In this document: piece by piece, positions 1-64,000 of the stretch
How positions within the stretch are numbered: the first letter of the stretch is position 1
Layout: each line of letters starts with the position of its first letter
Assembly (NCBI RefSeq): GCF_003660165.1
Contig: NZ_CP032829.1
Location: 496,001 to 560,000, forward strand
Origin: Sphingomonas paeninsulae
GTDB lineage: Bacteria; Pseudomonadota; Alphaproteobacteria; Sphingomonadales; Sphingomonadaceae
Reading direction: 5' to 3'
DNA: 64,000 bases
The notes under the pieces: generated by a model
What the model was told of the DNA's origin: nothing
Database searches by the model: none
What the model saw: only the letters and a program-made list of their open reading frames with translations
Program-made: the position numbers and the translations under genes

Positions 1-114
1 AATGCGGGCGCGGCCCCTTAGCTGTTCGTGGCAGCTTCACTTTGTCGGCACTGGTCAATTCGGCCATTTCTCGCCCACTTCCTGAAACTTGAATTTACCT
101 GTCGCCCAATAACT

Positions 115-145
115 GCGGCGGGACGCTGCCGTACCGTCCCGCCGC
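115..145 (-). terminator. Hairpin after the TonB receptor gene
   Basis: An 11-bp perfect inverted repeat (arms 115-125 and 135-145, GC-rich, 9-base loop) lies 18 bases beyond the receptor stop codon on the minus strand. The tract that follows on that strand is only mildly T-rich, so it is a plausible but not classical intrinsic terminator. Confidence 0.55.
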
Positions 146-162
146 CTCTCATCGCTGAAAGA

Positions 163-2541
163 TCAGAAGTCGAAACGGGCGCGCACTGTCCAGCGGCCGG
201 GTTCGTTCAGATACGGGAAGATAAGATAAGACGCGACATAACGCTTGTCCAAACAGTTGGTGCATTCGGCGGAAAGCGTCAGGCCCCGCGCAGTGTCACG
301 CAACGACAGTCCTGCGTTGAACAGGCTGTGCTTTTTTTGATACCCGCGCACGTCATTCTGTGCCGATGGCCAGCTTCCGTCGGTATAGGCCCATGTGACT
401 GAGGGGATCAGGCTGAAATCATCGTTCAGGACAGCCGTATAATTCGCACCGAGCGTGGAATTGAACGGTGCCACACGCGATGGCAGAGCGATCGCACCAG
501 CGGCGGTTACGATGCCCTGGTTACACTGAGCACGTTGCGTCGCCGTTCCTCCGGCAAGTCCGGCCTGACAAGTTGCGGCCTGCGCCAGCACCGACGGATT
601 CACATTCTTGAAGCGCGCATGTTGCAGACCCGCAGACCAGAAGATGTTCAGTCCGCGCGTCGGCACCACGGTCAGTTCGGCTTCGAGACCATAGTTGCGC
701 AGATCGGCGAAGTTCTGGGTCAGGTAAGTGATCTGCCCTGGAACCAGCGGATTTTCGCGACCTGCGGGAAGCTGGTTATCCATGTCATTGAAGTAAAAGC
801 TTGTCAGGTTGAGGCGAACCCGGCGATCGAAAAACTCGGACCGCAGCCCTGATTCAAAAGACCAGATCGTTTCGCGCTTGAAAGGAGTCATATTGGCGGC
901 GTTGTACGACCGCGAAACCCAGCCGCCTGACTTGAAGCCCTTGGTCGCAGAAGCATAGACCGAAATCGCAGGCGTGATCTTATAATCGAGTGCAAAGCGT
1001 GGGGTCCACACCTTCGCATTCTGTGTCACGGGAAGTCCGGCGTTGATGATATCCTGCGTATCGAATGGCTGATTGATGCCAACCGAAGGCAGCGGCGACG
1101 CATTCGGGCTGAACTGGATGTCCTTGAATTCCGCAGTGTAGCGGATACCGGCGGTAAAGGTCAGGTTTTCCAGAACTTTAAAGTCACCCTGGAAATAACC
1201 TGCATACGCACTGGTGCTGTTCTTCATGGTTCGGTCAGCAGCCAACGTAGGAACCCCGGCAGCCGTGACGGTAACATTCGCGAAGATCGTCTTATTATCT
1301 TCCCGAATATAATAGAAACCGCCGGTATAGTTCAGGCGACCGTCAAGAGCCTTGCCGTTGATCTTGATTTCCTGGCTGAACTGGCCGTGATAGCTGTCGT
1401 TTGCAAGGACCGATGTGCTGCCCGCGACTGGCGTAACAATGTCCGCAGGGTAGTTCAGGATAGTCGATGCGCTGGTCAGGCTCATTGCGCTGTCGGTCAG
1501 ATATTCATTAAAGATGTGACGATAACCGGTGATGAAATTGACGGTGAGGTCATCGCTTGCCTGAACCTGGAAGTTCGATGTCGCCGACCATGAACGAGCA
1601 AGGTTGCCGAGCTTGTTATCGGCAAGTTCGGGCGACAGATAAGCTCTGCCACCGCTGACGCCGGCAAAGGTCTGCGCGACCGTCTGGTCCTGACGGAGAC
1701 GCGTATAGCTGACCCGTTCTTTGGTGGCAGGATCATAGAAGTTCGGGAAGTTGGCATAGGACTGCGAATTGAAATCGGCGGTGCCGTCCCATGTCACTGA
1801 ATCCGAAAGGAAAGCACGGAGCGCGCCGCGGAAGCCATAGCTCTTTTCGCCGTTAAGACGTTCGCCGGTTACGCGGTTATGCACATAACCATCGTCCTTG
1901 ACGTAATAGCCCTGCACCTTGCTGAGCAATTTGCCATCGATGATCGGCACATCAACCGATCCGCGCACATTAAAGCGATCGTAACGGCCATAACCGATCT
2001 CGCCAAAGCCCTTGAACTGGTCGCTGGGCTTTTTCATGATCACGTTGATTGCGCCGCCGGTCGTATTACGTCCGAACAGCGTTCCCTGTGGACCACGCAG
2101 AACTTCGATCCGCTCGACATCGAACAACGAGAAATTATTCGCGCTCTGACGCGACATATAAACGTCATCGACATAGGTGCCGACCGGAAGATCGAAGGTC
2201 GAAATCGTCTCGTTGTTGTTCAATCCACGCATCGAATAGCTGTTGGCTGTTCCGACAGACGTGTTGTTATGACCAATCAGATTGGGGACGTAGGCAAAAA
2301 TATCGACCGTGCGCGTAATCTGACGCCGCTGGAGATCTTCGGAGGAAAAAGCGCTGACCGCGATTGGCACGTCCTGAAGATTCTGTTCGCGACGTTGCGC
2401 AGTAACTGTAATGTCAGGAATGCCCTCTTCGACTGCCGCGACCGGAGCCACATCTGTCGAAGCCTGCTGCGCGTAGGCGGCATGGGACATCATTGCAAAA
2501 AGGCTCAGCCCGGCGGCAGCCCCCATCTTGATCGACTTCAT
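163..2541 (-). CDS. TonB-dependent outer-membrane receptor
   Basis: This 792-residue protein is a TonB-dependent receptor, an energised outer-membrane importer. A signal peptide covers residues 1-24 (cleavage after AYA). A TonB-box-like DITVTAQR follows at about 43-50, then a plug domain with the typical sequence VEVLRGPQG-type (here VERIEVLRGPQGT) and a long beta-barrel ending in an aromatic residue (RARFDF). I chose the ATG at 2541 over the longer frame because GGGAGCG stands just upstream of it and the signal peptide begins there. It is the last gene of the leftward half of the catabolic island, so I infer that it imports the island's substrate across the outer membrane. The ligand cannot be read from sequence. 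Receptors of this kind are very numerous in sphingomonads. Confidence 0.93.
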   Translation of the reverse strand: MKSIKMGAAAGLSLFAMMSHAAYAQQASTDVAPVAAVEEGIPDITVTAQRREQNLQDVPIAVSAFSSEDLQRRQITRTVDIFAYVPNLIGHNNTSVGTANSYSMRGLNNNETISTFDLPVGTYVDDVYMSRQSANNFSLFDVERIEVLRGPQGTLFGRNTTGGAINVIMKKPSDQFKGFGEIGYGRYDRFNVRGSVDVPIIDGKLLSKVQGYYVKDDGYVHNRVTGERLNGEKSYGFRGALRAFLSDSVTWDGTADFNSQSYANFPNFYDPATKERVSYTRLRQDQTVAQTFAGVSGGRAYLSPELADNKLGNLARSWSATSNFQVQASDDLTVNFITGYRHIFNEYLTDSAMSLTSASTILNYPADIVTPVAGSTSVLANDSYHGQFSQEIKINGKALDGRLNYTGGFYYIREDNKTIFANVTVTAAGVPTLAADRTMKNSTSAYAGYFQGDFKVLENLTFTAGIRYTAEFKDIQFSPNASPLPSVGINQPFDTQDIINAGLPVTQNAKVWTPRFALDYKITPAISVYASATKGFKSGGWVSRSYNAANMTPFKRETIWSFESGLRSEFFDRRVRLNLTSFYFNDMDNQLPAGRENPLVPGQITYLTQNFADLRNYGLEAELTVVPTRGLNIFWSAGLQHARFKNVNPSVLAQAATCQAGLAGGTATQRAQCNQGIVTAAGAIALPSRVAPFNSTLGANYTAVLNDDFSLIPSVTWAYTDGSWPSAQNDVRGYQKKHSLFNAGLSLRDTARGLTLSAECTNCLDKRYVASYLIFPYLNEPGRWTVRARFDF

Positions 2542-2820
2542 TGTAATCGCTCCCTTTGCTATAGTTTGGGGCCTGAAACGCATGTTCACGCCGTACCGTC
2601 CTGCAATGTCCGCCAGATCTTCGTCCGACTTAGTTGTTCGAAATTGTTCTAATATTATAGTTATTTAGGGGGCAGACGAGCGCATAGAAAAGCTGGGCGC
2701 AAACGCTCACCCTTCCAGTAACTAGCCTATACAAAATACCAGAATGCCAGTTCTTAATTGTTCTATTACTATATCAAAATGAAATCGATGTCACGAGATT
2801 TTTTCGTGGCCACAGCTTGC
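2542..2820. promoter_or_regulatory. AT-rich leader of the TonB receptor with a 10-base direct repeat
   Basis: This 279-base gap between the hydrolase and the receptor is much richer in A/T than its neighbours. The ten bases AATTGTTCTA occur twice, at 2642-2651 and 2756-2765, 114 bases apart. This suggests that the receptor has its own promoter and perhaps a regulator site. No clear -35/-10 pair stands out by eye. Confidence 0.3.
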
Positions 2821-3681
2821 TCATTCATGCTGTGATACATCGGCCACAACCTCTCTAGTCAAATGCCCGGCGTGTGACGCGATAAAGCCCAAAATGGGGG
2901 CAGCCCATTCGCTCGACCGTTCGAAAACCATGCCTGCTCCACCGGGTAACTCGGCGTAATCCCAGTCAGGTTTTCGCGCGACGATCATCTGGCCCATCGG
3001 AAACAACCGATCGGTGACACTGGAAATCACAAGCACCGGACAGATGATCCGGTCGAGATCTAGCTGTGGATCATAGGCAGGCGCAGCACGGTGCCCATGC
3101 TCCTTCCACGGACCGTTGGCGAAATAAGTCACCAGCCCTAGATGGACGGTCTCATCGCTCCATTCGGGGTCCGCAATCCGGCGGACGACTTCCCAACGAT
3201 CGGTGAAATGGCTGCCGTCCGGCTTGATTTCCTGAACATCGCTCAATTGCGTTAGCCGTTCGATGCGCTGAGCCGCATTGTAATACGGCATATTGTCCGT
3301 CACCAGCGCACCTACCTTATCGGCGTGCTCCGCTGCGAGCCGCGCCGCCACCAGAGCGCCACCATGATGCCCAATCACAACCACGGGATTAAGGTCCAGT
3401 GCATTGATTATTGCAGCGACCGCTTCGGCGTAAAGCTCGACCGATGGATCGCCAGAGGGCGGGTTGGACATGCCGTGGCCGGGCAAATCGGGTGCAATCA
3501 CGCGATAACCCTTTGCTGCCAGCAACGGGATCGCATGGCGGTATTGAATCGAACTCCAGGGTGCCTGATGGATCAGTATGATCGGTTGGCCCGTGCCCTG
3601 CTCCCGGTAATGGACCTGACCACAGGGACCATCGACATAGCCACGGCGTTCCCCCGGCAAACTGGTGGCTGATGGCAACAT
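2821..3681 (-). CDS. Alpha/beta-hydrolase-fold protein with degenerate catalytic motif
   Basis: This is a 286-residue alpha/beta-hydrolase-fold protein. The fold is clear from the HQAPWSS oxyanion-side loop (39-44), DLPGHGMS (65-72) and a nucleophile elbow at 104-108. That elbow reads GHHGG, so the usual Ser/Asp/Cys nucleophile is His106. The region where the catalytic histidine normally sits (245-255, LPGGAGMVFER) has none, although Asp224 could be the acid residue. It is therefore unlikely to be an ordinary serine esterase; related GHHTG-type proteins are known but poorly characterised. The ATG at 3681 overlaps the stop of the upstream flavoprotein (TGATG), indicating translational coupling. 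A longer frame upstream is open but would run into the flavoprotein gene. The specific reaction is unknown. Confidence 0.82.
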   Translation of the reverse strand: MLPSATSLPGERRGYVDGPCGQVHYREQGTGQPIILIHQAPWSSIQYRHAIPLLAAKGYRVIAPDLPGHGMSNPPSGDPSVELYAEAVAAIINALDLNPVVVIGHHGGALVAARLAAEHADKVGALVTDNMPYYNAAQRIERLTQLSDVQEIKPDGSHFTDRWEVVRRIADPEWSDETVHLGLVTYFANGPWKEHGHRAAPAYDPQLDLDRIICPVLVISSVTDRLFPMGQMIVARKPDWDYAELPGGAGMVFERSSEWAAPILGFIASHAGHLTREVVADVSQHE

Positions 3682-5117
3682 CAACGCAAACCCAATGGCA
3701 GGATGCGTTGGCCCAGCAAACGACCGAAGGTGAGCGCGGGCGTGACCATCATGCCACCACACGCAGCCTTCCCCATCGTCTGCCCAGACCCGAGCAGTTC
3801 GCCGGCGGCATAGAGATTGGGAATGATACTGCCATCTTCACGGATCACGTGCAGGTCATCATCGACGGCAAGCCCGACTGCGCCAGAGATCGAACTCCCC
3901 TGCATCCGAATGGCGTAGAACGGCCCGGAGCCAATCGGTTCGGGCGCATGATTCCGGCCAAGAAAGTCGTTGCCCGTCTGGATGCCATAATTGAATCCGA
4001 CGATCGAACGATCGAGACCGCCCGCTTCGATTCCCGCTTTTTCCGCCAGCGCAGCTATGGTCGCCCCGGTAATAAAGGCGGGGCCAGCCTCGGCAAAGGC
4101 TTTCGTAATGTCCTCGCGGGTCCAGCCAACGATAATCGGTGGCGCGTTATCGAGAATTTTCTGATCGAAAACGATCCAATAGCGCCGGTCGGGCTGGTGC
4201 AGCAGAGCCATCTCGCGCGCATCGACGCTACGGATATCTTCGCGGATGAAACGCTGTCCAAGCGCGTTTACATAAATTTCCCACGGTTCGCGGCGCTCGG
4301 GGAAAGTCTCGACTGTAGCAAGGGCGCGCGCGGGAAACTGGTCGCTGTTGAAAAGCGCACCAAAATTATTGAACACATTCTCGAACCCGCGGAGGGTGCC
4401 ACCAACCGACTGCCCAAGTCGGTGCCCTGCCCCGCGCGAAAACGGATAAGGCCCGGCATTATACTGTGGGTAGCCATTCAATTCGGCAAACATCTCTGTA
4501 TTGGCCGCATAACCGCCGCTCGACAGCACCACGTTCCTGCCGTGGAATTCGTGTCGGTTTCCGTTGCCGTCTGTGGCGGCGACGCCGGTCACTGCGGATG
4601 AGGCATCGGTTAATATCTCGACCACTTCATGTTCAAGGCGCAACGTGATTGCCCCTTCCGCGACATGACCTTCGACGATCGGCACCAGCACGTCTTTCAC
4701 ACTGATCCCGCCTTCTGCGCCCCAATAATAACGCTTTTCGCGATAAGGTTCGTGCCCGAACCCGACGACTGGATGGTCGGGCAGCGGCGCGAAACCCCGG
4801 TCGATCAGCCAGTCGAATGTCTCTGCGGCATTATCGACGGCGAGCCGGACCAGTCCGCGATGCGCGGTTCCACGACTAATTCGCATCACATCATCGAAAT
4901 GAGCATCGGCGGTGTCGACTATGCCCCGCTCGTACTGAAGCCTCGTACCTGCCGCGCTCATTTGCCCCGTGGCGACCCAAAGTGTCCCGCCAAGCCGTGG
5001 AGCATGATCAACGACCAGAACCGATGCGCCCCGTTCGGCAGCAAAAATCGCGGCGGGTAATCCTGCCGATCCCCCACCCACCACAATCACATCAAACCGG
5101 GTCGTCGCTTCACTCAT
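3681..5117 (-). CDS. FAD-binding dehydrogenase of the fumarate reductase / 3-ketosteroid dehydrogenase family
   Basis: This 478-residue protein belongs to the FAD_binding_2 superfamily (fumarate reductase flavoprotein, 3-ketosteroid-1-dehydrogenase, tricarballylate dehydrogenase). A Rossmann GGGSAG motif lies at 14-19, and the C-terminal FAD signature is NLYAAGELLGSG followed by KAACGGMMVTPALTFGR. Such enzymes oxidise or reduce a C-C bond next to a carbonyl or carboxyl group. The HTMGG motif of true fumarate reductases is replaced here by SSISGAVGLAVD, so the substrate differs. It is translationally coupled to the downstream hydrolase (1-base overlap) and lies 179 bases after the IclR gene. 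I infer a dehydrogenation step in the island's pathway. Confidence 0.88.
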   Translation of the reverse strand: MSEATTRFDVIVVGGGSAGLPAAIFAAERGASVLVVDHAPRLGGTLWVATGQMSAAGTRLQYERGIVDTADAHFDDVMRISRGTAHRGLVRLAVDNAAETFDWLIDRGFAPLPDHPVVGFGHEPYREKRYYWGAEGGISVKDVLVPIVEGHVAEGAITLRLEHEVVEILTDASSAVTGVAATDGNGNRHEFHGRNVVLSSGGYAANTEMFAELNGYPQYNAGPYPFSRGAGHRLGQSVGGTLRGFENVFNNFGALFNSDQFPARALATVETFPERREPWEIYVNALGQRFIREDIRSVDAREMALLHQPDRRYWIVFDQKILDNAPPIIVGWTREDITKAFAEAGPAFITGATIAALAEKAGIEAGGLDRSIVGFNYGIQTGNDFLGRNHAPEPIGSGPFYAIRMQGSSISGAVGLAVDDDLHVIREDGSIIPNLYAAGELLGSGQTMGKAACGGMMVTPALTFGRLLGQRILPLGLR

Positions 5118-5296
5118 GATCAGCCATTCTCATGATGTTCTACATTATGATACATCGTTCCATATTTAAGCTAGGACGATCACGTCCCTCGCGTCAAGCG
5201 CCAAACTTCTCTCCGTTCATGGGCGCAATTATCCCTAGGGATCGAGTATGAATCAGATGATCTACCAACTGACGGCAAACAGTCGGCAAGGACCGC

Positions 5297-6073
5297 TTAA
5301 GCGATCTCAAACACCCGCGGTGCCGCGTTAAAATCGACGGATGCACCAAGCGCGCGCGATGCATCGGCAGCGGCAGACTGAACATATTCGATCAACGACG
5401 CTGCATTGTCGTCGGTAAAGCGATCGAGCGGAAGGGTGAGCCCCATAGCCGCCACAATCTGATTGTTCGGACCCCATACGGGCGCGGCGACCCCGCCGAC
5501 GGCTGCTTCCCATTCGCCGGAGTTCACGGCAACGCCGGTCCGGCGGACATCTTCAATCGCTGTCACAAGCGCCTCGGGATCGGTGATCGTACGCGGTGTG
5601 TAGCGCCGAAGCGATACGGCAAGGGTATCGCGCATTGCGGTTGGGTGAAATGCGAGAAAAATCTTTCCGGTAGCCGAGCAATGCGTGGGCGCGCGTTCGC
5701 CAATCTCAGAAAAAGCGCGGACCGAATGCCCCCCCTCCGCCTTATCGACATAAATCACCGATGCACCTTCGGAAATGCCGAGATGCACGGTCTCCAGCGT
5801 CGCACTGGCGAGGCGGTCCATAATTGGCCGCACGGTTCTTCGCAGATCCAATCGTTCTATGACCCGCGCGCCCTGCTGCCAGATTTTCAGCGTCGGCGAA
5901 TAGCGTCCGCCATCGCCCACCACATATCCCAACGCGGTAAAGGTCTGCAGATAGCGGTGGATATTGCTCTTCGTGAGGCCAAGTTGTCGCGCCAGTTCGG
6001 ATACGCCAAGCGGCTCCGGTGCTGCCACGAGTGCTTCGAGTACCGTGATACCCTTGACTAAAGTCTTATCCAT
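5297..6073 (-). CDS. IclR-family transcriptional regulator
   Basis: This 258-residue protein is an IclR-family regulator. An N-terminal winged helix-turn-helix spans about residues 5-60 (VSELARQLGLTKSNIHRYLQTF), followed by the effector-binding domain with the GxSxxGKxFLA-like segment CSATGKIFLAF. IclR proteins usually bind a pathway metabolite and control catabolic operons next to them. It lies inside the leftward gene run between the MFS carrier and the flavoprotein, so it is probably the local regulator of both arms of the island. I found no textbook IclR palindrome, so its operator is not assigned. Confidence 0.92.
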   Translation of the reverse strand: MDKTLVKGITVLEALVAAPEPLGVSELARQLGLTKSNIHRYLQTFTALGYVVGDGGRYSPTLKIWQQGARVIERLDLRRTVRPIMDRLASATLETVHLGISEGASVIYVDKAEGGHSVRAFSEIGERAPTHCSATGKIFLAFHPTAMRDTLAVSLRRYTPRTITDPEALVTAIEDVRRTGVAVNSGEWEAAVGGVAAPVWGPNNQIVAAMGLTLPLDRFTDDNAASLIEYVQSAAADASRALGASVDFNAAPRVFEIA

Positions 6074-6133
6074 TGCTTCCTCAAATCACGTTTCTCGCAT
6101 CGTTTTGGCGCGCCCCATGGGATGCGTCGGCGT

Positions 6134-7435
6134 TTACACTTTCAATGCGGCCTCCAGCTCATGCACTGCACCACGATAATGCTTCAGGCCAAGGCAAACC
6201 AACAATATTGAAGGGATTCCGACGATCAACACATAAGCGGAAAGGACCATACCGATCGATTTTGGATCGCCACTGGCGTCGATCGCCCAACCAATCAGGG
6301 GTGGCCCGAACAACGGACCGATCAACGCGATCACCGTATTGAAGATTGCCATGGACTGACCACGAATTTCTCCTGGAGTAACCGCCATCATTGATGCCGG
6401 GCCGCCAGCCGTTGCGACCGATTTCCCGATGAAGGCAATAAACATCAGGACGACGGCGACGCTCGCCGAAGGCATGACCGGATAAATCGCGCTGGCAGGG
6501 ATAGAGATTGCCAGACCTAACAAGAGCACAATCATCGAGCCATCGGCCCGCCCTTCACCGAACCGGCGGTGCGTCCAAACTGCAATCGCAGTGCCGATCG
6601 GTCCAGCTGTAAAATAAAAGATCCCCGTGACAGTGCCGATCTCCACGACACTCCAGCCCCAGACACGCTGGAACAAGGGGATGTTCCAGAAAGCAAGCGC
6701 GCTCATTGCAAAGTTACAGGTCGATCCCACGAAGACCGCACCAAAGCCCTTCCAACGCTTGATAATATAGCGAAATGCCTTGCCGCCTCCTTGTGCGGCT
6801 GCCAGTTGTTCCTGACGTTCGGGCTCGCGCACCGTCAACATCAGTGCAGCGAACAGGAAACCGGGCAAGCCCACGATCACGAAAGCGGACTGCCAGGGCG
6901 AGAGCGTTCCCAGCAAAGGCCAGTCGATGTGGCCAACCTTTTCGAGCCAACCAACGATCAGTGCGCCGCCCAGAAACGCGAGTCCTGCGCCAAGATAAGG
7001 GCCAGCCATATAAACACTGATTGCACGCGTACGTTGCTTGCGATCGAAATAGTCGCTGATGATCGAAACCGAACAAGGGCTGACCACCGCTTCACCAAGC
7101 CCAAGGCCAAGCCGCATCAACAGCAGCGGGATAAATGTGACGACAAGCCCACTGCCCGTCGTCATCGCGCACCAGATTATAATACCGGCGATGAGCAAAT
7201 ATTTTCGGTTCGAGCGATCCCCGTACCAGCCCAATGGAATGCTGACGAGCACATGGAAAAGCGAAAACGCAGGGCCGAGTAAAAGGCCGACCTGAAAATC
7301 GCTGAGGCCCATCGCCTTTTTAATCGGCTCGACCAGCAAGGTAACGATGTAACGATCAAGATAGGAAAGAATGAAGATCAACAATAGCAGGATGACGACA
7401 TACCATCGGTACAGGCTATTTTTATTCGTGGTCAT
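6134..7435 (-). CDS. MFS transporter, spinster-like
   Basis: This 433-residue, 12-helix major facilitator protein has the loop signature GWYGDRSNRK between helices 2 and 3, SYLDRYI in helix 1 and GLGEAVVSPC in helix 4, features of the spinster-like carriers common in sphingomonads. I chose the ATG at 7435 because it directly precedes a basic cytoplasmic tail and the first helix and has GGGGAA upstream; the longer frame adds an unlikely Arg-rich stretch that overlaps the upstream intergenic region. It probably moves the island's substrate or a product across the inner membrane, in partnership with the TonB receptor. Direction and substrate are unknown. Confidence 0.9.
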   Translation of the reverse strand: MTTNKNSLYRWYVVILLLLIFILSYLDRYIVTLLVEPIKKAMGLSDFQVGLLLGPAFSLFHVLVSIPLGWYGDRSNRKYLLIAGIIIWCAMTTGSGLVVTFIPLLLMRLGLGLGEAVVSPCSVSIISDYFDRKQRTRAISVYMAGPYLGAGLAFLGGALIVGWLEKVGHIDWPLLGTLSPWQSAFVIVGLPGFLFAALMLTVREPERQEQLAAAQGGGKAFRYIIKRWKGFGAVFVGSTCNFAMSALAFWNIPLFQRVWGWSVVEIGTVTGIFYFTAGPIGTAIAVWTHRRFGEGRADGSMIVLLLGLAISIPASAIYPVMPSASVAVVLMFIAFIGKSVATAGGPASMMAVTPGEIRGQSMAIFNTVIALIGPLFGPPLIGWAIDASGDPKSIGMVLSAYVLIVGIPSILLVCLGLKHYRGAVHELEAALKV

Positions 7436-7512
7436 GTCGCGTTCCCCGCGGGTTGCCTCTCCATTCGAAAACCTCCCCGACTGCGTGTTGATATCGTTTG
7501 TATTTGTGAGCT

Positions 7513-8715
7513 TCAAAACGCTTTGCGGCTGCCAAAGACATACCATCCGCCCCGACCGTGCCGCGGACGGCCTGGTTCTTCCCAAGCAAACGCGTTCGAG
7601 CGGTCGGGATAGGCGCCAACATCCGGCAAGATCAGAGCGAACGAATTTTCACGATCGAAACCGGCTTTGACACACAGCTCTATCGGATCCTGATCACGAA
7701 AGGCGGTATAGGATGGCTCGTTATTGTTACGCGTATCCCAGTTCCAGAAATAGTTTTCCCATACATCGACAAGGTCATGCGCGGGTAGTTCCTGGTGCAC
7801 GATCAGACCACCGGGTTTCAACATGCGATGGCATTCGGCGAGTATCTTCCGGGTCGCCCAAACGGGAACCTCGTGAAAAAAGAAACTGGAGACGATCAAA
7901 TCAAAATGGGCGTCCGGGAAATTCGTCTTCTCAGCATTCTGCTGGCTGAAATGCAGGGGCACTCCCGCGTGCTCGGCCAAGGCATGGCCATAACGCAGCA
8001 GTGGCGCGCCGACGTCGATGCCATGGGCCTCCACACCGGGGAAAGCCTCTACATACGGCAGCAGGTTTTTGCCTGATGTCGTTCCCAGGTCCAGCATACG
8101 CTTTGGCTGCAGATCGGGGTATTCATGCTTGATCCAGCGGCTGACGACCTTTGCCACGCCGCCCCATGAACGATGACTTTGCTGCGCGGTAAACACGCGC
8201 GAACCAAGGCTGATAACGGCAGCCTGTGCCACATCGTCAGCGGTGTATTCCGTGTGGAAGCAGCCGGGCGTCAAATGGACGTCGAGCGCCGTAACATAAG
8301 GGGGTATTTCAAAATCCAAACTCAGCGCCAGCGAACCTCCGGCAGGGTTCAAGTCTACCGCAGCGCGAACCACTTCTATCATCTCTGGAAGTGCGCGTTC
8401 GACTTCATCCTGGACGGATAGAAAACACATCTCCTGCGCATTATACCGAAGCGTGCTGTAAAATCGGTACAGGTTTTCGCCGCGCAGCGCCTTGTCGACT
8501 GCACGCCAGTTGTCCAGAGTTTCGCCTTGCGCTTTTAACGCTGGAGCCACTCGTTCATTAAAATCGGCTTCCAAGGCCGCAGGAAACTCCTGAATCGCAT
8601 GGCGACGGAGCAGGCTGCAAAAACGCTGCCGCGCGTACTCGTCATGAGTCGGAACGGGGATCGCTTCGATATCGGCAATGTGGCTTGTTTTCGGTGCCCG
8701 CTCTAGCAGTGACAT
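7513..8715 (-). CDS. Class I SAM-dependent methyltransferase with N-terminal helical domain
   Basis: This 400-residue protein has a C-terminal Rossmann methyltransferase domain. Motif I is LDLGTTSGKN (208-217), the acidic residue of motif II is in GIDVG, motif IV is FDLIVSSFFFHEV, and LKPGGLIVHQE follows. About 190 N-terminal residues are mostly helical and unrecognised. I chose the ATG at 8715 because a strong GGAGG stands five bases upstream; the longer frame has no such site. It is the first gene of the leftward arm. A methyltransferase of this size is unexpected in a catabolic cluster and may modify a pathway intermediate. The acceptor is unknown. Confidence 0.85.
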   Translation of the reverse strand: MSLLERAPKTSHIADIEAIPVPTHDEYARQRFCSLLRRHAIQEFPAALEADFNERVAPALKAQGETLDNWRAVDKALRGENLYRFYSTLRYNAQEMCFLSVQDEVERALPEMIEVVRAAVDLNPAGGSLALSLDFEIPPYVTALDVHLTPGCFHTEYTADDVAQAAVISLGSRVFTAQQSHRSWGGVAKVVSRWIKHEYPDLQPKRMLDLGTTSGKNLLPYVEAFPGVEAHGIDVGAPLLRYGHALAEHAGVPLHFSQQNAEKTNFPDAHFDLIVSSFFFHEVPVWATRKILAECHRMLKPGGLIVHQELPAHDLVDVWENYFWNWDTRNNNEPSYTAFRDQDPIELCVKAGFDRENSFALILPDVGAYPDRSNAFAWEEPGRPRHGRGGWYVFGSRKAF

Positions 8716-8931
8716 GAGATCCTCCATCGCCTGAATGGCCGTATCACCATACGACACGCCGTTCTGAACCCAAGGCGTATCATCGAACAAAAGCAATCGC
8801 AATGAGCATCTCGGAATTAAGCGAAACTCCGCCAGACCTTCCACTGAAGCCCCGCTTGCCCGGCAAAAAAATTACTTGCGCCAGCTTAATTACTATTAGA
8901 AGTGATACAAATAACCGGGGCGGATTTTAGC
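8716..8931. promoter_or_regulatory. Divergent promoter region of the catabolic island
   Basis: This 216-base region separates the leftward methyltransferase operon and the rightward monooxygenase operon. It contains a perfect 8-base inverted repeat, AATTAAGC at 8815-8822 and GCTTAATT at 8884-8891, whose centres are about 69 bases apart, in an AT-rich stretch. It is a natural place for the IclR regulator to act on both arms; this is inferred from position, not from a known operator consensus. Confidence 0.45.
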
Positions 8932-10146
8932 ATGGCGGCGATTGAGAACAGAGTTATTATCGTAGGCGCAGGGCCCGTGGGATTGATGACCGCATTCCTA
9001 TTGGATTCCCACGATATTCCCTATCTTCTGATTGCGTCAGAAGCCGTGCTCGCAACCGATCTGCGCGCTTCCACCTTTCATCCCCCAACGCTGGATTTGC
9101 TGGACAACCACGGACTTGCCGCTCCGCTCATCGAACAGGGCCTGCGTAGCCCAACCTGGCAAATTCGACTGCATGAGACCGGGGAGCGAGCTGAATTTGA
9201 CCTAACGGTGATCGGCGATGCCACGCGTCATCCCTTTCGTTTGCAATGCGAACAATCAAAGCTTTGCGAACTGCTACTCAAACGGCTTTACGCCAGTGGC
9301 AAAGGTGAAATCCTGCTCGGGCGACGCATCGACGGCGTATCGCAGGACGATGATGGCGTGACGATCATAACCTATGACGCGGATGCACCTGAAAACACCC
9401 ATCCAATGACGTTCACGGGACGTTATCTGGTCGGCGCCGATGGCGCACGCAGCGTCGTGCGCAAAAGCCTGAGCTTTGGTTTCGATGGCAAAACTTATCC
9501 CGAAACAACAATTCTCGCGACCACGCTCTTTCCGTTCCACGATCATTTACCGGGTCTTTCAAACGTCAATTACGTCTGGAAAGACGGCGGCACGTTCAGT
9601 CTGCTCCGCTTGCCCCATCTGTGGCGTTGCAGTCTTTATCCCGATCACGAAGAATCAATCGAGGATGGGCTGAAACCAGAGAGCATTCAGCGCAAATTGC
9701 AGGCCATCGTGCCCAATTCGGCTGGCCATGAGGTGATAGAGAGCCGTGCCTATCGCATTCATATGCGCATCACGGATACCTATCGAAAGGGGCGTGTCGC
9801 GCTGGCGGGTGACGCGGCGCACGTAAACTCTCCTTCTGGCGGCATGGGGATGAATGGCGGGGTCCATGATGCCTTCGAACTGACGGCGGCGCTGGCCGAA
9901 ATCTGGCATGGCGGTCGGATCGAACTGCTTGATCGCTATACTCGACGTCGGCGTCCTATCGCCGAGCAGGAAGTGCTTGCTCAATCCGATCGCAACCGTG
10001 CGCGTATGCAGGAGCGTGACGGCACGAAGCGCCGCGAAATGCTGACGGCCCTACAGCGTATTGCAGGCGATCCTGTGGCGGCGCACGAACATTTGCTCCG
10101 TACTTCGATGATCGCTGGCTTGCGCCGTGCCGCGGAGATTGCATGA
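8932..10146 (+). CDS. FAD-dependent monooxygenase (p-hydroxybenzoate hydroxylase fold)
   Basis: This 404-residue flavoprotein monooxygenase has the three family fingerprints: GAGPVG (12-17), the DG motif VGADGAR (168-173) and the GD motif LAGDAAHVNSPSGGMGMN (291-308). Such enzymes use NAD(P)H and O2 to hydroxylate aromatic or related rings. I prefer the ATG at 8932 (GGGGCGG upstream) to the in-frame GTG at 8902. The protein lacks the C-terminal thioredoxin-like domain of phenol-2-monooxygenases. It opens the rightward operon and overlaps the next gene by four bases (ATGA), so it probably activates a substrate ring early in the pathway. Confidence 0.9.
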   Translation: MAAIENRVIIVGAGPVGLMTAFLLDSHDIPYLLIASEAVLATDLRASTFHPPTLDLLDNHGLAAPLIEQGLRSPTWQIRLHETGERAEFDLTVIGDATRHPFRLQCEQSKLCELLLKRLYASGKGEILLGRRIDGVSQDDDGVTIITYDADAPENTHPMTFTGRYLVGADGARSVVRKSLSFGFDGKTYPETTILATTLFPFHDHLPGLSNVNYVWKDGGTFSLLRLPHLWRCSLYPDHEESIEDGLKPESIQRKLQAIVPNSAGHEVIESRAYRIHMRITDTYRKGRVALAGDAAHVNSPSGGMGMNGGVHDAFELTAALAEIWHGGRIELLDRYTRRRRPIAEQEVLAQSDRNRARMQERDGTKRREMLTALQRIAGDPVAAHEHLLRTSMIAGLRRAAEIA

Positions 10147-10916
10147 CGATCGGCCGTTATGACTATGGCCGCGCAGGTCGGATTGGCATCGGGACACCTC
10201 AGGCAAATCCTACTGTGGAGGCCGAGTTTGCAATTCTGACGCCGCCGAGTGTGAGCATGGCCGTCATTCGATTGACCAGTTCGCATACCGATCCGGCAGA
10301 TCGTCTTCGGTCCTATCTTGAACGATTGGAGGATCATCTTGCGGCCTATGACACCTATCGACCCGACGTTTTCGGTTTTGCCTGCACGGCTTCGTCGTAT
10401 CTCGTCAGTCAGGTAGACCAGCACCGGATAGTAGCAGCCTGCGAACAGCGATTTGGATATCCAATCGTAACCGCAGCGGACGCAATTCAGTGGGCGTTAG
10501 AGCGTATAGGCGCGCGCCGGATCGCGCTCCTATCGCCCTATCCTCCCGCACTTAGCCAAGCCGCCCACGCTTTTTGGCAGGGTCGCGGGTTCGAACTGAT
10601 TGAAACTGGGAACGCCGGAGGACTTGGCGCAGGTGCGGACACTCGCGGAATATATGCGATGGGCAGCATCGACGCTGCCAATGCGCTGGCCCGGATTGAT
10701 ATAGCCGGGATCGATGCCGTGTTGTTCAGCGGCACAGGTATGCCCTCGCTTCCCCTGATTGCAGAACACCGGACCGGGCCACCGCTCCTTTCGTCCAATT
10801 TGTGTCTGGCGGCGTGCCTCTTCGACCAGCTTGGCCTTCGCAATTTGCTTGATCCGGACAGCGCACCTGAACTTTCCTGGCGCGACCGTTGCCGGGCTGC
10901 GACCACCCAATTTTGA
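10143..10916 (+). CDS. Asp/Glu racemase superfamily protein (maleate isomerase / arylmalonate decarboxylase type)
   Basis: This 257-residue protein resembles the maleate cis-trans isomerase / arylmalonate decarboxylase branch of the Asp/Glu racemase superfamily (GIGTPQANPTVEAEF near the N terminus, FACTASSYL at 79-87, LFSGTGMPSLPL at 194-205). Isomerases of this branch use two cysteines. Here Cys81 is present at the first site, but the second site is Gly197 (SGT instead of SCT). Natural arylmalonate decarboxylase shows the opposite pattern, keeping only the second cysteine. The chemistry is therefore uncertain: a decarboxylase or an isomerase with one thiol. It sits between monooxygenase and aldehyde dehydrogenase genes, overlapping the former by four bases, which supports a role on a ring-cleavage or diacid intermediate. 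Confidence 0.82.
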   Translation: MTIGRYDYGRAGRIGIGTPQANPTVEAEFAILTPPSVSMAVIRLTSSHTDPADRLRSYLERLEDHLAAYDTYRPDVFGFACTASSYLVSQVDQHRIVAACEQRFGYPIVTAADAIQWALERIGARRIALLSPYPPALSQAAHAFWQGRGFELIETGNAGGLGAGADTRGIYAMGSIDAANALARIDIAGIDAVLFSGTGMPSLPLIAEHRTGPPLLSSNLCLAACLFDQLGLRNLLDPDSAPELSWRDRCRAATTQF

Positions 10917-10927
10917 TGGAGACCCCA

Positions 10928-12397
10928 ATGACTGAAGTGATTTCTGCCGTGATCGATGGAGCGATCATCAGTGCCGGGGAAGCCCCGGTCTCGATCATCA
11001 ATCCCGCAAACGACAGCCTGATCGTCGATTTACCCGAAGCGGGCGCCGACACTGTGGACCGTGCCGTTCAGGCCGCCCGTCGAAGCTTCGACGAGGGCGT
11101 CTGGCGGACAATGCCCGTCGATAAGCGTCAGGCTGTGCTTCGCCGATGCGCTGATGCGATCGAGAGTAATGCGGATGAACTCGCCGGTATCGAAAGTGCG
11201 AACACCGGCATCCCATTCTCGCAATTGCGCAATCGATCGGTACTTCGGGCCGCCGACAATTTCCGCTTCTTCGCCGATTATATCGGTCAGAGCGTTGGCG
11301 AACTTTACGAACAGAATCCGGATTATCTAACGATGGTCCGGCGTGAACCAGTCGGTGTGGCGGCGCTCATTTCGCCCTGGAATTCGCCGATCGCACTTGG
11401 CTCGATGAAAATCGCCTCGTCGATCGCATTTGGTAATAGTTGTGTGTTGAAGCCATCCGAGCAGGCACCGCTCGGGATCAGCAAACTGGCAACATTGATG
11501 ACAGGCGCCGGTGTTCCGGACGGTGTCGTCAATCTCATCAACGGGCGTGGCGCAACGACCGGCGATCAACTTGTCCGGCATCCGGATATCGATGTCGTGA
11601 CATTCACCGGAGGCACTCATACCGGGCGACTGATCATGAAGGCCGCAGGCGAAAATCTGAAACCGGCCACGGTCGAACTTGGCGGTAAATCGGCCAATAT
11701 TATTTTCGACGATGCCGATTTCGATCAGGCGGTCGATGGCGCTCTGCTCGGCATCTTCACGAACAACGGCCAGCAATGCCTGGCTGGATCACGCATATTG
11801 GTGCAACGTGGCATCGCCGCGCGCTTTATCGAAGCATTCATTGCCAGAGCAAAGGCAATCCGCGTCGGCGACCCCCTCGATGCCGCGACCGAACTGGGTC
11901 CATTGGTTTCACAACGGCACCTGCAACACGTGATGAGCTTCGTGCCAGACGCAAACCTGGCCGGACACCGAATACTGACTGGCGGCCATCGCGCACCCGG
12001 CTTCGACAAGGGCTGTTATTTTGAACCAACGGTCGTTCAGGTCGATTCGAACGACAGCCGCATCTGTCAGGAGGAAATCTTTGGCCCGTTCGCTGCGTTG
12101 ATGATTTTCGACACGGACGAGGAAGCCTATGCTCTGGCCAACGCCAGCCGTTTCGGCTTGGTCAGCTACGTCTGGTCTCAGAACATCGGCCGCATCATGG
12201 AAGCGCAAGAGCGCATTGCAGCCGGCATAGTCTGGTGCAACACCCCAATGATGCGTGAACTGCGCGCGCCATTTGGCGGATATAAGGAATCCGGTGTCGG
12301 CTCGGATGGCGGCAAGGCGTGCGAAGCTTTTTACACACGTCAAAAAACCGTGACGATTCCCCGGCGCCCGATCATATTACGTAAACTAGGAGTATGA
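10928..12397 (+). CDS. NAD(P)-dependent aldehyde dehydrogenase
   Basis: This 489-residue aldehyde dehydrogenase oxidises an aldehyde to the acid. Catalytic residues are all visible: Asn152 (SPWNSP), Lys175 (LKPSE), Glu250 (VELGGKS) and Cys284 (NGQQCLAGS), with the PFGGYKESGVG C-terminal signature. I chose the ATG at 10928, which has GGAGA five bases upstream; an ATG at 10916 that overlaps the racemase stop (TGATG) is also possible. As the last gene of the rightward operon it probably removes an aldehyde or semialdehyde made upstream, as in HpcC/HpaE-type semialdehyde dehydrogenases. The exact substrate is unknown. Confidence 0.93.
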   Translation: MTEVISAVIDGAIISAGEAPVSIINPANDSLIVDLPEAGADTVDRAVQAARRSFDEGVWRTMPVDKRQAVLRRCADAIESNADELAGIESANTGIPFSQLRNRSVLRAADNFRFFADYIGQSVGELYEQNPDYLTMVRREPVGVAALISPWNSPIALGSMKIASSIAFGNSCVLKPSEQAPLGISKLATLMTGAGVPDGVVNLINGRGATTGDQLVRHPDIDVVTFTGGTHTGRLIMKAAGENLKPATVELGGKSANIIFDDADFDQAVDGALLGIFTNNGQQCLAGSRILVQRGIAARFIEAFIARAKAIRVGDPLDAATELGPLVSQRHLQHVMSFVPDANLAGHRILTGGHRAPGFDKGCYFEPTVVQVDSNDSRICQEEIFGPFAALMIFDTDEEAYALANASRFGLVSYVWSQNIGRIMEAQERIAAGIVWCNTPMMRELRAPFGGYKESGVGSDGGKACEAFYTRQKTVTIPRRPIILRKLGV

Positions 12398-12790
12398 AGC
12401 ACCCACGCTCGCCGATAGAGAGCATCATCCTTTATTGCAGGCATAATACCAAGCGATAATAGGTGAAAATCTGTTCTAAAAAGTTATTGAGTGGAACGAA
12501 TCTGGTCTAAGATTACCAAAGTCGGATATTCCGCTTTCAAGCAGCCGTGCCGACGTCCGAAAAACAGACGGTCCGTTTTCAAATTCGTCCGCATCGGCAC
12601 CCCCGATTAGCGCACCGAGCTGCCCATAGTCGAAATCCCCATAAGCCTACGCTTGTTGCCCCGCGGGTTAGGGCACCGCCGACGTTCGTGCGCCGGGCGG
12701 CGTCCGAAACTCGAAACGAAAGTGGCCTGACAGCTTATGAACTAAAACGACGGTAAACCGTCGTCGATGGATCAATTCGGTGCGTTTCGG
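12398..12790. other. Gene-free stretch after the catabolic island
   Basis: No convincing gene is seen here. The first 150 bases are AT-rich and the rest GC-rich. The only structure is a 6-bp hairpin (CGACGG, loop TAAA, CCGTCG) near 12749-12764 with no T tract. Together with the broken MFS gene that follows, it looks like decayed or junction DNA at the island's right edge. Confidence 0.4.
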
Positions 12791-13449
12791 TTATCTTTGC
12801 GCGCATGTGACGATATCCTTGGCGGTTATCTCGGCGGCGGCGAGGTTTGCGGCAAGGCCTGCCAGAATCGCCAACCGATAGCTTGCGGTCGCATCATAGA
12901 GCAGGCCTGCCGCAACCGGGCCGACGAGCGTTCCGATCGCGACGCTTGTGTAAAGCAGCCCCATGATCCCGCTTAGCTTCGCTGTTCCGAACCGGTCGGC
13001 GACGACCGACGGCAGCACCGCGACCCAGCCGCCATAAACAACCCCATAGACCAGCGCAAAGACGATGAGCGCCGTACTGGTCGACGCCATGACCCACAGC
13101 CCCATCGAGAGCGCCATCGCGACATAGGTCGCCGCCAGAAAACGATCGCGACCCAATCGGTCAGCCACGCTGCCCAGCAGGAAACGACCGACGGCGCTTC
13201 CTGCCCCGATCAGCGCCGACGCGCGCGCCGAGTCCACACCGAGGTCGAGAGCAAGGGGACCAAATGGACGAGCGGAACGAAGCTGCTGAGCCCGCACGTA
13301 AGGCAGGCAAAATAGAGGCGAAAAAACTTCGGCGTGCGCACCATGCTGCGGAGGCTCGCACCGCGATCGGACGCGGCCGTGGCGGCATCGACCAGAGCGT
13401 CCTTAATCAGGAGCCATGCCGAATCCCGGTAACGCGGCGATGGCGCCCA
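12791..13449 (-). pseudogene. Truncated and frameshifted MFS transporter
   Basis: Only the C-terminal half of a major facilitator protein remains. Helices 7 onwards read LYFACLTCGLSSFVPLVHLVP in one frame, then continue in another as LDLGVDSARASALIGAG and VADRLGRDRF to a stop at 12791. One base is missing near 13253-13260, between the VHLVP and ALDLG segments. The first six helices are absent upstream, so this is a real truncation and not just a frameshift. It marks decay at the edge of the island. I cannot tell whether the parent gene was part of the island. Confidence 0.8.
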
Positions 13450-13609
13450 GCATCTCCAATCGAACGACCGACGAGATACCATCAAAAATCCCATCATCTG
13501 GATGGTATACAGTAGAATTGTACCGGTCTGAATGAAACGATCATACCACGAAAAGGTGGCTTAAAACAGTCAGTTATGGCGCCTTATGGCACCTCGTGAA
13601 AGCAAATTT

Positions 13610-13695
13610 TGGTGCGGGCGGTGGGAATCGAACCCACACTCCTCTCGGAACAGGATTTTGAGTCCAGCGCGTCTACCAGTTCCACCACGCCCGCA
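13610..13695 (-). tRNA. tRNA-Leu (anticodon CAA)
   Basis: On the minus strand the sequence folds as a class II tRNA: acceptor stem GCGGGCG/CGCCCGC, D-loop GGTAGACGC, anticodon loop CTCAAAA giving CAA, a long variable arm, the T-arm GGTTCGATTCC and an encoded CCA (13610-13612). The long variable arm and CAA anticodon identify leucine (UUG codon). The anticodon stem holds one U-U mismatch by my pairing. Confidence 0.95.
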
Positions 13696-13768
13696 CTGCG
13701 CTGTCCTATAACGCCGCTCGTTTAGGACGCAATGCCAAAGGATAAATTCTGATGAATCGCTATGCCCG

Positions 13769-15277
13769 TCAACTGCGAGGGGCTTGCCGCCGATAGCTGA
13801 GCGCCTCGGCAATATGGATGCGGCCCACTTTCTCGGCATTAGCGAGGTCGGCGATCGTCCGGGCGACGCGCAGGATTCGAGTGTAGCCACGTGCGGATAG
13901 GCGCATAGCTTCAGTCGCTTGGGCGAGCAGCTTTCGTCCAGGTTCGTCAGGGGTGCAATACTCATCGAGCAATGGGCCATCGACCTCGGCGTTAGTACGC
14001 GGGCCATCGACGCCATAGCGCACCGTTTGCAACGCCCGAGCTTCAGCCACGCGCGCTCTAACCTCGATGCTTCCCTCGGCGGGCGGTGGCAAGACTAGGT
14101 CGGCAGCACTGACGGCGGAGACATCGACGTGAAGATCGATACGATCGAGCATCGGTCCGGAAACTTTGGCCTGATAGTCGGCCGCGCATTTCGGAGCGCG
14201 CGAACACGCCAGCGCTGCGTCGCCCAAATGACCACAACGGCACGGGTTCATGGCCGCGATCAACTGTACCCGAGCAGGAAACGTGACATGGGCATTGGCA
14301 CGGGCAACGCTGACGCTGCCCGTTTCGAGGGGCTGGCGAAGCGAATCGAGAGCCGCACGCTGGAATTCGGGAAGTTCGTCGAGAAACAGCACGCCAAGAT
14401 GCGCAAGGCTTACCTCACCCGGCTTTACGCGCAGTCCGCCACCCGTCAGCGCCGCCATCGATGCCGAATGATGCGGTGATCGGAAGGGTCGCGTCCGCTT
14501 CAGGCGGCCTGCTGTCAGTTCACCCGAAACGCTGGCCACCATCGAAACTTCGAGCGCCTCGCCCGCCGTCAAATCTGGAAGGATACCCGGCAAACACGCG
14601 GCCATCAGCGATTTTCCAGACCCCGGTGGACCGACCATCAGCAGATTATGCCCCCCGGCCGCCGCAATCTCAAGCGCCCGCTTGGCCGTCTCCTGACCCT
14701 TGACCTGTTGCAGGTCGGGACCGTGCACACGTTCCTCTACCTCCCCCGCGACCGCGCCGGGCAACAACACCGATCCCTTGAAATGATTGAGAAGGCTCAA
14801 CAAATCGGGCGCGGGGATGACCTCTACCGAGCCAGCCCACGCGGCTTCGGCACCCTGCGACACAGGGCAGACCAGTCCCTTGCCCTGCTCGGAAGCGTGG
14901 ATCGCTGCAAGCAAGACCCCCGGAGAAGGCGCGATTCGACCGTCCAACCCAAGTTCCCCCACGACGACATAGCCCGCCAACGTTTCGGCATCGACGATCC
15001 CCATCGCACCCAGCAACGCCAGCGCGATCGGCAAATCGTAGTGCGACCCCTCTTTCGGTAAATCGGCGGGCGACAGATTCACGGTGATGCGCTTGGGGGG
15101 CAAAGCCAACCCGATCGCGGCGATCGCCCCCCTCACCCGCTCGCGGCTTTCGGCAACTGCCTTATCGCCCAGCCCAACAACGTTAAAGTTTGGAACCCCG
15201 GCGATCAGCGAGCATTGCACCTCAACGGCGCGCGCCTCCAGACCGAGGTAAGCCACTGTCGGCACTGTCGCGACCAT
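13769..15277 (-). CDS. comM: YifB/ComM family Mg-chelatase-like AAA+ ATPase
   Basis: This 502-residue protein is a YifB/ComM family AAA+ ATPase. It has an N-terminal ChlI/Lon-S5-like domain (residues 1-170), Walker A GPPGSGKS at about 217-224, a Walker B-type VLFLDELPEF, and the C-terminal Mg_chelatase_C segment with RGYTRILRVARTIADL. In naturally competent bacteria ComM acts as a branch-migration helicase during transformation recombination. The length is normal for the family. It is monocistronic here, divergent from the rpmH cluster and upstream of tRNA-Leu. Confidence 0.93.
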   Translation of the reverse strand: MVATVPTVAYLGLEARAVEVQCSLIAGVPNFNVVGLGDKAVAESRERVRGAIAAIGLALPPKRITVNLSPADLPKEGSHYDLPIALALLGAMGIVDAETLAGYVVVGELGLDGRIAPSPGVLLAAIHASEQGKGLVCPVSQGAEAAWAGSVEVIPAPDLLSLLNHFKGSVLLPGAVAGEVEERVHGPDLQQVKGQETAKRALEIAAAGGHNLLMVGPPGSGKSLMAACLPGILPDLTAGEALEVSMVASVSGELTAGRLKRTRPFRSPHHSASMAALTGGGLRVKPGEVSLAHLGVLFLDELPEFQRAALDSLRQPLETGSVSVARANAHVTFPARVQLIAAMNPCRCGHLGDAALACSRAPKCAADYQAKVSGPMLDRIDLHVDVSAVSAADLVLPPPAEGSIEVRARVAEARALQTVRYGVDGPRTNAEVDGPLLDEYCTPDEPGRKLLAQATEAMRLSARGYTRILRVARTIADLANAEKVGRIHIAEALSYRRQAPRS

Positions 15278-15416
15278 TCATTACGCCCCCGTTTCGACCA
15301 AGCGCTTAGGCGCAGAGGTGCCGTCTTGCCAATGCAACACACGCAACCCAAATGGTGTCGATGAAGATTATCGACCGAATCCGGAGCGTCGACCATAAGC
15401 CCCCGTGCGGACAGCT

Positions 15417-15671
15417 ATGTTCTCGCTCGGCTGCTTCCTGGTAATATTGTCACCAATCGTCGGTGCGATACCTGGCCCCGGCGGTATGTTTGTGTTCGCG
15501 GCCGGATTTGGGTTGATGCTGCGTTATTCGAAATGGGTGAAGCGGCGTTATGTGCTGTTCAAGCGGCGCTGGCCGAAACATGGTCGCTGGACAGACTGGG
15601 GCCTGCGCCGCGCCAGCGCAAAGCGTCGTGCAGAACGAAAAGCTCGCCTCTCGGAGTCCAGAAGCGATTGA
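15417..15671 (+). CDS. Small membrane protein with PGPGG motif
   Basis: This 84-residue protein has one hydrophobic hairpin-like segment (residues about 2-35) containing IPGPGG, followed by a very basic tail rich in Arg and Lys (WVKRRYVLFKRRW onward). It resembles the small PGPGW-type inner-membrane proteins found near yidC/rnpA in other bacteria. The function is unknown. The start is the ATG at 15417; an in-frame GTG at 15405 would add four residues. It is followed by a terminator, so it is separate from the rpmH unit. Confidence 0.65.
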   Translation: MFSLGCFLVILSPIVGAIPGPGGMFVFAAGFGLMLRYSKWVKRRYVLFKRRWPKHGRWTDWGLRRASAKRRAERKARLSESRSD

Positions 15672-15705
15672 CTTTTGTTCGGGACCGCCATAGTGCCGCT
15701 CCAAC

Positions 15706-15735
15706 GGTCGTCCCCCTGGGGCGACCTTTTCTTTT
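15706..15735 (+). terminator. Intrinsic terminator upstream of rpmH
   Basis: GGTCG-TCCCC pairs with GGGG-CGACC (one bulged T, two-base loop), followed by TTTTCTTTT on the plus strand. It ends the small membrane protein transcript. Because it stands only 20-27 bases before the rnpA and rpmH starts, it could also act as an attenuator of the L34 operon if the promoter lies upstream of it. Confidence 0.8.
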
Positions 15736-15754
15736 CAAAGTTTCGTATCAGGGC

Positions 15755-16219
15755 ATGAGCGATGAAGCGCACTTTTCAGCCGAGCAATCTAGTTCGCGCA
15801 CGACGTCACGGTTTCCGTCATCGGATGTCGACAGTAGGCGGTCGTGCAGTAATCCGCGCCCGTCGGGCACGCGGACGCATAAAGCTGTCCGCCTAAAAAC
15901 TGTTTCGGCCCGCAAGGATTTCCTTGCGGCTAACAGTGCCAAGCGACGGGCAACCTCTGGTTTTGTTCTGTTGGTGCGTGATCGCGCTGACGGAAGCCAA
16001 GCCAAGCGACTCGGCATTACCGTCACCAAAAAAATTGGCAATGCCGTCGTGCGTAACCGCATGAAGCGGCGTTTTCGTGCGCTTGCTCGCGAAGTCATTG
16101 CCGATGGCGGTTTTGTTGGTAGCGACCATATCCTTATCGGACGCGCTGGCGGCGTCGAGCGCGATTATGCGACCTTGCGCGACGATTTGACGCGGGCGGT
16201 CGCCAAACTTGCCACATGA
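15755..16219 (+). CDS. rnpA: Ribonuclease P protein component, overlapping rpmH
   Basis: RnpA is the protein subunit of RNase P, which matures tRNA 5' ends. The core is clear from about residue 47 ([14 protein letters not shown]) to RNRMKRR at 100-106, the RNA-binding RNR motif. Between the end of rpmH and this core there is no ATG, GTG or TTG in frame; the only start that keeps the core whole is the ATG at 15755, seven bases before rpmH. The protein would then be 154 residues with a 46-residue polar, Ser/Arg-rich extension encoded across rpmH. The same nested layout is known in Thermus. A missing base or an unusual start codon is the alternative. The gene overlaps yidD by four bases. Confidence 0.85.
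15762..15896 (+). CDS. rpmH: 50S ribosomal protein L34
   Basis: This 44-residue ribosomal protein L34 has the full family pattern: MKRTFQPSN start, [20 protein letters not shown] and the KLSA end. L34 is a late-assembling protein of the large subunit. The reading frame is too short for most gene callers. The whole gene lies inside the upstream-extended reading frame of rnpA (different frame), with its ATG seven bases after the only available rnpA start, so both share one ribosome-binding region (CAGGGC). Confidence 0.97.
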
Positions 16220-16425
16220 AACAAATTCTCATCTGGATAGCAAAAGGCTGGCAGCGCGGACCGTCGCTGATCTTGCCGCCGACTTGTCGTTATGCTCCCA
16301 GTTGTTCGGCCTACGCCATCGAAGCCATCGAGCGCCACGGCGCTTTGCACGGTGGCTGGCTGACGCTCAAACGCATCCTGCGCTGTCACCCATGGGGCGG
16401 CAGCGGTTTCGACCCTGTACCCTAA
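16216..16425 (+). CDS. yidD: Membrane protein insertion efficiency factor YidD
   Basis: This 69-residue YidD protein has the family cysteine pattern [11 protein letters not shown], the amphipathic N terminus [10 protein letters not shown], and the end [21 protein letters not shown]. It helps membrane protein insertion together with YidC. It overlaps the end of rnpA by four bases (ATGA) and is followed after 12 bases by yidC, the usual operon order. Confidence 0.96.
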
Positions 16426-16437
16426 AGGACCTGCCGC

Positions 16438-18147
16438 GTGGATAATCAGCGTAACCTGATACTGGCGATCGTGCTGTCGGCGCTTGTCCTGATGGGATGG
16501 AGTACGATTTCGAGCAAATATTTCCCAGCCGCAAATCCACCGGTCACAAAGGTCGTCGATGGCAAGACGGTTGCGATCACACCCGCTGACACCCCGGCGC
16601 CGACTACCGCTCCGGTCTTGCAGGACCGGGCGAAAGTTCTCGCGGCGACCCCCCGTGTCGTCATCCGCACGCCAAAGCTGGCGGGTTCGATCAACCTGAC
16701 CGGTGCGCGCATCGATGATCTGGTGCTCAGCACTTATCAGGAAACACTCGACAAGAACTCATCGCCGATCCGCCTGCTTGCGCCACAGGGTGCGGCCAAC
16801 GCCTATTATGCCGGATTCGGCTGGACTGGTGACGGCCTTTCGGCACCCGGCCCAGCGACCGTCTGGCGGGCCGACGGCACCGAATTGACACCGGCAAAAC
16901 CCGTCACGCTACGCTGGGACAATACCTCGGGCCAGACGTTCGTGCTAAAGTTTGCCGTTGACGCCAACTATATGTTCACCGTCGAACAGAGCGTAGCGAA
17001 CACCGGCACCGCCCCCGTCGTCGCTCGCAGCTATGCCTATATCGGACGTGACGGAAAATCGAAGGATCCCGACGTCTGGACCGACCATGTCGGCCCGTTG
17101 GGCGTGTTCAACCGCGCTGCAAACTATAGCGTCAATTGGAAGACTCTCGACGAGGCAGGACAAGCGGGCACACGCTTTTCGTCCCCCGGCGGCTGGCTCG
17201 GATTCGGCGACAAATACTGGCTAACCGCACTGGCTCCTGTTGGAACAGGAACGATCGACGCGGGCTTTCGCGCGGCAGGCACAGTCTATCAGGCCGACTT
17301 CACGACGCCTCCTGCAACAGTAACCCCCGGCAAAGCTCAGTCGACCACGACCCATTTCTTTGCTGGCGCTAAGGAAGTGAATACACTCGACGGATACGAA
17401 ACAGATCTGAAGATTCCTTTGTTCGGCAAGGCTATCGACTGGGGCTGGTTTGAAATCGTCGAAAAGCCGATTTTCCATTATCTCCATTGGTTGTGGGGCC
17501 TCGTTGGCAACTTCGGGCTGGCGATCATGCTGCTTACGCTCACAGTTCGTGGCCTTATGTTCCCTGTTGCACAGCGACAGTTTGCATCGATGGCGGGAAT
17601 GCGTGTCGTCCAGCCAAAGATGAAGGCCATTCAGGAGCGTTACAAGGACGACAAAACGCGCCAGCAGCAAGAAATCATGGCCCTTTACAAGGCAGAGAAG
17701 GTCAACCCGCTCGCCGGCTGCCTGCCGATCTTCCTGCAGATCCCTATTTTCTACGCTCTCTACAAGGTCCTCGTTCTAACGATCGAAATGCGGCACCAGC
17801 CGTTCGTCTTGTGGATCAAGGATCTGTCGGCTCCCGATCCACTGACCCCGGTCAATCTGTTCGGACTACTGCCGTTCAGCCCGCCCCACGCAATTGCGAT
17901 TGGCGTTCTACCGATCCTCGTGGGTGTAACCCAGTATATGCAGTTTAAGTTGAATCCGACGCCAATGGATGCTGCTCAAGCGCAGGTGTTCAAGTTCATG
18001 CCGTGGGTATTGGTGTTCGTGATGGCACCGTTCGCGGCAGGTCTCCAACTCTATTGGATGACCTCGAACACGCTGACGATCCTTCAGCAAAAATGGCTCT
18101 ATTCAAAGCATCCCGGATTGAAGGCGTTACCGGCCGAAGCGAAGTGA
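16438..18147 (+). CDS. yidC: Membrane protein insertase YidC
   Basis: This 569-residue YidC/Oxa1 insertase has an N-terminal helix (residues 4-22), a large periplasmic domain (about 60-340) and the conserved C-terminal core with FYALYKVLVL, YMQFKLNPTPMD and LQLYWMTSNTLTILQQKW. It inserts and folds inner-membrane proteins, alone or with SecYEG. The start is a GTG at 16438, supported by AAGGACC upstream and by homology of the N terminus. Its stop overlaps the GTG of engB. Confidence 0.96.
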   Translation: MDNQRNLILAIVLSALVLMGWSTISSKYFPAANPPVTKVVDGKTVAITPADTPAPTTAPVLQDRAKVLAATPRVVIRTPKLAGSINLTGARIDDLVLSTYQETLDKNSSPIRLLAPQGAANAYYAGFGWTGDGLSAPGPATVWRADGTELTPAKPVTLRWDNTSGQTFVLKFAVDANYMFTVEQSVANTGTAPVVARSYAYIGRDGKSKDPDVWTDHVGPLGVFNRAANYSVNWKTLDEAGQAGTRFSSPGGWLGFGDKYWLTALAPVGTGTIDAGFRAAGTVYQADFTTPPATVTPGKAQSTTTHFFAGAKEVNTLDGYETDLKIPLFGKAIDWGWFEIVEKPIFHYLHWLWGLVGNFGLAIMLLTLTVRGLMFPVAQRQFASMAGMRVVQPKMKAIQERYKDDKTRQQQEIMALYKAEKVNPLAGCLPIFLQIPIFYALYKVLVLTIEMRHQPFVLWIKDLSAPDPLTPVNLFGLLPFSPPHAIAIGVLPILVGVTQYMQFKLNPTPMDAAQAQVFKFMPWVLVFVMAPFAAGLQLYWMTSNTLTILQQKWLYSKHPGLKALPAEAK

Positions 18148-18788
18148 GTGTTTTCGAAGAGGAAGATGTCGAGGCAGCGCGCAAGCTGTTTGCAGGGCCG
18201 GTTTCATTCCTGAAATCGGCCCCGACGCTGGAGTTCATTCCCGACCCGACCGTTCCCGAAGTCGCTTTCGCCGGGCGATCGAACGTCGGCAAATCGTCGC
18301 TGCTTAATGCGCTGACCAATCGCAACGGCCTTGCCCGCACCTCGAACACGCCGGGCCGGACGCAGGAGCTTAATTTCTTCGAAGTCGGCGAACCGATGCG
18401 GCTGCGGCTCGTCGATATGCCTGGTTATGGCTTTGCCGAAGCGCCCAAGGACATGGTCAAACGCTGGCGATTTCTGATTAATGACTATTTGCGTGGACGG
18501 CAGGTTCTCGCACGTGCGTTCGTGCTGATCGACAGTCGTCACGGGATAAAGCCCGTGGATAACGACATTATGGATATGCTCGACGCGGCCGCCGTCAGCT
18601 ACCGCGTCGTCATGACCAAGGCCGACAAAATCAAGGCGACTGATCTGGAAGCAGTTGCCGCGCGCACGGCGGAGACGATCCGCAAGCGCGCAGCGGCGCA
18701 TCCCGACCTCATTCTGACGTCTTCGGAAAAGGGAATGGGTATCCCGGAGTTGCGCGCGGCGGTTCTCGAGGCGATAGCGACGACATGA
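18144..18788 (+). CDS. engB: Ribosome biogenesis GTPase YihA/EngB
   Basis: This 214-residue GTPase is needed for assembly of the large ribosomal subunit. GTP-binding motifs are G1 GRSNVGKSS, the switch TPGRTQELNFF, G3 DMPGYG and G4 TKADK. I chose the GTG at 18144 that overlaps the yidC stop (GTGA); an ATG about 17 codons upstream inside yidC is possible. It is followed by a gst gene with a four-base overlap. Confidence 0.94.
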   Translation: MSVFEEEDVEAARKLFAGPVSFLKSAPTLEFIPDPTVPEVAFAGRSNVGKSSLLNALTNRNGLARTSNTPGRTQELNFFEVGEPMRLRLVDMPGYGFAEAPKDMVKRWRFLINDYLRGRQVLARAFVLIDSRHGIKPVDNDIMDMLDAAAVSYRVVMTKADKIKATDLEAVAARTAETIRKRAAAHPDLILTSSEKGMGIPELRAAVLEAIATT

Positions 18789-19456
18789 CCCTAAAGCTTT
18801 TTATCGGCAATAAGACTTATTCGTCTTGGTCCCTGCGTGGCTGGCTCGCTTGCAAACAATCAGGCCTGTTGTTTGAGGAAGCTGTCGTCCCGCTTTATGA
18901 TGAAGCCTGGGACAAACGACGAGAAGGCGACGAATTTGCGCCGAGCCAAGGCAAGGTTCCGATCCTGTGGGATAGCGAAATCGTCGTCTGGGACAGTCTG
19001 GCGATCGTTGAATATCTCAACGAGAAAACTGATGGCACATTGTTCTGGCCTGCCGATGAAGCCGCACGCGCTATGGCGCGTTCGATGGCTGCCGAAATGC
19101 ACTCTAGTTTCGCTGCGCTCCGTCGCGAACACGGCATGAACATCCGCCAGATTTATCCTCCGCGTCAGCCATCCGAAGCCGTAGTCGCCGAAATCAATCG
19201 CATTATGGAACTATGGGCACAGGCACGAGCGCGTTTCGGTACGGGCGGCGACTTTCTGTTCGGCGAATTTGGCGCAGTGGACATCATGTTTGCGCCAGTC
19301 GTGACACGGTTCATCACCTATTCGTTACCGGTCGCACGCTTTGCCCATGCCTATATTCAGGCAGTGATTGCTCATCCATTCATGCAAGACTGGATCGCGG
19401 GCGCACAGGCCGAGGATTGGGTGATCGAGAAGTTCGAAGCACCTGTGGAGGCGTAA
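18785..19456 (+). CDS. Glutathione S-transferase family protein
   Basis: This 223-residue protein is a glutathione S-transferase with an N-terminal thioredoxin-like domain (LFIGNKTYSSWSLRGWLA, with candidate catalytic Ser/Tyr, and VPILWDSEIVVWDSLAIVEYL for glutathione binding) and an all-helical C-terminal domain. It overlaps engB by four bases and belongs to the same transcript. The substrate is unknown; it probably serves detoxification or a housekeeping thiol transfer. Confidence 0.9.
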   Translation: MTLKLFIGNKTYSSWSLRGWLACKQSGLLFEEAVVPLYDEAWDKRREGDEFAPSQGKVPILWDSEIVVWDSLAIVEYLNEKTDGTLFWPADEAARAMARSMAAEMHSSFAALRREHGMNIRQIYPPRQPSEAVVAEINRIMELWAQARARFGTGGDFLFGEFGAVDIMFAPVVTRFITYSLPVARFAHAYIQAVIAHPFMQDWIAGAQAEDWVIEKFEAPVEA

Positions 19457-19502
19457 AGCCGCGAACCGCTAGGCAAACGCCAACCCCGCCGTTACCGCTG
19501 AA

Positions 19503-20629
19503 ATGATGACAGAAGCGCTCACTCTCGCCAAAGCCCTGATCTCCGCACCGAGCGTTACTCCAGCAACGGGTGAAGTTTTCGCCATTCTGGAAGCAGCGCT
19601 GATTGCCCAAAATTTTACGGTCGATCGCTTCGTTTCAGGCGCAGCCCCCGACGGCCCAGTAGAAAACCTGCTCGCCACCCGTGGTTCGGATACTGGTCCC
19701 CATTTTGCATTTGCCGGGCATCTCGACGTAGTGCCTCCGGGGGTTGGCTGGGAAACCAGCGCATTCGACCCACAAGTGCGTGGAAACTTGCTCTACGGTC
19801 GCGGTGCCGTGGATATGAAAGGCTCCATCGCTGCCTTTGTCGAAGCGGCATCGCGCGTCGCCGATCATCGCGGCCGGCTCACCCTCATCATCACCGGCGA
19901 TGAAGAAGGTCCCGCCATGTTCGGGACGGTCGCGCTGATCGAACGGATGCGCGCGGGCAATCTGATCCCCGACCTCTGCCTCGTCGGTGAACCCACGTCG
20001 GCCACCCGATTGGGCGACACGATAAAAATCGGCCGTCGCGGATCGGTCAACATCTGGATCGAAGTGGCAGGAACACAGGGGCACGTCGCCTATCCGCAAC
20101 TCGCCGACAACCCCATTCCCGCACTCATCCGCATCCTGTCAGCAATCGATGCGATCGTGCTCGATGAGGGAACCCAGTGGTTTCAACCGTCGAATATCGA
20201 GGTTACCACAATCGATGTCGGAAACCCCGCGACCAATGTCATCCCCTTGCTGGCCCGTGCCCGTCTCAGTATCCGGTTCAACGACCTGCAAAGCGGCGAA
20301 GCACTCGTCACGCGCGTTCGGGGGTCGCGGAACGGGAAACTGGCCGCGCTACCGTAACCGCGCGTATTTCTGGCGAGGCGTTCCTGACACCGCCCGGTGC
20401 GTTGAGCGCACTTGTTTCGGCAGCGGTCGAAGATGTTACTGGCCTGACTCCCGAACTATCGACAACTGGCGGCACGTCGGATGCACGTTATCTGGTTGCC
20501 CTATGTCCCGTCGTCGAATTCGGCCTTTGCAATGCGACGATGCACAAGCTTGATGAAGCGGTTTCGCTGACCGATCTGGCCGCACTCACCGACATCTATG
20601 AAAGCATCCTCGCCCGCGTTTTCACCTAG
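19503..20629 (+). pseudogene. dapE: Succinyl-diaminopimelate desuccinylase, interrupted by a 1-base frameshift
   Basis: DapE removes succinate from N-succinyl-LL-diaminopimelate in lysine and peptidoglycan synthesis. Metal-binding motifs are visible: GHLDVVPPG, GRGAVDMKG, TGDEEGP and, in the second part, NATMHKLDE. The first frame ends at 20357 shortly after RVRGS, while the true continuation (GVAERETGRATVTARISG) is in another frame. Five Gs at 20320-20324 need to be six to restore one protein of about 375 residues. DapE is normally essential, so a sequencing or assembly error is the simplest explanation; a real slip or programmed shift is the alternative. Confidence 0.9.
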
Positions 20630-22302
20630 ACGGCAATGACCTGGGGATCGTGCTGACCCCACGCCAAAAATTCGGCCTCCGACATCGGGTGGGCGATCGC
20701 AAATCCCTGCGCCGCATCGCATCCCATAACACGAAGCACCTCCATCTGATCGGCCGTCTCCACACCCTCCGCCACGACTTCGAAACCAAGGCCATGCGCT
20801 AGGCCAATGATCGACTGGACAATTGTCCGGGCATCGACGTGCGTGGCAATGTCGGCGATTAGTGTGCCGTCGATCTTCACCCGATCGATGGGCAAATGAC
20901 TAAGGCGAGTAAGGCTGGAATATCCCGACCCAAAGTCGTCAAGCGCGACACGTGCACCACCTTCGCGCAACTTGGCAATCTCGCTCAGCACGGCTTCGCC
21001 ACATGACATTGCAAGCCCCTCCGATATCTCGAATTCAAGCGTTTTCAGCGAGATACCGTGATGTTCGATTGCCTTGCGCAGCCTTGGGAAAAAGTCGGCG
21101 CGATTGATCTGGCGCGGACTGATGTTCACCGCGAGCCGATAAGGCAAATCCGCCTTCGCCCATTCCGCTGCCATCCTGCCCACAGCGTCGATCGACCAGT
21201 GGCCGACCTCAAAGATAATCCCGCTTTCTTCAGCCGCCGCGATAAAGGTTTCCGGCGTCCGCATCCCGTCGACAGGATGGTTCCACCGCAAAAGCGCTTC
21301 TGCGGCGATGATGGATCCGTCCGCCAGCGAAAGCTGCGGCTGCAACGCGACGGTCAGTTCATCGCGTTCGACCGCCAGTCGCAGATCGTTTTCCAGCCGG
21401 GTCCGGTCGGCCAACTGCGTCGCGAGCGCGTCACTGTAAAACTGGAATTGCGCCCGCCCGCTGGCCTTCGCATGATACATCGCAAGGTCTGCCGCTCGCA
21501 TCAGGGCTGGCAACGACTGACCGGCCGCAGGGCGCATCGCCACACCAATCGAAGCCCCGATGTCAAGCGAATGCCCAGCTAAATCGAAAGACTCAGTCAT
21601 TACGGCAAGCAGACCGCGCGCAACCCGCGTTGCACCAGCCACGCCATCGACGTGTGGGAACAGAATGGTGAACTCGTCGCCCGCCAGCCGCCCGACCAGC
21701 GGAAGATCTACCGTTGCAGACCGTACACCTTCGGCATCTGCGACCACCCGGAGGCGGTTGGCTACCATCGCCAGCAACTGATCACCCTGCGCATGACCGT
21801 ATGTATCATTGACCGCCTTGAAATTATCCAGATCAAGAAAGAACAACGCGGCCTCACTCTCAGCGGAAAGCGAACGCAGGATATGATCGGCCTCGCGGCG
21901 AAAGTTAGTTCGGTTCGCAAGCGAAGTGACAGGATCAAACATCGCCAGAGCATGGACACTATCGAGATTGGCACGGACCTGCCGAAACAGACTGTCGAGC
22001 GCCATCGAAATTTCCGGAAGTGTTTTCCCGACTGCAGCGGGCGTAGGGCTTATTAAATCACCCTGAGCCGCCGCGACGATCCGGACACTTGCCGCATCGA
22101 CCGACTCTGCGACACCTGCGATTGATCGTTCAGCCGAAGCCCAACTCATCACGCCACAAATAATCGCCACAACCAAAGCGCGTGTAATGCCAACACTTTC
22201 GTGTGCGGCATCGGCGGTAGCCAGCAAGGCAAGGATGAAAGCTGTGGCACCGACACAGGCTGCAAAGGCAACCGCGCGCGATTTCAGCGAAACGCCTTCC
22301 AT
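20626..22302 (-). CDS. Bifunctional GGDEF/EAL cyclic-di-GMP signalling protein
   Basis: This 558-residue protein starts with two membrane helices (about 9-28 and 40-58). A GGDEF domain follows, with AGDEF at 207-211 (first Gly to Ala, often still active), and an EAL domain with EALLRW, NISPRQI, DDFGSGYSS and EGVET. It probably makes and/or breaks cyclic di-GMP at the inner membrane. No periplasmic sensor domain is present, so its signal is unclear. The stop overlaps the dapE end by a few bases (convergent). Confidence 0.93.
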   Translation of the reverse strand: MEGVSLKSRAVAFAACVGATAFILALLATADAAHESVGITRALVVAIICGVMSWASAERSIAGVAESVDAASVRIVAAAQGDLISPTPAAVGKTLPEISMALDSLFRQVRANLDSVHALAMFDPVTSLANRTNFRREADHILRSLSAESEAALFFLDLDNFKAVNDTYGHAQGDQLLAMVANRLRVVADAEGVRSATVDLPLVGRLAGDEFTILFPHVDGVAGATRVARGLLAVMTESFDLAGHSLDIGASIGVAMRPAAGQSLPALMRAADLAMYHAKASGRAQFQFYSDALATQLADRTRLENDLRLAVERDELTVALQPQLSLADGSIIAAEALLRWNHPVDGMRTPETFIAAAEESGIIFEVGHWSIDAVGRMAAEWAKADLPYRLAVNISPRQINRADFFPRLRKAIEHHGISLKTLEFEISEGLAMSCGEAVLSEIAKLREGGARVALDDFGSGYSSLTRLSHLPIDRVKIDGTLIADIATHVDARTIVQSIIGLAHGLGFEVVAEGVETADQMEVLRVMGCDAAQGFAIAHPMSEAEFLAWGQHDPQVIAV

Positions 22303-22375
22303 CTTTGCCCATGTCCCCGCACCCTACCAAGCCCACCGCCCGATATAAGTCCGGCTTCTAAATGACAGGTCAGAG

Positions 22376-22957
22376 TTAATATTGCCTTGCAACAGCCCCC
22401 ATTTTTGATCGTCTCAAAATGAGATACAATGCGCCTGCGCCACCATGTTTTGGATGCGCCGGGCGGATCGCCGCAATCTGTCCGGCATGGCGTGAAGCCG
22501 CTACCCAGTCGTGGATCGATGCCCTGATGATACCCCGCAACGGCAAGTCGATACGGCTCGCGTCACTCTTCGGTGCCTTGCCCGTTACGACGAGCAGGAC
22601 CCGAATCTCATCGGCCAGCGCCAGATCGAGTTCGCGAAGCAACCGACGATGCGCCTGATCAACACCACAGCCGTGCAGATCGACCGTGCGTTCGGGCGCA
22701 GCCCCTCCCGATGCGATCCGACGGTCCCAGCTTCCGTCGAGTGTCACCCCGGCCTTGATCGCAACCGGCACCGGCGGGCGGGCAGGTTTGGGAGCTGGCG
22801 CGACAACGGGCGCTTTTGCTTTCACGCACGTAAGTTTGTGGGGCGGTGCATCCGGCGTTGCTTCGATTACTGGCAATACGCCTGCCGCTCGGCGAACCGA
22901 TGCAACGACCCGGGACCAGACCGCACGTTCTTCGGGATTAAGGCGTCGTCCCGCCAC
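22376..22957 (-). CDS. Smr domain protein
   Basis: This 193-residue protein has a Pro/Ala/Lys-rich N-terminal half and a C-terminal Smr (small MutS-related) domain with TVDLHGCGVDQAHRRLL, LLVVTGKA and HPKHGGAGALYLILRR. Smr domains are nucleases that nick DNA or cleave RNA. It overlaps the end of mltA by 20 bases and forms the third gene of the timA-mltA-smr unit, a conserved order in alphaproteobacteria. Confidence 0.9.
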   Translation of the reverse strand: MAGRRLNPEERAVWSRVVASVRRAAGVLPVIEATPDAPPHKLTCVKAKAPVVAPAPKPARPPVPVAIKAGVTLDGSWDRRIASGGAAPERTVDLHGCGVDQAHRRLLRELDLALADEIRVLLVVTGKAPKSDASRIDLPLRGIIRASIHDWVAASRHAGQIAAIRPAHPKHGGAGALYLILRRSKMGAVARQY

Positions 22958-24191
22958 CGGTCGCGCTCCCCATCAAGAGCCGCGCAAGAACACCCTTCGG
23001 CAGCATTATGAACGCCGTCCCGCGTGCCGACATTCCGCCTGCAATGACCCGCGCCTGATCGCCCGCTCCCCAGAACGTGTCGAAACGATTTGCGCCCTTG
23101 ATCGCGCCGCCTGTATCCTGCGCAATCCACAATCCTGTCGCATCGGCGCGGTCCATTGACAGAAATACGGGCGCACCAAGCGGCACAAATGCAGGGTCGG
23201 CGGCAACGCTGCCCTGTCCCGTAACGGCTATTCCGAGGGCACCGATCGGTCCATCGCCGCTAATTTCGCGAAAGAATACCCAGCTTTTGTTCTCGCGCAT
23301 AATCGCCCGGCCTTCATCAGGATGGGCCCGGAGATATGTCATGATCCCCTGCATCGAAAGCTGTCCGGGGACGACCAGACCACGCTGGTGCATCAGCTCA
23401 CCGATACCTGTATAGTCACGACCATTCTGCCCACCATAGGCAATCTGCATGGTCGTTCCATCGGGTAGTTTAAGGCGTCCCGAACCCTGAATCTGCAGAA
23501 AGAAGAACTCGACCGGGTCGGCGGCATAGGCAAGCTCAAGCCCCTTTCCCGCCAGTGCCCCATCCTCGATTTCGCTGCGGGTAAAATATGGAACCAGTCC
23601 GGTCCCCACCACGCGGCCCGTGATTTTCTTGCCTACCAACCTGTCCGAGAACAGACCCAGATCGACATCAACCTCATCCGGCGGTCGGCTGTATATCGGA
23701 ACCGGATAGCCCGGCGCCGGAGTACGTGACCCGGCGATTTCGGGTTCGTAATAGCCGGTTGCGTAGGACGTACCCGCGCCGACCTGCACCGTTTCAAAAT
23801 TGTCGGTAAAAAATCGCACGGCCTGCGCGCCGTCCCATGTGGTTGCAGCAGCACAAACGGCGGTCCAGTCGGCATTCGTTGTCAGTCCCGAATAATCCGA
23901 CCGGCGGAGCAGCGCGGGGCAACTCAGTTGAAAAGCCTTCAGGGCACGACTTGCCGCAACCTTGTCGATCTTCAGCGATGCGACTGCCGGACCTGAAACC
24001 ACACCGTTCGACAATGCGGTCGTTCCGGGCGCTACCAACACGGGCTTCTGAACTATTGCCGGAGCAATCGGAGTGGAAGGCTTGATCGGATAATTGGCGA
24101 CAGAAGCAGAACCGGGCGATTTCGGCGGACCATTTGCCGCGCATCCCGCCAACACCTGCGCCGCCAAAGCGACGCCGAGCAGCCGCTTCAT
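22938..24191 (-). CDS. mltA: Membrane-bound lytic murein transglycosylase A
   Basis: This 417-residue lipoprotein has a lipobox LAGC near residue 17 after a short signal peptide (start ATG 24191). The MltA domain shows YYEPEIAGSRT and IQGSGRLKLPDG, and the 3D domain shows GLWIAQDTGGAIKGANRFDTFWG with its conserved Asp residues. It cleaves peptidoglycan glycan strands with formation of 1,6-anhydro ends. The ATG overlaps the timA stop by four bases. Confidence 0.95.
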   Translation of the reverse strand: MKRLLGVALAAQVLAGCAANGPPKSPGSASVANYPIKPSTPIAPAIVQKPVLVAPGTTALSNGVVSGPAVASLKIDKVAASRALKAFQLSCPALLRRSDYSGLTTNADWTAVCAAATTWDGAQAVRFFTDNFETVQVGAGTSYATGYYEPEIAGSRTPAPGYPVPIYSRPPDEVDVDLGLFSDRLVGKKITGRVVGTGLVPYFTRSEIEDGALAGKGLELAYAADPVEFFFLQIQGSGRLKLPDGTTMQIAYGGQNGRDYTGIGELMHQRGLVVPGQLSMQGIMTYLRAHPDEGRAIMRENKSWVFFREISGDGPIGALGIAVTGQGSVAADPAFVPLGAPVFLSMDRADATGLWIAQDTGGAIKGANRFDTFWGAGDQARVIAGGMSARGTAFIMLPKGVLARLLMGSATGGGTTP

Positions 24192-24832
24192 GCCGATTCG
24201 TCGGTGTCTGTCAAAATCCAGTTGGGGTCCGAGGCACGCACGGTTCGCGTGAACGTCCACGCATCGTGCGTCGGCACCGCATCGGTCAGTGAGCCAGCAA
24301 CCACCGCATTGTCAGCATCGCGCGTCACCGCAGCAATATCGGCATCAAAGCGAACGGTGATGTGCGCGACCTTGCCATCCAGCGAAGCCGCAGAGATAAT
24401 CGCCTTTTCGATTTGCACCAGCCTGTTATCGAGGACATGGCCCGCTACCTTGCGATCAGCGATGGAGGCCGCGAACGACTGGCGGACATCGTCGTCGGTC
24501 AATTCAGCCAGTTCGGTCTCGTCGCCGCGCCAATACGCTTCGAGGATCATGCGATATGCCGTCTTCGAACCGTCGATAAAGCGCGCAACGTCGAAATTGC
24601 TCTCAGCGGCGATGATCGCGCGGATGCCGGCTGCGGCCGCAGGTTCGAACACATTGTTATTTTCGATCACCACTTGTGGGCGCGCTTCATCTCCAGCCAC
24701 GGTCGGAACCAATTTCGGCTGATCGACCGGCGCAACAAAAGTCTGCTCATGACCCGTGCGTTTGCCGAGTACGGAGTAAAGACGGAGCGCCAGAAACCCA
24801 GCCACCATTGCTAGAAGTACGATACCGACCAC
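24188..24832 (-). CDS. timA: Tim44/TimA family membrane-anchored protein
   Basis: This 214-residue protein has one N-terminal membrane helix (residues 1-20) and a C-terminal Tim44-like domain (FEPAAAAGIRAIIAAESNFDVARFIDGSKTAY start; HDAWTFTRTVRASDPNWILTDT end). It resembles alphaproteobacterial TimA, a relative of the mitochondrial Tim44 matrix adaptor. It is the first gene of the timA-mltA-smr operon and is divergent from secB, the arrangement usual in this class. Confidence 0.88.
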   Translation of the reverse strand: MVGIVLLAMVAGFLALRLYSVLGKRTGHEQTFVAPVDQPKLVPTVAGDEARPQVVIENNNVFEPAAAAGIRAIIAAESNFDVARFIDGSKTAYRMILEAYWRGDETELAELTDDDVRQSFAASIADRKVAGHVLDNRLVQIEKAIISAASLDGKVAHITVRFDADIAAVTRDADNAVVAGSLTDAVPTHDAWTFTRTVRASDPNWILTDTDESA

Positions 24833-24962
24833 AAAACCTCCGAATACTTATGACAGATATAGGCGCGATCGGTCAGGACTTCAAACTGGCATTGCCCTTT
24901 TGCCCCGTCGCCTGCTAGTCGCGCCCGATATTCATTCCATCGAACCGCAGGACCGATACGAA

Positions 24963-25472
24963 ATGGCCGACGAACTGAGCCCCGAAATGGGCAACGAACC
25001 CCTTGCCAACGGCGAAGACACGACCCCGCAGGCTGGCGTCCTTTCGCAATATGTGAAGGATCTGTCGTTTGAAAATCCGAACGCACCAGCCGTGTACCAA
25101 TGGCAGGGCCAACCGCAGATCGATGTTCAGTTCAACATCGGTTCGACCCAGTTGGGCGATGATGCTTATGAGGTCGTGCTGAAGATCGACGTGAAGGCGA
25201 CTGCCGCAGACAAGACCGCGTTTCAGGTCGAACTGGCCTATGCCGGACTGTTCGCGCTTCGTAACATCCCCGAAGATCAGCTTCAGCCGTTCCTGCTCGC
25301 GGAAGCGCCCCGGATTCTGTTCCCCTTCGCTCGACGCGTGTTGGCCGATGCCGTGCGCGATGGCGGCTTTCCACCGCTGATGCTGGAACCGATTGATTTC
25401 GGGCAGCTTTACATGTCGCAGGCCGAACAGACCGACTCGCTCGCTTCGGCAACACCGGCTGGCGAAGCGTAA
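24963..25472 (+). CDS. secB: Protein-export chaperone SecB
   Basis: This 169-residue SecB binds unfolded preproteins and delivers them to SecA. The family core is visible: VLSQYVKDLSFENPNAP, VVLKIDVKA, AYAGLFALRNIP and APRILFPFARRVLADAVRDGGFPPLMLEPIDF. I chose the ATG at 24963; the longer frame begins with TTG and reads back into the promoter region. It lies 33 bases before murJ. Confidence 0.95.
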   Translation: MADELSPEMGNEPLANGEDTTPQAGVLSQYVKDLSFENPNAPAVYQWQGQPQIDVQFNIGSTQLGDDAYEVVLKIDVKATAADKTAFQVELAYAGLFALRNIPEDQLQPFLLAEAPRILFPFARRVLADAVRDGGFPPLMLEPIDFGQLYMSQAEQTDSLASATPAGEA

Positions 25473-25505
25473 ATCTACGCGACAGCGCATGAACTCTAAA
25501 ACCCT

Positions 25506-27089
25506 GTGAACCTCGTCCGGGCCACCGCCTCGATCGGTGGATTGACGCTCGTCAGCCGCGTGCTTGGCATGGTACGCGATATGCTGATGGCGCGCTTTGT
25601 CGGCGCGGGGTTCGCATCGGATGCCTTCCTGATCGCGTGGCGGCTGCCTAATCTGTTCCGTGCGCTGTTTGCCGAAGGGGCGTTCGCAGCGGTCTTCGTG
25701 CCGATGTTCAATCGGCGGATGGCAGAGGCCGATGGAGAAGTACCGGGATCGGGTCTCAGTGCCGCAACGGATTTCGCTGGTCAGGTTCTGTCAGTCCTGT
25801 TTCCATTTCTGGTGATTTTTACTGCAATCATGATCGCCGCGACCGGGCCGATCGTCTGGGCGATGACTGGTGGTTTCCCCGATGGCGGCGCTGAGAAATT
25901 CGCTCTTGCCAGTCACCTGACCCAGATCACCTTTCCCTATCTGGCGCTGATTTCACTGGTATCGCTGCTGGGCGGTATCCTGAATTCGCTCGGGCGGTTC
26001 TGGGTCAACGCCGCCGCGCCGATCCTGCTCAACATCGCTATGATCGCCGCAATCTTGTTTTTCCGCGGCCATACCGGCGTCCAGACCGCAGAAACGCAGG
26101 CGATCGCGGTGACGGTCGCGGGTGCGTTGCAACTGGCGTGGTTGATCTGGTCGTGCCGTCAGGCGGGCATCGTCCTGAAGCTGTCGATGCCGCGCCTGTC
26201 GCCTGACGTTAAGCGGATGCTGTTCCTGATCGGGCCGGCCGCAGTCGGTCAGGGCGCGATCCAGTTCAATCTGTTGATTTCAACTTCGCTCGCCGCACGG
26301 TTCCTCCCCCAAGGTGCGGTAAGCTATCTTTACTATGCCGACCGCCTGAACCAGCTTCCCCTCGGACTGATCGGCATTGGCGTGGGAACTGCGATCCTGC
26401 CCAGCCTGTCGCGCCAGATCGCGGGCGGTAATGCTGTTGCAGCCGGGCATACCCAGAACCGCGCGATGGAGTTGAGCCTGCTGCTTGCCCTGCCCGCCGC
26501 CGTCGCGCTGGTGGTGTCCTCGACGCCGCTGATCCGTGGCGTGTTCCAGCATGGTGCGTTCACCGCGATCGACACGATCGGCGCTGCTGGAGCCCTGGCG
26601 GCATTTTCCGTTGGCGTTCCGGCCTATGTGCTGATCAAGGTGCTGACGCCCGGTTTTTATGCACGGCAGGATACTAAAACACCGGTTCGGCTCGCGGTGA
26701 TATCGATGCTGTTCAATCTCGTCGGCAATTTGCTTTCGGTGCTTGTGCTGAACGCTGGCTTCGTCGGTATAGCGTTGTCGACCGCGGCGGCGGCGTGGGT
26801 GAACGTGATTATGCTGTACTGGACGCTGCACCGGCGCGAGCATCTGCGGTTCGATGCGCGATTCAAATCGAAAGCGGTCCGCATTGCTGCGGCCAGCTTT
26901 GCGATGGGAATTACGCTTTATCTGCTGAACCCGGTGCTCGACCCCTATATGGCGGGTCGCTCATTCGAGCGCGTTGCTGCACTGGTCGCGCTTTGCGGCA
27001 TCGGTGCGGCAGTCTATGGCGCGGTGGCGCTGGCGACAGGGGCCGTGAACCTCGGCGAGTTACGCACACAATTCATGCGGAAGGGATAA
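25506..27089 (+). CDS. murJ: Lipid II flippase MurJ
   Basis: This 527-residue MOP-superfamily protein with about 14 membrane helices flips lipid II during peptidoglycan synthesis. Characteristic segments are TLVSRVLGMVRDMLMARFVGAG near the start, FLIAWRLPNLFRALFAEGAF and YADRLNQLPLGLIGIGVGTAILP. The start is a GTG at 25506. Its stop is one base before the trpS ATG, and the trpS ribosome site AAGGGAT lies inside murJ. Confidence 0.95.
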   Translation: MNLVRATASIGGLTLVSRVLGMVRDMLMARFVGAGFASDAFLIAWRLPNLFRALFAEGAFAAVFVPMFNRRMAEADGEVPGSGLSAATDFAGQVLSVLFPFLVIFTAIMIAATGPIVWAMTGGFPDGGAEKFALASHLTQITFPYLALISLVSLLGGILNSLGRFWVNAAAPILLNIAMIAAILFFRGHTGVQTAETQAIAVTVAGALQLAWLIWSCRQAGIVLKLSMPRLSPDVKRMLFLIGPAAVGQGAIQFNLLISTSLAARFLPQGAVSYLYYADRLNQLPLGLIGIGVGTAILPSLSRQIAGGNAVAAGHTQNRAMELSLLLALPAAVALVVSSTPLIRGVFQHGAFTAIDTIGAAGALAAFSVGVPAYVLIKVLTPGFYARQDTKTPVRLAVISMLFNLVGNLLSVLVLNAGFVGIALSTAAAAWVNVIMLYWTLHRREHLRFDARFKSKAVRIAAASFAMGITLYLLNPVLDPYMAGRSFERVAALVALCGIGAAVYGAVALATGAVNLGELRTQFMRKG

Positions 27090-27090
27090 T

Positions 27091-28110
27091 ATGAGAGTCG
27101 TTTCGGGCATCCAGCCAACAGGCAGCCTGCATCTCGGCAACTATCTCGGCGCGATCCGGAACTGGGTGCGGATGCAGGACAGTGTCGAGGGGGAGTGCGT
27201 GTTTTTCCTTGCCGATCTGCATTCGCTCAGCACACACGAAGATCGCGATACAAGACGCGCCAACGTCAGGGAAATGGCGGCCGCGCTGATCGCTGCTGGT
27301 ATAGATCCAAAGCGTAGCGTTCTGTTCAATCAGGCGCGAGTTCCGGCACATGCCGAACTCTGCTGGTTGCTGATGGGGACCGCCCGGATGGGGTGGCTGA
27401 ACCGCATGACGCAATTCAAGGACAAAGCTGGAAAGAACCGCGAAGGGTCTTCCGTGGCGCTTTTTGCCTATCCAGTTTTGCAGGCGGCCGACGTGCTGCT
27501 CTACAACGCGACGCACGTTCCGGTCGGCGACGATCAGAAGCAGCATCTGGAACTGGCGCGCGACATCGCGACCAAGTTCAACGGCGATTTCGGCGTCGAT
27601 CTCTTTACTCTGCCCGAAGCCTATATCCCGCCCGCTGCCGCGAGGATCATGTCGTTGCGGGATGGAACGGCAAAGATGTCGAAGTCCGATCCGTCGGACA
27701 TGAGCCGCATCAACCTGACCGATGATGCCGACCTGATCGCGCAGAAAGTCCGCAAGGCAAAGACCGACCAGGATGTCCTGCCCTCTGAGCCGGCGGGACT
27801 CGCAGATCGGCCCGAGGCGCGCAATCTGGTGACGATCTTCGCGGCGCTGTCCGACGTGAAGAGCGATGCAGTGCTGGCGGAATTCGGGGGTTCGCAGTTC
27901 GGACCGTTCAAGGCTCGCCTGATTGAACAGTTGGTCGCAACGCTGTCCCCGATCCGGGAGCGGTTGTTGGATTTGCGCGACGATGCGACAATCGACGCAA
28001 TCCTCGAGTCGGGGGGAGCACGGGCACGAGTCCTTGCGCAACCAACGCTCGACGCGGCCTATGACGCGACGGGTCTGCAAAGAGGTTTGTCGCGGTCAGC
28101 CCGTGGCTGA
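27091..28110 (+). CDS. trpS: Tryptophanyl-tRNA synthetase
   Basis: This 339-residue class I synthetase charges tRNA-Trp. The HIGH-equivalent is HLGN in GIQPTGSLHLGNYLGAI, the KMSKS loop is intact (TAKMSKSDPSD), and the usual TrpRS segments VPVGDDQKQHLELARDIA and AYPVLQAADVLLY are present. The length is normal. It is translationally close to murJ. Confidence 0.97.
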   Translation: MRVVSGIQPTGSLHLGNYLGAIRNWVRMQDSVEGECVFFLADLHSLSTHEDRDTRRANVREMAAALIAAGIDPKRSVLFNQARVPAHAELCWLLMGTARMGWLNRMTQFKDKAGKNREGSSVALFAYPVLQAADVLLYNATHVPVGDDQKQHLELARDIATKFNGDFGVDLFTLPEAYIPPAAARIMSLRDGTAKMSKSDPSDMSRINLTDDADLIAQKVRKAKTDQDVLPSEPAGLADRPEARNLVTIFAALSDVKSDAVLAEFGGSQFGPFKARLIEQLVATLSPIRERLLDLRDDATIDAILESGGARARVLAQPTLDAAYDATGLQRGLSRSARG

Positions 28111-28202
28111 GATACGACGGATCGATTGCGTTCAACATTCGTTCACCCAATGAGTCGCATTTACTAAGTAATGGCGATTCAGCCAAAAAGAGGTCGTTCC
28201 CG

Positions 28203-28889
28203 ATGATCCGTTTTCTGAAATACGCTGCGCCCATCGCACTCTTAACTGTCGCCGGTTGCGCTGAACCATTCCAGGCAAGAGTTTCACGTTATCAGGCACT
28301 TCCGGCCCCACAGGGTCAGAGTTTTGCGGTGGTTGCAGACAGTCCTCGCGAAAACGGTTCGCTCGAGTTTCGTACCTATGCCGACATGGTTGCCAACCGA
28401 CTTCAGCAGGTCGGCTATGTCCGCGCTGGAACGGCAACGGGTGCAAACCTGATCGTTTCCATCAATTATGGCGTCGATCGCGGGCATGAGAAAATCCGCT
28501 CGACTGTCGGATCGGGCTTTGGCGGTTTTGGCTACGGCGGCGGCTTTGGATATAGCCGCTTCGGCGGTTATGGTGGCTTTGGTCGGCCCTATTATGGCTA
28601 TGGATTCGGTCGTCGCGCGTTCGTCGGCGGCTTTTACGATCCATTCCTGTTCGATGATTATAACAGGGTGGAAAGCTACACCGTCTATAACTCGCAGCTT
28701 CAGATGACGATCGAGCGTCAGGGAACCAAGGAGCGCGTGTTCGAAGGTAAGGCGCAGGCCATTTCGACCGACGACGACTTGACCACGCTGGTTCCAAACC
28801 TGATCGACGCAATGTTCACCGGCTTCCCAGGCAATTCGGGCGAGACGGTCAAGATTACCGTTGCCCCTCCGGGAAAAACGCGGCGCTAA
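28203..28889 (+). CDS. DUF4136 lipoprotein
   Basis: This 228-residue protein has a lipoprotein signal with lipobox TVAGC (Cys19). A DUF4136-type domain follows ([24 protein letters not shown]), interrupted by a long Gly/Tyr/Phe-rich insert at about residues 100-140. It ends with the usual [20 protein letters not shown]. The function is unknown; it is presumably anchored in the outer membrane facing the periplasm. GGTCG-like sequence and AGAGGTCG stand upstream of the ATG. It is convergent with tgt, overlapping by four bases. Confidence 0.88.
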
Positions 28890-30040
28890 TCCGTTTGCGG
28901 CGTCCCTGATGGGGCGCCGCGATACCGCAGCCTGAATTCATCGGCATAAGCCGTCAGTTGCCGCCCCGATATAGCGTCGCGCAATCCGCCCATAAGCCGC
29001 TGATAGAACCACAAATTGTGGCCGGTCATCAGCATCGCACCAAGCATTTCCCCCGATTTGACGAGGTGATGCAGATAGGCACGGCTCCACCCCGTGCAAG
29101 TCGGGCACGCACAATCAGCCGACAGCGGCGATTTATCCTCAGCGTGTTTGGCATTGCGGATATTGACCGGCCCATCCCATGTGAAAGCCTGTCCATTGCG
29201 CCCGCTGCGCGTTGGCAGCACGCAATCGAACATATCGACCCCGCGTTCAACCGCACCGACGATGTCATCGGGCTTTCCGACGCCCATCAGATAGCGCGGG
29301 CGGTCTGCGGGAAGCATATCGGCGGCATAATCGAGCACGCCGAACATTGCGTCCTGTCCCTCCCCAACCGCCAGTCCACCGATTGCATAACCATCGAAGC
29401 CAATTTCGACGAGTTTTTCGGTCGATTTTGCACGTAAATCGGCAAACATAGAGCCTTGCTGGATACCAAACAGCGCCGAAACCGCCGAATGTTCGGCTCC
29501 ACTGTCGAACCCGGCACGCGATCGCGCGGCCCAGCGCATCGACCGATCCATCGATTTATCAGCAACTTCATGGGTGGCAGGAAACGGCGTGCACTCGTCA
29601 AAGGCCATGACGATATCGGAACCGAGCAGACGCTGAATCTCCATCGACCGTTCAGGGGTCAGCATATGCCGCGACCCATCGAGGTGCGATTTGAAGGCGA
29701 CGCCCTCCTCTGTGATTTTGGTCAAATCGCCGAGACTCATCACCTGATAACCGCCGCTGTCGGTCAGGATCGGACGGCCCCAACCCATGAATTCATGCAG
29801 CCCACCCAGTCGCGCCATGCGTTCGGCACCCGGACGCAGCATCAGGTGATAAGTGTTGCCAAGAATGATGTCCGCGCCGGTATCGCGCACGCCATCGGGG
29901 GTCATGCCCTTCACCGTGGCGGCGGTGCCGACCGGCATGAAGGCAGGCGTGCGGATTTCGCCGCGCTTCATGGCAATAGTGCCGGTGCGCGCAGGACCAT
30001 CGGTGGCGGCAATCGAGAAGTTGAAACGGGGGGAAGTCAT
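28886..30040 (-). CDS. tgt: tRNA-guanine transglycosylase
   Basis: This 384-residue Tgt exchanges guanine-34 for the queuosine precursor preQ1 in tRNAs with GUN anticodons. The active-site [10 protein letters not shown], substrate loop GGLAVGE, second catalytic Asp in [11 protein letters not shown] and zinc site [17 protein letters not shown] are all present. Its pathway partner queA lies about 2.5 kb upstream on the same strand, separated by a transglutaminase-like gene and two unrelated membrane-protein genes. Confidence 0.96.
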
Positions 30041-30116
30041 GCGGGCGTTATTGGCGTGCGCGCTTGCCCGTGTCGAGTGAGCTAAATTTACTGATCGCCA
30101 AATCGGTGGCGATCAG

Positions 30117-30230
30117 AGGGGTGTCGACAAACCCCTAAACCGACGTTGTCGTACACTTTATCAATACGACAGGGTTTGTCGTACACTTTCGGCCATTTGC
30201 GTCCGAGAGAGGGTGACGACAAACATGTGT
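30117..30230. repeat. Direct and inverted repeats upstream of a lone membrane protein gene
   Basis: TTGTCGTACACTTT occurs twice, at 30146-30159 and 30176-30189, exactly 30 bases apart. Between and over the second copy lies a perfect 7-base inverted repeat TACGACA/TGTCGTA with a 5-base spacer (about 30165-30183). Further TGTCG/CGACA copies stand near 30122 and 30219. The 30-base spacing (about three helical turns) fits a regulator-binding array or tandem promoter elements. It stands between tgt and the first membrane-protein gene. Confidence 0.55.
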
Positions 30231-30337
30231 TTGGCGTCAGGTGTGACGCCTAATGCAGACGTGCTCGCTCAAAAGCTCAACAACGATTAAAAAATACTGT
30301 CCCTTGCTCACTCGTCGGTCGCGTTCCATGAATGCTC

Positions 30338-31051
30338 ATGGCTGATACTGTCGTTTCAAATGATTTTTTCTCCGAGGCATTTCATGGAGTTCATTCCCTT
30401 CCACTGAGGGGATTTGCTTTAGTAGGCGGGATTGGGGTCATAAACATCCTTGTTGACCTTGCTCTACGGCACTCGGGTCCCAGCATTTCGGCATCAGGTT
30501 ATACTGTGGCAGGCTTGCTAATGTTTGTGTCGCTTGCGACCGTCTATGTCGTTGCAATGATGATAGCCGAGGCTCCGCTATCTTGGCTCGGTGGAATAAG
30601 GTTTTTGGGAATAATGGCCCTGTGCGTAAGCATTCCCCTTGGTCTGCTGTTTGGTGGCCTTCTGCTCCTGCGCACTGGTGGCGGGATCACAGCAGTGATC
30701 CTCGGACTGTCTCTCTTGGCAGCTTTGATTGCTATCCCGCTGCTGTCGGCATGGCCCGTTACTCAAGCATTATCTGGGGTTTTTGTATCGCCGGTGAGAA
30801 TATTGAGATCAACAAAAGGCTATAGATGGGGACTATTTACCGCAAGCTATGCCAGTACTGTACTAAACAAAATTTTACCGGCAACAGATACTGCAAAAAG
30901 CGGTGGCCAAGCTATTATTCTCGCAATTGGAAATGGCGCAATTAGCTGTATCAGCCTTCTCCTGTTAGCAAGCATCGCCGCAACAGCATGGAAATTTGCT
31001 ATTCGTCAGGATGCCACACTTGCTAAATCGATAGAATTCCAAAACTACTAA
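30338..31051 (+). CDS. Hypothetical multi-pass membrane protein
   Basis: This protein of about 237 residues has roughly five to six hydrophobic segments (for example FALVGGIGVINILVDLAL, AGLLMFVSLATVYVVAMMI, the LLFGGLLLLR region and ISLLLLASIAATAW). I do not recognise a family. Its codon use and base composition are clearly richer in A/T than the neighbouring genes, which suggests recent acquisition. The start is the ATG at 30338 (or 30332); no strong ribosome site is visible. It is preceded by the repeat array and its stop lies one base from the stop of the next, convergent gene. Confidence 0.55.
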   Translation: MADTVVSNDFFSEAFHGVHSLPLRGFALVGGIGVINILVDLALRHSGPSISASGYTVAGLLMFVSLATVYVVAMMIAEAPLSWLGGIRFLGIMALCVSIPLGLLFGGLLLLRTGGGITAVILGLSLLAALIAIPLLSAWPVTQALSGVFVSPVRILRSTKGYRWGLFTASYASTVLNKILPATDTAKSGGQAIILAIGNGAISCISLLLLASIAATAWKFAIRQDATLAKSIEFQNY

Positions 31052-31052
31052 A

Positions 31053-31676
31053 CTATTGAGCCGCTCGTTCGGCTTGCCACTTTTGCCATATACGCCAACA
31101 CAGAAGGCCGACGAATAGGATAATTCCGATTAGCCACAGGCGATTCCAGCCCGAAAGAATATCAAATTTTGAAGAGACCCATGCTCCTCCGATAACCGTT
31201 ACAAGGCCTGACCAAACAAGCTGCCCCCACGTCATTCTCTTTAAAGCGGCAAGCTTGGCTTCACTTTTACCCAAAGCGGGACCCTCGCATTGTCTATCTG
31301 CCAATGCGCGAACTGGCGCTTTCCAAGCCCAACGCCAGAACAGGAAAAATCCAAGAACTGATATTCCGGCACCGATGTATGTGCCTCTGCTCATTCCGGC
31401 ATCATCCATTCGCCCAAAAACAGCAGTTACCAAGGCAACGGTCGCGATCGTGCCAACCACTAATCCCCAGCTAGCTCGTCGCCTTGCTTTAATAAATCCA
31501 TCGACAAAAGCAGTCCGCTCCGAGGACGAGACCTTTATTGGAGCACCACTTCGATTGTAACGATAGATAAAATAACCGTCATCCAGCGCCTCGAACTGAT
31601 CTGCAAATACGTGGTCAGCACGGTTGGATGAAAATATGGCCAATCTTCGCCTCTCAGTCATTAGTTCAGGCCGCAT
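31053..31676 (-). CDS. Hypothetical membrane protein
   Basis: This protein of about 207 residues has four membrane segments (ASWGLVVGTIATVALVTAVF, TYIGAGISVLGFFLFWRW, LVWSGLVTVIGGAW and LWLIGIILFVGLLCW). A soluble N-terminal region of about 65 residues (ADQFEALDDGYFIYRYNRSGAPIKVS) comes before the first helix. The family is not recognised. Starts at 31691, 31676 or 31661 are all possible. Like its convergent neighbour it is AT-richer than the surrounding genes and appears inserted between tgt and the transglutaminase-like gene. Confidence 0.5.
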   Translation of the reverse strand: MRPELMTERRRLAIFSSNRADHVFADQFEALDDGYFIYRYNRSGAPIKVSSSERTAFVDGFIKARRRASWGLVVGTIATVALVTAVFGRMDDAGMSRGTYIGAGISVLGFFLFWRWAWKAPVRALADRQCEGPALGKSEAKLAALKRMTWGQLVWSGLVTVIGGAWVSSKFDILSGWNRLWLIGIILFVGLLCWRIWQKWQAERAAQ

Positions 31677-31762
31677 TGAGTATGCGACCAAACGAGTTAC
31701 AGCTTGCGGCTATACCGTCACGTCCGATGCACGACAAACAGGTGTTTCCCGACACCCGCCCC

Positions 31763-32539
31763 TCACCCCCGCGTCACGTTAATCTGCTGTTCGAACATCG
31801 TCGCGCTGCCGAATACCGTCATGAATGCAATGTCGGTGGCATCCCTGCCCACGCCGATGCGGACGATTTCATTGGCCTGTGCCATGCCGGTGGCGTCGAC
31901 CAGATGCCATGATCCGTCGAGCCATACTTCGACCACCGCGTGGAAATCGGGCGGGGTCACGTCGGGGGCATAGGCGGCAACGAGTCGGGCGGGGATCATA
32001 GCAGCGCGCGACAGGCTGGCGAGCAGATGGGCAAAGTCGCGGCACACGCCCTGTCGCTGGACAAAGGTGTCCGCCGCAGTCGTGACACCGCTGGACGAGC
32101 CGGAAACATAGTCGATATGGGTCGCCATCCATTCAAGCATCGCAATGATCTTTCGACCGCCGCTCACTTTTGAAAACTCGCGGGTGACGAACGCTTCGAA
32201 TTTGTCGCTTTCACAATAACGACTGGGCAGCAGATAGGGAACGACGAGTGCAGGGAGCGTCCGTGGGTTGTTCGCTTTCAGGTCGGTGAGGACGACGCGG
32301 GGGCGGTCGATTTCGACGCGGGCGCGGTATTCGACGCGAAACTGGCCGAGGCCGACCGCCCATGTGCGCTGGCCGATCGATTCCTCGCCCTCTACGGCGC
32401 GAAGGCGTTCGGGCGAGGTCACGGTGAGGTTGCTTTCGATAATCCGCTGGTCGGTCATCGCAGCAGCCTCGACCTGCAACAGCACGTCGTGGCGATCGGG
32501 TATTCCGTAATCCAATAGAACGTCGATATCGATTATCAT
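31763..32539 (-). CDS. Transglutaminase-like cysteine protease family protein
   Basis: This 258-residue protein has an N-terminal beta-rich domain of the bacterial transglutaminase type (about 1-100) and a catalytic domain with the triad Cys (QGVCRDFAHL), His (PDFHAVVEVW) and Asp (HLVDATGM). Such proteins are probably proteases or amide-bond hydrolases; the substrate is unknown. I chose the ATG at 32539, where homology-like sequence begins; the longer frame upstream is Cys/Arg-rich and unlikely. It lies 55 bases after queA. Confidence 0.87.
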   Translation of the reverse strand: MIIDIDVLLDYGIPDRHDVLLQVEAAAMTDQRIIESNLTVTSPERLRAVEGEESIGQRTWAVGLGQFRVEYRARVEIDRPRVVLTDLKANNPRTLPALVVPYLLPSRYCESDKFEAFVTREFSKVSGGRKIIAMLEWMATHIDYVSGSSSGVTTAADTFVQRQGVCRDFAHLLASLSRAAMIPARLVAAYAPDVTPPDFHAVVEVWLDGSWHLVDATGMAQANEIVRIGVGRDATDIAFMTVFGSATMFEQQINVTRG

Positions 32540-32594
32540 GGCAACTCCGCGCACGCGTTGTGCCTCGAACAGGCTTACCCCTCCGATGTTCCGA

Positions 32595-33626
32595 TCATTT
32601 GGATGGCAACAGCAAACTCGTGTCACCATAACTGTAGAATCGATAGCCGTCTGCAATGGCGTGAGCATAGGCGGCCTGCATGGTTTCCCGGCCCATCAAA
32701 GCGCTGACCAGCATGAACAGCGTCGATTTCGGCAGGTGAAAATTGGTCAGGAGGCCGTCGATCGCGCGGAATTTATAGCCCGGCGTGATGAAGATTGCAG
32801 TGTCCCCTTCGAAGGGGGCGATGCCCGCGCCGTCGCGATGAGCGGATTCCAGCAGGCGGAGCGAGGTGGTGCCGACGGCGATGACGCGGCCGCCTTTTGC
32901 CCGGATCTCGTTCAGTCGCGCGGCGGTTTCGGCGTCGATGGTTCCCCATTCCGCGTGCATCTTGTGGTCAAGGGTATCGTCCACCTTCACCGGCAGGAAT
33001 GTCCCTGCGCCGACATGCAGAGTCAGGGTTTCATGGGCAATTCCGGCGCTGTCCAGCGCGGCCATCAGGTCGGGGGTGAAGTGCAGCGCAGCGGTCGGCG
33101 CGGCGACGGCCCCCGGCAATTCGGCAAACATCGTCTGGTAATCGCTGGCGTCGCGTTCATCGGTGGGGCGTTTACTGGCGATATAGGGAGGGAGCGGCAT
33201 GTGGCCGGCGCGTCCCAGCAAGGTTTCGACCGGTTCGGTTCCGGCGAAGGTCAAAAGCCAGCTACCGTCCTCGGCGCGGTCGCTTGCGGTGGCTGAGACC
33301 TGGTTGCCGAAGTCGATTTCGTCCTGTTCACGCAGGCGCTTGGCGTTGCGGACGAAGGCGCGCCACGCACGCAGGCTTTCGCGTTTGTGCAGGGTCGCGC
33401 CGATGGTGGCATTACCGCGACGCCCCTGAAGCTGGGCCGGGATGACGCGCGTGTTGTTAAAGACCAGGCAATCGCCCGGACGAAGAATCGCGGGGAGGTC
33501 GCTGACGATCCTGTCGGTTCGGGTTGCACCATCCACGACCAGCATCCGGGCGGAATCGCGCGGAGATGCCGGGCGCAGGGCTATGCTGGCGTCGGGCAGG
33601 TCGAAATCGAACAGGTCAACGCGCAC
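32595..33626 (-). CDS. queA: S-adenosylmethionine:tRNA ribosyltransferase-isomerase
   Basis: This 343-residue QueA transfers the ribosyl part of S-adenosylmethionine to preQ1 in tRNA, making epoxyqueuosine. Family segments include [59 protein letters not shown] and [19 protein letters not shown]. The length is normal. It lies three bases after the cyclophilin stop, so the two are co-transcribed. Confidence 0.96.
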
Positions 33627-33629
33627 GGT

Positions 33630-34367
33630 TTATTTGGGCGGGACTGGTGCCGGTGCTGGGGTTGCCGGAGCAGCTTCCACTGGCGCTGGCGTTGTCACTG
33701 GAGCAGCGGGTGTTGCGGGCGTCGCCGGAGCTGGGGCTGGGGCCGTTACCGCAACGGGGGCGGGAATTACGAGCGGCACTTTCGCGGCGGTCGGGCCATC
33801 GGTTTCCATCCACGCATGGATGATTTTCGACGGATTGGCGGGTGGCTCGCCACGCGCGATGGCGTCGACATATTGCATCCCCGATATCGCGCGACCGACG
33901 ACGGTGTATTTCCCGTCGAGGCGGAGGACCGGCATCAGGACGATGAAGAACTGGCTGTTCGCGCCGTTGATATCGGTGGGTCGTGCCATCGACACCGCCC
34001 CGCGCAAATGCGGCAGGTCGTTGAATTCGGCTTTCACGTCAGGAAGCGGCGATCCGCCCTCGCCGGTGCCCTTGGGATCGCCGGTTTGCGCCATGAAGCC
34101 TTCGATGACGCGGTGGAACACGACGTTGTCGTAAAAGCCGGCACGGGTCAGGACGCGGATGCGTTCGACGCTGTTGGGGGCTTTGTCAGGACGCAGGAGA
34201 ATGACCACGCTGCCGCCGGTGGACAGGTCGAGATGCAGAATGTTCTTTGGATCGCTGGGGGGCGCAACCGGGGCGGGAGTAGGCGCGGCCACGGCGATGA
34301 CAGGCTTTTTTGCAAACGCGGTGCCGGAAAAAGCCGCGAGCACCATAAAACCCAACATCAGACGCAT
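33630..34367 (-). CDS. Exported cyclophilin-type peptidyl-prolyl isomerase with Ala/Pro tail
   Basis: This 245-residue protein has a signal peptide (residues 1-19, cleavage after AFA) and a cyclophilin domain (FYDNVVFHRVIEGFMAQTGDP, NGANSQFFIVL, LDGKYTVVGRAISGM). A tail of about 60 residues made almost only of Ala, Pro, Val and Thr follows. It probably assists folding in the periplasm. The tail is encoded by repetitive GC-rich DNA and its length may vary between strains. Confidence 0.9.
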   Translation of the reverse strand: MRLMLGFMVLAAFSGTAFAKKPVIAVAAPTPAPVAPPSDPKNILHLDLSTGGSVVILLRPDKAPNSVERIRVLTRAGFYDNVVFHRVIEGFMAQTGDPKGTGEGGSPLPDVKAEFNDLPHLRGAVSMARPTDINGANSQFFIVLMPVLRLDGKYTVVGRAISGMQYVDAIARGEPPANPSKIIHAWMETDGPTAAKVPLVIPAPVAVTAPAPAPATPATPAAPVTTPAPVEAAPATPAPAPVPPK

Positions 34368-34438
34368 CTTGATCGCTCCGTTACTTCTTGGCCGGGCGCT
34401 TTGCCCGGCGCGGGCTTAGCGGCGAATGAACCGAATTG

Positions 34439-34942
34439 CTAACTGCCCTTGCGACCGATTTGCTTCACGCGCGCCGTAACCTCGACCTCGACCTCGGGCA
34501 TGACGAACCGCCCGATCGCGCCGCCGTACATCGCGATTTCCTTTACCAGTCGCGATGCAATCGGTTGCAACGCGACATCGGCCATCAGGAAGACAGTTTC
34601 GATACGGTTATTGAGCTGCTGGTTCATGCCCGCCATCTGATATTCATATTCGAAATCGGCGACCGCGCGCAGCCCGCGCACGATGATGCTGGCATTCTGG
34701 CGTTCGGCGAATTCCATCAGCAACAGGTCGAAGGGAACGACGCTGACGCCGGGTATGCCTGCGGTTTCGCGCATCACGGTCGCAAGGCGTTCTTCGACCG
34801 AAAACATCGGGGATTTCGATGGGTTGGTGGTTACACCGATGACAAGGTTATCGACCAGTTTGGCACCACGCCGGATGATGTCCATGTGGCCGCGCGTTAT
34901 AGGGTCGAAAGTGCCGGGATATACCCCAATGCGCTCTTGCAT
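34439..34942 (-). CDS. coaD: Pantetheine-phosphate adenylyltransferase
   Basis: This 167-residue CoaD makes dephospho-CoA from 4'-phosphopantetheine and ATP. The nucleotidyltransferase motif (T/H)xGH is TRGHMDII, preceded by GVYPGTFDP; IVRGLRAVADFEYEYQMAGMN and the SSR-type end PIASRLVKEIA are present. The ATG at 34942 lies one base after the ispA stop. The much longer open frame upstream is only the shadow of ispA. Confidence 0.96.
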   Translation of the reverse strand: MQERIGVYPGTFDPITRGHMDIIRRGAKLVDNLVIGVTTNPSKSPMFSVEERLATVMRETAGIPGVSVVPFDLLLMEFAERQNASIIVRGLRAVADFEYEYQMAGMNQQLNNRIETVFLMADVALQPIASRLVKEIAMYGGAIGRFVMPEVEVEVTARVKQIGRKGS

Positions 34943-34943
34943 A

Positions 34944-35843
34944 TTAACGGTCTCTTTCAATGCTGTAACGCGCGATGGCACGGAGAAGGTCGGCGCTTTC
35001 GCCGTAGCTTTGCAGGTGTTCGATTGCCTGATCGACAAGAATACGAGCCTGTTCGCGGGCGCGCTCGACGCCGAGCAGGGACAGGAAAGTTGCCTTGCCA
35101 GCAGCTTCATCCTTGCGGAGTGCCTTGCCAGCAGCCGCTTCGTCACCCTCATAGTCGAGCAAGTCGTCGGCGATCTGGAATGCGAGGCCGATATCGCGAG
35201 CATAGCCCCGGAGCGGCGCGCGGCCTTCGGGAGGCAAACGGCCCATGATCGCGCCCGCCTCAACCGAAAATGAGATCAGCGCACCGGTTTTCATCTGCTG
35301 CAATCGGGTGACACCGCCAAGGTCGAACGTTTCCGTCTCGGCGACGATATCCATCATCTGACCACCCGCCATGCCGCTGGGGCCGCTGGCACGCGCGAGA
35401 CAGGCAACGAGTTCACTGCGAACGAAAGGGTCGGAGTGGACGCTTTCGTCGGAAATCATTTCGAACGCGAGTGCGTGGAGTGCGTCCCCGGCAAGCACAG
35501 CCGTCGCCTCGTCAAAGGCGCGGTGGACGGTGGGTTTGCCGCGCCGCACATCATCGTCGTCCATGCACGGCAAATCGTCGTGGATCAGCGAATAAACGTG
35601 GATCGCTTCGACAGCACAACCAACGCGCAGAGCTGCCGCGCGGTCGATGTGGAACAGGTCGCACGCCGCCACGCAGAGGAGCGGGCGCATCCGTTTGCCG
35701 CCGCCGATGCTCGCGTGGCGCATCGCCTCATACAATCTGCGGCGGGGATCGTCAGGGATTTGTAAAACGGCATCGAACAGGGCATCGACGTCCATCGCAA
35801 TACGCCCAAGCGCGTCTCCCAGGATGGGCGATACCGTTGCCAC
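34944..35843 (-). CDS. ispA: Farnesyl/geranyl diphosphate synthase family
   Basis: This 299-residue trans-isoprenyl diphosphate synthase has the first Asp-rich motif DDLPCMDDDD and the second DDLLDYEGD, typical of IspA. Upstream are GGKRMRPLL and HVYSLIHDD. It makes farnesyl diphosphate for quinones, carotenoids and undecaprenyl carriers. I chose the GTG at 35843, seven bases after the xseB stop; an ATG at 35795 would shorten it by 16 residues. Confidence 0.92.
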   Translation of the reverse strand: MATVSPILGDALGRIAMDVDALFDAVLQIPDDPRRRLYEAMRHASIGGGKRMRPLLCVAACDLFHIDRAAALRVGCAVEAIHVYSLIHDDLPCMDDDDVRRGKPTVHRAFDEATAVLAGDALHALAFEMISDESVHSDPFVRSELVACLARASGPSGMAGGQMMDIVAETETFDLGGVTRLQQMKTGALISFSVEAGAIMGRLPPEGRAPLRGYARDIGLAFQIADDLLDYEGDEAAAGKALRKDEAAGKATFLSLLGVERAREQARILVDQAIEHLQSYGESADLLRAIARYSIERDR

Positions 35844-35850
35844 GTCAGTG

Positions 35851-36090
35851 TCAGGCCGCGTCGAAGGGTTGCGTGCCGGTCGGCGCACCATCGGCACCAA
35901 GGCTGATCTTTTCGATACGCATCTGGGCGTCCTTCAATCGTTTCTCGCACTGGCCCCGCAAACGGTCACCCTCGCTGTAAAGGGTAATCGATTCATCAAG
36001 GCTTGCGTTCCCACTTTCGAGGCGCTGTACGATCGCCTCCAGTCGTTTCAGCGCATCTTCAAAGGAAAGTTCGGAAAGTTCATCGGACAT
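35851..36090 (-). CDS. xseB: Exodeoxyribonuclease VII small subunit
   Basis: This 79-residue XseB has the family core [37 protein letters not shown] and [15 protein letters not shown]. It pairs with XseA to degrade single-stranded DNA. It stands directly before ispA, a common alphaproteobacterial order (xseB-ispA). Confidence 0.95.
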
Positions 36091-36148
36091 GAACGGCTTT
36101 TGAAGCCCCGGCCTATGGCGGTCAAGGTGGGACGGTCAGTTGGACCAA

Positions 36149-37851
36149 TCAAGCCGGGCGCTTGGCCCGTTCTTCGGCGATCAACTCCTTGCGGCTGAGT
36201 TTCCCGACGAGGGTCTTGGGCAACGACGTTCGCACTTCGACTTCCCCGACGCGTTCGTGCTTGCCCAGTTGCGGGTTCAGCCATTCGCGCAATGCCGAGC
36301 CATCAATCTTTGCCCCTGCGTTCAAGGTCACGAACGCCTTGGGCAATTCACCATGATACTGGTCAGGGACGCCGATCACGATGGCCTCTTTTACCGCGTC
36401 ATTGCGATAAAGCACGGTTTCGATCTGGCTCGGAAAAACCTTGAACCCGCCGACCGCGATCATGTCCTTCAGGCGATCGACGATGCGGATGAACCCTTCC
36501 GCGTCAATCGTTGCGATGTCGCCGGTGCGAAGGGCATTGCCGACATAGGTTTCAGCATTCGCTTCGGGACGACCCCAATAGCCCTTCATAATCTGCGGAC
36601 CCTCAACCACCAGTTCACCCGGTTCGCCGACGGGTGCCGGTCTGGATGGGTCATCCCGATCGACCAGCCGCACGATCGTACCGGGCACCGGTTGACCGAT
36701 CGACCCATCGTGTTCACCCCCTCATACGGGTTGCAGGCGACGACGCCCGCGCTTTCGGTCAGGCCATAGCCTTCGACCACATGGGCCTTGGTCGCAGCTT
36801 CGAAGCGTTCTTTCAGCGCGCGCGACAAAGGTGCGCCCCCCGAAATGCAGACGCGGAGTGAAGCAAAGGACGTGGCGGCCATTTTCGGATGGTCGAGCAA
36901 AGCCTGATACATCGTCGGCACGCCGGGCAGCGACGTTGCCTTGACGCGAGTGATCGTGGCGAGAACCTGTCCAGCATCGAATCGAGGCAACATTGCGATC
37001 ATGCCGCCGGTCAGCACGGTTCGATTAAGGACACAGGTGTTGGCGAAAACGTGAAAGAAAGGCAGCGCGCCGACAATCCGGTCGGGCATTTCCTGATGCG
37101 GGTCGATTTCGTGAACCTGCCGCGCATTTGCCGTCAGGTTCTGGTGAGTCAGCATCGCGCCTTTCGGAACGCCGGTCGTTCCCCCGGTATATTGGATCAG
37201 GGCAACATCACCGGGATCGATAGCAACTTTTGGAGAAGCCGAGGCCTCTGGCAAAGCGAAAGCGGTCATCGTGCCAAGGCGGATAATGTGCGGGTCGCCC
37301 GTCGGCACCCGGGCGATCTGTTTGCGTTTGAAAAGCCGGAACAGGACACGTTTCAGCGGTGGAAGCCATTCCGAGACCGATCCGATAATGATCCGATCGA
37401 CGGCGCGAGCGTCGAGCAGCGCCTTTGCCGTCGCGTACAACTGCGGCACATCACTGGTCACGATAATGCGAACGCCACTGTCGCCGACCTGATGTTCCAG
37501 CTCTTCGAGCGAATAGAGCGGCGACATATTCACAACGATCGCCCCCGCTTTCAATGCCCCGTAATAGGCGATCAGATAGTCGGGGACGTTGGGCAGATAG
37601 AGGCCGATACGATCGCCCTTTACAACCCCCTGCCCGGCCAGCGCGACTGCGAAACGATCAACCAAAAGGCCGACCGCAGCATAACTTAGCTGCGCACCCA
37701 TAAAGTCGCTGAGTATCGCCCCCGGATGGGCGGCGACGCTGGCTTCGAACAATTGCGGCATGGTCAACGGCGGGAAGCTGCGGTCCCATTGGCCGGGGTG
37801 GGCATAATGCGTGCGCCAGATGGCGTCGGGGTTTGTTTCAGAAACGCTCAT
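36149..37851 (-). pseudogene. Long-chain acyl-CoA ligase, interrupted by a 1-base frameshift
   Basis: This FadD-type AMP-binding ligase activates fatty acids to acyl-CoA. The first frame (from ATG 37851) has the P-loop YTGGTTGVPKGAML and VVEGYGLTESAG. It goes off frame after GVNTMG at about 36704-36706. The second frame resumes IGQPVPGTIVRLVD, GELVVEGPQIMKGYW and GFIRIVDRLKDMI, ending at 36149 after KLSRKEL. Adding one base in or next to the short C run (plus strand) restores a protein of about 566 residues. It may be a sequence error or a real loss. Confidence 0.88.
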
Positions 37852-37887
37852 TCACAAAGGTGTAAGCATAGGAACGACAGCCAGCAA

Positions 37888-38967
37888 CTAGGCTGCGGAA
37901 TAATACCAAACACCGTCACGGACTTTTTTCACCGCACGCCCGGTAATTTCCAGATGACGCAAATGCGCCATTGCTTCGCCGGTCGCCAGCCCGAGAATGC
38001 TGTCGTTGATCGCCCGTTTGAATAACATGGTGAAGCAATCCACCACACGTCGCGGTTCGATTGCAATGTGCGCATGGAGGCGCTCCAGCCCCTCGCTATG
38101 CCCGTTTTCCAGTCGGTCGAGCCGCGCACGAAGCCCGAGAAATGGCTCGCCGTGCGCGGGCAGCACAAGCAGATGTTCGGGCAATGCGCGAAACTTGTCG
38201 ATCGAAGCCAGCCAGTCGCCGAGCGGGTCGCCCTCCGGCTCGCTGAGCGACAGGGACACGTTGGACGTGATTTTCGGCAGCACCTGATCGCCGGCAATCA
38301 TCAAACCGCCAGCGTCATCGACCAGACAGACGTGTTCGGGCGTGTGGCCGCTGCCGATCCACACCGTCCAGTCGCGCGCGCCGATACGGATAACGTCACC
38401 ATCGCTCATACGGATATGGCCGACCGGCAGCGGTGACACGACCGTTGCAAACCTGCCCCAGCCGCTTGCTTTCATGGATGTGATTTGTTCGTCATTCCAT
38501 CCGGCGGCAATCGCCTGAGCAATGGCCTCAACGGGCGGCCCATCGCGGACGTCGGCACACAGCATCCGGGCAAACAGCCATTCGGTGCGGTTCATCCACA
38601 AGGGAACGGCGTGAGTGTCACACAGCCAGCCAGCCGCACCGATGTGATCGGGATGGAAGTGCGTGGCAAAAACACGAGTGACCTTGCGCCCGGATAGCGC
38701 CTTTACCCACGCCTCGTGCGTGTCTGGCAAGTTGAGGCCCGTATCGACAATGGCGACCCCATCGCCATCGTCCAGCACCCAGACATTGATGTGATTGAGC
38801 AAGCCCGGCACCGGAAGCCGGGTCCAGCCAACGCCCTCCGCAATGGGATGGACGACGCCGTATTCGGGCGCAAAGCTGCCGAGCGGATAGGTCAGCCCGC
38901 GCGCGCTGAGAGGTTCGAAGCCGTGATCGGTCAGGCTTTGGTCGAACGGGACTAAACGCTTGGTCAT
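37888..38967 (-). CDS. MBL-fold metallo-hydrolase
   Basis: This 359-residue metallo-beta-lactamase-fold protein has the metal-binding motif THFHPDHIG, a later HTPEHVC and GDQVLPKI, and PAHGEPF. The C-terminal 90 residues look like the winged-helix cap found in LACTB2-type hydrolases, so it may hydrolyse a thioester or nucleic acid. I chose the ATG at 38967 with GGAGGGCGAC upstream. It is 36 bases upstream of the acyl-CoA ligase gene on the same strand, which supports a role in CoA metabolism. Confidence 0.87.
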   Translation of the reverse strand: MTKRLVPFDQSLTDHGFEPLSARGLTYPLGSFAPEYGVVHPIAEGVGWTRLPVPGLLNHINVWVLDDGDGVAIVDTGLNLPDTHEAWVKALSGRKVTRVFATHFHPDHIGAAGWLCDTHAVPLWMNRTEWLFARMLCADVRDGPPVEAIAQAIAAGWNDEQITSMKASGWGRFATVVSPLPVGHIRMSDGDVIRIGARDWTVWIGSGHTPEHVCLVDDAGGLMIAGDQVLPKITSNVSLSLSEPEGDPLGDWLASIDKFRALPEHLLVLPAHGEPFLGLRARLDRLENGHSEGLERLHAHIAIEPRRVVDCFTMLFKRAINDSILGLATGEAMAHLRHLEITGRAVKKVRDGVWYYSAA

Positions 38968-38988
38968 GTCGCCCTCCATACCATCACA

Positions 38989-39081
38989 CCGTCATCCTGA
39001 ACTCGGTTCAGGATCCATGCCTCTGTCCGAACCGATTTTGCGGACGGACAGATGGACCCTGAAACACGTTCAGGGTGACGG
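38989..39081. repeat. Paired intergenic hairpin (REP/BIME-like)
   Basis: Two short hairpins face each other: 38994-39014 (ATCCTGAA/TTCAGGAT) and 39056-39076 (ACCCTGAA/TTCAGGGT). They are flanked by an outer inverted repeat CCGTCA/TGACGG at 38989-38994 and 39076-39081. This is the layout of a REP-pair mobile repeat, and it lies between the MBL gene and trcR. Confidence 0.75.
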
Positions 39082-39107
39082 AATTCATTAAAACCCAGCG
39101 TTCGGAC

Positions 39108-39791
39108 TTAGCGTTTGAACGGATCGACAATGCCACCAGCAAGCAACGGCCGGTCGACTTCGCCGGACGCGATCTGTTCGGCCAGCTTCGTCGCATCGTC
39201 ACGCTCTGTGCGAAGCTGCGAGATAAGCGCGGCACGGTCACCTTCGAGACGGTTATCGACCGGTGCTTCGAGGCCAGCAGCCTTGGCCGCTTTTGCAACG
39301 ATGGCATCGAGTTCGCGCTGCGACGACAGGCCGAGCGTTACCGGATCTTTTGGCGTGATGTTCGCCATGTTCCAATGCGTGCGGTCGCGGATCGCAGCGA
39401 TCGTCGTGCGGGTCGTGCCGATCAGCTTGCCGATCTGGCCGTCCGAAACTTCGGGGTGGTTACGGATGATCCACGCGATGCCGTCCGGCTTATCCGCACG
39501 CTTTGAAACCGGCGTGTAACGCGGCCCCTTGGTGCGGGTGACGGCCTCTGGTTCGCGGAACATCTTCAGCGAATAGCTGGGGTCGGCCTGGCCCTTGTCG
39601 ATTTCGGCAAGCGTCAGTTCGAACGCGCGGATCGGGTCGCGCCCGGTCAGCTTGGTCGCCGCCGTGTCGTCCGCAATCGCCTGAACTTCGAGGATATGCA
39701 GGCCGCAGAAATTGGCGATCTGTTCAAAGCTGAGCGAAGTCTGATCGACAAGCCACGATGCGGTCGCATGGGGCATTAGCGGCTGAGCCAC
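39108..39791 (-). CDS. Cell-cycle regulator TrcR (DUF1013)
   Basis: This 227-residue protein is DUF1013/TrcR, conserved across alphaproteobacteria. It shows PHATASWLVDQTSLSFEQIANFCGLH, AFELTLAEIDKGQADPSYSL, a helix-turn-helix-like DGQIGKLIGTTRTTIAAIRDRTHWN and the tail RPLLAGGIVDPF. In Caulobacter it binds RNA polymerase at many promoters and affects the cell cycle. Length and ends are typical. Confidence 0.92.
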   Translation of the reverse strand: MAQPLMPHATASWLVDQTSLSFEQIANFCGLHILEVQAIADDTAATKLTGRDPIRAFELTLAEIDKGQADPSYSLKMFREPEAVTRTKGPRYTPVSKRADKPDGIAWIIRNHPEVSDGQIGKLIGTTRTTIAAIRDRTHWNMANITPKDPVTLGLSSQRELDAIVAKAAKAAGLEAPVDNRLEGDRAALISQLRTERDDATKLAEQIASGEVDRPLLAGGIVDPFKR

Positions 39792-39816
39792 GGCGAAATC
39801 CTTATGATAAAAGAAG

Positions 39817-39838
39817 GGCCGCCCCTTTCGGAGCGGCC
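39817..39838 (-). terminator. Intrinsic terminator of the glycosyltransferase operon
   Basis: On the minus strand GGCCGCTCC, loop GAAA and GGGGCGGCC form a 9-bp stem (one G-U pair) followed by CTTCTTTTATC. It stands between the end of the GT4 gene (39979) and the trcR start, so it ends the LpxH-like/GT4 transcript. A single REP half-site (CCCTGAGCCTGTTGAAGGG) lies at about 39922-39940. Confidence 0.85.
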
Positions 39839-39978
39839 TGATAATGGGCAGAGCTTAGTCCGAATGGCCCATTGAGGCAAGAAGCATCGCGGCGCTCCTG
39901 GCCCATTCATATAACCGCTTCCCTGAGCCTGTTGAAGGGTTGTCCTGCTTCAACCTTTTAGAAAACTGGCGACTGTGT

Positions 39979-41001
39979 TTAAGCCGCTATCAGGTGCTTG
40001 CTGGCGGGCACGAGCGCGCTGAGGAATTGCCGGGCGCTGGCCTCCCATGTGTAAGCTGCTCCGCAAGCGGCACAATCGGATCGATTGCGGGACAGGGCGG
40101 CGGCGATGGCGGTTTGGATCGTTTCATCCAGCGCGCCGGTTGCGGGGGTTACGATATCAATGGGGCCGCTGACCGGGTACGCCGCTACGGGCGTTCCACA
40201 GGCCAGTGCTTCGATCATCACCAGTCCGAAAGTGTCGGTGCGGCTGGGAAAGACGAACACATCGGCTCCGGCATAGGCTCCAGCAAGTTCGAAGCCTGAC
40301 AGCGGCCCCATGAAGCGGACGTGCGGGTAGCGCGCCTGTAGCGTGGCACGGGCGGGGCCATCGCCGACGACGATTTTGGTGCCGGGATGATCGGAGGAGA
40401 GGAAAGCTTCGATGTTCTTTTCGACCGCGATGCGCCCGACGTAGAGTTGGATGGGCCGCGGTAGTTTGGCGTATAGTTCGGGTGGTGGCGCGTCGGAGGA
40501 GAAGTTGGCGAGATCAACACCTCGGCTCCAATGGCGCGTGTGTGGGATACCGTGAGCGGTGAGCATGGTACGGACCGAGGGTGTCGAGACCAGCACGGCT
40601 TCGGATGGACCGTGGAACCAGCGGATATAGCGCCAGACCCACGCGGCGGGCATCCCGGTGCGGGCGGCGAAATAGTCGGGGAATTGCGTGTGGTAGGCAC
40701 TGGTGAACCGATAGCCGTTGCGGACGCACCAGCGGCGTGCAGCGAGGCAGAGCGGACCTTCGGTGGAAAGGTGAACCGCATCGGGCGCGAAGGCGGCAAT
40801 GCGTGCGCCGACCCATGTTGCGCGGGTCATTGCCAGCCGGATCTCGGGGTAAGTCGGACAGGGTATCGACGGGTAATAGTTGGGCGAGATTACCTCGACG
40901 ACATGGCCCTGTTTTTCCAGTTGCGCGCGCGTGGCGAGGAGAGTGCGGACGACACCGTTTACCTGCGGGGTCCAGGCGTCGGTGACGATTGCAATCCTCA
41001 C
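39979..41001 (-). CDS. Family 4 glycosyltransferase
   Basis: This 340-residue GT-B glycosyltransferase has the donor-site pattern FVFPSRTDTFGLVMIEALACGTPVAAYPVSGP and LYVGRIAVEKNIEAFL. The start MRIAIVTDAWTPQVNGVVRT is that of SqdX/alpha-mannosyl-type membrane glycolipid transferases. It overlaps the LpxH-like gene by four bases. I infer a role in glycolipid or lipopolysaccharide assembly; donor and acceptor are not certain. Confidence 0.9.
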   Translation of the reverse strand: MRIAIVTDAWTPQVNGVVRTLLATRAQLEKQGHVVEVISPNYYPSIPCPTYPEIRLAMTRATWVGARIAAFAPDAVHLSTEGPLCLAARRWCVRNGYRFTSAYHTQFPDYFAARTGMPAAWVWRYIRWFHGPSEAVLVSTPSVRTMLTAHGIPHTRHWSRGVDLANFSSDAPPPELYAKLPRPIQLYVGRIAVEKNIEAFLSSDHPGTKIVVGDGPARATLQARYPHVRFMGPLSGFELAGAYAGADVFVFPSRTDTFGLVMIEALACGTPVAAYPVSGPIDIVTPATGALDETIQTAIAAALSRNRSDCAACGAAYTWEASARQFLSALVPASKHLIAA

Positions 41002-41858
41002 GCTGCGAGCCTGAGCGACGGTGCTTCGCGTTTGGCTATTTCATCGGCCCAGTGCAGCACCTCCATCCGTCCGTCGAAATGTTCGACCAGTGCGGTGCAG
41101 CCCTCTACCCAGTCGCCGTCGTTATAATATTCGATGCCCTGAATATCGCGCAGTTCGGCGTTATGGATGTGGCCGCAGACGACGCCATCGACACCGCGCG
41201 CACCGGCTTCATGCGCAACGATCTCCTCAAACCGACCGATAAAGGCGACCGCGTTCTTGACCTTATGCTTGGCGTGTTTGGACAGCGACCAGTACGGCAG
41301 GTCGAACCAGTTGCGCACCCGGTTCACGACATGGTTACACCGCATCAGCATTTCGTAAGCGGCATCGCCCACGAACGCCAACCAGCGGTGAGCAAGCATC
41401 ACGGCGTCGAATTCATCGCCGTGCATGACGAGCAGGCGGCGTCCATCGGCGGTCTGGTGAATGGCTTTGCGTTTGATTTCCACGCCACCGAAGCTGAGGC
41501 CGCTGAACTGGCGAAACATCTCGTCGTGGTTGCCGGGGATGTAGATCATTCTTGTGCCACGCTTGGCGCGCTTCAGAATGCGCCAGATGATGTCGTTGTG
41601 CGCGGCAGGCCAATAAAATTTTTTCTTCATGCGCCAGCCGTCAATGATGTCACCAACAAGGAACATGGTCTCGCTATCGACCGAGTCGAGGAAGTCGATG
41701 AGCATCGCCGCCGCACAGCCGCGCGTGCCGAGGTGGACGTCGCTGATCCAGATCGTGCGAAAACGGCGGCGGATGCCCTCGCGTTCAGGGATGGCTGGCG
41801 TATCGCTGTGGAAGTCCGGCAGTTCATCGCCGAACGGAAACCGCGTGATAGCATCCAT
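40998..41858 (-). CDS. LpxH-like UDP-2,3-diacylglucosamine diphosphatase family
   Basis: This 286-residue calcineurin-type phosphoesterase carries all metal motifs: SDVHLGTRG, FLVGDIIDGW, PGNHDEMFR, MHGDEFD and CGHIHNAELR. It resembles the longer alphaproteobacterial LpxH-like proteins that cleave UDP-diacylglucosamine in lipid A synthesis, though in some species such proteins have other duties. It is translationally coupled to the glycosyltransferase, which supports an envelope lipid function. Confidence 0.87.
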   Translation of the reverse strand: MDAITRFPFGDELPDFHSDTPAIPEREGIRRRFRTIWISDVHLGTRGCAAAMLIDFLDSVDSETMFLVGDIIDGWRMKKKFYWPAAHNDIIWRILKRAKRGTRMIYIPGNHDEMFRQFSGLSFGGVEIKRKAIHQTADGRRLLVMHGDEFDAVMLAHRWLAFVGDAAYEMLMRCNHVVNRVRNWFDLPYWSLSKHAKHKVKNAVAFIGRFEEIVAHEAGARGVDGVVCGHIHNAELRDIQGIEYYNDGDWVEGCTALVEHFDGRMEVLHWADEIAKREAPSLRLAA

Positions 41859-41931
41859 GAATCTGCTCCCCGAGGCTCCAGGTCCTCGGGCAATCCCTAT
41901 GGCGCGGGTTTGTTACTTCCGTCCGGCAGTT

Positions 41932-42567
41932 TCATGCGATTATTGTGACATGGGCCGGGAGGGCAGCGACGTCGGCCAGCCAGCGTGAAACGTGGGGATA
42001 GCGGCTGAGGTCGAAACCGCCCTCCTTTGCTGTCGATGTGTAGGGGAACAGGCAAATATCGGCGAGCGTCGGCGTATCGCCAACAAACCACTTCCGTGTC
42101 GCAAGGTGGCGGGTCGCAAGATGATCTTCCATCAACCCAAGCGCACGATTGCCCATTTCAGTCCGCGTCGGGACCGCGGCGCGCTGTTCGGCGGACCAGT
42201 TCTCCTCAAACAGGAAGGCACGGAGGAAGCGCATAGTGCCGATGTGCGGTTCGTGGAAATACTGCTCCCAATTCATCCAGTGAAGCATATCCGCGCGTTC
42301 GAAACGGTCGATCGGAATCAGCGGCGACGAATCCGCCAGCCAAAAGCAGGCTGCATTGCTTTCGGGTAGGAAACGATCGCCGATCTGAAGCACCGGGATG
42401 CGGGCATTGGCGCTGATATTATTGACAAATTCCGGCGTCCGCGTTTCCAGTTTCAATATATTATATTCGCGCCGTTGCAGGACTGCGCCGACGTGCGCGG
42501 CGGTCAGCCGGATCTTGTAACAATTACCCGAAAGGGCAAATTCGTGCAGAATCAGGGGTTCGGTCAT
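41932..42567 (-). CDS. Glutathione S-transferase family protein
   Basis: This 211-residue GST has a thioredoxin-like N domain (LHEFALSGNCYKIRLTAAHVG; ARIPVLQIGDRFLPESNAACFWLAD) and a helical C domain with FVGDTPTLADICLFPYTST, the N-capping and hydrophobic-staple region. It is unrelated in sequence detail to the other two GSTs in the window. The substrate is unknown. It is divergent from the ABC-F gene. Confidence 0.9.
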   Translation of the reverse strand: MTEPLILHEFALSGNCYKIRLTAAHVGAVLQRREYNILKLETRTPEFVNNISANARIPVLQIGDRFLPESNAACFWLADSSPLIPIDRFERADMLHWMNWEQYFHEPHIGTMRFLRAFLFEENWSAEQRAAVPTRTEMGNRALGLMEDHLATRHLATRKWFVGDTPTLADICLFPYTSTAKEGGFDLSRYPHVSRWLADVAALPAHVTIIA

Positions 42568-42632
42568 TTATGCAGTTTGGCACCCCGTCTTCGCACTCGC
42601 AACATTTCCAAACTTCTGCTACAGGGCCGCCC

Positions 42633-44492
42633 ATGCTCAACCTTAATGGTATCACGGTGCGTCTTGGCGGACGCACGATATTGGATCGCGCCACGGCTTC
42701 GCTGCCGACGGGCGCTCGCGTTGGCCTGATCGGGCGTAACGGCGCTGGCAAGACAACGCTGATGAAGGCGATCACTGGCCAGCACGACCCCGACGACGGT
42801 GCCGTGGAGATGCCCCGCGCGACCAAGATGGGCTATCTCGCGCAGGAAGCTCCATCGGGTAACAGCACGCCATTCGAGACGGTGCTGGCCGCCGATCTGG
42901 AACGTGCCGCGCTATTGAACGAAGAAGAACATACCGAGGATCACCATCGAATCGGTGAAATCCATGAGCGCCTGATGGCAATCGACGCACACGCGGCCCC
43001 CGCCCGTGCGTCGCGGATTCTGGTCGGTCTGGGCTTCGACGAGGAAATGCAGCATCGTCCGCTCGACAGCTATTCGGGCGGCTGGAAAATGCGCGTTGCA
43101 TTGGCGGCATTGCTGTTTTCCGAACCCGACCTGCTGCTGCTCGATGAGCCTTCGAACCATTTGGATCTCGAAGCGACATTGTGGCTGGAATCGTTCCTGA
43201 AATCCTATCGCGCGACAATGGTTGTCATCAGTCACGAACGCGATCTGTTGAACAATGTCGTCGATCACATCCTCCATCTGGAGGGCGGCAAGTGCACGCT
43301 CTACGTCGGCGGTTACGATGCGTTCGAACGGCAGCGGGCCGAACGGATGGCGCAGCTTGCCTCCGTCCGTGCCGCGCAGGAAAACCAGCGTAACAAGTTG
43401 CAGGACTATATCGCCAAGAACAGCGCCCGTGCCTCGACCGCCAAGCAGGCACAGTCGCGGATGAAGGCATTGGCACGGATGCAGCCGATTGCCGAAATGG
43501 CGAGCGATCCGACGCTGGCATTCGAATTTCCAAGCCCGAACGAACTAAAGCCGCCACTGGTTACTCTGGACATGGCGGCAGTCGGTTATACCGAGGGTAA
43601 GCCGATCCTTCAGCGGTTGAACCTGCGGATCGACCCGGATGATCGACTCGCGCTGCTAGGCCGCAACGGTAACGGTAAGACGACGATGGCCCGGCTGCTC
43701 GCAGCGCAGCTTGCCCCGATGGAGGGCACGGTCAACGCGAGCGGCAAGATGCGCGTGGGCTATTTCACCCAGTATCAGGTCGAAGAGTTGGACGGCACGG
43801 ATACGCCGCTGGAACATATGACACGCCAGATGAAGGGCGCAACGCCTGCTGCTGTGCGCGGGCAATTGGGCCGTTTCGGGTTTTCGGGTGCGAAAGCAAC
43901 GACTTTGGTCGGCAAGCTTTCGGGTGGTGAGAAGGCGCGGCTGGCGCTGGCTCTCATCACGCGGGATGCGCCACATATGCTGATCCTCGATGAGCCGACG
44001 AACCATCTTGATGTCGATGCGCGAGAAGCTTTGGTGCAGGCGCTGAACGATTATGAGGGCGCAGTTATTCTCGTCAGCCACGACCGGCATATGCTGGAAC
44101 TGACGGCTGATCGGCTGGTGCTGGTCGATAACGGGACGGCGACCGAATATAACGGCAGCCTCGATGATTATGTCGACATGATCCTCGGCAAGAACCAGCC
44201 GAAGGCAGCCAAGGTCGATAAAAAGGGCGACCGGAAGGCAGCCGCAGCGGCGCGCGAACGCGACCAGCAATTGCGCAATGCCGTGAAGGTGGCTGAAGGC
44301 GAAATGGCCAAGCTGACCGCCGAACGCAGTGCGGTCGAACGCGCGATGTTCGATCCCGCGACGGCCGAGCCACAGCACGCCAAACTGTCGATGACCGACC
44401 TGATGAAGCTGCGCGCAAATGTGGCCGAGCGGCTTGATGCAGCAGAAGCGAAGTGGGTGCAGGCGAGCGAAGGACTGGAGGTCGTGGCTTAG
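42633..44492 (+). CDS. ABC-F family ATP-binding protein
   Basis: This 619-residue protein has two ABC ATPase domains without membrane segments. The first has Walker A GRNGAGKTT and signature YSGGW with LLLDEPSNHLD; the second has GRNGNGKTT, LSGGEKARLALAL and LILDEPTNHLD. The linker between them and a C-terminal coiled coil (about 545-619) are those of the Uup/EttA-like ABC-F translation factors. It probably acts on the ribosome. I chose the ATG at 42633 because the longer frame has no family sequence upstream. Confidence 0.93.
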   Translation: MLNLNGITVRLGGRTILDRATASLPTGARVGLIGRNGAGKTTLMKAITGQHDPDDGAVEMPRATKMGYLAQEAPSGNSTPFETVLAADLERAALLNEEEHTEDHHRIGEIHERLMAIDAHAAPARASRILVGLGFDEEMQHRPLDSYSGGWKMRVALAALLFSEPDLLLLDEPSNHLDLEATLWLESFLKSYRATMVVISHERDLLNNVVDHILHLEGGKCTLYVGGYDAFERQRAERMAQLASVRAAQENQRNKLQDYIAKNSARASTAKQAQSRMKALARMQPIAEMASDPTLAFEFPSPNELKPPLVTLDMAAVGYTEGKPILQRLNLRIDPDDRLALLGRNGNGKTTMARLLAAQLAPMEGTVNASGKMRVGYFTQYQVEELDGTDTPLEHMTRQMKGATPAAVRGQLGRFGFSGAKATTLVGKLSGGEKARLALALITRDAPHMLILDEPTNHLDVDAREALVQALNDYEGAVILVSHDRHMLELTADRLVLVDNGTATEYNGSLDDYVDMILGKNQPKAAKVDKKGDRKAAAAARERDQQLRNAVKVAEGEMAKLTAERSAVERAMFDPATAEPQHAKLSMTDLMKLRANVAERLDAAEAKWVQASEGLEVVA

Positions 44493-44527
44493 GGCTACGA
44501 CTTAAGCGCCAGGGATCTCCAAAATAC

Positions 44528-44612
44528 CCGCATCCCTGAGCCTGTCGAAGGGGTGTCCTTCTGTTCGCAAGCCAAAAAGCAGGGCAACCCTTCGACAAGC
44601 TCAGGGATGCGG
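44528..44612. repeat. Long inverted repeat (REP-like element)
   Basis: A 25-base left arm (44528-44552) and right arm (44588-44612) pair almost perfectly around a 35-base loop. The core is CCCTGAGC-C/T-TGTCGAAGG. A related half-site stands near 39922. It lies between the ABC-F gene and the toxin-antitoxin pair and may also act as a transcription terminator or a target for a REP-associated transposase. Confidence 0.8.
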
Positions 44613-44664
44613 TTTCATTTCGCTCAGCCTTGATTCGGCCATCTGGCCGGATTATATTGGCCAG

Positions 44665-45072
44665 ATGGCGACGGCGTTTTCCCTCTCGAACTTTCTTGCC
44701 GCCGACCGGCTGCCGCGAGCGCGCGTCGTGGCAAAGGGATTGCCAAACAAGGCGCTGCGCGATTTGCTGGCCGATCCAGCCATTACGATTACCGATTTGT
44801 CGCGCGTGATTGCGCCCCGACGGACGCTCGACCGGCGGCTGAAAGAGCGCCAGTCCCTGACGCGCGAGGAAAGCGATCGGCTCGCGCAGTTCGTGCTTAT
44901 TCTCGACCTTGCGGGACAGGTGTTTGGCGAGCGCGCCATCGCGATGGAGTGGCTGCGGACACCGAAGAAGTTTCTGGACAATGATAACCCGCTGGACCTG
45001 ATGAATTCGGCGACCGGCGCGGCGGTGATCGAGGAACGGTTGTTGCAGGCGAAGCACAGCTTCTTCGCATAG
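44665..45072 (+). CDS. Xre/MbcA/ParS-type antitoxin (DUF2384)
   Basis: This 135-residue protein belongs to the MbcA/ParS/Xre antitoxin family. An N-terminal Xre-like helical domain (LRDLLADPAITITDLSRVIAPRRTLDRRL) is followed by the toxin-binding DUF2384 domain (LAGQVFGERAIAMEWLRTPKKFLDNDNPLDLMNSATGAAVIEERL). It precedes a RES-domain toxin by four bases. It should neutralise the toxin and repress the pair's promoter. Confidence 0.93.
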   Translation: MATAFSLSNFLAADRLPRARVVAKGLPNKALRDLLADPAITITDLSRVIAPRRTLDRRLKERQSLTREESDRLAQFVLILDLAGQVFGERAIAMEWLRTPKKFLDNDNPLDLMNSATGAAVIEERLLQAKHSFFA

Positions 45073-45076
45073 GCCG

Positions 45077-45493
45077 TTGATATTATGGCGCATCTCTGAC
45101 CATTTGACGATCGACGGACGCGGCGGTTTGCGGATCGGTGGGCGTTGGCACCGTGTCGGAACCGAGATCGTCTACACCGCCGAATCTAGCGCGCTGGCCA
45201 TTCTGGAGGTGCTCGTTCATCTCGAGGCTCCGCACATCCCGCGCGACTATCAGTTGTTGCGGATCGAGGTTCCCGATGCCCTGAATACCAGTGCGTTTTC
45301 GGGCGATCCCGCACAATCGGTATCATGGGGCACGAACTGGGCGGCGTCCGGCGACAGCGCGCTGGCGAAAGTGCCATCTTTCGTCGCGCCCCATGCGTAT
45401 AACTGGCTGATCAACCCGCGCCATTCAGATGCGACAGGGATCGTGGTCGCCGATGCCAGTCGCTGGCCGTGGGATGAGCGACTGTTTCGCTGA
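45077..45493 (+). CDS. RES-domain toxin
   Basis: This 138-residue RES-domain protein has the family residues Arg in GGLRIGGRWHRVG, Tyr and Glu in IVYTAESSALAILEVLVH, and the C-terminal DPxRWP-like ADASRWPWDERLF. RES toxins such as MbcT and ParT degrade or modify NAD+ or transfer ADP-ribose. The start is a TTG at 45077 (no ATG fits), a weak start that would keep toxin output low relative to the antitoxin. It forms a complete Xre-RES toxin-antitoxin pair. Confidence 0.92.
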   Translation: MILWRISDHLTIDGRGGLRIGGRWHRVGTEIVYTAESSALAILEVLVHLEAPHIPRDYQLLRIEVPDALNTSAFSGDPAQSVSWGTNWAASGDSALAKVPSFVAPHAYNWLINPRHSDATGIVVADASRWPWDERLFR

Positions 45494-45526
45494 GCGAGAA
45501 CGCCTCGTCCAGATCTTTGCGTATCT

Positions 45527-46537
45527 TCATTCGATAGCGTCGCCCACCTTCAGCACGATCTTCCCCACATGCGCCCCTGAATCCATCAGCGCATGGGCAC
45601 CGGCCGCGTCACTCAGCAGAAACACCCGGTCGATCACCGGCTGCAGCCGCCCTGCCTCGGCGTGCGGCCACACTGTGCGCACCAATTCGTCGGCGACCAG
45701 CGCCTTAAACGCCACGCTGCGCGCCCGCAGCGTCGATCCGGTCAAAGTCAGGCGGCGGGCCATGATCTGAGGAATGAAGATTTCCGCTTTTGGGCCGCCC
45801 AGAACCGCGATAGAAACGTGGCGACCGTCTTCGGCAAGGCACTTCAGATTGCGCGGCAAATAGTCCCCACCGACCATATCGAGAACGGCGTTGACCCCCT
45901 GTCCGCCTGTGATCAGCGCCACCTCTGCGACGAAATCGGACGCCTTGTAATTGATGGCATGATCGGCCCCGATCTCCAACGCTCGTGCGCATTTTTCTGG
46001 TGTACCACAGGTTACGATCACCGTCAGGCCGAACAGCTTGCCCAGCGTGATCGCCATTGTGCCGATGCCGCTGGTGCCACCGTGGATCAGGACGGTATCG
46101 CCCTCCACCGCATAGGCGCGCTCAAACAAGTTGGTCCACACGGTGAACAGCGTCTCGGGGAGCGCAGCGGCTTCGGTCATCGTCAGTGCGGGCGGGACTG
46201 GCAAACACTGACCGATGGGGGCGACGCAATATTCGGCATAGCCTCCGCCTGCGACCAATGCGCACAGCGGCTGACCGAGGTGAACGTCGTCCACGCCCTT
46301 GCCCAGCGCAACGACGGTCCCTGCAATCTCCAGCCCGAGGATCGAGGGAGCTCCCGGCGGTGGCGGATATTTGCCCTGTCGTTGCAGAACATCGGGACGG
46401 TTCACCCCTGCGGCGGCAACGCGGATCAGGACCTCCCCCTCTCCCGGCGTCGGAACGGGACGTTCGACCAGCATCAATACTTCGGGGCCACCTGCGTCTG
46501 TCGGGTCGATTGCGCGCATCGTTTCGGGAATAGTCAC
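45527..46537 (-). CDS. NAD(P)H-quinone oxidoreductase, zeta-crystallin type
   Basis: This 336-residue medium-chain reductase has the NADPH Rossmann motif GGTSGIGTMAITL and the quinone oxidoreductase pattern AAGVNRPDVLQRQGKYPPPPG; it has no structural zinc cysteines. I chose the GTG at 46537, which has GGAG eight bases upstream, over the ATGs at 46585 and 46519. It probably reduces quinones or enones and is a stand-alone gene convergent with the RES toxin. Confidence 0.9.
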   Translation of the reverse strand: MTIPETMRAIDPTDAGGPEVLMLVERPVPTPGEGEVLIRVAAAGVNRPDVLQRQGKYPPPPGAPSILGLEIAGTVVALGKGVDDVHLGQPLCALVAGGGYAEYCVAPIGQCLPVPPALTMTEAAALPETLFTVWTNLFERAYAVEGDTVLIHGGTSGIGTMAITLGKLFGLTVIVTCGTPEKCARALEIGADHAINYKASDFVAEVALITGGQGVNAVLDMVGGDYLPRNLKCLAEDGRHVSIAVLGGPKAEIFIPQIMARRLTLTGSTLRARSVAFKALVADELVRTVWPHAEAGRLQPVIDRVFLLSDAAGAHALMDSGAHVGKIVLKVGDAIE

Positions 46538-46689
46538 CCACGTCTCCGCATTTATGGTTTTCGGACAAGGCTTTGCCGTCCCCACCTGCGCTATAATATG
46601 ATGGGTGCTTCGACAAGCAAAGCATCGCTTTGTCGCAACTCTCCTACAGTTTGTTGACAGCGGGCATTTCTCCAGCGACTTTCACGGAT

Positions 46690-46890
46690 ATGGACACGGA
46701 CGACATCTCGCCGCCTCCTCGCGCTGGCGACCCGCTGGCCCTTGCGGTCAGGGCGGACCTTGATCCGTTGTCGGTCGCGGAGCTTCATGCGCGCATTGCG
46801 ACGCTCGAGGGTGAAATCGTCCGGACGCGCGCGAAGCTGGATCACGCGACACGGCACCTTTCGATCGCCGACGAGTTATTCAAAAGATGA
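46690..46890 (+). CDS. DUF1192 protein
   Basis: This 66-residue protein has the DUF1192 pattern (DPLSVAELHARIATLEGEIVRTRAKLDH), an amphipathic helix likely to be coiled coil. The function is unknown. I prefer the ATG at 46690, where the acidic N terminus MDTDDISPP begins, over a longer frame. Its stop overlaps the next small reading frame (ATGA). Confidence 0.85.
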   Translation: MDTDDISPPPRAGDPLALAVRADLDPLSVAELHARIATLEGEIVRTRAKLDHATRHLSIADELFKR

Positions 46891-47018
46891 TGATTCAAAC
46901 AGCGACATTTTTTGACGTTCTTGATGAACCGCTCCGGACACCCGACATAGAACGGGACTGGATGCCGCTTCTGCCGGCCTCCCCAAAGGACCTACACTAT
47001 GCCTTCATTCGCCCGTGA
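46887..47018 (+). CDS. Possible 43-residue protein between DUF1192 and clpA
   Basis: An open frame begins with ATGATG overlapping the DUF1192 stop by four bases and ends 20 bases inside clpA. The product (MMIQTATFFDVLDEP start, AFIRP end) is acidic, has no recognised domain and is not ClpS, which often stands here. Coupling on both sides suggests that it could be translated, perhaps to couple clpA expression. Without conservation data this is tentative. Confidence 0.35.
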   Translation: MMIQTATFFDVLDEPLRTPDIERDWMPLLPASPKDLHYAFIRP

Positions 47019-49314
47019 ACTTGAAACCACGCTCCACAATGCGCTCGCAGCGGCGGCCGGACGTCGTCACGAATATGCGACGCTGGAGCATCTCCTCCTC
47101 GCGCTGATCGACGACGAACATGGCAACGCCGTGATGGTCGCCTGCGGTGTCGATACGGCAGAACTGAAAAACGTCGTTACCCATTACCTCGATACCGAAC
47201 TCGAAGCTTTACGCGTCGAGGGACAGACCGACCCGTCACCGACAAGCGGCTTCCAGCGCGTGGTTCAGCGCGCGATCCTGCACGTACAGTCCTCCGGTCG
47301 CGACGAAGTGACGGGCGGCAACGTGCTCGTCGCGCTGTTCAGTGAGCGGGAGAGCTATGCCGTCTATTTCCTGCAACAGCAGGACATGAGCCGGCTGGAT
47401 GCCGTCAGTTATATCAGTCACGGGGTCGGTAAAGGCACCGGAGCAACGGAGGCGCGCGAAGTGAAAGGTGCCGACGAAGACAAACCAGCCAAGGGCGAAA
47501 CCAAGCAAAAGGGTGAATCCGCCCTCAAGCAGTTCTGCGTCGACCTGAACGAGAAAGCGAAGGCCGGAAAGGTCGACCCTTTGATTGGGCGTGGGCCAGA
47601 AGTTGACCGCACGATTCAGATCCTGTGCCGTCGGTCGAAGAACAACCCGCTTTATGTGGGTGATCCGGGCGTTGGAAAGACCGCGATCGCAGAAGGTCTG
47701 GCGCGCAAGATCGTCGAGGGACAGGTGCCCGACGTGCTGCTGCCTGCGGTAATCTACTCGCTCGACATGGGTTCGTTGCTGGCGGGCACGCGGTATCGCG
47801 GTGACTTTGAGGAGCGGCTGAAGGCTGTCGTCAACGAGCTTGAGAAACTGCCAGATGCCATCCTGTTCATCGATGAGATCCACACGGTGATCGGTGCGGG
47901 CGCGACTTCAGGTGGCGCGATGGATGCATCGAATTTGCTGAAGCCTGCGCTGTCGGGCGGAACCATTCGTTGCATCGGATCAACGACTTACAAGGAGTTC
48001 CGTAACCACTTCGAGAAGGACCGCGCCCTGCTGCGCCGGTTCCAGAAGATCGACGTCAACGAACCGACCATCGAAGATACGATCAAAATTCTCGCCGGTC
48101 TGCGGTCCGCTTTCGAAGATCATCACAAAGTCCGCTACACCCCCGACGCCATCAAGTCAGCGGTAGAGTTGAGCGCGCGGTACATCAACGACCGGAAATT
48201 GCCCGATAAGGCGATCGACGTGATCGATGAAGTCGGCGCGATGCAGATGTTGGTCGTGCCAGCCAAGCGCAAGAAAGTCATTACCTCCAAGGAGATAGAG
48301 GCCGTTATTGCAACGATGGCGCGCATCCCGCCCAAATCGGTATCGAGTGACGACACCAAGTCGCTGGCGTCGCTGGAAACCGATCTGAAGCGAGTGGTGT
48401 TCGGCCAGAATGCCGCAATCGAGAAACTGGCTTCGGCGATTAAGCTCAGCCGCGCTGGCCTGCGCGATCCCGACAAGCCAATTGGCAACTATCTGTTCAC
48501 CGGCCCTACTGGCGTCGGCAAGACGGAAGTCGCGCGGCAGTTGGCGTCGATCATGGGCATTCCGCTGCAACGCTTCGATATGTCGGAATATATGGAGCGT
48601 CACAGCGTCAGCCGATTGATCGGTGCGCCTCCGGGTTATGTCGGGTTCGATCAGGGCGGCCTGCTGACCGATGCCATCGACCAGCAACCGCATAGCGTGT
48701 TGTTGCTCGATGAAATCGAAAAGGCGCATCCCGATCTGTTCAACATATTGTTGCAGGTCATGGATCACGGACGCCTGACCGATCAGCACGGCAAGTCGGT
48801 CGATTTCCGCAACACGATCCTGATCATGACGACCAATGCAGGTGCCAGCGACATGGCGCGTGAAGCGGTCGGGTTCGGGGCCATGACGCGCGAAGGTGAG
48901 GACGAAGAGGCGGTGAAGAAGATGTTCACCCCCGAATTCCGCAACCGCCTCGATGCAATTGTGCCGTTCGGTTATCTGCCAACTGAGGTTGTTGCCCGCG
49001 TGGTCGACAAGTTCATCCTCCAGCTCGAAATGCAGCTCGCCGACCGCGAAGTGCATATCAGTCTGGATGATGATGCGAAGAAGTGGCTGACGACCAAGGG
49101 CTATGACAAGCTATACGGTGCAAGGCCGATGGGTCGTTTGATTCAGGAAAAGATCAAACAGCCGCTCGCCGAAGAGTTGCTATTCGGCAAGCTGATCCAC
49201 GGCGGCGAAGTGCTCGTGCATCTGAAGGACGATGCGCTGGCGTTCGAGGTCACTCCTGCGGCTCCGAAAAAGGGGCGCAAGGGTGGCAAGGCAAAGATCG
49301 GCGCGCCGGTTTAA
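46999..49314 (+). CDS. clpA: ATP-dependent Clp protease ATP-binding subunit ClpA
   Basis: This 771-residue AAA+ unfoldase has the ClpA N domain (1-145), D1 with Walker A GDPGVGKTA and LFIDEIHTVIGAGA, and D2 with GPTGVGKTE and LLLDEIEKAHPD. A VGFG-type loop (MAREAVGFGAMTRE) takes the place of the ClpP-docking IGL/IGF loop. It feeds substrates to ClpP. No clpS adaptor gene lies next to it. A long-looped inverted repeat (49332-49344 and 49370-49381, one bulge) follows the stop and may end transcription. Confidence 0.96.
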   Translation: MPSFARELETTLHNALAAAAGRRHEYATLEHLLLALIDDEHGNAVMVACGVDTAELKNVVTHYLDTELEALRVEGQTDPSPTSGFQRVVQRAILHVQSSGRDEVTGGNVLVALFSERESYAVYFLQQQDMSRLDAVSYISHGVGKGTGATEAREVKGADEDKPAKGETKQKGESALKQFCVDLNEKAKAGKVDPLIGRGPEVDRTIQILCRRSKNNPLYVGDPGVGKTAIAEGLARKIVEGQVPDVLLPAVIYSLDMGSLLAGTRYRGDFEERLKAVVNELEKLPDAILFIDEIHTVIGAGATSGGAMDASNLLKPALSGGTIRCIGSTTYKEFRNHFEKDRALLRRFQKIDVNEPTIEDTIKILAGLRSAFEDHHKVRYTPDAIKSAVELSARYINDRKLPDKAIDVIDEVGAMQMLVVPAKRKKVITSKEIEAVIATMARIPPKSVSSDDTKSLASLETDLKRVVFGQNAAIEKLASAIKLSRAGLRDPDKPIGNYLFTGPTGVGKTEVARQLASIMGIPLQRFDMSEYMERHSVSRLIGAPPGYVGFDQGGLLTDAIDQQPHSVLLLDEIEKAHPDLFNILLQVMDHGRLTDQHGKSVDFRNTILIMTTNAGASDMAREAVGFGAMTREGEDEEAVKKMFTPEFRNRLDAIVPFGYLPTEVVARVVDKFILQLEMQLADREVHISLDDDAKKWLTTKGYDKLYGARPMGRLIQEKIKQPLAEELLFGKLIHGGEVLVHLKDDALAFEVTPAAPKKGRKGGKAKIGAPV

Positions 49315-49455
49315 GCTGCGTGGCATTATCTGATCCCGGCGGTGTGACCTTCCTTCACGGGTTGGGTAGCACCGCCGGATCAATGCACACTTTGGAAATA
49401 GCTCTCATCGCATTTGTTCATGGACGAGAAAGCCCGGTGCGCGCATAATCGCCCG

Positions 49456-49767
49456 ATGAAGATGCTTCTCGCCCTTATGCTTATCTCTGCGCCTGTCGCC
49501 GCGATGGCTGACACCGTAACGCTGACGCCGGAACAGGCCGAAGCTGCAAAAGAGGCAGGAGCCGCCCGTAACGCTCGTGCTGCTGCGCTGGGGCTTGAGC
49601 CGGGTCAGGACAAGGCGATCCACGGTGAGATGGGTGTTGCCATTGGCACAGGCGGATACCGGTCAGTGTACGGCACCGCGATCGTGCCGCTGGGTGACAA
49701 TGCCACACTGGGCCTGTCTTTTGCGAACGAGCAATATGGCAACGGACGCTATCGTCAGGGTTATTGA
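49456..49767 (+). CDS. Small secreted hypothetical protein
   Basis: This 103-residue protein has a clear signal peptide (MKMLLALMLISAPVAAMA, cleavage before DTVT). The mature part begins with an Ala/Glu-rich helix (LTPEQAEAAKEAGAARNARAAAL) and ends Gly/Tyr-rich with RSVYGTAIVPLGDNATLGLSF, a pattern of a short beta hairpin. I do not recognise a family. It is probably periplasmic. The in-frame ATG at 49414 upstream is less likely because it hides the signal peptide. Confidence 0.7.
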   Translation: MKMLLALMLISAPVAAMADTVTLTPEQAEAAKEAGAARNARAAALGLEPGQDKAIHGEMGVAIGTGGYRSVYGTAIVPLGDNATLGLSFANEQYGNGRYRQGY

Positions 49768-49867
49768 GTTTGTCTAAGCCTTGGCCGCGGTAAAACCGGT
49801 CGCAAATTCCTGATTTGGCTATAATCTCTGTCAGGGTCGCAAAAGCGCCCTGAGAGGATAGCTACCC

Positions 49868-50782
49868 ATGACCGACGCCGATTTCAGCTCGAATCCTGAT
49901 CTCCGTCAGCGCGCGATCGCGCTCTACGACGCGTTTACTCACGCTGCGCAATCGGGACAGCGGGACCGCCGAGCGTTCATGCGTGAATTGTCATTGCTGG
50001 TGGGCAGCGCAACTGCGGCACAGGCATTGCTTGCCGGGATCGGTGCCAACTCCGCCGCTGCCGCGATCCTTCCGGCCGATGACAAGAGGATCAAGGCGCA
50101 ATCCATTGATTGGCCGGCGGCAAACGGTCGCAAACTGACTGGCTATACCGCACGCCCCGCCGGACCTGTTGTGAAGCGCCCTGCCGTAATGGTCATCCAT
50201 GAAAATCGGGGGCTGAACGATCATATTAGAGACATTACTCGTCGCATTGCGCTTGCCGGCTATCTCGCTGTCGCTCCCGATTTTTTGAGTGTCGCAGGAG
50301 GAACACCGACCGACGAGGACAAGGCGCGCGATATGATTGGTAAGCTCGATCTGGCAGCGACAGTCGCCGATGCCGTTGCGACCGTGCATTGGCTTGGCCA
50401 CATCGCGCAATCGACAGGAAAAGTCGGCGCGGTCGGCTTTTGCTGGGGCGGTGCGATGGTCAATCGGGTTGCCATCGGTGCCGGGGACATGCTGCGCGCA
50501 GGCGTCGCCTATTATGGGCCGACCCCCGATCCCACCCGCGCCGCCAGCGTAAAGGCAGCTATGCTGCTTCATTATGCGGGGCTGGACGACAGGGTAAACG
50601 CAGGCGCTCCGGCGTGGATTTCCGCACTCAAGGCAGCGAAGGTTGATGTTCAGGCGTTCACCTATCCTGGCGTCAACCACGCTTTCAACAACGACACTTC
50701 GGCGGACCGTTATAACAAGGGCGCCGCCGATCTTTCCTGGGAACGGACGCTCGGGTTTTTCGAAGCCAAACTCGGAGGCTGA
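49868..50782 (+). CDS. Dienelactone hydrolase family protein with Tat-like signal
   Basis: This 304-residue protein has a twin-arginine-like segment (RDRRAFMREL at about 34-43) before a hydrophobic stretch, so it may be exported through Tat. The catalytic domain is a dienelactone hydrolase with Cys nucleophile in GFCWGG, an Asp in AGLDDRVNAG and His in GVNHAFNN. Such enzymes hydrolyse lactones or esters. It lies 49 bases before a GST gene on the same strand. Confidence 0.9.
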   Translation: MTDADFSSNPDLRQRAIALYDAFTHAAQSGQRDRRAFMRELSLLVGSATAAQALLAGIGANSAAAAILPADDKRIKAQSIDWPAANGRKLTGYTARPAGPVVKRPAVMVIHENRGLNDHIRDITRRIALAGYLAVAPDFLSVAGGTPTDEDKARDMIGKLDLAATVADAVATVHWLGHIAQSTGKVGAVGFCWGGAMVNRVAIGAGDMLRAGVAYYGPTPDPTRAASVKAAMLLHYAGLDDRVNAGAPAWISALKAAKVDVQAFTYPGVNHAFNNDTSADRYNKGAADLSWERTLGFFEAKLGG

Positions 50783-50831
50783 CATCGGCATTTGTTCTTG
50801 TTATGTTCGAAAATCGAAAAGGAGAACTGCC

Positions 50832-51452
50832 ATGACTGCACCTCTTACGTTCTACACAAACCCCATGTCGCGCGGTCAGATTGCGCGTTGGATGCTCGAG
50901 GAGGTCGGGCAACCTTATGAACAGGTCGTGCTCGATTACGGCACAACAATGAAGGCACCTGAATATCTGGCGATCAACCCGATGGGCAAGGTTCCGGCCA
51001 TCAAACACGGTGACACCGTCATTACCGAAGTGGCAGCAATCTGTGCCTATCTGGCAGATGCGTTTCCTGATGCTGGGTTAGCGCCAGCCCCTGCCGATCG
51101 TGCCGATTATTATCGCTGGCTATTTTTTGCTGCCGGGCCTGTCGAAGCGGCTATCACCAATAAATCACTGGGGGTCGAACTGGCTCCCGGCAAGTCGATG
51201 ATGGCGGGCTATGGCAGCTTCGATGCCGCAATGGACGGTCTTGAAGCGGCGGTGACTGGCAAGCGCTACATCGCTGGCGACCGTTTCAGCGCTGCGGATG
51301 TCTATGTCGGCTCGCAGGTCGGCTGGGGCCTCGCATTCGGCTCGATCGACAAACGGCCTGCGTTCGAGACGTATTGGGATGGGTTGAAGGACCGGCCAGC
51401 CTATCTGAAGGCCAAGAAAATCGACGAAGCCCTGATGCCAAAACAGGCATGA
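50832..51452 (+). CDS. Glutathione S-transferase family protein
   Basis: This 206-residue GST has the start TFYTNPMSRGQIARWMLEEVGQPYE, candidate catalytic Ser, and MGKVPAIKHGDTVITEVAAICAYLAD for glutathione binding, then a helical C domain with YIAGDRFSAADVYVGSQV. GGAGAACTGCC stands upstream of the chosen ATG at 50832; a longer frame overlaps the hydrolase gene. The NPMSRGQ start is of the type seen in sphingomonad GSTs. The substrate is unknown. Confidence 0.92.
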   Translation: MTAPLTFYTNPMSRGQIARWMLEEVGQPYEQVVLDYGTTMKAPEYLAINPMGKVPAIKHGDTVITEVAAICAYLADAFPDAGLAPAPADRADYYRWLFFAAGPVEAAITNKSLGVELAPGKSMMAGYGSFDAAMDGLEAAVTGKRYIAGDRFSAADVYVGSQVGWGLAFGSIDKRPAFETYWDGLKDRPAYLKAKKIDEALMPKQA

Positions 51453-51456
51453 AAAA

Positions 51457-51480
51457 GCCCGGCGGATTGCTCCGCCGGGC
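51457..51480. terminator. Bidirectional terminator between GST and the Bax-inhibitor-1 gene
   Basis: A perfect 10-bp GC-rich stem (51457-51466 with 51471-51480, loop TTGC) is preceded by five As, so the minus strand reads a hairpin followed by TTTTT. It serves the leftward gene strongly and the rightward GST gene weakly (CTCTCATCTTT). Confidence 0.9.
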
Positions 51481-51509
51481 CTCTCATCTTTGTTACTGAA
51501 ACGTCGGTG

Positions 51510-52253
51510 TTAGCGACGGTCGCCCATGAAGCGCAGCAGGAACATGAACATGTTGATGAAGTCGAGATAGAGCGTCAGCGCGCCCATGATGACTGTCTTG
51601 CCCATCATATCCGAACCCTGAACGTGATAGTACATCGACTTGATTTTCTGCGTGTCATAGGCCGTCAGACCGGCAAACAGCAGCACGCCGACAAAGCTGA
51701 TAACCAACTGCAAACCGCTCGACTGAACGAACATGTTGATTACGCTTGCCACGATCAAACCGACTACGCCCATGATCAGGAACGTGCCGAATGCCGACAG
51801 ATCGCGCTTCGTCGTATAGCCATAAAGGCTAAGCCCGGCGAAAGCGGCTGCGGTCGAGAAGAACGTCGTCGCGATCGACGCACCGGTATAGACAACAAAG
51901 ATCGTCGACAACGACAGGCCCATCAAGGCAGCATAGCCCCAGAACAAGCCCTTCGCGGTCGATTCCTGCATCTTGGCAATGCCAAAGCTAAGCACCATAA
52001 CGAGGCCCAGCGGTGCCAGCATGACGATCCAGCCAAGACCGGTCGGTTTTCCAACCTGATTGAACAGAACGCTCATATATGGGCTGTTGGCGAACAGCAT
52101 CGCGACGATGCCGGTCAACATGACGCCGGACGCCATGTAATTATAAACGGACAGCATATAGGACCGCAGACCCGCATCGACTGCGGTGTCGCGTGTGCCA
52201 GCCAGTGATGCGGCCGCGCCTGCTGTCGAACGGGGGTCAGACCAATTGGCCAT
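51510..52253 (-). CDS. Bax inhibitor-1/YccA family membrane protein
   Basis: This 247-residue protein with seven membrane helices belongs to the Bax inhibitor-1/YccA family (start MANWSDPRS; LRSYMLSVYNYMASGVMLTGIVAML; conserved TAYDTQKIKSMYY and ALTLYLDFINMF near the end). Bacterial members modulate membrane proteolysis or ion leak. The long upstream frame is not family-like, so I use the ATG at 52253. Confidence 0.94.
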   Translation of the reverse strand: MANWSDPRSTAGAAASLAGTRDTAVDAGLRSYMLSVYNYMASGVMLTGIVAMLFANSPYMSVLFNQVGKPTGLGWIVMLAPLGLVMVLSFGIAKMQESTAKGLFWGYAALMGLSLSTIFVVYTGASIATTFFSTAAAFAGLSLYGYTTKRDLSAFGTFLIMGVVGLIVASVINMFVQSSGLQLVISFVGVLLFAGLTAYDTQKIKSMYYHVQGSDMMGKTVIMGALTLYLDFINMFMFLLRFMGDRR

Positions 52254-52457
52254 CGAAATATACTCCTTCACCCGGCGACCATCGCCGAACCTCATCAATA
52301 TCGGATGAAACGGCTTCTCTTTCAAGCGAAACACAAAAAATCCGCCGAAATGCAGCGTAAGAAGCAGCGAAAAAGTCCGTTAGCAACAAAATGTAACAAA
52401 CCTCTGCCTCGCAGCAACATGGCTGGACGCCAGTTATCCGTATGCTAACATTTGGAA

Positions 52458-54005
52458 ATGGAGAGAAAAAAAAGCGTAACTTCGAACAGGCGTTACGCTA
52501 ACTATGTCCTGTTCGTACTGACGATTGTTTACGTTCTGAATTTCGTCGACCGGCAAATTCTCAGTATTCTGGCGAATGACGTGAAGCGCGACCTTCACCT
52601 GACCGACGCCGACATTGGATTTCTGTTCGGGACTGCGTTCGGCGTATTTTATTCCTTGTTCGGCATTCCGTTGGGCAGGCTCGCGGATGGCTGGAGCCGG
52701 GTGAAACTCATGACCATTGGCCTCGCGCTCTGGTCGGCCATGACTGCCTTTTCGGGGTTGGCGCGCAGCGGGACACAACTCACTCTGGCCCGGATCGGAG
52801 TCGGCGTCGGAGAGGCAACTGCTTCGCCATGCGCCTATTCGCTGCTGTCCGACTATTTCCCGAAAGAACGCCGCGCGACCGCATTGGCAATATATTCATC
52901 GGGAATATTCATCGGTGGAGGGCTGTCGCTATTTCTCGGCGGCGCCGTTGCCGAACATTGGAATCAGGCATTTCCGAATGGCTCATGGGGCATCGTCGGT
53001 TGGCAAGCGGCATTCCTTGCGGTCGGCCTGCCCGGACTGGTCATCGCCATCTGGATCGCGACGTTGAGGGAGCCTTTGCGCGGGTCGGCGGATGGTATCG
53101 CCACCGTCCTCCCCCCTCACCCATTCCGTGATTTTCTGGGCGAACTGGTGACTATCGTTCCGCCACTAACGTTGATTGGCGCGGCACGAAGAGGCCCGCG
53201 CGCGTTCGCCTTCAACCTGATCGTACTCACCGCAATTTCAGCGGTCGTTTACGCTTTGATTGCGGTTACACACACGCCCGCACAATGGATTGCGGTCGGC
53301 GGAGGAGCCTATGCCGTGTTTTCGTGGGGCAACGCCCTGCGCGATCGTGACCCGCCTGCCTTCAGGCTGATCTGGGGCACACCCGCCTTCATCTATGTCG
53401 CTCTTGGCTATGGGCTGATTGCCTTCGTATCGTACGGCATCAGCGTCTTCGCAGCCCCTTATGCTGAGTCCGTCCTCCATCAGAGCAAGACAACCATAGG
53501 CCTGCTACTCGGCGGCGGCGCGGCGGCGGGCGGCTTTATCGGCATCGTGTCGGGCGGCCGCATTGCCGATGCGTGGAAAGAGAAAAAGCCCTGGGGACGC
53601 ATTCCGGTCATTATGGTCGGAGCGGTGGCCCCGGTGATACCATTGATCATCGCGTTCACGACACCCAACGTCACCTTGTTCTACATCCTTGCGTTTTTCC
53701 TGCAGATGCTGGGATCGAGCGCACTCGGTGCAACTGCCGCAACGGTGCAGGATCTCGTCCTTCCCCGTATGCGCGGCACAGCCACTGCGACATTCTTCAT
53801 CGCTACGACTTTAATCGGTCTCGCGCTCGGGCCGTATATGGCAGGGTTCGTCTCCACGGTGACAGGCAGCTTACGCACCGGGATCTTGTCACTGCTTGTC
53901 GTTGCGCCGTTTTCGACGCTGCTATTGATCCTTGCATGGCGCAGCGTCCCGGCGGCGGAGGCAAGCGTAATCGCCCGCGCCCGCGCCGCCGGAGAGGTCA
54001 TCTAG
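52458..54005 (+). CDS. MFS transporter, spinster-like
   Basis: This 515-residue major facilitator has the start YANYVLFVLTIVYVLNFVDRQILSIL, GRLADGWSRVKLMTIGL and GVGEATASPCAYSLLSDYFPKERRATAL, the spinster pattern also seen in the island's carrier. It carries a central stretch with extra hydrophobic segments between helices 6 and 7 (about 215-300). The substrate is unknown. A TTG at 52452 is an alternative start. It ends overlapping sodC (convergent) by four bases. Confidence 0.92.
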   Translation: MERKKSVTSNRRYANYVLFVLTIVYVLNFVDRQILSILANDVKRDLHLTDADIGFLFGTAFGVFYSLFGIPLGRLADGWSRVKLMTIGLALWSAMTAFSGLARSGTQLTLARIGVGVGEATASPCAYSLLSDYFPKERRATALAIYSSGIFIGGGLSLFLGGAVAEHWNQAFPNGSWGIVGWQAAFLAVGLPGLVIAIWIATLREPLRGSADGIATVLPPHPFRDFLGELVTIVPPLTLIGAARRGPRAFAFNLIVLTAISAVVYALIAVTHTPAQWIAVGGGAYAVFSWGNALRDRDPPAFRLIWGTPAFIYVALGYGLIAFVSYGISVFAAPYAESVLHQSKTTIGLLLGGGAAAGGFIGIVSGGRIADAWKEKKPWGRIPVIMVGAVAPVIPLIIAFTTPNVTLFYILAFFLQMLGSSALGATAATVQDLVLPRMRGTATATFFIATTLIGLALGPYMAGFVSTVTGSLRTGILSLLVVAPFSTLLLILAWRSVPAAEASVIARARAAGEVI

Positions 54006-54529
54006 CGTGCAGTAAAGACCCCGCACGCGATCCGCCCACCGCTGTTCCCGCTGGGATCGGTCTTATAATCATCCGGTGCTGCATGAACGACGATCGACGC
54101 GCCATCCGCATCCAGCAAGGCGCTCGCATCACCCGGCAGATCGAAAGATACCGTACCTGTGCCATCTGTCCCAATCTGCAAATTCGGCAGATCGCCACGA
54201 TGTGCGCCCATTGGATTGTCGCGTCCGTGCATTTTCATATCGGGGTTCCAGTGCGGCCCGGCGCTGGCAAATGCAGGGCCTTCGCAAAGACCAATCGTAT
54301 GAATATGCAAACCATGGTCGCCCGGCGGCAGCGCGCTGCCCTCTACGATCACCCGGGTCGCGCCGCCAACCCGTTCGATCCGCGCTGTGCCGTGCGTTGC
54401 GCCGCCCGCATCGCGGAGTTGCGCACTCGCGACGACATTAGCCGTTCCGCGCGGTTTCATTTGCGCCATGCAGCCACTCAACAACGCCGTGACCGCAAGC
54501 CCTGCTAATAATGCCGTCGATTTCGCCAT
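54002..54529 (-). CDS. sodC: Cu/Zn superoxide dismutase, lipoprotein
   Basis: This 175-residue SodC has a lipobox LLSGC after a signal peptide. Copper and zinc ligands are visible in GDHGLHIHTIG, GPHWNP, HGRDNPMGAHRGDLPN and SIVVHAAPDDY, with disulfide cysteines in LCEG and RIACGVF. It removes superoxide in the periplasm. I chose the ATG at 54529 that leads directly into the signal peptide. Confidence 0.95.
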   Translation of the reverse strand: MAKSTALLAGLAVTALLSGCMAQMKPRGTANVVASAQLRDAGGATHGTARIERVGGATRVIVEGSALPPGDHGLHIHTIGLCEGPAFASAGPHWNPDMKMHGRDNPMGAHRGDLPNLQIGTDGTGTVSFDLPGDASALLDADGASIVVHAAPDDYKTDPSGNSGGRIACGVFTAR

Positions 54530-54657
54530 CTTTCGTCTCCCCAATTACTACATTCAGCATTGCACGGCGGATACATCCCGCCAAGCGCTTCTGGCAAAAC
54601 GCCCCGCTTCGCCATATGGCTACATCGCAATGCTAGAGGGCGGCAGGGACATTTCTG

Positions 54658-55646
54658 ATGACGCGTATTCTGATTACCGGTGGGGCTGGATTTATCGGAC
54701 ACGCGCTGACGCAAATCCTGCTCGCACGCGGGGATATGGTTTTTGGGATCGACAATCTTAACGATTACTATGACCCGCAGCTAAAGCGCGACCGTTTGGC
54801 TTCCCTGACGTCACAAAATTTCACATTCGCGCAGGTAGATTTCGCCGACCGTGTAGCACTCGATACGGCAATGGCCGGGCAGCATTTCGACACGATCGTA
54901 CATCTCGGCGCTCAGGCGGGGGTCCGTTACTCGATCGACAATCCGCGCGCCTATGTTCAGTCGAACCTTGTTGGTCATCTGGAAATTCTCGAACTCGCCC
55001 GGACGCGCGCCATCCCGATGGTCTATGCCTCTTCGTCGTCGGTCTATGGGGGAACACCCAACTGCCATTCCGCGTCGAAGACCGGGTGGACCGGCCGCTG
55101 TCGCTTTATGCCGCGACGAAAAAGGCCGACGAATTAATGAGCGAAACATACGCCCATCTCTATCGCCTGCCGCTGACTGGATTGCGGTTTTTCACGGTTT
55201 ACGGGCCATGGGGTCGCCCCGACATGGCGATGTGGATGTTCACCGACAAAATTCTGCGGGGCGTGCCGATCCCCGTCTTTAACAATGGTGCGATGCGTCG
55301 TGATTTCACGAATATCGCTGATATTGTCGCCGGTATCGCCGCCTGTATCGACAACCCGCCTCTCGACGATGGCGCGATCAAACCCGGTGGCAGCGTCGCG
55401 CCGCATCGGATTTACAACATCGGCAATAACCGGTCGGAGGATCTGATGACAATGATCCGGCTGATCGAAACCGCTTGTGATCGAAAAGCCGTGATCGAAT
55501 ACAAACCCATGCAGGACGGCGACGTTCACGAAACTTTCGCCAACATCGACGCGATCAGCGACGATCTGGGTTATGCGCCGACCACAACGATCGAAACCGG
55601 CATTCCGGCCTTCGTGTCGTGGTTCCGAAATTACCGGGGAATTTAA
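54658..55646 (+). pseudogene. UDP-glucuronate 4-epimerase, interrupted by a 1-base frameshift
   Basis: This short-chain epimerase has GGAGFIG at 8-14 and HLGAQAGVRYSI. After VYASSSSVYGG the frame breaks; the true sequence resumes in another frame with VEDRVDRPLSLYAATKKADELM (catalytic YxxxK), TVYGPWGRPDMAMW and RRDFTNIADIV to a stop at 55646. Five Gs at 55048-55052 need to be six. A whole protein of about 329 residues would make UDP-galacturonate for surface polysaccharide, together with the convergent ugd product. It may be a sequence error. Confidence 0.9.
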
Positions 55647-55658
55647 AGCGCTTGTCGT

Positions 55659-56972
55659 TCAACGGGGTGCGGGTCGTCCGACGCATTCATACTCAATACC
55701 GAGCTTAGCCATATCGTCGGCATCGTAGAGATTGCGCAAATCGACGATGCGCTTTTCGACCATCAAGCCGGTAAGCCGCGCCAGATCGAGCGCCCGAAAC
55801 TCATTCCATTCAGTGACGATCGCGATCGCGCTCGCGCCCTCCGCAACGGCATATGGCCCGTCGCAATAGACGACATCCGGCATCATCGTCCGCGCAACGT
55901 CCATCCCCTCTGGATCGAACGCGCGGACGGTCGCACCGGCATCGAGCAACGCTTGAACAATCGCCAGTGAAGGGGCATCACGCATGTCGTCGGTATTCGG
56001 CTTAAACGTAAGCCCAAGCAAACCAACCGTCTTGCCGCGAACATCGCCGCCCATCGCTGTGATTATCTTGCGCCCCATCGCGCGTTTGCGACCGTCGTTT
56101 ACCTGAACCGTCGCCTCGACAATGCGCATCGGCGTTTCAAAGTCCTCGGCAGTCTTCAGCAGCGCCAGCGTATCTTTGGGAAAGCATGACCCGCCATAGC
56201 CCGGTCCAGCGTGGAGAAACTTCGACCCAATGCGATTGTCCAGTCCTATCCCCCGCGCAACATCCTTGACGTCCGCGCCCACCGCTTCGCAAAGATCGGC
56301 CATCTCGTTGATAAAGGTGATTTTGGTCGCAAGAAACGCGTTCGCTGCATATTTGGTGAGTTCGGCCGTGCGCCTGCTCGTAAACAACAACGGCGACTGA
56401 TTAAGATACAGTGGGCGATATATATCACGCATTACGCCACGTGCCCGCTCATCATCGGCCCCAATCACGATACGATCGGGCCGTTTGAAATCATTGATCG
56501 CCGCACCTTCGCGCAAAAACTCCGGGTTGGAGACTACAGTAAGGTCGATGTCGGGCGCGACCTCCCTAAGAATACGTTCGACCTCGTCACCCGTACCGAC
56601 CGGCACCGTGGATTTGGTAACCACGACAGTCGGCTTGGTAACGGCAGCTGCAATGTCACGAGCAGCCTGAAACACATAAGTCAGGTCGGCATGACCGTCG
56701 CCACGACGCGATGGGGTTCCGACCGCGATAAAGATCGCGTCTGCATCGGAGGCCGCACTGGCCAGATCAGTCGTGAAACTGAGTCGGCTGGCGGCAACAT
56801 TGACCCGGACCAGTTCAGCCAGTCCAGGTTCAAAGATTGGCATTTTTCCAACATGCAGCGCGTCGATCTTTGATTGATCGAGGTCGACGCAAATGACCGA
56901 ATGCCCAAAATCTGCGAAACAGGCACCGGACACCAATCCGACATAGCCCGCACCGATCATCGCTATCTTCAT
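55659..56972 (-). CDS. ugd: UDP-glucose 6-dehydrogenase
   Basis: This 437-residue enzyme oxidises UDP-glucose to UDP-glucuronate. It has the NAD motif GAGYVGLVSG (8-17), the catalytic Cys in PGYGGSCFPKDT, and the family segments STVPVGTGDEVER, NPEFLREGAAINDF and GLTFKPNTDDMRDAPS. Its product is the substrate of the convergently encoded UDP-glucuronate epimerase, so the two genes supply uronic acids for exopolysaccharide. Confidence 0.95.
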   Translation of the reverse strand: MKIAMIGAGYVGLVSGACFADFGHSVICVDLDQSKIDALHVGKMPIFEPGLAELVRVNVAASRLSFTTDLASAASDADAIFIAVGTPSRRGDGHADLTYVFQAARDIAAAVTKPTVVVTKSTVPVGTGDEVERILREVAPDIDLTVVSNPEFLREGAAINDFKRPDRIVIGADDERARGVMRDIYRPLYLNQSPLLFTSRRTAELTKYAANAFLATKITFINEMADLCEAVGADVKDVARGIGLDNRIGSKFLHAGPGYGGSCFPKDTLALLKTAEDFETPMRIVEATVQVNDGRKRAMGRKIITAMGGDVRGKTVGLLGLTFKPNTDDMRDAPSLAIVQALLDAGATVRAFDPEGMDVARTMMPDVVYCDGPYAVAEGASAIAIVTEWNEFRALDLARLTGLMVEKRIVDLRNLYDADDMAKLGIEYECVGRPAPR

Positions 56973-57070
56973 TACATGCTCACTTGATGATTGCGCATTG
57001 AAAGCCGGGTTGTCTCTGTCGCCGATTATCCGGCGTTCGCCAAGCCGTGCACGCCGTTTTGGCTACAACG

Positions 57071-57100
57071 AAAAAGAGCCGACCTTTCGGCCGGCTCTTT
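57071..57100 (-). terminator. Intrinsic terminator of the OmpA-type gene
   Basis: On the minus strand AAAGAGCCGGCC, loop GAAA and GGTCGGCTCTTTTT form a long stem with a T tract, 34 bases after the OmpA-type stop codon. One G-U pair lies in the stem. Confidence 0.92.
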
Positions 57101-57133
57101 CCCAATTCAAATCCTGTGAAGGAATTGAAAGTA

Positions 57134-58195
57134 TTAGTTGCCCGAACCCGGACCGTACGTGATTTCCACGCGACGGTTCTGCAGTTCGCGAACACCGTCT
57201 GCGGTCTGAACGCGCAGGTTGGTTTCGCCGAACGCCTTGCTGGTGATGACACCGGCAGGAACGCCCTTCGAGCTGACATAGGCACTGACAGCATCGGCAC
57301 GACGCTGCGAGAGGCCGAGGTTGTACTTCGGTGTACCCGACGTGTCGGTGTAACCAGCCAGCATGACCTGAGCCTGACCGCAATCGCCATAAGCGGTTAC
57401 GGCGTTGTCGAGGATCGACGCGGCTTCAGCTGTGATGTCCGACTTGTTCCATTCGAAGAACACGATGTACGGCCCAGGCGTGCACACAGCAGCCACTGGT
57501 GGCGGCGGTGGAGCAGGCTCAGGAGCCGGTGGTGGCGGTGGCGGTGGCGGTGGTGGAGCCGCTGGTTCACCGAAGTTATAGATCAAGCTTGCGAGCAAGC
57601 TGTGCGAACGGAACCGAGTCCGCTGGCTGACACCGTCGGTGTTGATCAGATCGACGCGGTTTTCGTTGAAGAAGCGATACTTCAAACCAACGTCAACGTT
57701 CGTCGTGACGGGATAACGGACGCCAGCAATTGCCTGATAAGCAAAGCCAGTATCTGAATCGTCAGTCAGAGTACCCTGCGTACGGATACCGTAGTTACCA
57801 AGCTTGACACGACCAACACCGGCACCGCCGCCGACGAACCCGCTAAGGCCATCGTCGCTGCCGAAGTCGAGCAGACCGTTGACCATGAAGCTAAGTACCG
57901 AAGTACGGCCGAACGAGTCATTGACACCCTGAGTCGAGATGCTCTTCAGGATAGCCTGCTTGTAGCCAACTTCACCTTCCAAACGGAAAGGTCCAAAGTC
58001 GTAACCGATGATGCCGTCGACATCGAAGCCGACCTTCTGCTTCGACTGAGCGAGGACGTTGTCGATCCTGTAGTCAGCCTTCTCAACAAGCATCCCGCCA
58101 CCCTCGGCGCCGATGTACCATGCATCATTACGCGCGAGCGCGGGTGTTGCCATGGCGGTTGAGGCGAGCACGGCGAGTATAGCCAGCTTCCGCAT
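57134..58195 (-). CDS. OmpA-family outer-membrane protein
   Basis: This 353-residue protein has a signal peptide (1-21, cleavage after ALA) and an eight-strand OmpA-like beta-barrel (about 22-212, ending HSLLASLIYNFG). A linker of mainly proline (about 213-240) and a C-terminal OmpA/peptidoglycan-binding domain follow, with GYTDTSGTPKYNLGLSQRRADAVSAYV and NRRVEITYG. It links outer membrane and cell wall. The proline linker is encoded by a repetitive GGT/GGC tract (57502-57560) prone to length change. A perfect palindrome stands 76 bases upstream of the start. Confidence 0.95.
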   Translation of the reverse strand: MRKLAILAVLASTAMATPALARNDAWYIGAEGGGMLVEKADYRIDNVLAQSKQKVGFDVDGIIGYDFGPFRLEGEVGYKQAILKSISTQGVNDSFGRTSVLSFMVNGLLDFGSDDGLSGFVGGGAGVGRVKLGNYGIRTQGTLTDDSDTGFAYQAIAGVRYPVTTNVDVGLKYRFFNENRVDLINTDGVSQRTRFRSHSLLASLIYNFGEPAAPPPPPPPPPPAPEPAPPPPPVAAVCTPGPYIVFFEWNKSDITAEAASILDNAVTAYGDCGQAQVMLAGYTDTSGTPKYNLGLSQRRADAVSAYVSSKGVPAGVITSKAFGETNLRVQTADGVRELQNRRVEITYGPGSGN

Positions 58196-58270
58196 ATAAA
58201 TCCCTTTTCATGTTTGTCACTTGAGACAGCTTTAACGCACTAGCCAAAGCACGGTTTCCACGCAAGTATT

Positions 58271-58296
58271 CAAATTAGCCGAGTGTGGCTAATTTG
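58271..58296. promoter_or_regulatory. Perfect 10-bp palindrome upstream of the OmpA-type gene
   Basis: CAAATTAGCC, spacer GAGTGT, GGCTAATTTG forms a perfect 10+6+10 inverted repeat centred about 88 bases upstream of the OmpA-type ATG, in an otherwise AT-leaning, gene-free stretch (58196-58372). The spacing fits a dimeric regulator-binding site. It has no T tract, so it is not an ordinary terminator. Confidence 0.6.
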
Positions 58297-58372
58297 ACAC
58301 AATAGGGAGCCGCTACTCTCTAGTCGAGGCAGCAACGAGTATTGGATCAATTGGTTCCATAAAATTATGTCT

Positions 58373-58512
58373 TCAGAAAATCAGGCCATGACTTGCCAGC
58401 GTCTCAAGCATGGCAACCACCGCAGCGCGTGCCTGTAAATCGACGATCACCGCTCCAGTCGGTGCCGCAACCGCGGGGCGTCGGGCACCCACCACCTGCT
58501 GACCTGCAATCT
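58373..58512 (-). pseudogene. C-terminal remnant of a DUF2793 tail-associated protein
   Basis: In one minus-strand frame this stretch reads QQVVGARRPAVAAPTG, then VIVDLQARAAVVAMLETLASHGLIF and a stop at 58373. This is the C terminus of DUF2793 proteins, which lie at the end of GTA-like tail clusters in sphingomonads. The rest of that gene is missing, and the fragment is fused out of frame to the end of a truncated tail protein at about 58512. Confidence 0.72.
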
Positions 58513-59487
58513 ATCCGGTCTTCACGCCGCGACCCACCTTCCCTGCGTGCTCTCTGAATGCCAGCCTGATAATCACGACCGACCTCATAATAGGCGACAC
58601 TTAAAACCTCGGGGATAGTCGCCGCCGCCCGGCGGTTCTCGACGATGCGCGGCTCCGGCTTGAACCCTGCCGTCGCTCGGAACTGTTCCACGTCCAGCAC
58701 CCGAACAGTGCCGTTCCCGTCGGAAAGCATCAGCCGCCCCCCCCATATCCACCAGCGAAACCGGCAGCGCCGCCGCCAGCGTTTCCGCAACTCCCCGCAC
58801 ACTGTCGCCCTGAACCGCCAGCCCCTGCATCAGCGCCGCCGTTTCCCCGACGACTGCCCCACCACTAAGCGCACCCAATATAGAGCCGACCCCAATCGCT
58901 CCCTCATCGGCAACAATCTCGAAACTCAGCGTCGGTATCCGGTTGCCATAATCGGCAAGCTGAAAATCCTCGAACACAGCCACCGCGCACCCCCGGTAAG
59001 CGGGCGTAACCCCCAGCCCCTCTGCCGAAGCGATCAGCGGATCGACCGCCTGATCCTCCCCACCCAGCAACAACCGAAACCCCGTCGCAGTCTTGAAATC
59101 GCCCCCCGCCCCGCGCAGCAGATTGCCATCCGCCCAGATCCGCCCCACGCGCATCACCGCCCGCGCCGACAGCGCCACCGCAAACGACGCCGCATAGTTG
59201 AACGTCGTCGTCTTCGGCTTGCCCTTGCCGTTCGACTGGCTCCCCCGCGTCTCGATCAGATCGGTCGACCAGATCACCGTCCCCGCCGCCCGCACCGTCC
59301 CGAACACGCGCGGGATCGGCGAACCGTAGCTCGAAGTCTGCACCGACAAATCGCCCAGCCTCGGCCCCTGCCTACCCTTTGGCGCAAAGATCCGCTGATC
59401 CGCTGCCTGCCCCAGTATCGCCCCGATAGCGCCGCCAATCGGTCCGCCGATAGCGGTCCCGACTGCCGTCAACAGCAATGTCGCCAT
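58513..59487 (-). pseudogene. Truncated, frameshifted GTA/phage tail protein
   Basis: The start MATLLLTAVGTAIGGPIGGAIG, LGQAADQRIFAPKGRQGPRLGDLSVQTSSYGSPIPRVFGT and ADGNLLRGAGGDFKT are those of sphingomonad tail (baseplate hub-like) proteins that normally exceed 700 residues. Here the frame breaks in a run of eight C/G at 58737-58744, continues as GRLMLSDGNGTVRVLD and DYQAGIQRARREG, and stops at a deletion junction near RREDRID (about 58512). About half of the gene is gone. Confidence 0.8.
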
Positions 59488-59488
59488 G

Positions 59489-59690
59489 TCAGTTGTCCCT
59501 TTTTCGCCAAGCACCGATCATCGACCAAACCGGTATCCCCGGCGTCTCCACCACGCGCCGCAACAGCGCACACGCATGGACAAAGCCCCGCCCCGTCATC
59601 ACCCCAAGATGAAACTGCGCCGGTCCCGCCTCGAACAACAGAACGTCACCCGCCTCCGCCACAGCAACCCGCTCAAATAATGCTGCTTCC
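59489..59690 (-). pseudogene. C-terminal remnant of an NlpC/P60-type tail peptidase
   Basis: The frame reads VAEAGDVLLFEAGPAQFHLGVMTGRGFVHACALLRRVVETPG and ends at 59489 after GAWRK. GDVLLF, HLGV and FVHA are the C-terminal half of the small NlpC/P60 peptidases found in GTA and phage tail clusters. The half with the catalytic cysteine is absent. It stands two bases before the tail protein start, as in intact clusters. Confidence 0.7.
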
Positions 59691-59983
59691 CCTGTGGATA
59701 GCCCAGCCGCGCATTGACCGTTGCCAACCCCCGCGCACTTGCCCCGGTATTGCCCGCTGTTACCCAGTCGTAATCCTCGACCTGCAACACATCGAACGCA
59801 GGCGACGCCCATCCCACCGGCACATTCGCCCGCACAGCTTCCGGCGGGTCCAATACCGTCGGCAGGAACACCAGCATCAACCGCTCGGTCGCCGGATGAT
59901 CTGCGCGTACAGCCGCAAACAAAGCCGCCGTCGAAGCCGCCAACACCGCCCCGCCGCATCCAGCGTCGCCTTCTGCGCCAGGC
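59691..59983 (-). pseudogene. Fragment of a GTA TIM-barrel / DUF2460-type tail protein
   Basis: Pieces in shifting frames read SLAQKATLDAAG, then VLAASTAALFAAVRADHPATERLMLVFLPTVLD, AFDVLQVEDYDWVTAG and ATVNARLGYP. The segments LMLVFLPTVLD and FDVLQVEDYDWV are familiar from TIM-barrel tail proteins of GTA clusters. At least two single-base losses in G/C runs interrupt it (for example in the C run near 59950), and it joins the NlpC fragment without the rest of its own C terminus. Confidence 0.65.
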
Positions 59984-60478
59984 TCAAAACTCCGCGACAT
60001 CGGCAATCGCCACCAGATTGAACGCCGCCACAGCCGCCGCGTCGTAAAGGCAGATCCGCCCACCCGGCAGGGTCCACCACCACGGCTCACCGATCTGAAA
60101 ACGCGGAACCTGCCCCGCTGCCACCGCAATGCCGACAAACGCCCGCGCGACCGCCTTAAGATACGCCATCGCGCCCGCATTCGACGGGGACAGCACCACC
60201 GAAGGCGGCGCATATCCCAGATCGAGCGCCGCATCCCATGCCGTGCAAAATGCCGGCGACCGCTTGCGTAATTTATACAGGCCCGTCTGCGACATTCCCG
60301 CCTCGACAAGGCTCAACGAAACATTGCCGGTCACCGCAAGGCTGGTCACGAACATCTCCTGCTTGCGCGCGGTCCATCGCTCCCTCGGTTTCACCACAGT
60401 TCTTAATGCCGGTTTTTTCGCCCGGACCCTTTTTGCCTTGGCCCCATCAGTCGCGATCGCAGTCTTTCCGTCCGTCAT
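59984..60478 (-). pseudogene. Fused frame: small HTH-like protein joined to a TIM-barrel tail fragment
   Basis: This 164-residue open frame has a good ribosome site (GGAGGGG) before its ATG at 60478. Residues 1-89 resemble a small DNA-binding, terminase-small-subunit-like protein (WTARKQEMFVTSLAVTGNVSLSLVEAGMSQTGLYKLRKR). From about residue 90 it reads SNAGAMAYLKAVARAFVG and VPRFQIGEPWWWTLPGGRICLYDAAA, a part of the TIM-barrel tail protein. The join is best explained by a deletion that removed the whole head and most of the tail genes of a GTA-like cluster. The chimera could still be translated. Confidence 0.65.
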
Positions 60479-60671
60479 CGCGCGCCCCTCCTCGACAATT
60501 TGAATATTCAGCAGCGCTGGCTCGATCCGAACGAGCCACCTCTCTGCCTTGTTCACGTTTTGTACCGATGCAACCCGTAAATGTCAAGCAAAAAGTGCCT
60601 ATTTGGTTATTATCAACTGCTGATAGCTGTTCGCAACCGGAACAATCCCGCTCCCTGCGCTTTCACGGTGA

Positions 60672-61523
60672 ATGGAAATCGCGCTCCCCGTTGTTGAAAC
60701 TACCGGCGCGCGCAAATTTGCCCCTGTCCGTATCGGGCTCACATATTTGTGGCGCCATCGCCGCCTGCCCGACTTCATCACGCCGCAGACCTTCACCGAA
60801 CTCGTGCAGCACCGCAAACTCCACGACCGCGATGCTCGCTTGCCGCTTCTCGCGGACAAGGTGCGGGCAAAGGCCGTCGTCGCCGATCGCATAGGAAGTG
60901 AATGGATTATTCCGACATTGTGGCACGGCACCACCCTGCCCGAGCGCCCCGACTGGCCGCTTCCATTCGTCGTAAAGTCACGGCACGGTTGCAATCAGAT
61001 CAGCTTCGTCCGCGATTGGCGGACAACGGACTGGAATGCCCTGACCGCGCGCAGCCGTCGCTGGATGCGCGCCGACTATGGATTTTGGCTCGATGAGTGG
61101 CTCTACAGTCGCATTCCTCGCGGCATAATTGTCGAACCATTCGTCGGCACCGGCCCCGGCCTCCCCATCGACTATAAATTTTATGTCTTCGATGGTCGCG
61201 TCGAATATATCCAGATTCATCTGGATCGTGGTGCGCGACATCGCTGGATCATTATGGATCGTTCCTGGCGCCGTCGATCTGCTATTACCACAGACCCCGA
61301 CCCTGCTCGCCCCGACACCCTGACACGCATGATTGCCGCGGCCGAAGAACTCGGCTGCGGCCTGGAGTTTGCAAGGGTCGATCTGTATGAAATCGATGGA
61401 CATCCCTTGTTCGGGGAAATGACCTTTTACCCCGGTTCCGGTCTCGATCCTTTCAACCCTATTTCGCTCGATCAAGAGATGGGTTTTCACTGGCTGAACG
61501 CGAAGGCTTCGTTATCGCCTTAA
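60672..61523 (+). CDS. TupA-like ATP-grasp protein
   Basis: This 283-residue protein matches the TupA-like ATPgrasp pattern: FTELVQHRKLHDRDARLPLLADKVRAK, FVVKSRHGCNQISFV (ATP binding), the IIVEPFVG and IDYKFYVFDG segments, and FARVDLYEIDGHPLFGEMTFYPGSGLDPFNP near the end. Such proteins stand in polysaccharide and teichuronopeptide clusters and join an amino or carboxyl group to a sugar or polymer. Here it stands alone beside the GTA remnant. The substrate is unknown. Confidence 0.87.
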   Translation: MEIALPVVETTGARKFAPVRIGLTYLWRHRRLPDFITPQTFTELVQHRKLHDRDARLPLLADKVRAKAVVADRIGSEWIIPTLWHGTTLPERPDWPLPFVVKSRHGCNQISFVRDWRTTDWNALTARSRRWMRADYGFWLDEWLYSRIPRGIIVEPFVGTGPGLPIDYKFYVFDGRVEYIQIHLDRGARHRWIIMDRSWRRRSAITTDPDPARPDTLTRMIAAAEELGCGLEFARVDLYEIDGHPLFGEMTFYPGSGLDPFNPISLDQEMGFHWLNAKASLSP

Positions 61524-61737
61524 TTGAAAATCGATCACTCCGTTACTGTAAAGAATAGTACACAACCTCTGTAATAACACGAACCTCGTGGTCGGATTTT
61601 GGCCTTTTCGGACTTATTACCGCACCACAACTTATAGGTTCATTTTGCATTATATTCTTAAACCGCTTTTACATCATCGTCGGATAATCAAAGTTCAGGG
61701 ACCGCGTTAGGCCGAACCCAGTTAGTCAGGATGCTCA

Positions 61738-62370
61738 ATGGCCGCAAAGCCCGTCCCTCTCTCGATCCCACCCGATATCAAAGACGATCGGCGTGATTCA
61801 GAACGGCACATGACGATCTTTCGCGCCGGCAAGATAACGCACGCAAACCGCGAAAACCTTTGCCTCGTCAGGAATATATCGAGCAGCGGCGCGATGGCGC
61901 AGGTTTTCCAGCCCTTGCAGGTGGGCGACCAGATTTATCTCGATTTGCGGCTCGAAGAACGGATCGTCGGTCGCATCGTCTGGGTGCGCGGCGAACACGT
62001 CGGCATCGCCTTTTCACTCAACATCGCCCTTTCCGAAGTCCTGCGCTCCGAACTCGATCGCGGCCACCGCCGCCGCGCTCCCCGCGTCAACGTCGAAGCC
62101 ACTGGTCGGCTTCAAATCGGTGACGATTTTTTGCCCGTCGCCATCGACAATGTCTCTCAAACCGGCACCCGCATCTTTTGCACCCGATCGCTGGCAACCG
62201 GCTGCGAAGTTCGTTTGTGGGTTGATGGTCTCGGCGCGATGCCTTCGTTCGTGCGCTGGACAAAGGACGGCATTGTCGGCCTGGCTTTTCTAAAATCGCT
62301 GTCCATCTGGGATCTTACCACTTGGGTTCGCGACCTCACGCTTGCGACGATCGGGCAAAACAAGGCGTAA
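61738..62370 (+). CDS. Tandem PilZ-domain protein
   Basis: This 210-residue protein has two PilZ-like halves. Residues about 18-100 contain DRRDSERH and LCLVRNISSSGAMAQV; residues about 108-195 contain RRRAPRVNVEA and AIDNVSQTGTRIFC. The second half keeps RxxxR and D/NxSxxG, the cyclic-di-GMP binding signature; the first has it in the variant form NISSSG. It probably senses cyclic di-GMP. A GGDEF/EAL protein is encoded at 20626-22302 but is not linked. Confidence 0.88.
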   Translation: MAAKPVPLSIPPDIKDDRRDSERHMTIFRAGKITHANRENLCLVRNISSSGAMAQVFQPLQVGDQIYLDLRLEERIVGRIVWVRGEHVGIAFSLNIALSEVLRSELDRGHRRRAPRVNVEATGRLQIGDDFLPVAIDNVSQTGTRIFCTRSLATGCEVRLWVDGLGAMPSFVRWTKDGIVGLAFLKSLSIWDLTTWVRDLTLATIGQNKA

Positions 62371-62444
62371 CCGTCGGCAAACCCTTGCCTTCAAATCCGA
62401 TTTGTACGACACCGGAATCCTGAATGGTTAATCAGGGTGCCACC

Positions 62445-63007
62445 ATGATCACACGTATTCGTGAAGTCCGTCGCGCTCAGGGACTTACCTTACTCGACGT
62501 CGCGAACAAATGCTCGCCACCGACCACCGCGCAAACAATAGGCCGTCTCGAAACCGGAACGCGCACCGTATCGGTTGGCTGGCTGAACCGGATCGCGGCA
62601 GCACTCGGCGTCACTGGCGGCGACCTCGTCGACCTCCCGACCCAACCCGACTTGCCCGTCGCCGCAACCCTCGGCTTCGCCGGCGTCAATGCCCCCCGAC
62701 ACAACACCGTCGTCGCCCCCCTTCACCAACGCCCGGCATGGTTGCAATCACCGTGGACGGCAGCGTCGGCGAATACCGGAGCGGCGATGTCATATGGTGC
62801 GAACGGATTGCGCCCGACGGGTTTGCCGCCCTGCTCAATCGCGACGTCCTGATCCCCCGCCCCGCCGGACGCTTCGTCTTCGGGCGCATGATCGGCCGCG
62901 ACGGCGATCGCGTCCAGATTTTACCCTTTGGCAGTGGCAGTCGCCAGCAAGTCATCAGCGATCCCGCCTGGGCCGCCGTCGCGGTCAAACTCATCCGCCC
63001 AATCTGA
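62445..63007 (+). pseudogene. Xre-family regulator with S24-like C-terminal part, interrupted by a 1-base frameshift
   Basis: The first frame has a helix-turn-helix (ITRIREVRRAQGLTLLDVANKC and TIGRLETGTRTVSVGWLNRIAAAL). It breaks at a run of six Cs (62716-62721) that must be seven. The second frame continues MVAITVDGSVGEYRSGDVIWCERI and VFGRMIGRDGDRVQILPF to a stop at 63007, a beta-rich domain like the C half of LexA/S24 regulators. Restored, it has about 187 residues. It is convergent with the acyltransferase and overlaps its end by 87 bases. Confidence 0.82.
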
Positions 63008-64000
63008 ACGACCATCCAAATCTCGCGTTCTTTTCGTTTTACGCGCGTCGAGCCAGTTCGATAATGGACGCTGTCCCATCAGTGGTTGCTCGATCACCTT
63101 GAAACCTATGACCCCGACGCCGATCGAAAGAACTGCACTGAGCATTATGACCCCGATCAGCTCGACCATGCCCATAGCGGGATAGCGACCGACACCGACA
63201 ATCATATGGCTGACAATCCACAATGAGAATGGATGCAGCAAATACAGGCTGAAACTAATATCGCCCAGCAACCGCAACGGCCGCATCCCGAGCAACGCGA
63301 ACCATCGACGGCCCTGCAATACGGCGATGAAAAAGGGAGTGAGCAGAATTGCCTGCGGCCATGCGCGACTGTCATGATAGCCAAACAGCACAATCAGAAA
63401 CCCGGCCAGACCCAAAATCTGCCACAAAGTTTTTCCGCGCGGGCTATCGCAGCCGACGAGCACCCATGCCGCAGCACCCACCACAAAAAAGCTGAACAGC
63501 GGATTATATACCGAGCACACAAACAGCCCGAAAAAAAGCGGCCATGGGGATCGAGCGATCCGCATGAAATAGCCTAAAATCGGCAACAACGCGTAAAGCA
63601 TCCATTCAAAGCGGAGCGTCCACACCTGCCCAAAAAAGTGTAAAATGTTGGCGGTATTTACCGGGTAAATCTCGACGAAAGAGAAAAGACCCAATCGCAC
63701 AATAGACGTCACAATTTTTTGCGGCGAGACGAGCAGGGTAAAATCCGTCAGGTAAAATGCGCAAAAAACTGTCAGGCAAACCAGAACGGAATACAGCGGA
63801 ATAATCCGCCACAAACGACTTTCAACGAACTTCACCAGATCCAAACGGCCATCATTCCTGATAAGCGCGCCGCAGAATAGATAAGCTGAAATCATGAAAA
63901 ATATGGCGACCCCGGTCGAGCCAAGCTGGTTTTGAAAATGACTCTCCGGAGCGCCAGTCCGCCCACGCGCCTGCTCAAGATAAGTCATTATCGCGTGGTG
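62921..64000 (-). CDS. Acyltransferase 3 family membrane protein (partial)
   Basis: This OafA/NodX-type integral membrane acyltransferase is cut by the window end. The visible part has 359 residues, with about nine membrane helices (for example GVAIFFMISAYLFCG, ISFSLYLLHPFSLWIV, MLSAVLSIGVGVIGFKVIEQP). The first visible residues are HHAIMTYLEQ, close to the usual catalytic His, so only the first few dozen residues are missing. Such enzymes O-acylate surface polysaccharides. Its last 29 codons overlap the Xre gene. Confidence 0.85.
   Translation of the reverse strand, partial: HHAIMTYLEQARGRTGAPESHFQNQLGSTGVAIFFMISAYLFCGALIRNDGRLDLVKFVESRLWRIIPLYSVLVCLTVFCAFYLTDFTLLVSPQKIVTSIVRLGLFSFVEIYPVNTANILHFFGQVWTLRFEWMLYALLPILGYFMRIARSPWPLFFGLFVCSVYNPLFSFFVVGAAAWVLVGCDSPRGKTLWQILGLAGFLIVLFGYHDSRAWPQAILLTPFFIAVLQGRRWFALLGMRPLRLLGDISFSLYLLHPFSLWIVSHMIVGVGRYPAMGMVELIGVIMLSAVLSIGVGVIGFKVIEQPLMGQRPLSNWLDARKTKRTRDLDGRSDWADEFDRDGGPGGIADDLLATATAKG

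Follow-up and report, generated by a model that had tools for sequence, protein, structure and literature searches.

The rpmH-rnpA locus of Sphingomonas paeninsulae is very probably a nested pair, in which rnpA begins at an ATG at position 15755 and encloses the whole of rpmH, a single Shine-Dalgarno (SD) motif would serve both AUGs, and an RnpA with a disordered tail would be made in a low-ratio tie to ribosomal protein L34. Positions are those of the window, by which we mean the whole 64,000-nucleotide stretch analysed (contig NZ_CP032829.1, positions 496,001 to 560,000, forward strand). Judged from its sequence, the locus is apparently an independent and widely conserved occurrence of the arrangement found in Thermus. 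Its anatomy, its conservation among relatives, the frame-keeping of insertions and deletions between the two genes and the absence of other starts were all observed directly.

Gene arrangement in the window

The product of rpmH belongs to the L34 family, as it scored 74.6 bits against TIGR01030 (curated cut-off 37.65), and the product of rnpA is an RNase P protein, with 66.8 bits against PF00825 (curated cut-off 22.3) and 55.7 bits against TIGR00188 over residues 52-152 (cut-off 38.35). The features of the locus are collected in Table 1.

Table 1 Features of the rpmH-rnpA locus in the window
Feature	Position	Strand	Remarks
TTGACT, -35-like box of the likely rpmH/rnpA promoter	15668..15673	+	called from conservation of TTGAC
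Leader hairpin with T-rich tail	15706..15736	+	9-bp stem (15706-15726), near the predicted mRNA 5' end
AGGG, SD-like	15750..15753	+	spacing to the ATG 8 nt for rpmH and 1 nt for rnpA
rnpA, predicted extended form	15755..16219	+	154 aa; start ATG 15755, stop TGA 16217-16219
Coding stretch of the N-terminal extension	15755..15898	+	residues 1-48, ahead of the PF00825 match, which starts at residue 49
rpmH (L34, 44 aa)	15762..15896	+	wholly nested in rnpA, in a different frame
RnpA conserved domain, PF00825	15899..16210	+	residues 49-152
Next ORF	16216..16425	+	its ATG overlaps the rnpA stop (ATGA)

A first-pass annotation made from the letters alone had claimed that the rnpA frame stays open across rpmH as far as the ATG at 15755, 7 nt ahead of the rpmH ATG, that this gives an RnpA of 154 residues, and that no ATG, GTG or TTG stands between the rpmH stop and the RnpA core. 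All of this was borne out: the segment translates without a stop into 154 aa, and the codons between the rpmH stop and the core (CTA AAA ACT GTT TCG GCC) include none of these three starts, nor CTG, ATT, ATC or ATA. The frame also continues open upstream of 15755, up to an ATG at 15533 (which would give 228 aa), and there is a TTG at 15668 too; as the predicted transcript lies downstream of both, no in-frame ATG, GTG or TTG other than 15755 is expected in the mRNA ahead of the core. Within the core itself, the available starts are a TTG at +74 and a GTG at +77 after the rpmH stop, and their use would delete R53, A58, N60 and R64, four residues that are invariant across 54 aligned nested RnpA proteins. 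Genome searches found one RnpA and one rnpB (a type-A RNase P RNA), and the rnpA of the window should therefore be the working gene.

Loci surveyed and distribution of the nested form

We kept the best 80 of 490 confirmed RnpA-core matches, nearly all of them titled as sphingomonads, and added loci from further genomes. Of 191 loci collected in this way, two without rpmH (L027 and L029, both beginning at a contig edge) and two from the same place without an RnpA match (L096 and L112) were left out, and 16 duplicates were merged, which left 171 distinct rpmH-rnpA loci: the window copy, 77 named loci, in 68 of which the nested form is present, and 93 others. An ATG stands exactly at -7 relative to the rpmH ATG in 106 of the 171. 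The first-pass annotation had suggested aligning close relatives to see whether the extended frame stays open, and it does in 105 of these 106 loci, the RnpA core lying in the frame of the -7 ATG with no stop between them; the congeneric loci L002, L003 and L063 are among the 105. L038 is the sole locus with an ATG at -7 whose frame is lost, and it has later ATGs. In that locus the ORF from the retained -7 ATG has 65 codons and stops 56 nt beyond the rpmH stop, and the later ATGs precede RnpA.

The nested class (n = 106) was defined as the 105 in-frame loci plus L042, which has an in-frame TTG at -7. The other 65 loci were split on their RnpA model score into 50 family-like loci (>100) and 15 outgroup loci, although one of the latter, L124, belongs to the window's family. 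Of the nested and family-like loci together, 106 of 156 have an ATG at offset 7, and not one has an ATG at offsets 3-6 or 8-14.

We also scanned the order and the class with an exact rpmH pattern, which misses other spellings of the gene. The pattern was present in 227 of 296 genomes of the order, and 68 of these have the form with the -7 ATG, all of them in the window's family and spread over 12 of 80 genera; in the class it was present in 74 of 289 genomes, and the 70 of these that come from outside the family all lack the -7 ATG. The nested form occurs in records titled Sphingomonas, Sphingobium, Hephaestia, Parasphingopyxis and Allosphingosinicella, among others. On a tree rooted with an outgroup of our choice, nested loci lie near the base of the family, a clade of 28 loci is without the trait, and at least 12 changes between the nested and non-nested states are needed; our reading is an early origin of the nested start followed by several losses, on a weak tree that leaves gain versus loss unsettled.

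Start codons available to rnpA

After the -7 position and before the core, there is no ATG, GTG or TTG in 75 of the 106 nested loci, compared with 5 of the 65 others (Fisher 4e-17) or 5 of the 50 family-like loci alone (2e-13), both values being uncorrected for kinship. The predicted promoter could be placed in 105 of the nested loci. In 56 of them, the -7 codon is the sole in-frame start of the predicted transcript, 30 have a start after rpmH, and 19 have one upstream of or inside it. The five startless loci that are not nested (L099, L100, L101, L128 and L141) have no ATG, GTG or TTG after or inside rpmH before the core, so that uncommon start codons, or errors of our script in placing the core end, do occur, which counts somewhat against the nested reading. 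Four other non-nested loci (L066, L103, L120 and L131) have their only in-frame starts before the core inside rpmH, in the third frame, a partial overlap of a different kind.

A further qualification comes from nested loci in which a later start is present. No ATG, GTG or TTG follows rpmH before the core in 76 of the 106 nested loci, but one is present in the other 30, 6 nt before the core in 18 of them, and in these species it could be the real start. It is also conceivable that both starts are used there, the -7 ATG giving the extended protein and the later one a second RnpA of ordinary length; this would be compatible with the nested reading, and we consider it possible, though on balance somewhat doubtful, for part of the family. 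For the window and 75 other nested loci, such a dual use is impossible with ordinary starts. Nine loci that sit among nested ones on the tree are without the -7 start or its frame, and all of them offer a start farther on (L013, L028, L048, L056, L061, L077 (GTG at +17), L145, L038 and L044), the GTG at +17 being that of the Rhizorhabdus-like loci. The association of a lost -7 start with a later start is suggestive, since tree-aware pairing gave three supported independent contrasts and was not significant.

Alternatively, RnpA might start after rpmH at a rare codon (CTG, ATT, ATC, ATA or another) through translational coupling, the -7 ATG and the open frame being incidental. Such a codon does lie between the rpmH stop and the core in 59 of the 76 nested loci that have no ATG, GTG or TTG after rpmH, and a CTG that overlaps the rpmH stop (CTGA) is present in 29 of 75. 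However, even CTG, ATT, ATC and ATA are absent from this interval in 17 of the 75 startless nested loci, the window included, and a rare start would leave unexplained both the -7 ATG, with its absence from every other offset from 3 to 14, and the frame-keeping of the spacers described below. We therefore regard it as improbable.

Spacer lengths and the frame through rpmH

Between the rpmH stop and the RnpA core, the loci with a -7 ATG show 19 different spacer lengths, and 18 of these are in frame. The 18 in-frame lengths range from 11 to 122 nt (n = 105) and are all 2 mod 3, the commonest being 11 nt, in 45 of the 105. The non-nested family-like spacers have 35 distinct lengths with residues mod 3 of 15/15/5 and follow no frame rule. 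On a tree of 170 of the 171 loci, nested rows require 42 changes of spacer length, and non-nested family-like rows require 36, including 17 changes of frame. This tree was built from short proteins and is weak, and collapsing its weak branches also gave 42, which is not a lower bound on polytomies; the safe figure for the nested loci is at least 17 length changes, from the 18 distinct lengths. Among the 55 nested loci whose spacer reaches 20 nt or more, none has a stop in the rnpA frame, whereas stops close the remaining two frames in 8 and 21 of them. A spacer that keeps its frame and stays free of stops looks like one that is translated.

The open frame across rpmH is a different matter, and we rejected it as proof because it is weak: the same frame is also open in 41 of the 50 non-nested family-like loci, against 18.1 expected from within-gene synonymous shuffling. 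The corresponding figures are 106 of 106 (by definition) against 72.0 for nested loci and 4 of 15 against 3.0 for the outgroup. In none of the 171 loci is the remaining alternative frame of rpmH open, because ATGAA contains TGA, as is evident by inspection. Variability at the synonymous sites of rpmH is only a little lower in nested than in non-nested loci (mean entropy 0.952 vs 1.081 bits, 42 columns), so that little selection on the residues of the tail shows; selection on the tail amino acids was likewise rejected, the drop in third-position entropy being only slight, and we claim no conserved function for them. In the structure prediction, pLDDT is below 50 for RnpA residues 1-32 and 41-44 and about 90 in the core, and matches to solved RnpA structures start no earlier than residue 44. 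The predicted extension thus looks disordered and weakly conserved, and we think that the tail is tolerated rather than selected.

Two further explanations are almost certainly wrong. Frameshifting out of rpmH into an L34-RnpA fusion has as its sole support the overlap of two frames throughout rpmH, but it has no need of an ATG at -7, the fusion would consume L34, and we saw by eye no slippery run at the end of rpmH in the window, the one locus inspected. A base missing from the assembly, with rnpA truly starting just after rpmH, draws on nothing beyond the missing start, and since the open frame is kept in relatives, with the identical frame relation in 104 other distinct loci, such an error is not the cause.

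Likely promoter, leader hairpin and Shine-Dalgarno-like motif

In raw counts, a TTGAC motif lies in the upstream 150 nt of every one of 105 nested and 50 non-nested family-like loci, and of 10 of the 15 outgroup loci. A consensus promoter scan found no promoter, and the promoter call is thus based on this conservation. The stop codon of the upstream ORF (TGA, 15669-15671) sits within the TTGACT box.

The leader hairpin, which the first-pass annotation had also pointed out, proved to be real, and the segment 15701-15775 folds at -26.1 kcal/mol (z -2.52). A terminator-like hairpin with a T-rich tail is present in 94 of 105 nested loci (8.2 expected after single-base shuffling), in 37 of 50 non-nested family-like loci (5.1 expected) and in 2 of 15 from the outgroup (0.0 expected), and it begins 36-47 nt past TTGAC in 87 of the 94 nested and 31 of the 37 family-like cases. 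Because it is common to nested and non-nested relatives, the hairpin is a separate trait from nesting, and if TTGAC is the -35 box, it lies at the extreme 5' end of the mRNA, where it may act as an attenuator or stabilise the 5' end. Rfam listed no match over the hairpin or the rpmH/rnpA start; the one listed match overlapping rnpA, MIR4374, was rejected, as its 22.7 bits are far below the gathering score of 105 bits.

The start region of the window reads AGGG, c, ATG, agcg, ATG. In 105 of the 106 nested loci, the SD motif has an aligned spacing of 5-9 nt to the rpmH ATG, which leaves a spacing to the rnpA ATG of roughly -2 to +2 nt; 29 of the 106 offer no better SD word than GGA, and their register is uncertain. 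One SD for two close AUGs is thus what both the sequence and the spacing give.

Proposed mechanism and known systems

We propose that a single mRNA with a single SD motif serves two AUGs 7 nt apart. Most ribosomes would settle at the second AUG, which has the normal SD spacing, and make L34, while a minority would initiate at the first AUG, directly adjoining the SD, and translate the other frame across rpmH and on into RnpA. From the general rules of initiation, the second AUG should win, and the spacing, suited to rpmH and leaving the SD directly against the rnpA ATG, accordingly predicts much L34 and little RnpA, which matches the needs of the cell. The RNase P protein made in this way would carry a disordered N-terminal tail of about 48 residues in the window and more in some species, and its output would be tied to that of L34 at a low ratio. 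Initiation at 15755, the L34:RnpA ratio, the coupling and the fate of the tail, kept or trimmed, are what we infer from the layout. The nested interpretation of the first-pass annotation is supported at the level of sequence; its suggestion that L34 and RNase P output are coupled would fit the shared SD and is inferred in the same way. A fuller account, in which the layout is an old trait of the Sphingomonadaceae that arose independently of Thermus, was lost several times when a new downstream rnpA start appeared, and acts as a fixed-ratio splitter of ribosomes whose two outputs the leader hairpin could set, is plausible, but we would stop a little short of calling it probable.

Feltens et al. 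reportedly described in 2003 an rpmH nested in the rnpA of Thermus thermophilus, and Thermus belongs to a different phylum from the organism of the window. According to PMC9841429, rpmH is fully nested in rnpA in T. thermophilus with the AUGs 4 nt apart (5'-AUGGAUG-3'), expression of both genes has been demonstrated, and the pair was the only bacterial case described before the E. coli examples of that paper itself (2022); PMC4892627 names it as one of the two nested gene pairs of which its authors were aware. The likeness to Thermus that the first-pass annotation had asserted is well founded as far as these sources describe the system: in both, rpmH lies wholly inside the rnpA frame, two AUGs stand a few nucleotides apart and one SD serves them by sequence and spacing. 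The phase is also the same, AUG spacings of 4 and 7 both being 1 mod 3, and the single alternative frame of rpmH that can be open fits this. Unlike in the Thermus pair as reported there, the AUGs of the window are 7 nt apart and the SD abuts the first of them, many relatives are without the layout, and the case is read from sequence. With the rpmH-rnpA-yidD-yidC operon of E. coli and many Gram-negatives, as outlined in PMC10941002, the window shares the order rpmH-rnpA and a single PF00825 core, but it has no ordinary start after rpmH. The AUGUG sites of E. coli pqiA and tamA, as given in PMC9841429, likewise indicate that one start region can serve two frames, although there the start codons overlap, whereas the window has two AUGs 7 nt apart and two conserved genes. 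In a literature search of titles and abstract openings, no nested rpmH/rnpA outside Thermus appeared among the matches listed, and a search for Sphingomonas and ribosome profiling, read in the same way, gave nothing that looked related among its listed matches.

If the nested reading is true, this would be a second case, spread across much of a family with natural gains or losses, which would indicate that the layout can arise repeatedly. It would also offer mesophilic species for measuring the choice of initiation between two out-of-phase genes of the core machinery, and RnpA N termini assigned in these species by an ordinary start rule would be incorrect.

The names of the genes that follow rnpA in the window are presumed from gene order, by which the next ORF (16216-16425) would be yidD-like. 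Its overlap with the rnpA stop (16216-16219) suggests coupling farther down the operon.
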